Assembly (NCBI GenBank): GCA_023379515.1
Contig: JAMCQQ010000318.1
Span: 1-5,501, forward strand
Length of the DNA: 5,501 nt
Direction: 5' to 3'
From: Actinomycetota bacterium
Lineage (GTDB): Bacteria > Actinomycetota > Humimicrobiia > Humimicrobiales > Humimicrobiaceae
Of the stretch, positions 1 through 5,501 are shown piece by piece. Positions within the stretch are counted from its first letter, which is position 1, and every line of letters starts with the position of its first letter. The position numbers were made by a program, and so were the translations under genes. A model generated the notes under the pieces. That model worked only from the letters and a program-made list of their open reading frames with translations. It was not told where the DNA came from and did no database searches.

Positions 1-252
1 GTTGAAATTGGTCCGGGAGGATATACTCCAAATGAACTAACTGCAAAAGCAGGAGCAGATATAACTCTTCATCTTAAAAACGATGGCGGAGGTGGTTGCG
101 CACAAGCTTTTACAATTCCCTCTTTAGGTGTGCAGAGACTAGTTTCCACCGGGCAAAACGATACCATTACCTTTAAAGCTCCAGATGAAGCAACTGATAT
201 TGCTTTTATGTGTAGTATGGGAATGTATAGAGGAGTGATACACGTATTATGA
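1..252 (+). CDS. Cupredoxin-domain protein, C-terminal part (5' end outside window)
   Basis: The frame is open from the first base and ends at TGA 250-252, leaving 83 visible residues. Seen: a start resembling a cupredoxin strand (GGYTPNELTAKAG), a cysteine at visible residue 33 (GGCAQAFTIP), a strand SLGVQRL, and a C-terminal CSMGMYRGVIHV at residues 71-82. This matches the Cupredoxin_1-like fold in which two cysteines and a methionine supply copper ligands; C33, C71 and M73 or M75 are the candidates. In known families this domain often forms the C-terminal part of larger membrane or secreted copper proteins, including TauE/SafE-type transporters. That larger protein is not visible, so the full identity is unknown. 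The stop overlaps the next start (ATGA), so the two genes are probably translationally coupled and share a job in copper binding or handling. Confidence 0.8.
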   Translation, partial: VEIGPGGYTPNELTAKAGADITLHLKNDGGGGCAQAFTIPSLGVQRLVSTGQNDTITFKAPDEATDIAFMCSMGMYRGVIHVL

Positions 253-464
253 TAAAAAAGATATTCAAAATAAAAGGAATGCATTGTACAAGTTGCGCAA
301 TGAATATTGACGGAGAATTGGAAGATACAGATGGTGTTAAATCTGCTTCAACAAGTTTTGCCAAAGGAATGGTTGAGGTGGAATTTGACTCTTCGAAGTT
401 AAGCGACGAAGACGTAATTAAGGTTATTAAAACTGCAGGTTATGACGCTCTTCTAGTGGGATAG
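249..464 (+). CDS. Heavy-metal-associated (CopZ-like) copper chaperone
   Basis: A 71-residue protein that is a single HMA domain. The metal site GMHCTSC lies at residues 10-16, with C13 and C16 as the two thiol ligands that bind Cu(I) in CopZ/Atx1-type proteins. The rest fits the beta-alpha-beta-beta-alpha-beta fold: VKSASTSFAKGMVEVEFD is the central strand pair, LSDEDVIKVIKTAGYDA the second helix. Length is normal for a free-standing chaperone. There is no signal peptide, so it should be cytosolic. Its ATG overlaps the cupredoxin stop by four bases, indicating coupled translation. It probably passes copper to or from the upstream cupredoxin-bearing protein, though partner and direction are inferred. 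The free domain could also be a module lost from a larger transporter. Confidence 0.9.
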   Translation: MIKKIFKIKGMHCTSCAMNIDGELEDTDGVKSASTSFAKGMVEVEFDSSKLSDEDVIKVIKTAGYDALLVG

Positions 465-470
465 TCAGTA

Positions 471-499
471 TTGACTAATATAAAATTAAATTTTATAAT
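471..499 (+). promoter_or_regulatory. Promoter TTGACT-17 bp-TATAAT before the orphan gene at 507
   Basis: TTGACT at 471-476 (5/6 to the -35 consensus) is followed after exactly 17 bases by a perfect TATAAT at 494-499. The start site would fall about 7 bases later, at 506-507, on the A of an in-frame ATG. The -35 box includes the TTG at 471 that otherwise looks like the start of the frame. A 19-bp AT-only palindrome (479-497) fills the spacer and could be an operator or a chance effect of base composition. Confidence 0.7.
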
Positions 500-506
500 C
501 CTTCCC

Positions 507-893
507 ATGAAAGAGGGAGATCCAGCTAATAAAGGTACGGAATATTCAGATACGCCTCCAATAGCGAGAAGCTTCATGGTTAAAGAAGACGAAATGGGTC
601 TTTCCATTATGCTTGCAAGAAAAATGACAGAGGCGGGTTTGGGAGATTATAAAGTTAAAGCTCCAATTGAAAACGATATTGATCCAAATACTGGATATTT
701 GTTTGAGGATGGACAAGTCTTTTTAATTAAGGAAGGACAAGACGATTTTTCAGCTTATGATGTTACTTTGGGAAAAGTTTTGGACGTGAGGAGATCTTTT
801 TTGAAAGCTTTTAATGATGAGTTTTTAGCAGCCATGTCTGGACAAGAGGAGATTACAAAGCAAATAGATTATCTTCGTTTTGGGCTTACTTAG
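507..893 (+). CDS. Orphan acidic protein of unknown function
   Basis: I do not recognise this 128-residue protein. It is acidic and soluble-looking, with no signal peptide, membrane span or cysteine motif. It starts MKEGDPANKGTEYSDTPP, has a mixed middle (MVKEDEMGLSIMLARKM, then NDIDPNTGYLFEDGQVFLI) and ends in a probably helical part (VRRSFLKAFNDEFLAAM and onward). The frame could open at TTG 471 (140 residues), with a weak GGGA upstream. I prefer ATG 507, because TTG 471 is the first part of a strong -35 box and the predicted transcript starts on the ATG, so the mRNA would be leaderless. It lies downstream of the copper genes but has its own promoter, so a copper role is only a guess. It converges with ahcY with two bases between stops. 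Confidence 0.65.
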   Translation: MKEGDPANKGTEYSDTPPIARSFMVKEDEMGLSIMLARKMTEAGLGDYKVKAPIENDIDPNTGYLFEDGQVFLIKEGQDDFSAYDVTLGKVLDVRRSFLKAFNDEFLAAMSGQEEITKQIDYLRFGLT

Positions 894-895
894 TT

Positions 896-2161
896 TTACT
901 TCGTTCCTTCTCCCCAAGAAGATAAATATTTTTTCTGTTCAGCGCTTAAGGTATCAATTGTAATTCCCATTGCTTTTAGCTTTAAATTTGCAACCTCTTG
1001 GTCTAATTTTTTGGGTAAAACATAAACTTTGTTTTCCAGTTTTCCTTTATTTTTAACAAAATACTCCGCAGCTAATGCTTGGTTAGCAAAGGACATATCC
1101 ATAACTTCTGCCGGATGTCCTTCTGCTGCTGCTAAATTGACAAGTCTTCCCTCCCCTAGTACATAAAGTTTTTTGCCTGAAGGCATTATGTATTCATCTA
1201 ATGATTCTCTGATTCTTCTTTTCCCTTTTTTAACTTTTTCCAAACCTGCCATGTCAATTTCAATATCAAAATGTCCTGAATTTGCAACAACTGCTCCGTT
1301 TTTCATTGACTTCATAGCTGCAAGATCAATTACATGTTTGTCTCCCGTTGCACTAATGAAGATATCTCCGGTTCTGGTTGCATCTTTCATTTTCATAACC
1401 TTAAATCCATCCATTGCTGCTTCTAGTCCTTTTACATGGTCAACTTCGGTGACGATAACATTTGATCCCATTCCCTTTGCTCTCATAGCAATCCCCTTGC
1501 TGCACCATCCGTATCCTGCTACAACGACTGTTTTACCTGCTAGTAGTAAATTAGTTGCCCGAATTACCCCGTCGATTGTGGACTGTCCTGTGCCGTATCT
1601 GTTGTCAAATAAATGTTTTGTGTCAGAATCATTTACGGCAATAACCGGGAGTTTTAATGCCTTATCTTTTTCCATAGCCTTAAGTCTTATTACGCCGGTT
1701 GTTGTTTCTTCAGATGAACCCATAATGTTTTTAAGCTGATGTTTTCTTTTGGTATGAAGCATGTGTACCAGATCTGCACCATCATCCATTGTAATTTGCG
1801 GATCATAGTCAAGAACTGCATTTAAATGATTGTAATAGGTTTTGCTATCCTCTCCTTTGATTGCAAAGGTTGGAATATCGTAGTCTTTAACTAAAGAAGC
1901 AGCTACAGAATCCTGAGTAGACAAGGGATTTGAAGCATTACAGACAACTTTTGCTCCAGCAGCTTTTAAGGTAATTAGTAAGTTTGCAGTTTCACTTGTG
2001 ATATGAAGACATGCGGCAATAGTTAGTCCTTTTAGTGGTTTTTCTTTTTGAAATCTTGCTTTAATGATTCTTAAAACCGGCATTTGTTGTTCTGACCATT
2101 CTATTTTAAGTTTTCCTTCTTTTGCTAGGTTTAAGTCTTTAACGTCGTAATTTTTTGCCAT
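896..2161 (-). CDS. ahcY: S-adenosylhomocysteine hydrolase (adenosylhomocysteinase)
   Basis: A 421-residue NAD-dependent enzyme that splits S-adenosyl-L-homocysteine into adenosine and homocysteine, relieving product inhibition of methyltransferases. Family signatures seen in order: CLHITSETA (H53, T55), [10 protein letters not shown] (81-90), DDGADLV (D126/D127), [11 protein letters not shown] (E151/E152), [18 protein letters not shown] (K182 and D186, catalytic Lys/Asp), the NAD loop GYGWCSKG (216-223), [10 protein letters not shown] (H297) and [15 protein letters not shown] (336-350). The C terminus [10 protein letters not shown] is of the shorter archaeal/Thermotoga type, lacking the KPxxYRY tail of the eukaryotic and proteobacterial forms. 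One oddity: the GxGxxG loop reads G-Y-G-W-C-S, so the third glycine is serine 221. Its ATG lies five bases after the adoK stop, with no clear Shine-Dalgarno, so it should be co-transcribed and translated by reinitiation. Confidence 0.97.
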
Positions 2162-2166
2162 CAGGT

Positions 2167-3099
2167 TTATAAGTTTAGCATAGTCTTATAACTTTGACTA
2201 TACCTTTTTTTAAATTGTTCAATGGTAAAATGATGTTCTTGTGTTCCATAATTCTCTATGGCATAAGTAGAAGCAACCGATCCCATTTGACCGCAGATTT
2301 TAAGATCAAATCCGCGTTGATATCCAGCCAGGAATCCTGCTCTCCAAGCATCGCCTGCGCCGGTTGGATCAACTGCCTTTTTCGGTTTTACCGGTTTTAT
2401 GCTTATGATCTTATCGCCTGTCTCAATTTGAGAGCCTTTTGCTCCCAATGTTGTAATAATTATTTTATCTTTGAATAAAGATTTCCATTTTTTAACACGT
2501 CTTTTGATAAGTGTAATTTCATAATCATTTCCGATAATAATGCTGGCATGGCTGATTCCCAGTTCAAGATTCTCGTCTGAAACTTCTGTTAAGATGAATC
2601 CTGGATCGAAAATGTATTCTGTTTTTGATTTAATACATTGTTTTACCATATTCATTGAGCTTTTTGCTCCTGTTGGACCAACCACCACTAAATCTATTTT
2701 TTTAGCTATTGAGTTTAGCTTTAGTTTATAGTTATTATCAGCTGCTCCATAGAAATATCCCCAGATTTGGTTATGATTTTTGTCTGCCATTACAAATCCC
2801 GTAGCTGTGTGAAGGCTTCGATCAATTAAGACATTTTTTGTGCTAACACCCACTTTTTCTAAGTGTTTTTTATATTCTTCAAAATCTTTTCCGGCGTAAG
2901 AGAAAAGAGTGTGGTGAGTACTTAAGAGTCCAAGATTATAGGAAATGTTGCCTGCTACTCCCCCGCAGCGTCTTTCAAATTTATTTACAATAAAGGAGAC
3001 ATTAATATTATGGATTTTATCCGGCATGATATGGTCTCCGAAGATTCCCGGAAAATCCATTATATAATCATAAGCAATACTTCCTGTAATGATTAACAT
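2167..3099 (-). CDS. adoK: Adenosine kinase, PfkB/ribokinase family
   Basis: A 310-residue kinase that should convert adenosine plus ATP to AMP. The N terminus [16 protein letters not shown] (residues 5-20) followed by SFIV and [12 protein letters not shown] (44-55) resembles the mycobacterial-type adenosine kinase AdoK, which has TGSIATDHLMRFPG and GGVAGN. PfkB signature 2, [17 protein letters not shown], lies at 244-260 with D250 as catalytic base. GSVAS and NYGTQE near 273-287 also match the AdoK C terminus. Length is normal and no key residue is missing. Its neighbour ahcY releases adenosine, so the pair forms a salvage pathway from S-adenosylhomocysteine to AMP. The ATG lies only 17 bases after the mature 3' end of tRNA-Val with no Shine-Dalgarno, so tRNA processing would leave a nearly leaderless mRNA. 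A nucleoside or sugar kinase of another specificity is less likely. Confidence 0.88.
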
Positions 3100-3116
3100 A
3101 GGCTAATTATGCAATG

Positions 3117-3190
<74 letters not shown>

Positions 3191-3198
3191 GCTGAGAG

Positions 3199-3227
3199 AT
3201 TATATCAATAGGCTAGAATTTAGGCAA
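3199..3227 (-). promoter_or_regulatory. Promoter TTGCCT-17 bp-TATAAT for tRNA-Val-adoK-ahcY
   Basis: On the minus strand a perfect TATAAT (3204 to 3199) lies 17 bases after TTGCCT (3227 to 3222). TGA precedes the -10 box, giving an extended -10 TGATATAAT. The start would be near 3192, just before tRNA position 1. No other promoter is visible before adoK or ahcY, so this probably drives all three genes. Confidence 0.8.
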
Positions 3228-3333
3228 GGAATTGGAATTTATCGCTCTTTACCCTTAAAAGACATGTGCCCTTTTAGACGATTAAGAAAGCTTTTACTGC
3301 TATTTCGCATTTCAGGAAGAGGAAAAACATTAA

Positions 3334-4185
3334 TTATACCTCGCTTATTACATCGAATCCTTTAAAGCTTCCCGTTATGGCTAGTCCAATAATATCTCCG
3401 GATACCAGGCGTTTGTTTTTAATTTGTTTTGCAGTTTCGTTCATGGTAGATCCGGATCCCACAGCATCGTCAATAAGAAGAACATTTTTATATTCTTTTT
3501 TTTCTTCGACTATAATTGTTTTTTTTGCATTTTCCATACGATCCTCAAGCTTCGAAAGAGTCTTCTGAGGGATAATAATTTCCGTTTTTATTTTTGTCAC
3601 ACTAAGAAGTCTAATTGGAAGACGTAATTTTTCTTCCAGTTCTTTCATAAACTGGATTTCGCGTTTTACCGTGGGTGGCACAAAAAGTACACCATCAATG
3701 TTTTGCTTTTTTATAATCTTGATGATTTGAGGGCGAATTTCATCAACGAGCTTACGAATCAAAGATGTGTTTTGACTTTGTTTTGCATAAAGAAGGGTTT
3801 GACCAAGTTTGGTTTTTCCAAATCTCTCAATACTGTAGAAATCTAGGTAAAAAAGCTTATCCAGGAAAACGTCTTTAAAAGTGTTTTTCATTTTTGGCAT
3901 TCCATCAATAAGATCGTTTTTTTTAAATTTATCAAATTTTTTTATAGTAGTTATGTATTCATTTGCAGTTTTTATCGGATCTTGTTTTGTCTTTTCACAC
4001 CATGCCAGAAAACCAGTCCATCCCTCCTTTGATTCACCTGTTGGAGTAATATAAAGATAATTTTCGTTAATCTTATCGAACAAATCTTGATTATGGTCAG
4101 GCAAGCGGAAAAGAATTAACCCGAATAGTTTTAACTGTTTCTTTGTTTGTCGCAAGCGAATAGTATACTTTTGGAGGTTTACCAA
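3334..4185 (-). CDS. ComF-like phosphoribosyltransferase, frame-separated from its HTH domain
   Basis: A 283-codon frame with a type I phosphoribosyltransferase domain. Seen: VLFVPPTVKRE (166-176), PQKTLSKLEDRMENA (206-220), which matches the ComF pattern with R and N, and the PRPP loop NVLLIDDAVGSGSTMNE (234-250) with the acidic pair D239/D240. ComF relatives act in DNA uptake in competent bacteria; substrate and exact role are unknown here. The frame lacks an ATG or GTG before residue 96. Its only early starts are TTG codons (4185 and later) inside the HTH gene. Residues 1-31 are an out-of-frame reading of HTH codons and of the 28-bp inverted copy, so genuine protein probably begins at N32 (4092). 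Removing the 28 bases fuses it to the HTH domain. It may be poorly expressed or a broken copy; a close paralog starts beyond the right edge. Confidence 0.75.
   Translation of the reverse strand: MVNLQKYTIRLRQTKKQLKLFGLILFRLPDHNQDLFDKINENYLYITPTGESKEGWTGFLAWCEKTKQDPIKTANEYITTIKKFDKFKKNDLIDGMPKMKNTFKDVFLDKLFYLDFYSIERFGKTKLGQTLLYAKQSQNTSLIRKLVDEIRPQIIKIIKKQNIDGVLFVPPTVKREIQFMKELEEKLRLPIRLLSVTKIKTEIIIPQKTLSKLEDRMENAKKTIIVEEKKEYKNVLLIDDAVGSGSTMNETAKQIKNKRLVSGDIIGLAITGSFKGFDVISEV
4093..4120. repeat. 28-bp perfect inverted repeat, copy at the frame break
   Basis: This segment is the exact reverse complement of 4266-4293, 28/28 bases, with mismatches immediately outside on both sides. It contains the HTH stop codon and lies exactly between the last in-frame HTH codon (R71, ending 4121) and the first convincing phosphoribosyltransferase codon (4092). 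Its length is 3n+1, which accounts for the frame change. Confidence 0.95.
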
Positions 4186-4333
4186 TTTTTTGAAGTATGT
4201 TTTTCTCAGTAAGATTTTTTAATTGTTTTCTTACCCCGCGTCCGCTAATATTTCCCAGGTGATCAGTTAATTCTTTTCCGCTTGCCTGACCATTTTTCGA
4301 AATGTAGTCAATAATTTTATTTGATGTAGACAT
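4097..4333 (-). CDS. Winged-helix DNA-binding protein, probably the detached N-terminal domain of the ComF-like gene
   Basis: A 78-residue protein with a winged-helix fold: helix 1 NKIIDYISKNG (5-15), helix 2 SGKELTDHL (18-26), recognition helix GRGVRKQLKNLTEKN (31-45) and a wing QKIGKPPKVYYSLA (48-61). This resembles ArsR/MarR-like minimal repressors, without visible metal ligands. The last seven residues (72-78) are encoded by the inverted copy of codons 14-23 of this same gene, so they are not ancestral sequence; the stop TGA 4099-4097 lies in that copy. Without the 28-base copy, R71 joins N32 of the phosphoribosyltransferase in frame, giving a 323-residue fusion. AGGA lies eight bases before the ATG. 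A palindrome covers its probable -10 box, suggesting self-repression. It could still work alone as a regulator, since the complete wing is retained. Confidence 0.72.
   Translation of the reverse strand: MSTSNKIIDYISKNGQASGKELTDHLGNISGRGVRKQLKNLTEKNILQKIGKPPKVYYSLATNKETVKTIRVNSFPLA
4266..4293. repeat. 28-bp perfect inverted repeat, copy inside the winged-helix coding region
   Basis: The partner of 4093-4120, 145 bases away. On the minus strand it encodes HTH residues 14-23 (N-G-Q-A-S-G-K-E-L-T), the turn and start of helix 2. Because this copy makes sense as winged-helix protein and the other does not, this is probably the source and the other the product. Confidence 0.95.
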
Positions 4334-4341
4334 GATATAGT
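4333..4341 (+). promoter_or_regulatory. Possible extended -10 (TGATATAGT) for the divergent nuclease unit
   Basis: TATAGT at 4336-4341 (5/6) preceded by TGA gives an extended -10 element. I see no good -35 box 17 bases upstream. A start near 4348 would place the palindrome at +1 to +20 of the transcript, so the same operator could control both directions. Confidence 0.35.
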
Positions 4342-4345
4342 TCCT

Positions 4346-4367
4346 AGTTCCTAGTTTACTAGGAACT
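4346..4367. promoter_or_regulatory. 22-bp palindrome, candidate operator
   Basis: The plus strand has AGTTCCTAGT, a TT centre, then ACTAGGAACT: ten base pairs on each side of a two-base centre, all matching. The heptamer GTTCCTA is also repeated just before it (4340-4346 then 4347-4353). The site lies between divergent genes, over the likely -10 of the HTH gene, and is the expected symmetric binding site for a dimeric winged-helix repressor. The two-base centre is too tight for an ideal RNA hairpin, which favours a DNA site. Confidence 0.6.
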
Positions 4368-4381
4368 TAACAATAAGTCAA
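4353..4381 (-). promoter_or_regulatory. Promoter TTGACT-17 bp-TAAACT for the HTH gene
   Basis: Minus-strand TTGACT (4381 to 4376) and TAAACT (4358 to 4353, 4/6 to consensus) are separated by 17 bases. The start would be near 4346, leaving a leader of about 13 bases that holds AGGA and the ATG at 4333. The -10 box is the centre of the palindrome 4346-4367, so a protein bound there would block transcription. Confidence 0.55.
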
Positions 4382-4457
4382 GGATCATTGACCAAGAGTT
4401 AAGGAGTGCACCATCTGGGACGATGTTCGAACCTATCTAATCTCCCAGATTGATCCT
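4381..4457 (+). other. Interrupted 15-bp inverted repeat, possible RNA structure in the leader
   Basis: The contiguous 15 bases 4443-4457 (TCCCAGATTGATCCT) are complementary to two separated blocks: ATCTGGGA at 4413-4420 and AGGATCA at 4381-4387. The 25 bases between the blocks (4388-4412) hold a Shine-Dalgarno-like AAGGAG (4401-4406). The 22-base loop contains the self-complementary GTTCGAAC (4425-4432). The transcript could fold into two stacked stems with the ribosome site in a bulge. Confidence 0.4.
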
Positions 4458-4520
4458 AAAGAAAAAGCTAATCTCATTGTTGCGATCTCTCATTTTAAGC
4501 AGAAGGAGGGAAAACAATGA
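4413..4520 (+). CDS. Possible 35-residue small protein upstream of the nuclease, start unclear
   Basis: A frame from 4413 to TGA 4518-4520 reads IWDDVRTYLISQIDPKEK and on to NLIVAISHFKQKEGKQ, which looks like real helical protein. Its stop overlaps the nuclease ATG as ATGA, as in a coupled operon. A strong AAGGAG (4401-4406) lies six bases before codon 4413, but that codon is ATC, not ATG, GTG or TTG. The frame is closed upstream by TGA at 4389-4391. Either a rare AUC start is used, or one base differs from an original ATG by mutation or sequencing error, or this is a gene remnant. I do not recognise a family. Confidence 0.38.
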   Translation: MWDDVRTYLISQIDPKEKANLIVAISHFKQKEGKQ

Positions 4521-5005
4521 ATTGGTTTAGATCAAAGATGCACAAATCCCCTCCCCCAGATATAGCCACGTCCATTTTATATGATGAAAAAACCTTTTAC
4601 AACAGGTTTGCACAAGATTTATTTGCTGCAAAAGAAGAAGTAATTATAGAAAGTCCTTTTATTACAACAATGCGTATGAAAGAATTAAGACCGATTTTTG
4701 AGCGACTGGTGAATAAAGGAGTAAAAGTTTATATTATGACCCGGAATCCTCGTGAGCACAGCAAGGAATATGAAGTCCAGTCGGAATCCGAAATCAGGCA
4801 CCTTGAGATATTGGGGGTGCAGGTTTTAATATGTGTAGGAAATCACCATAGAAAATTGGCTATGCTGGACAGGAAAATACTTTGGGAAGGAAGTCTTAAT
4901 ATTTTATCCCAAACGTACAGCCGGGAGATAATGAGAAGAATAGGAAGTAAGAAACTTACCGAGGAAATGTTTGAATTTCTATCTCTAAGAAAATGGATTT
5001 ACTAA
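4517..5005 (+). CDS. Single-HKD phospholipase D-superfamily protein, probable nuclease
   Basis: A 162-residue PLD-superfamily domain. The HKD motif is HHRKLAMLD, with H111, K113 and D118, followed by the usual E-G-S/N segment ILWEGSLNILS (121-131, with E124, S126 and N128). Before it come a strand and helix EVIIESPFITTMRMKELRP (41-59) and the strand VKVYIMTRNPREHS (69-82). This resembles the PLD module found at the C terminus of large helicase/AAA proteins, here free-standing. With one HKD motif it would have to dimerise to form the active site, as in Nuc and BfiI. There is no signal peptide, so a cytosolic nucleic-acid function is more likely than lipid cleavage. A consensus AAGGAGG (4503-4509) seven bases before the ATG fixes the start. 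It lies between two ComF-like genes and opposite an HTH gene, suggesting DNA processing. Confidence 0.85.
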   Translation: MNWFRSKMHKSPPPDIATSILYDEKTFYNRFAQDLFAAKEEVIIESPFITTMRMKELRPIFERLVNKGVKVYIMTRNPREHSKEYEVQSESEIRHLEILGVQVLICVGNHHRKLAMLDRKILWEGSLNILSQTYSREIMRRIGSKKLTEEMFEFLSLRKWIY

Positions 5006-5006
5006 G

Positions 5007-5015
5007 TGATATAAT
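5007..5015 (+). promoter_or_regulatory. Extended -10 promoter TGATATAAT before the small orphan gene
   Basis: A perfect TATAAT at 5010-5015 is preceded by TGA. It is the same nine-base element as in the tRNA-Val promoter. No convincing -35 lies 17 bases upstream. The predicted start near 5022 would leave about five bases before ATG 5027, giving an almost leaderless mRNA separate from the nuclease transcript. Confidence 0.45.
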
Positions 5016-5026
5016 CGGGATGAATT

Positions 5027-5263
5027 ATGAAAGACGAAGATAAAATAGTGGAAGAAATGACAAGCCTTGTCTTGGATGTCTATCATTACGCTCTGGACAA
5101 TGACATGGATATTTCTAGTCCGGATGAAGTTGCGAAAATATTAAAAGTTCTGAAACCTGAAAATTCAAAAGAAGTTGATGTTGAGGTTCTAATACAAGGG
5201 CTTGTGGCATTTGACCGGATGACAAAAACTGCAAAGGCAAAAAGAGGACAGATCGTTAATTAG
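5027..5263 (+). CDS. Small acidic protein of unknown function
   Basis: I do not recognise this 78-residue protein. It appears mainly helical: MKDEDKIVEEMTSLVLDVY (1-19), then SPDEVAKILKVL (31-42), then VEVLIQGLVAFDRMTKTAKA (53-72), with a basic end KAKRGQIVN. There is no signal peptide, membrane span or cysteine. The ATG at 5027 follows the nuclease stop by 21 bases, with a weak GGGA (5017-5020) before it. Another ATG at 5020 is out of frame and closes after seven codons. It may be read from the nuclease mRNA or from the extended -10 at 5007-5015. It converges on the ComF-like paralog with 29 bases between, which contain no clear terminator hairpin. Confidence 0.65.
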   Translation: MKDEDKIVEEMTSLVLDVYHYALDNDMDISSPDEVAKILKVLKPENSKEVDVEVLIQGLVAFDRMTKTAKAKRGQIVN

Positions 5264-5292
5264 TGTTTGCTTTTTGATACGCATTTATTTAG

Positions 5293-5501
5293 TTAGACTT
5301 CGCTTATTACGTCAAATCCTTTAAAGCTCCCTGTAATTGCTAGTCCAATTATGTGTCCATTTACTAAATATTTATCTTTAATTTGTCTTGCTATTTCATT
5401 CATTGTTGCGCCAGATCCAACCGCATCGTCAATAAGAAGTACATTCTCATAGATTCTTTTGTCGTCAACGATAATTGTTTGTCTTGCATTTTCTATCCTA
5501 T
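5293..5501 (-). CDS. Second ComF-like phosphoribosyltransferase, C-terminal 68 residues (5' end outside window)
   Basis: The minus-strand frame enters from the right edge and ends at TAA 5295-5293. It shows RIENARQTIIVDD, the PRPP loop ENVLLIDDAVGSGATMNE with the acidic pair, and a C terminus ending ITGSFKGFDVISEV. Aligned without gaps to the end of the phosphoribosyltransferase at 3334, 53 of 68 residues are identical, including the last 19 in a row. It is therefore a recent-to-moderate tandem paralog in the same orientation. Whether its N-terminal HTH domain is fused in frame lies beyond this window, and that would show what the broken copy once looked like. Most differences are conservative or at surface-type positions, which suggests both copies were under selection for some time after duplication. 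Confidence 0.85.
   Translation of the reverse strand, partial: RIENARQTIIVDDKRIYENVLLIDDAVGSGATMNEIARQIKDKYLVNGHIIGLAITGSFKGFDVISEV

What the first reader, a model, noticed from the sequence alone, without database searches (positions are those of the whole stretch)
4093..4293. A 28-bp inverted copy of its own helix-2 codons splits an HTH-ComF gene
Seen: 4093-4120 is a perfect reverse complement of 4266-4293. Deleting the 28 bases joins HTH codon R71 (ending 4121) directly to codon N32 of the phosphoribosyltransferase frame (starting 4092), in frame, giving one 323-residue protein. The insert is 3n+1 long and carries the TGA that ends the HTH frame. Inference: a templated inverted insertion (strand switching) broke a fused gene, or an assembler introduced the copy. 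If real, it is a clean snapshot of gene fission by inverted duplication.
Basis: partly seen in the sequence, partly recalled or inferred. Interest (0 to 1): 0.8.

Follow-up and report, generated by a model that had tools for sequence, protein, structure and literature searches.

The report
Inverted self-copy splits a regulator gene
A short stretch of a gene was copied backwards into the same gene, cutting a two-part DNA-binding protein into two reading frames; the related bacteria examined carry the gene whole, but without raw reads we cannot say whether the cell or the laboratory made the copy.

Summary
All 119 other proteins listed (best 120 of 3833) have the HTH and phosphoribosyltransferase (PRTase) parts on one chain. 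The 80 loci kept (of 152) have one open frame across the site and no perfect inverted repeat over 13 nt in the gene. One correction: with 28 bases left out, the linker is one residue shorter than in 88 of 90 listed relatives of the same HTH type. So the copy's first 3-6 bases were probably already there: a microhomology that could prime a strand switch, net gain 25 nt. The insertion lies between the two domains and brings both a stop for the first frame and a TTG start for the second. Cell or laboratory origin cannot be separated without reads; I favour the cell. By-product: the gene looks like a one-gene autoregulator. A palindromic operator lies upstream, usually once per genome where tested, and two recognition-helix residues predict two operator bases in 142 and 140 of 142 half-sites.

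The parts
4266..4293 (-). source of the copy: codons 14-23 of the HTH frame (end of helix 1, short strand, first part of helix 2)
   Evidence: perfect inverted repeat; same protein segment in relatives; secondary structure from the model of P0002
4093..4120 (-). inverted 28-nt copy, inserted between the two domains; its first 3-6 bases on the coding strand are probably ancestral
   Evidence: linker spacing 24 against 25 in 88 of 90 listed relatives of the same HTH type
4097..4333 (-). winged-HTH frame, 78 aa, ends at TGA 4099-4097 inside the copy
   Evidence: Pfam HTH hits
3334..4104 (-). PRTase frame, 256 aa from the TTG at 4104-4102 inside the copy (ORF listing starts it at 4185)
   Evidence: P0001; Pfam PRTase hits just below their cut-offs
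4097..4104 (-). 8-nt overlap of the possible start of the second frame (TTG) and the stop of the first (TGA), both brought by the copy
   Evidence: sequence
4346..4367 (.). 22-bp palindrome, probable operator of the HTH protein itself
   Evidence: same form upstream of 70 of 77 family loci
5293..5501 (-). 3' part of a second, paralogous PRTase gene, cut by the contig end
   Evidence: 77% identity over 213 nt

Best explanation
In an ancestor of this Levybacteria-type cell, synthesis of the coding strand passed the HTH codons and stalled in the linker about 145 nt further on. The new strand's 3' end (GTT or GTTAAT) paired with the matching bases of its own earlier product, copied 22-25 nt backwards, then returned to the original template. 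Shown: the perfect inverted copy, the fused state in the relatives examined, the position between the domains, the one-residue discrepancy, the stop and the TTG inside the copy. Inferred: the microhomology, the strand, and that it happened in the cell. The result is most likely a recent null or near-null allele: the DNA-binding half still sits behind its intact matching operator, uncoupled from the PRTase half, which would be made only by starting anew at the TTG; a paralog about 1 kb away may make the loss tolerable.
For: Perfect 28-nt inverted repeat. Fused relatives: 119 of 119 listed, 80 of 80 loci kept of 152, 7 of 7 full-length members in 82 genomes. A search with the HTH frame (candidates 43-136 aa only) found 3 proteins, one the window's own. 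Linker spacing 24 against 25 in 88 of 90 of the same HTH type; the missing position is V or I in 102 of 119 and the next D or N in 108 of 119, fitting the copy's first codons GTT AAT. No sign of decay: 0 departures from columns at least 95% conserved (median of all rows 2), terminal branches near the median, so the break is young. Such events are described in E. coli (PMC7202029, passages) and great apes (PMC7954356, passages).
Against: No reads and no second record of this species were found (best other kinase 86% identical; best other PRTase part 89%), so the allele is known from one contig. Absence of decay is also what an in-vitro artefact would show. The return junction has at most 1 nt of homology. 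The ancestral GTT or GTTAAT is inferred from amino acids, not from sister DNA, and linker length is not fixed: 24 of 119 listed relatives, mostly of another HTH type, have 24, and of the 80 loci the anchor pattern fitted only 21, with 24 to 30 residues.
Confidence: 0.62

Rival explanations
1. The copy was made in the laboratory: a strand switch of the amplifying polymerase (multiple displacement amplification or library PCR) in a molecule that became the consensus of a low-coverage contig.
For: Such chimeras are mostly inverted, often local, and usually primed by short complementarity (85% of 475 inverted; at least 2 bp in 76.8%; PMC1855051, passages), so a microhomology does not discriminate. 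The gene shows no decay. One contig only; how it was made is unknown.
Against: It needs two junctions 28 nt apart that return in register with no loss of flanks, whereas the chimeras described there are single junctions with an intervening deletion. The other inverted pairs listed in the contig are imperfect, and the kinase, SAHH and tRNA genes are intact.
Confidence: 0.27
2. A functional fission: the copy created a working two-gene operon, the PRTase being translated by termination and re-initiation at the TTG that overlaps the TGA, with a 28-bp mRNA stem opened by the first ribosome.
For: Stop and TTG both lie in the copy and overlap; both halves keep the highly conserved residues; the split falls in the loop between the HTH side and the PRTase side (residues 69-74 of the P0002 model, just after 66-69, which are below pLDDT 50); the RNA fold is far more stable than shuffles (z -7.1); the database protein P0001 starts at this TTG.
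Against: I see no ribosome-binding site before the TTG (by eye); no relative seen inherits the split; the same facts fit a recent null allele. The stem follows from any inverted copy.
Confidence: 0.1
3. An old, neutral inverted repeat of the lineage, not a recent insertion.
For: None found.
Against: Arms are 100% identical; the longest perfect inverted repeat in the same gene of the 80 loci is 13 nt; the frame is broken at this place only here.
Confidence: 0.01

Closest known systems
Quasipalindrome-associated template-switch mutations (E. coli; Ripley model)
   Same: The nascent strand serves as template, giving a perfect inverted repeat and possibly a frameshift (PMC7202029, passages).
   Different: The described events perfect an existing near-palindrome; here about 22-25 new nt were copied from 145 nt away, primed by an inferred 3-6 nt match.
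Short-range template switches in great-ape genomes (four-point model)
   Same: A reverse-complement fragment placed near its source, often creating an inverted repeat (PMC7954356, passages).
   Different: Found there by comparing closely related genomes; here a bacterial gene with no sister genome.
PurR of Bacillus (HTH plus PRTase-fold regulator)
   Same: DNA-binding domain plus PRTase-fold domain (domain order of PurR recalled); among the best fold matches (1p4a, 1o57, 7rmw).
   Different: Superposition is poor (TMq 0.24-0.28, rmsd 15.7-17.0); sequence identity 9-12%.
PsyrT / RqlH (RecQ-like helicase with C-terminal PRTase; that PsyrT is RqlH-like is recalled)
   Same: Relative P0002 aligns almost whole to the C-terminal half of the PsyrT model (residues 7-313 to 369-682 of 689, E 1.5e-17).
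   Different: Members are about 325 aa, without a helicase part; no conserved neighbour of 90 aa or more that could be a partner (commonest neighbour family in 9 of 80 loci).

Membership tests
Templated inverted insertion by strand (template) switch | inserted bases are the exact reverse complement of a nearby segment | tested here: met
Templated inverted insertion by strand (template) switch | absence of the insert in relatives | tested here: met
   80 of 80 loci kept (of 152) fused with no such repeat; 119 of 119 listed proteins continuous across the site
Templated inverted insertion by strand (template) switch | microhomology at the entry junction | tested here: inconclusive
   inferred from the one-residue gap; no sister DNA
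Templated inverted insertion by strand (template) switch | made in the cell and present in reads | not testable with these tools
   no reads; no genome held for the window
ComF family (TIGR00201) | score above the curated cut-off | tested here: not met
   28.7 bits for P0002 and P0004 and 29.4 for the window's PRTase frame against 233.55; a ComF structure is nevertheless the top PDB fold match
PsyrT / ShosT PRTases | sequence match to the model | tested here: inconclusive
   P0002: PsyrT C-terminal half E 1.5e-17, PRTase_III-A 2.3e-6, ShosT 4.6e-5; PADLOC prints no cut-off
PsyrT / ShosT PRTases | helicase part (PsyrT) or partner antitoxin gene next door (recalled) | tested here: not met
   no helicase part in the listed full-length members; no conserved neighbour of 90 aa or more within 3 kb in 80 loci; shorter partners not tested
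Autoregulated HTH-PRTase regulators (PurR-like in architecture) | operator upstream of its own gene, matched to the recognition helix | tested here: met
   by sequence only; binding not tested
Autoregulated HTH-PRTase regulators (PurR-like in architecture) | response to PRPP or a nucleotide | not testable with these tools
   a PRPP-loop-like motif is present (motif recalled)

The most novel reading that the evidence does not exclude
One template-switch event split a one-gene autoregulator at its domain boundary into a translationally coupled two-gene operon, supplying the stop, the overlapping start and a 28-bp mRNA switch in a single step: a fission caught at birth.
Probability: 0.1. Interest if true: 0.65.

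Novelty: new member of a known kind. Interest (0 to 1): 0.4.

Why it matters
If real in the cell, it is a clean, recent example of how one strand switch in a bacterium can cut a multidomain gene between its domains and bring a stop and a start with it. The by-product may matter more: members of this HTH-PRTase family carry their own operator, usually the only copy of its kind in the genomes tested, and two residues of the recognition helix predict two operator bases in 142 and 140 of 142 half-sites. That is a natural specificity code that a gel-shift assay could test directly.

Tried and rejected
Own genome: none held, so the paralog and other copies could not be examined. Another broken member: L139 (genome G473) has a frameshift in the recognition helix with the operator intact; an ordinary small indel or an assembly error, not an inverted copy. 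P0122 and P0123 (67-aa HTH-only proteins, contigs of 2850 and 551 nt) may be other linker breaks or contig ends; no DNA was available. tRNA-linked hotspot: the cassette sits beside tRNA-Val, where L122 and L123 have tRNA-Leu, and no family member lies in the stretches of 13-15 kb L121-L123; but the family loci are not enriched beside tRNAs (9 of 80 within 500 nt against 36 of 384 control pieces); dropped. Shared operon: none of seven other window frames was found in the family loci L001-L092. Viral home: 28 stretches matched a pattern but none encodes a relative; the junction sequence has no exact match there. Tandem copies as in the window: none in 91 loci with a match, re-fetched places included and many short.

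Operator counts, rows dropped: 3 of 80 loci had under 90 nt upstream. The 71 of 77 with a palindrome score of 8 or more include a few AT-rich palindromes of other form; the GTT/AAC form was found in 70 of 77, and L007, L008, L029, L040, L042, L063, L079 were left out of the code table. The exact 20-mer with one loose position was found in 4 of 8 genomes and in none of G003, G029, G030, G066. Reversed-pattern controls hit 1 of 5 genomes (G003) and 1 of 18 (G101). Held-out script: of 29 later loci, 14 were duplicates of the first 80 and 1 had no gene; of 14 new ones, 8 with a readable helix and a palindrome score of 8 or more agreed with the code (helices of L133 and L142 read by eye), L139 agreed although its frame is broken, and 5 gave no clear palindrome (L091, L135, L140, L141, L143), the best candidate of L135 (score 7) disagreeing.

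Paper searches (numbers of papers): template switch with inverted insertion, HTH-PRTase in Patescibacteria, quasipalindrome, amplification chimeras, PurR-like regulators, PRTases in conflicts, PsyrTA/RqlH/ShosTA (ten listed), gene fission (eight listed), Levybacteria PRTase.

Full report
Check of the observation. The window holds a perfect 28-nt inverted repeat, 4093-4120 against 4266-4293, 145 nt apart. About 1.4e-9 such pairs are expected, and 200 dinucleotide shuffles reached at most 20 nt.

The gene is fused elsewhere. A search with the PRTase frame returned 3833 proteins among candidates of limited length, of which the best 120 were listed. One is the window's own. The 119 others all carry the end-of-HTH anchor and the start-of-PRTase anchor on one chain, although five begin inside the HTH. 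In genomes, the best 80 of 152 loci were kept (this favours full-length members, and two, L067 and L071, lack part of the HTH at a contig end); all 80 have one open frame across the site, and the longest perfect inverted repeat in any of these genes is 13 nt. In the order of the closest genome, 24 of 82 genomes gave some match, and 7 hold a full-length member, all fused and without stops. In a sample of the phylum, 19 of 379 genomes gave 21 places: one has a small frameshift in the HTH (L139) and one is a 115-residue match (L141), so other breaks occur, but no other inverted copy was seen. A search with the HTH frame alone, which considers proteins of 43-136 aa only, found three: the window's own and two 67-aa pieces of unknown context. 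The split is therefore derived and, so far, private to this contig.

A correction to the size of the event. Between the two anchors, listed relatives have 25 residues (95 of 119) or 24 (24 of 119); in the HTH type with the RKQ helix, to which the window belongs, 88 of 90 have 25. The window without the 28 bases has 24. The missing position is V or I in 102 of 119, followed by D or N in 108. The copy begins, on the coding strand, with GTT AAT, that is V N. The simplest reading is that GTT, perhaps GTTAAT, was already there, that it paired with ATTAAC in the HTH codons, and that the net gain was 25 nt. This rests on amino acids, not on sister DNA. Against it: linker length varies in the wider family; of the 80 loci the anchor pattern fitted only 21, with 25 residues in 11, 24 in 6 and 27-30 in 4.

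Position and consequences. In the model of relative P0002 (45 sequences, mean pLDDT 87) the winged HTH spans about residues 1-61, a helix 62-68 follows whose end (66-69) is below pLDDT 50, and the next helix starts at 75; the insertion maps to the loop between them (about 72-74). The copy carries the stop of the first frame and a TTG that overlaps it, where the 256-aa database protein P0001 starts. The transcript would fold into a long stem (MFE -71.2 kcal/mol against a shuffle mean of -41.1). Neither half shows decay: no departure from any column conserved in at least 95% of relatives, and terminal branches of ordinary length (rank 74 of 115 for the HTH part, five short rows dropped, and 63 of 120 for the rest). 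The break is thus young, or the pieces are still used, or the copy is not in the living cell.

Mechanism. The anatomy is that of a strand switch: exact reverse complement, short distance, insertion at a point, no loss of flanks. On the coding strand the source is synthesised before the insertion point, so the new strand could fold back on itself. Use of the nascent strand as template is described in E. coli (PMC7202029, passages); the four-point model for apes covers the same signature (PMC7954356, passages); template switching in yeast coding genes is reported in PMC8604942 (abstract). Amplification chimeras share the taste for inversions and short complementarity (PMC1855051, passages), so the signature alone cannot exclude a laboratory origin. 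Against that: two junctions that return in register, and a contig in which nothing else looks broken by this kind of event. I put a cellular origin at about 0.72 (best explanation plus the fission rival) and a laboratory origin at about 0.27.

Where the window comes from. Kinase, SAHH, HMA and the partial first frame have counterparts in the same order in genome G034, of the order of a Levybacteria genome (kinase 74%, SAHH 89%, HMA 81%, first frame 83%), apart from the window's 140-aa frame at 471-893. In three other relatives two tRNA-Leu genes and tRNA-Val lie before the kinase (L116-L118). In the window the tRNA-Val is followed, on its 5' side, by the split gene, a PLD-like gene, a 78-aa frame and a second PRTase paralog cut by the contig end. 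The paralog could explain why the loss is tolerated (inference).

What the broken gene does. Upstream of the HTH start lies a 22-bp palindrome (4346-4367). A 10+2+10 palindrome scoring at least 8 of 10 lies within 110 nt upstream of 71 of 77 family loci, against 139 of 1540 control pieces from the same loci; the GTT/AAC form was found in 70 of 77. At up to 3 mismatches the window's type occurs once in each of 5 genomes, just before the gene; exactly, in 4 of 8. The generic form occurs once in 15 of 18 genomes, twice 37 nt apart in one, not at all in two whose palindromes depart from the pattern; I compared the positions with the loci by hand, and all lie upstream of the gene. In the 71 cases of the code table (70 loci and the window), the first variable base of a half-site is C exactly when helix residue 32 is R (142 of 142 half-sites), and the second is C when and only when residue 35 is R in 140 of 142 (exceptions: one half-site each in L023 and L035). 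Thinned to under 60% identity (36 sequences) the counts are 72 of 72 and 71 of 72. Thinning does not remove relatedness altogether. Of later loci, those with a readable helix and palindrome agree (full counts in Tried and rejected). I conclude that the protein is probably a dedicated autoregulator with an enzyme-fold sensor. In the window both the R32/R35 helix and the matching operator are intact, so the DNA-binding half may still find its site but can no longer be told what the PRTase half senses.

Family. The PRTase part resembles ComF, PurR, HPRT and ShosT folds and, by sequence, the C-terminal half of PsyrT (E 1.5e-17). In E. coli RqlH the PRTase domain is needed for toxicity but is not sufficient alone (PMC4670107, passages). 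No conserved neighbour of 90 aa or more was found, so a toxin role is not claimed.

Verdict. A true and well-described observation, a mostly right interpretation, a known class of mutation in an unusual place, unproved as a cellular allele.

Noticed in passing
4346-4367: 22-bp palindromic operator upstream of the HTH gene; the form recurs before 70 of 77 family loci, usually once per genome where tested, with recognition-helix residues 32 and 35 matching two half-site bases in 142 and 140 of 142 half-sites.
   Followed up: yes
3116-5501: Cassette of split HTH-PRTase, PLD-like gene (4517-5005; PADLOC MkoC 1.3e-12, DrmC 3.1e-4), 78-aa frame and second PRTase paralog beside tRNA-Val; no family member in the matching stretches of three relatives.
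   Followed up: partly
P0002/P0004 and P0003/P0006 (relatives): PRTase sides 84-86% identical carry HTH parts only 51-53% identical, while P0002/P0003 are 92% in the HTH, as if HTH domains are swapped between members.
   Followed up: partly
L139 (genome G473), about 1421-1520: Another family member with a frameshift in its recognition helix but an intact matching operator.
   Followed up: partly
P0122, P0123: Two 67-aa HTH-only proteins ending in the linker, from contigs of 2850 and 551 nt; other splits or contig ends.
   Followed up: no
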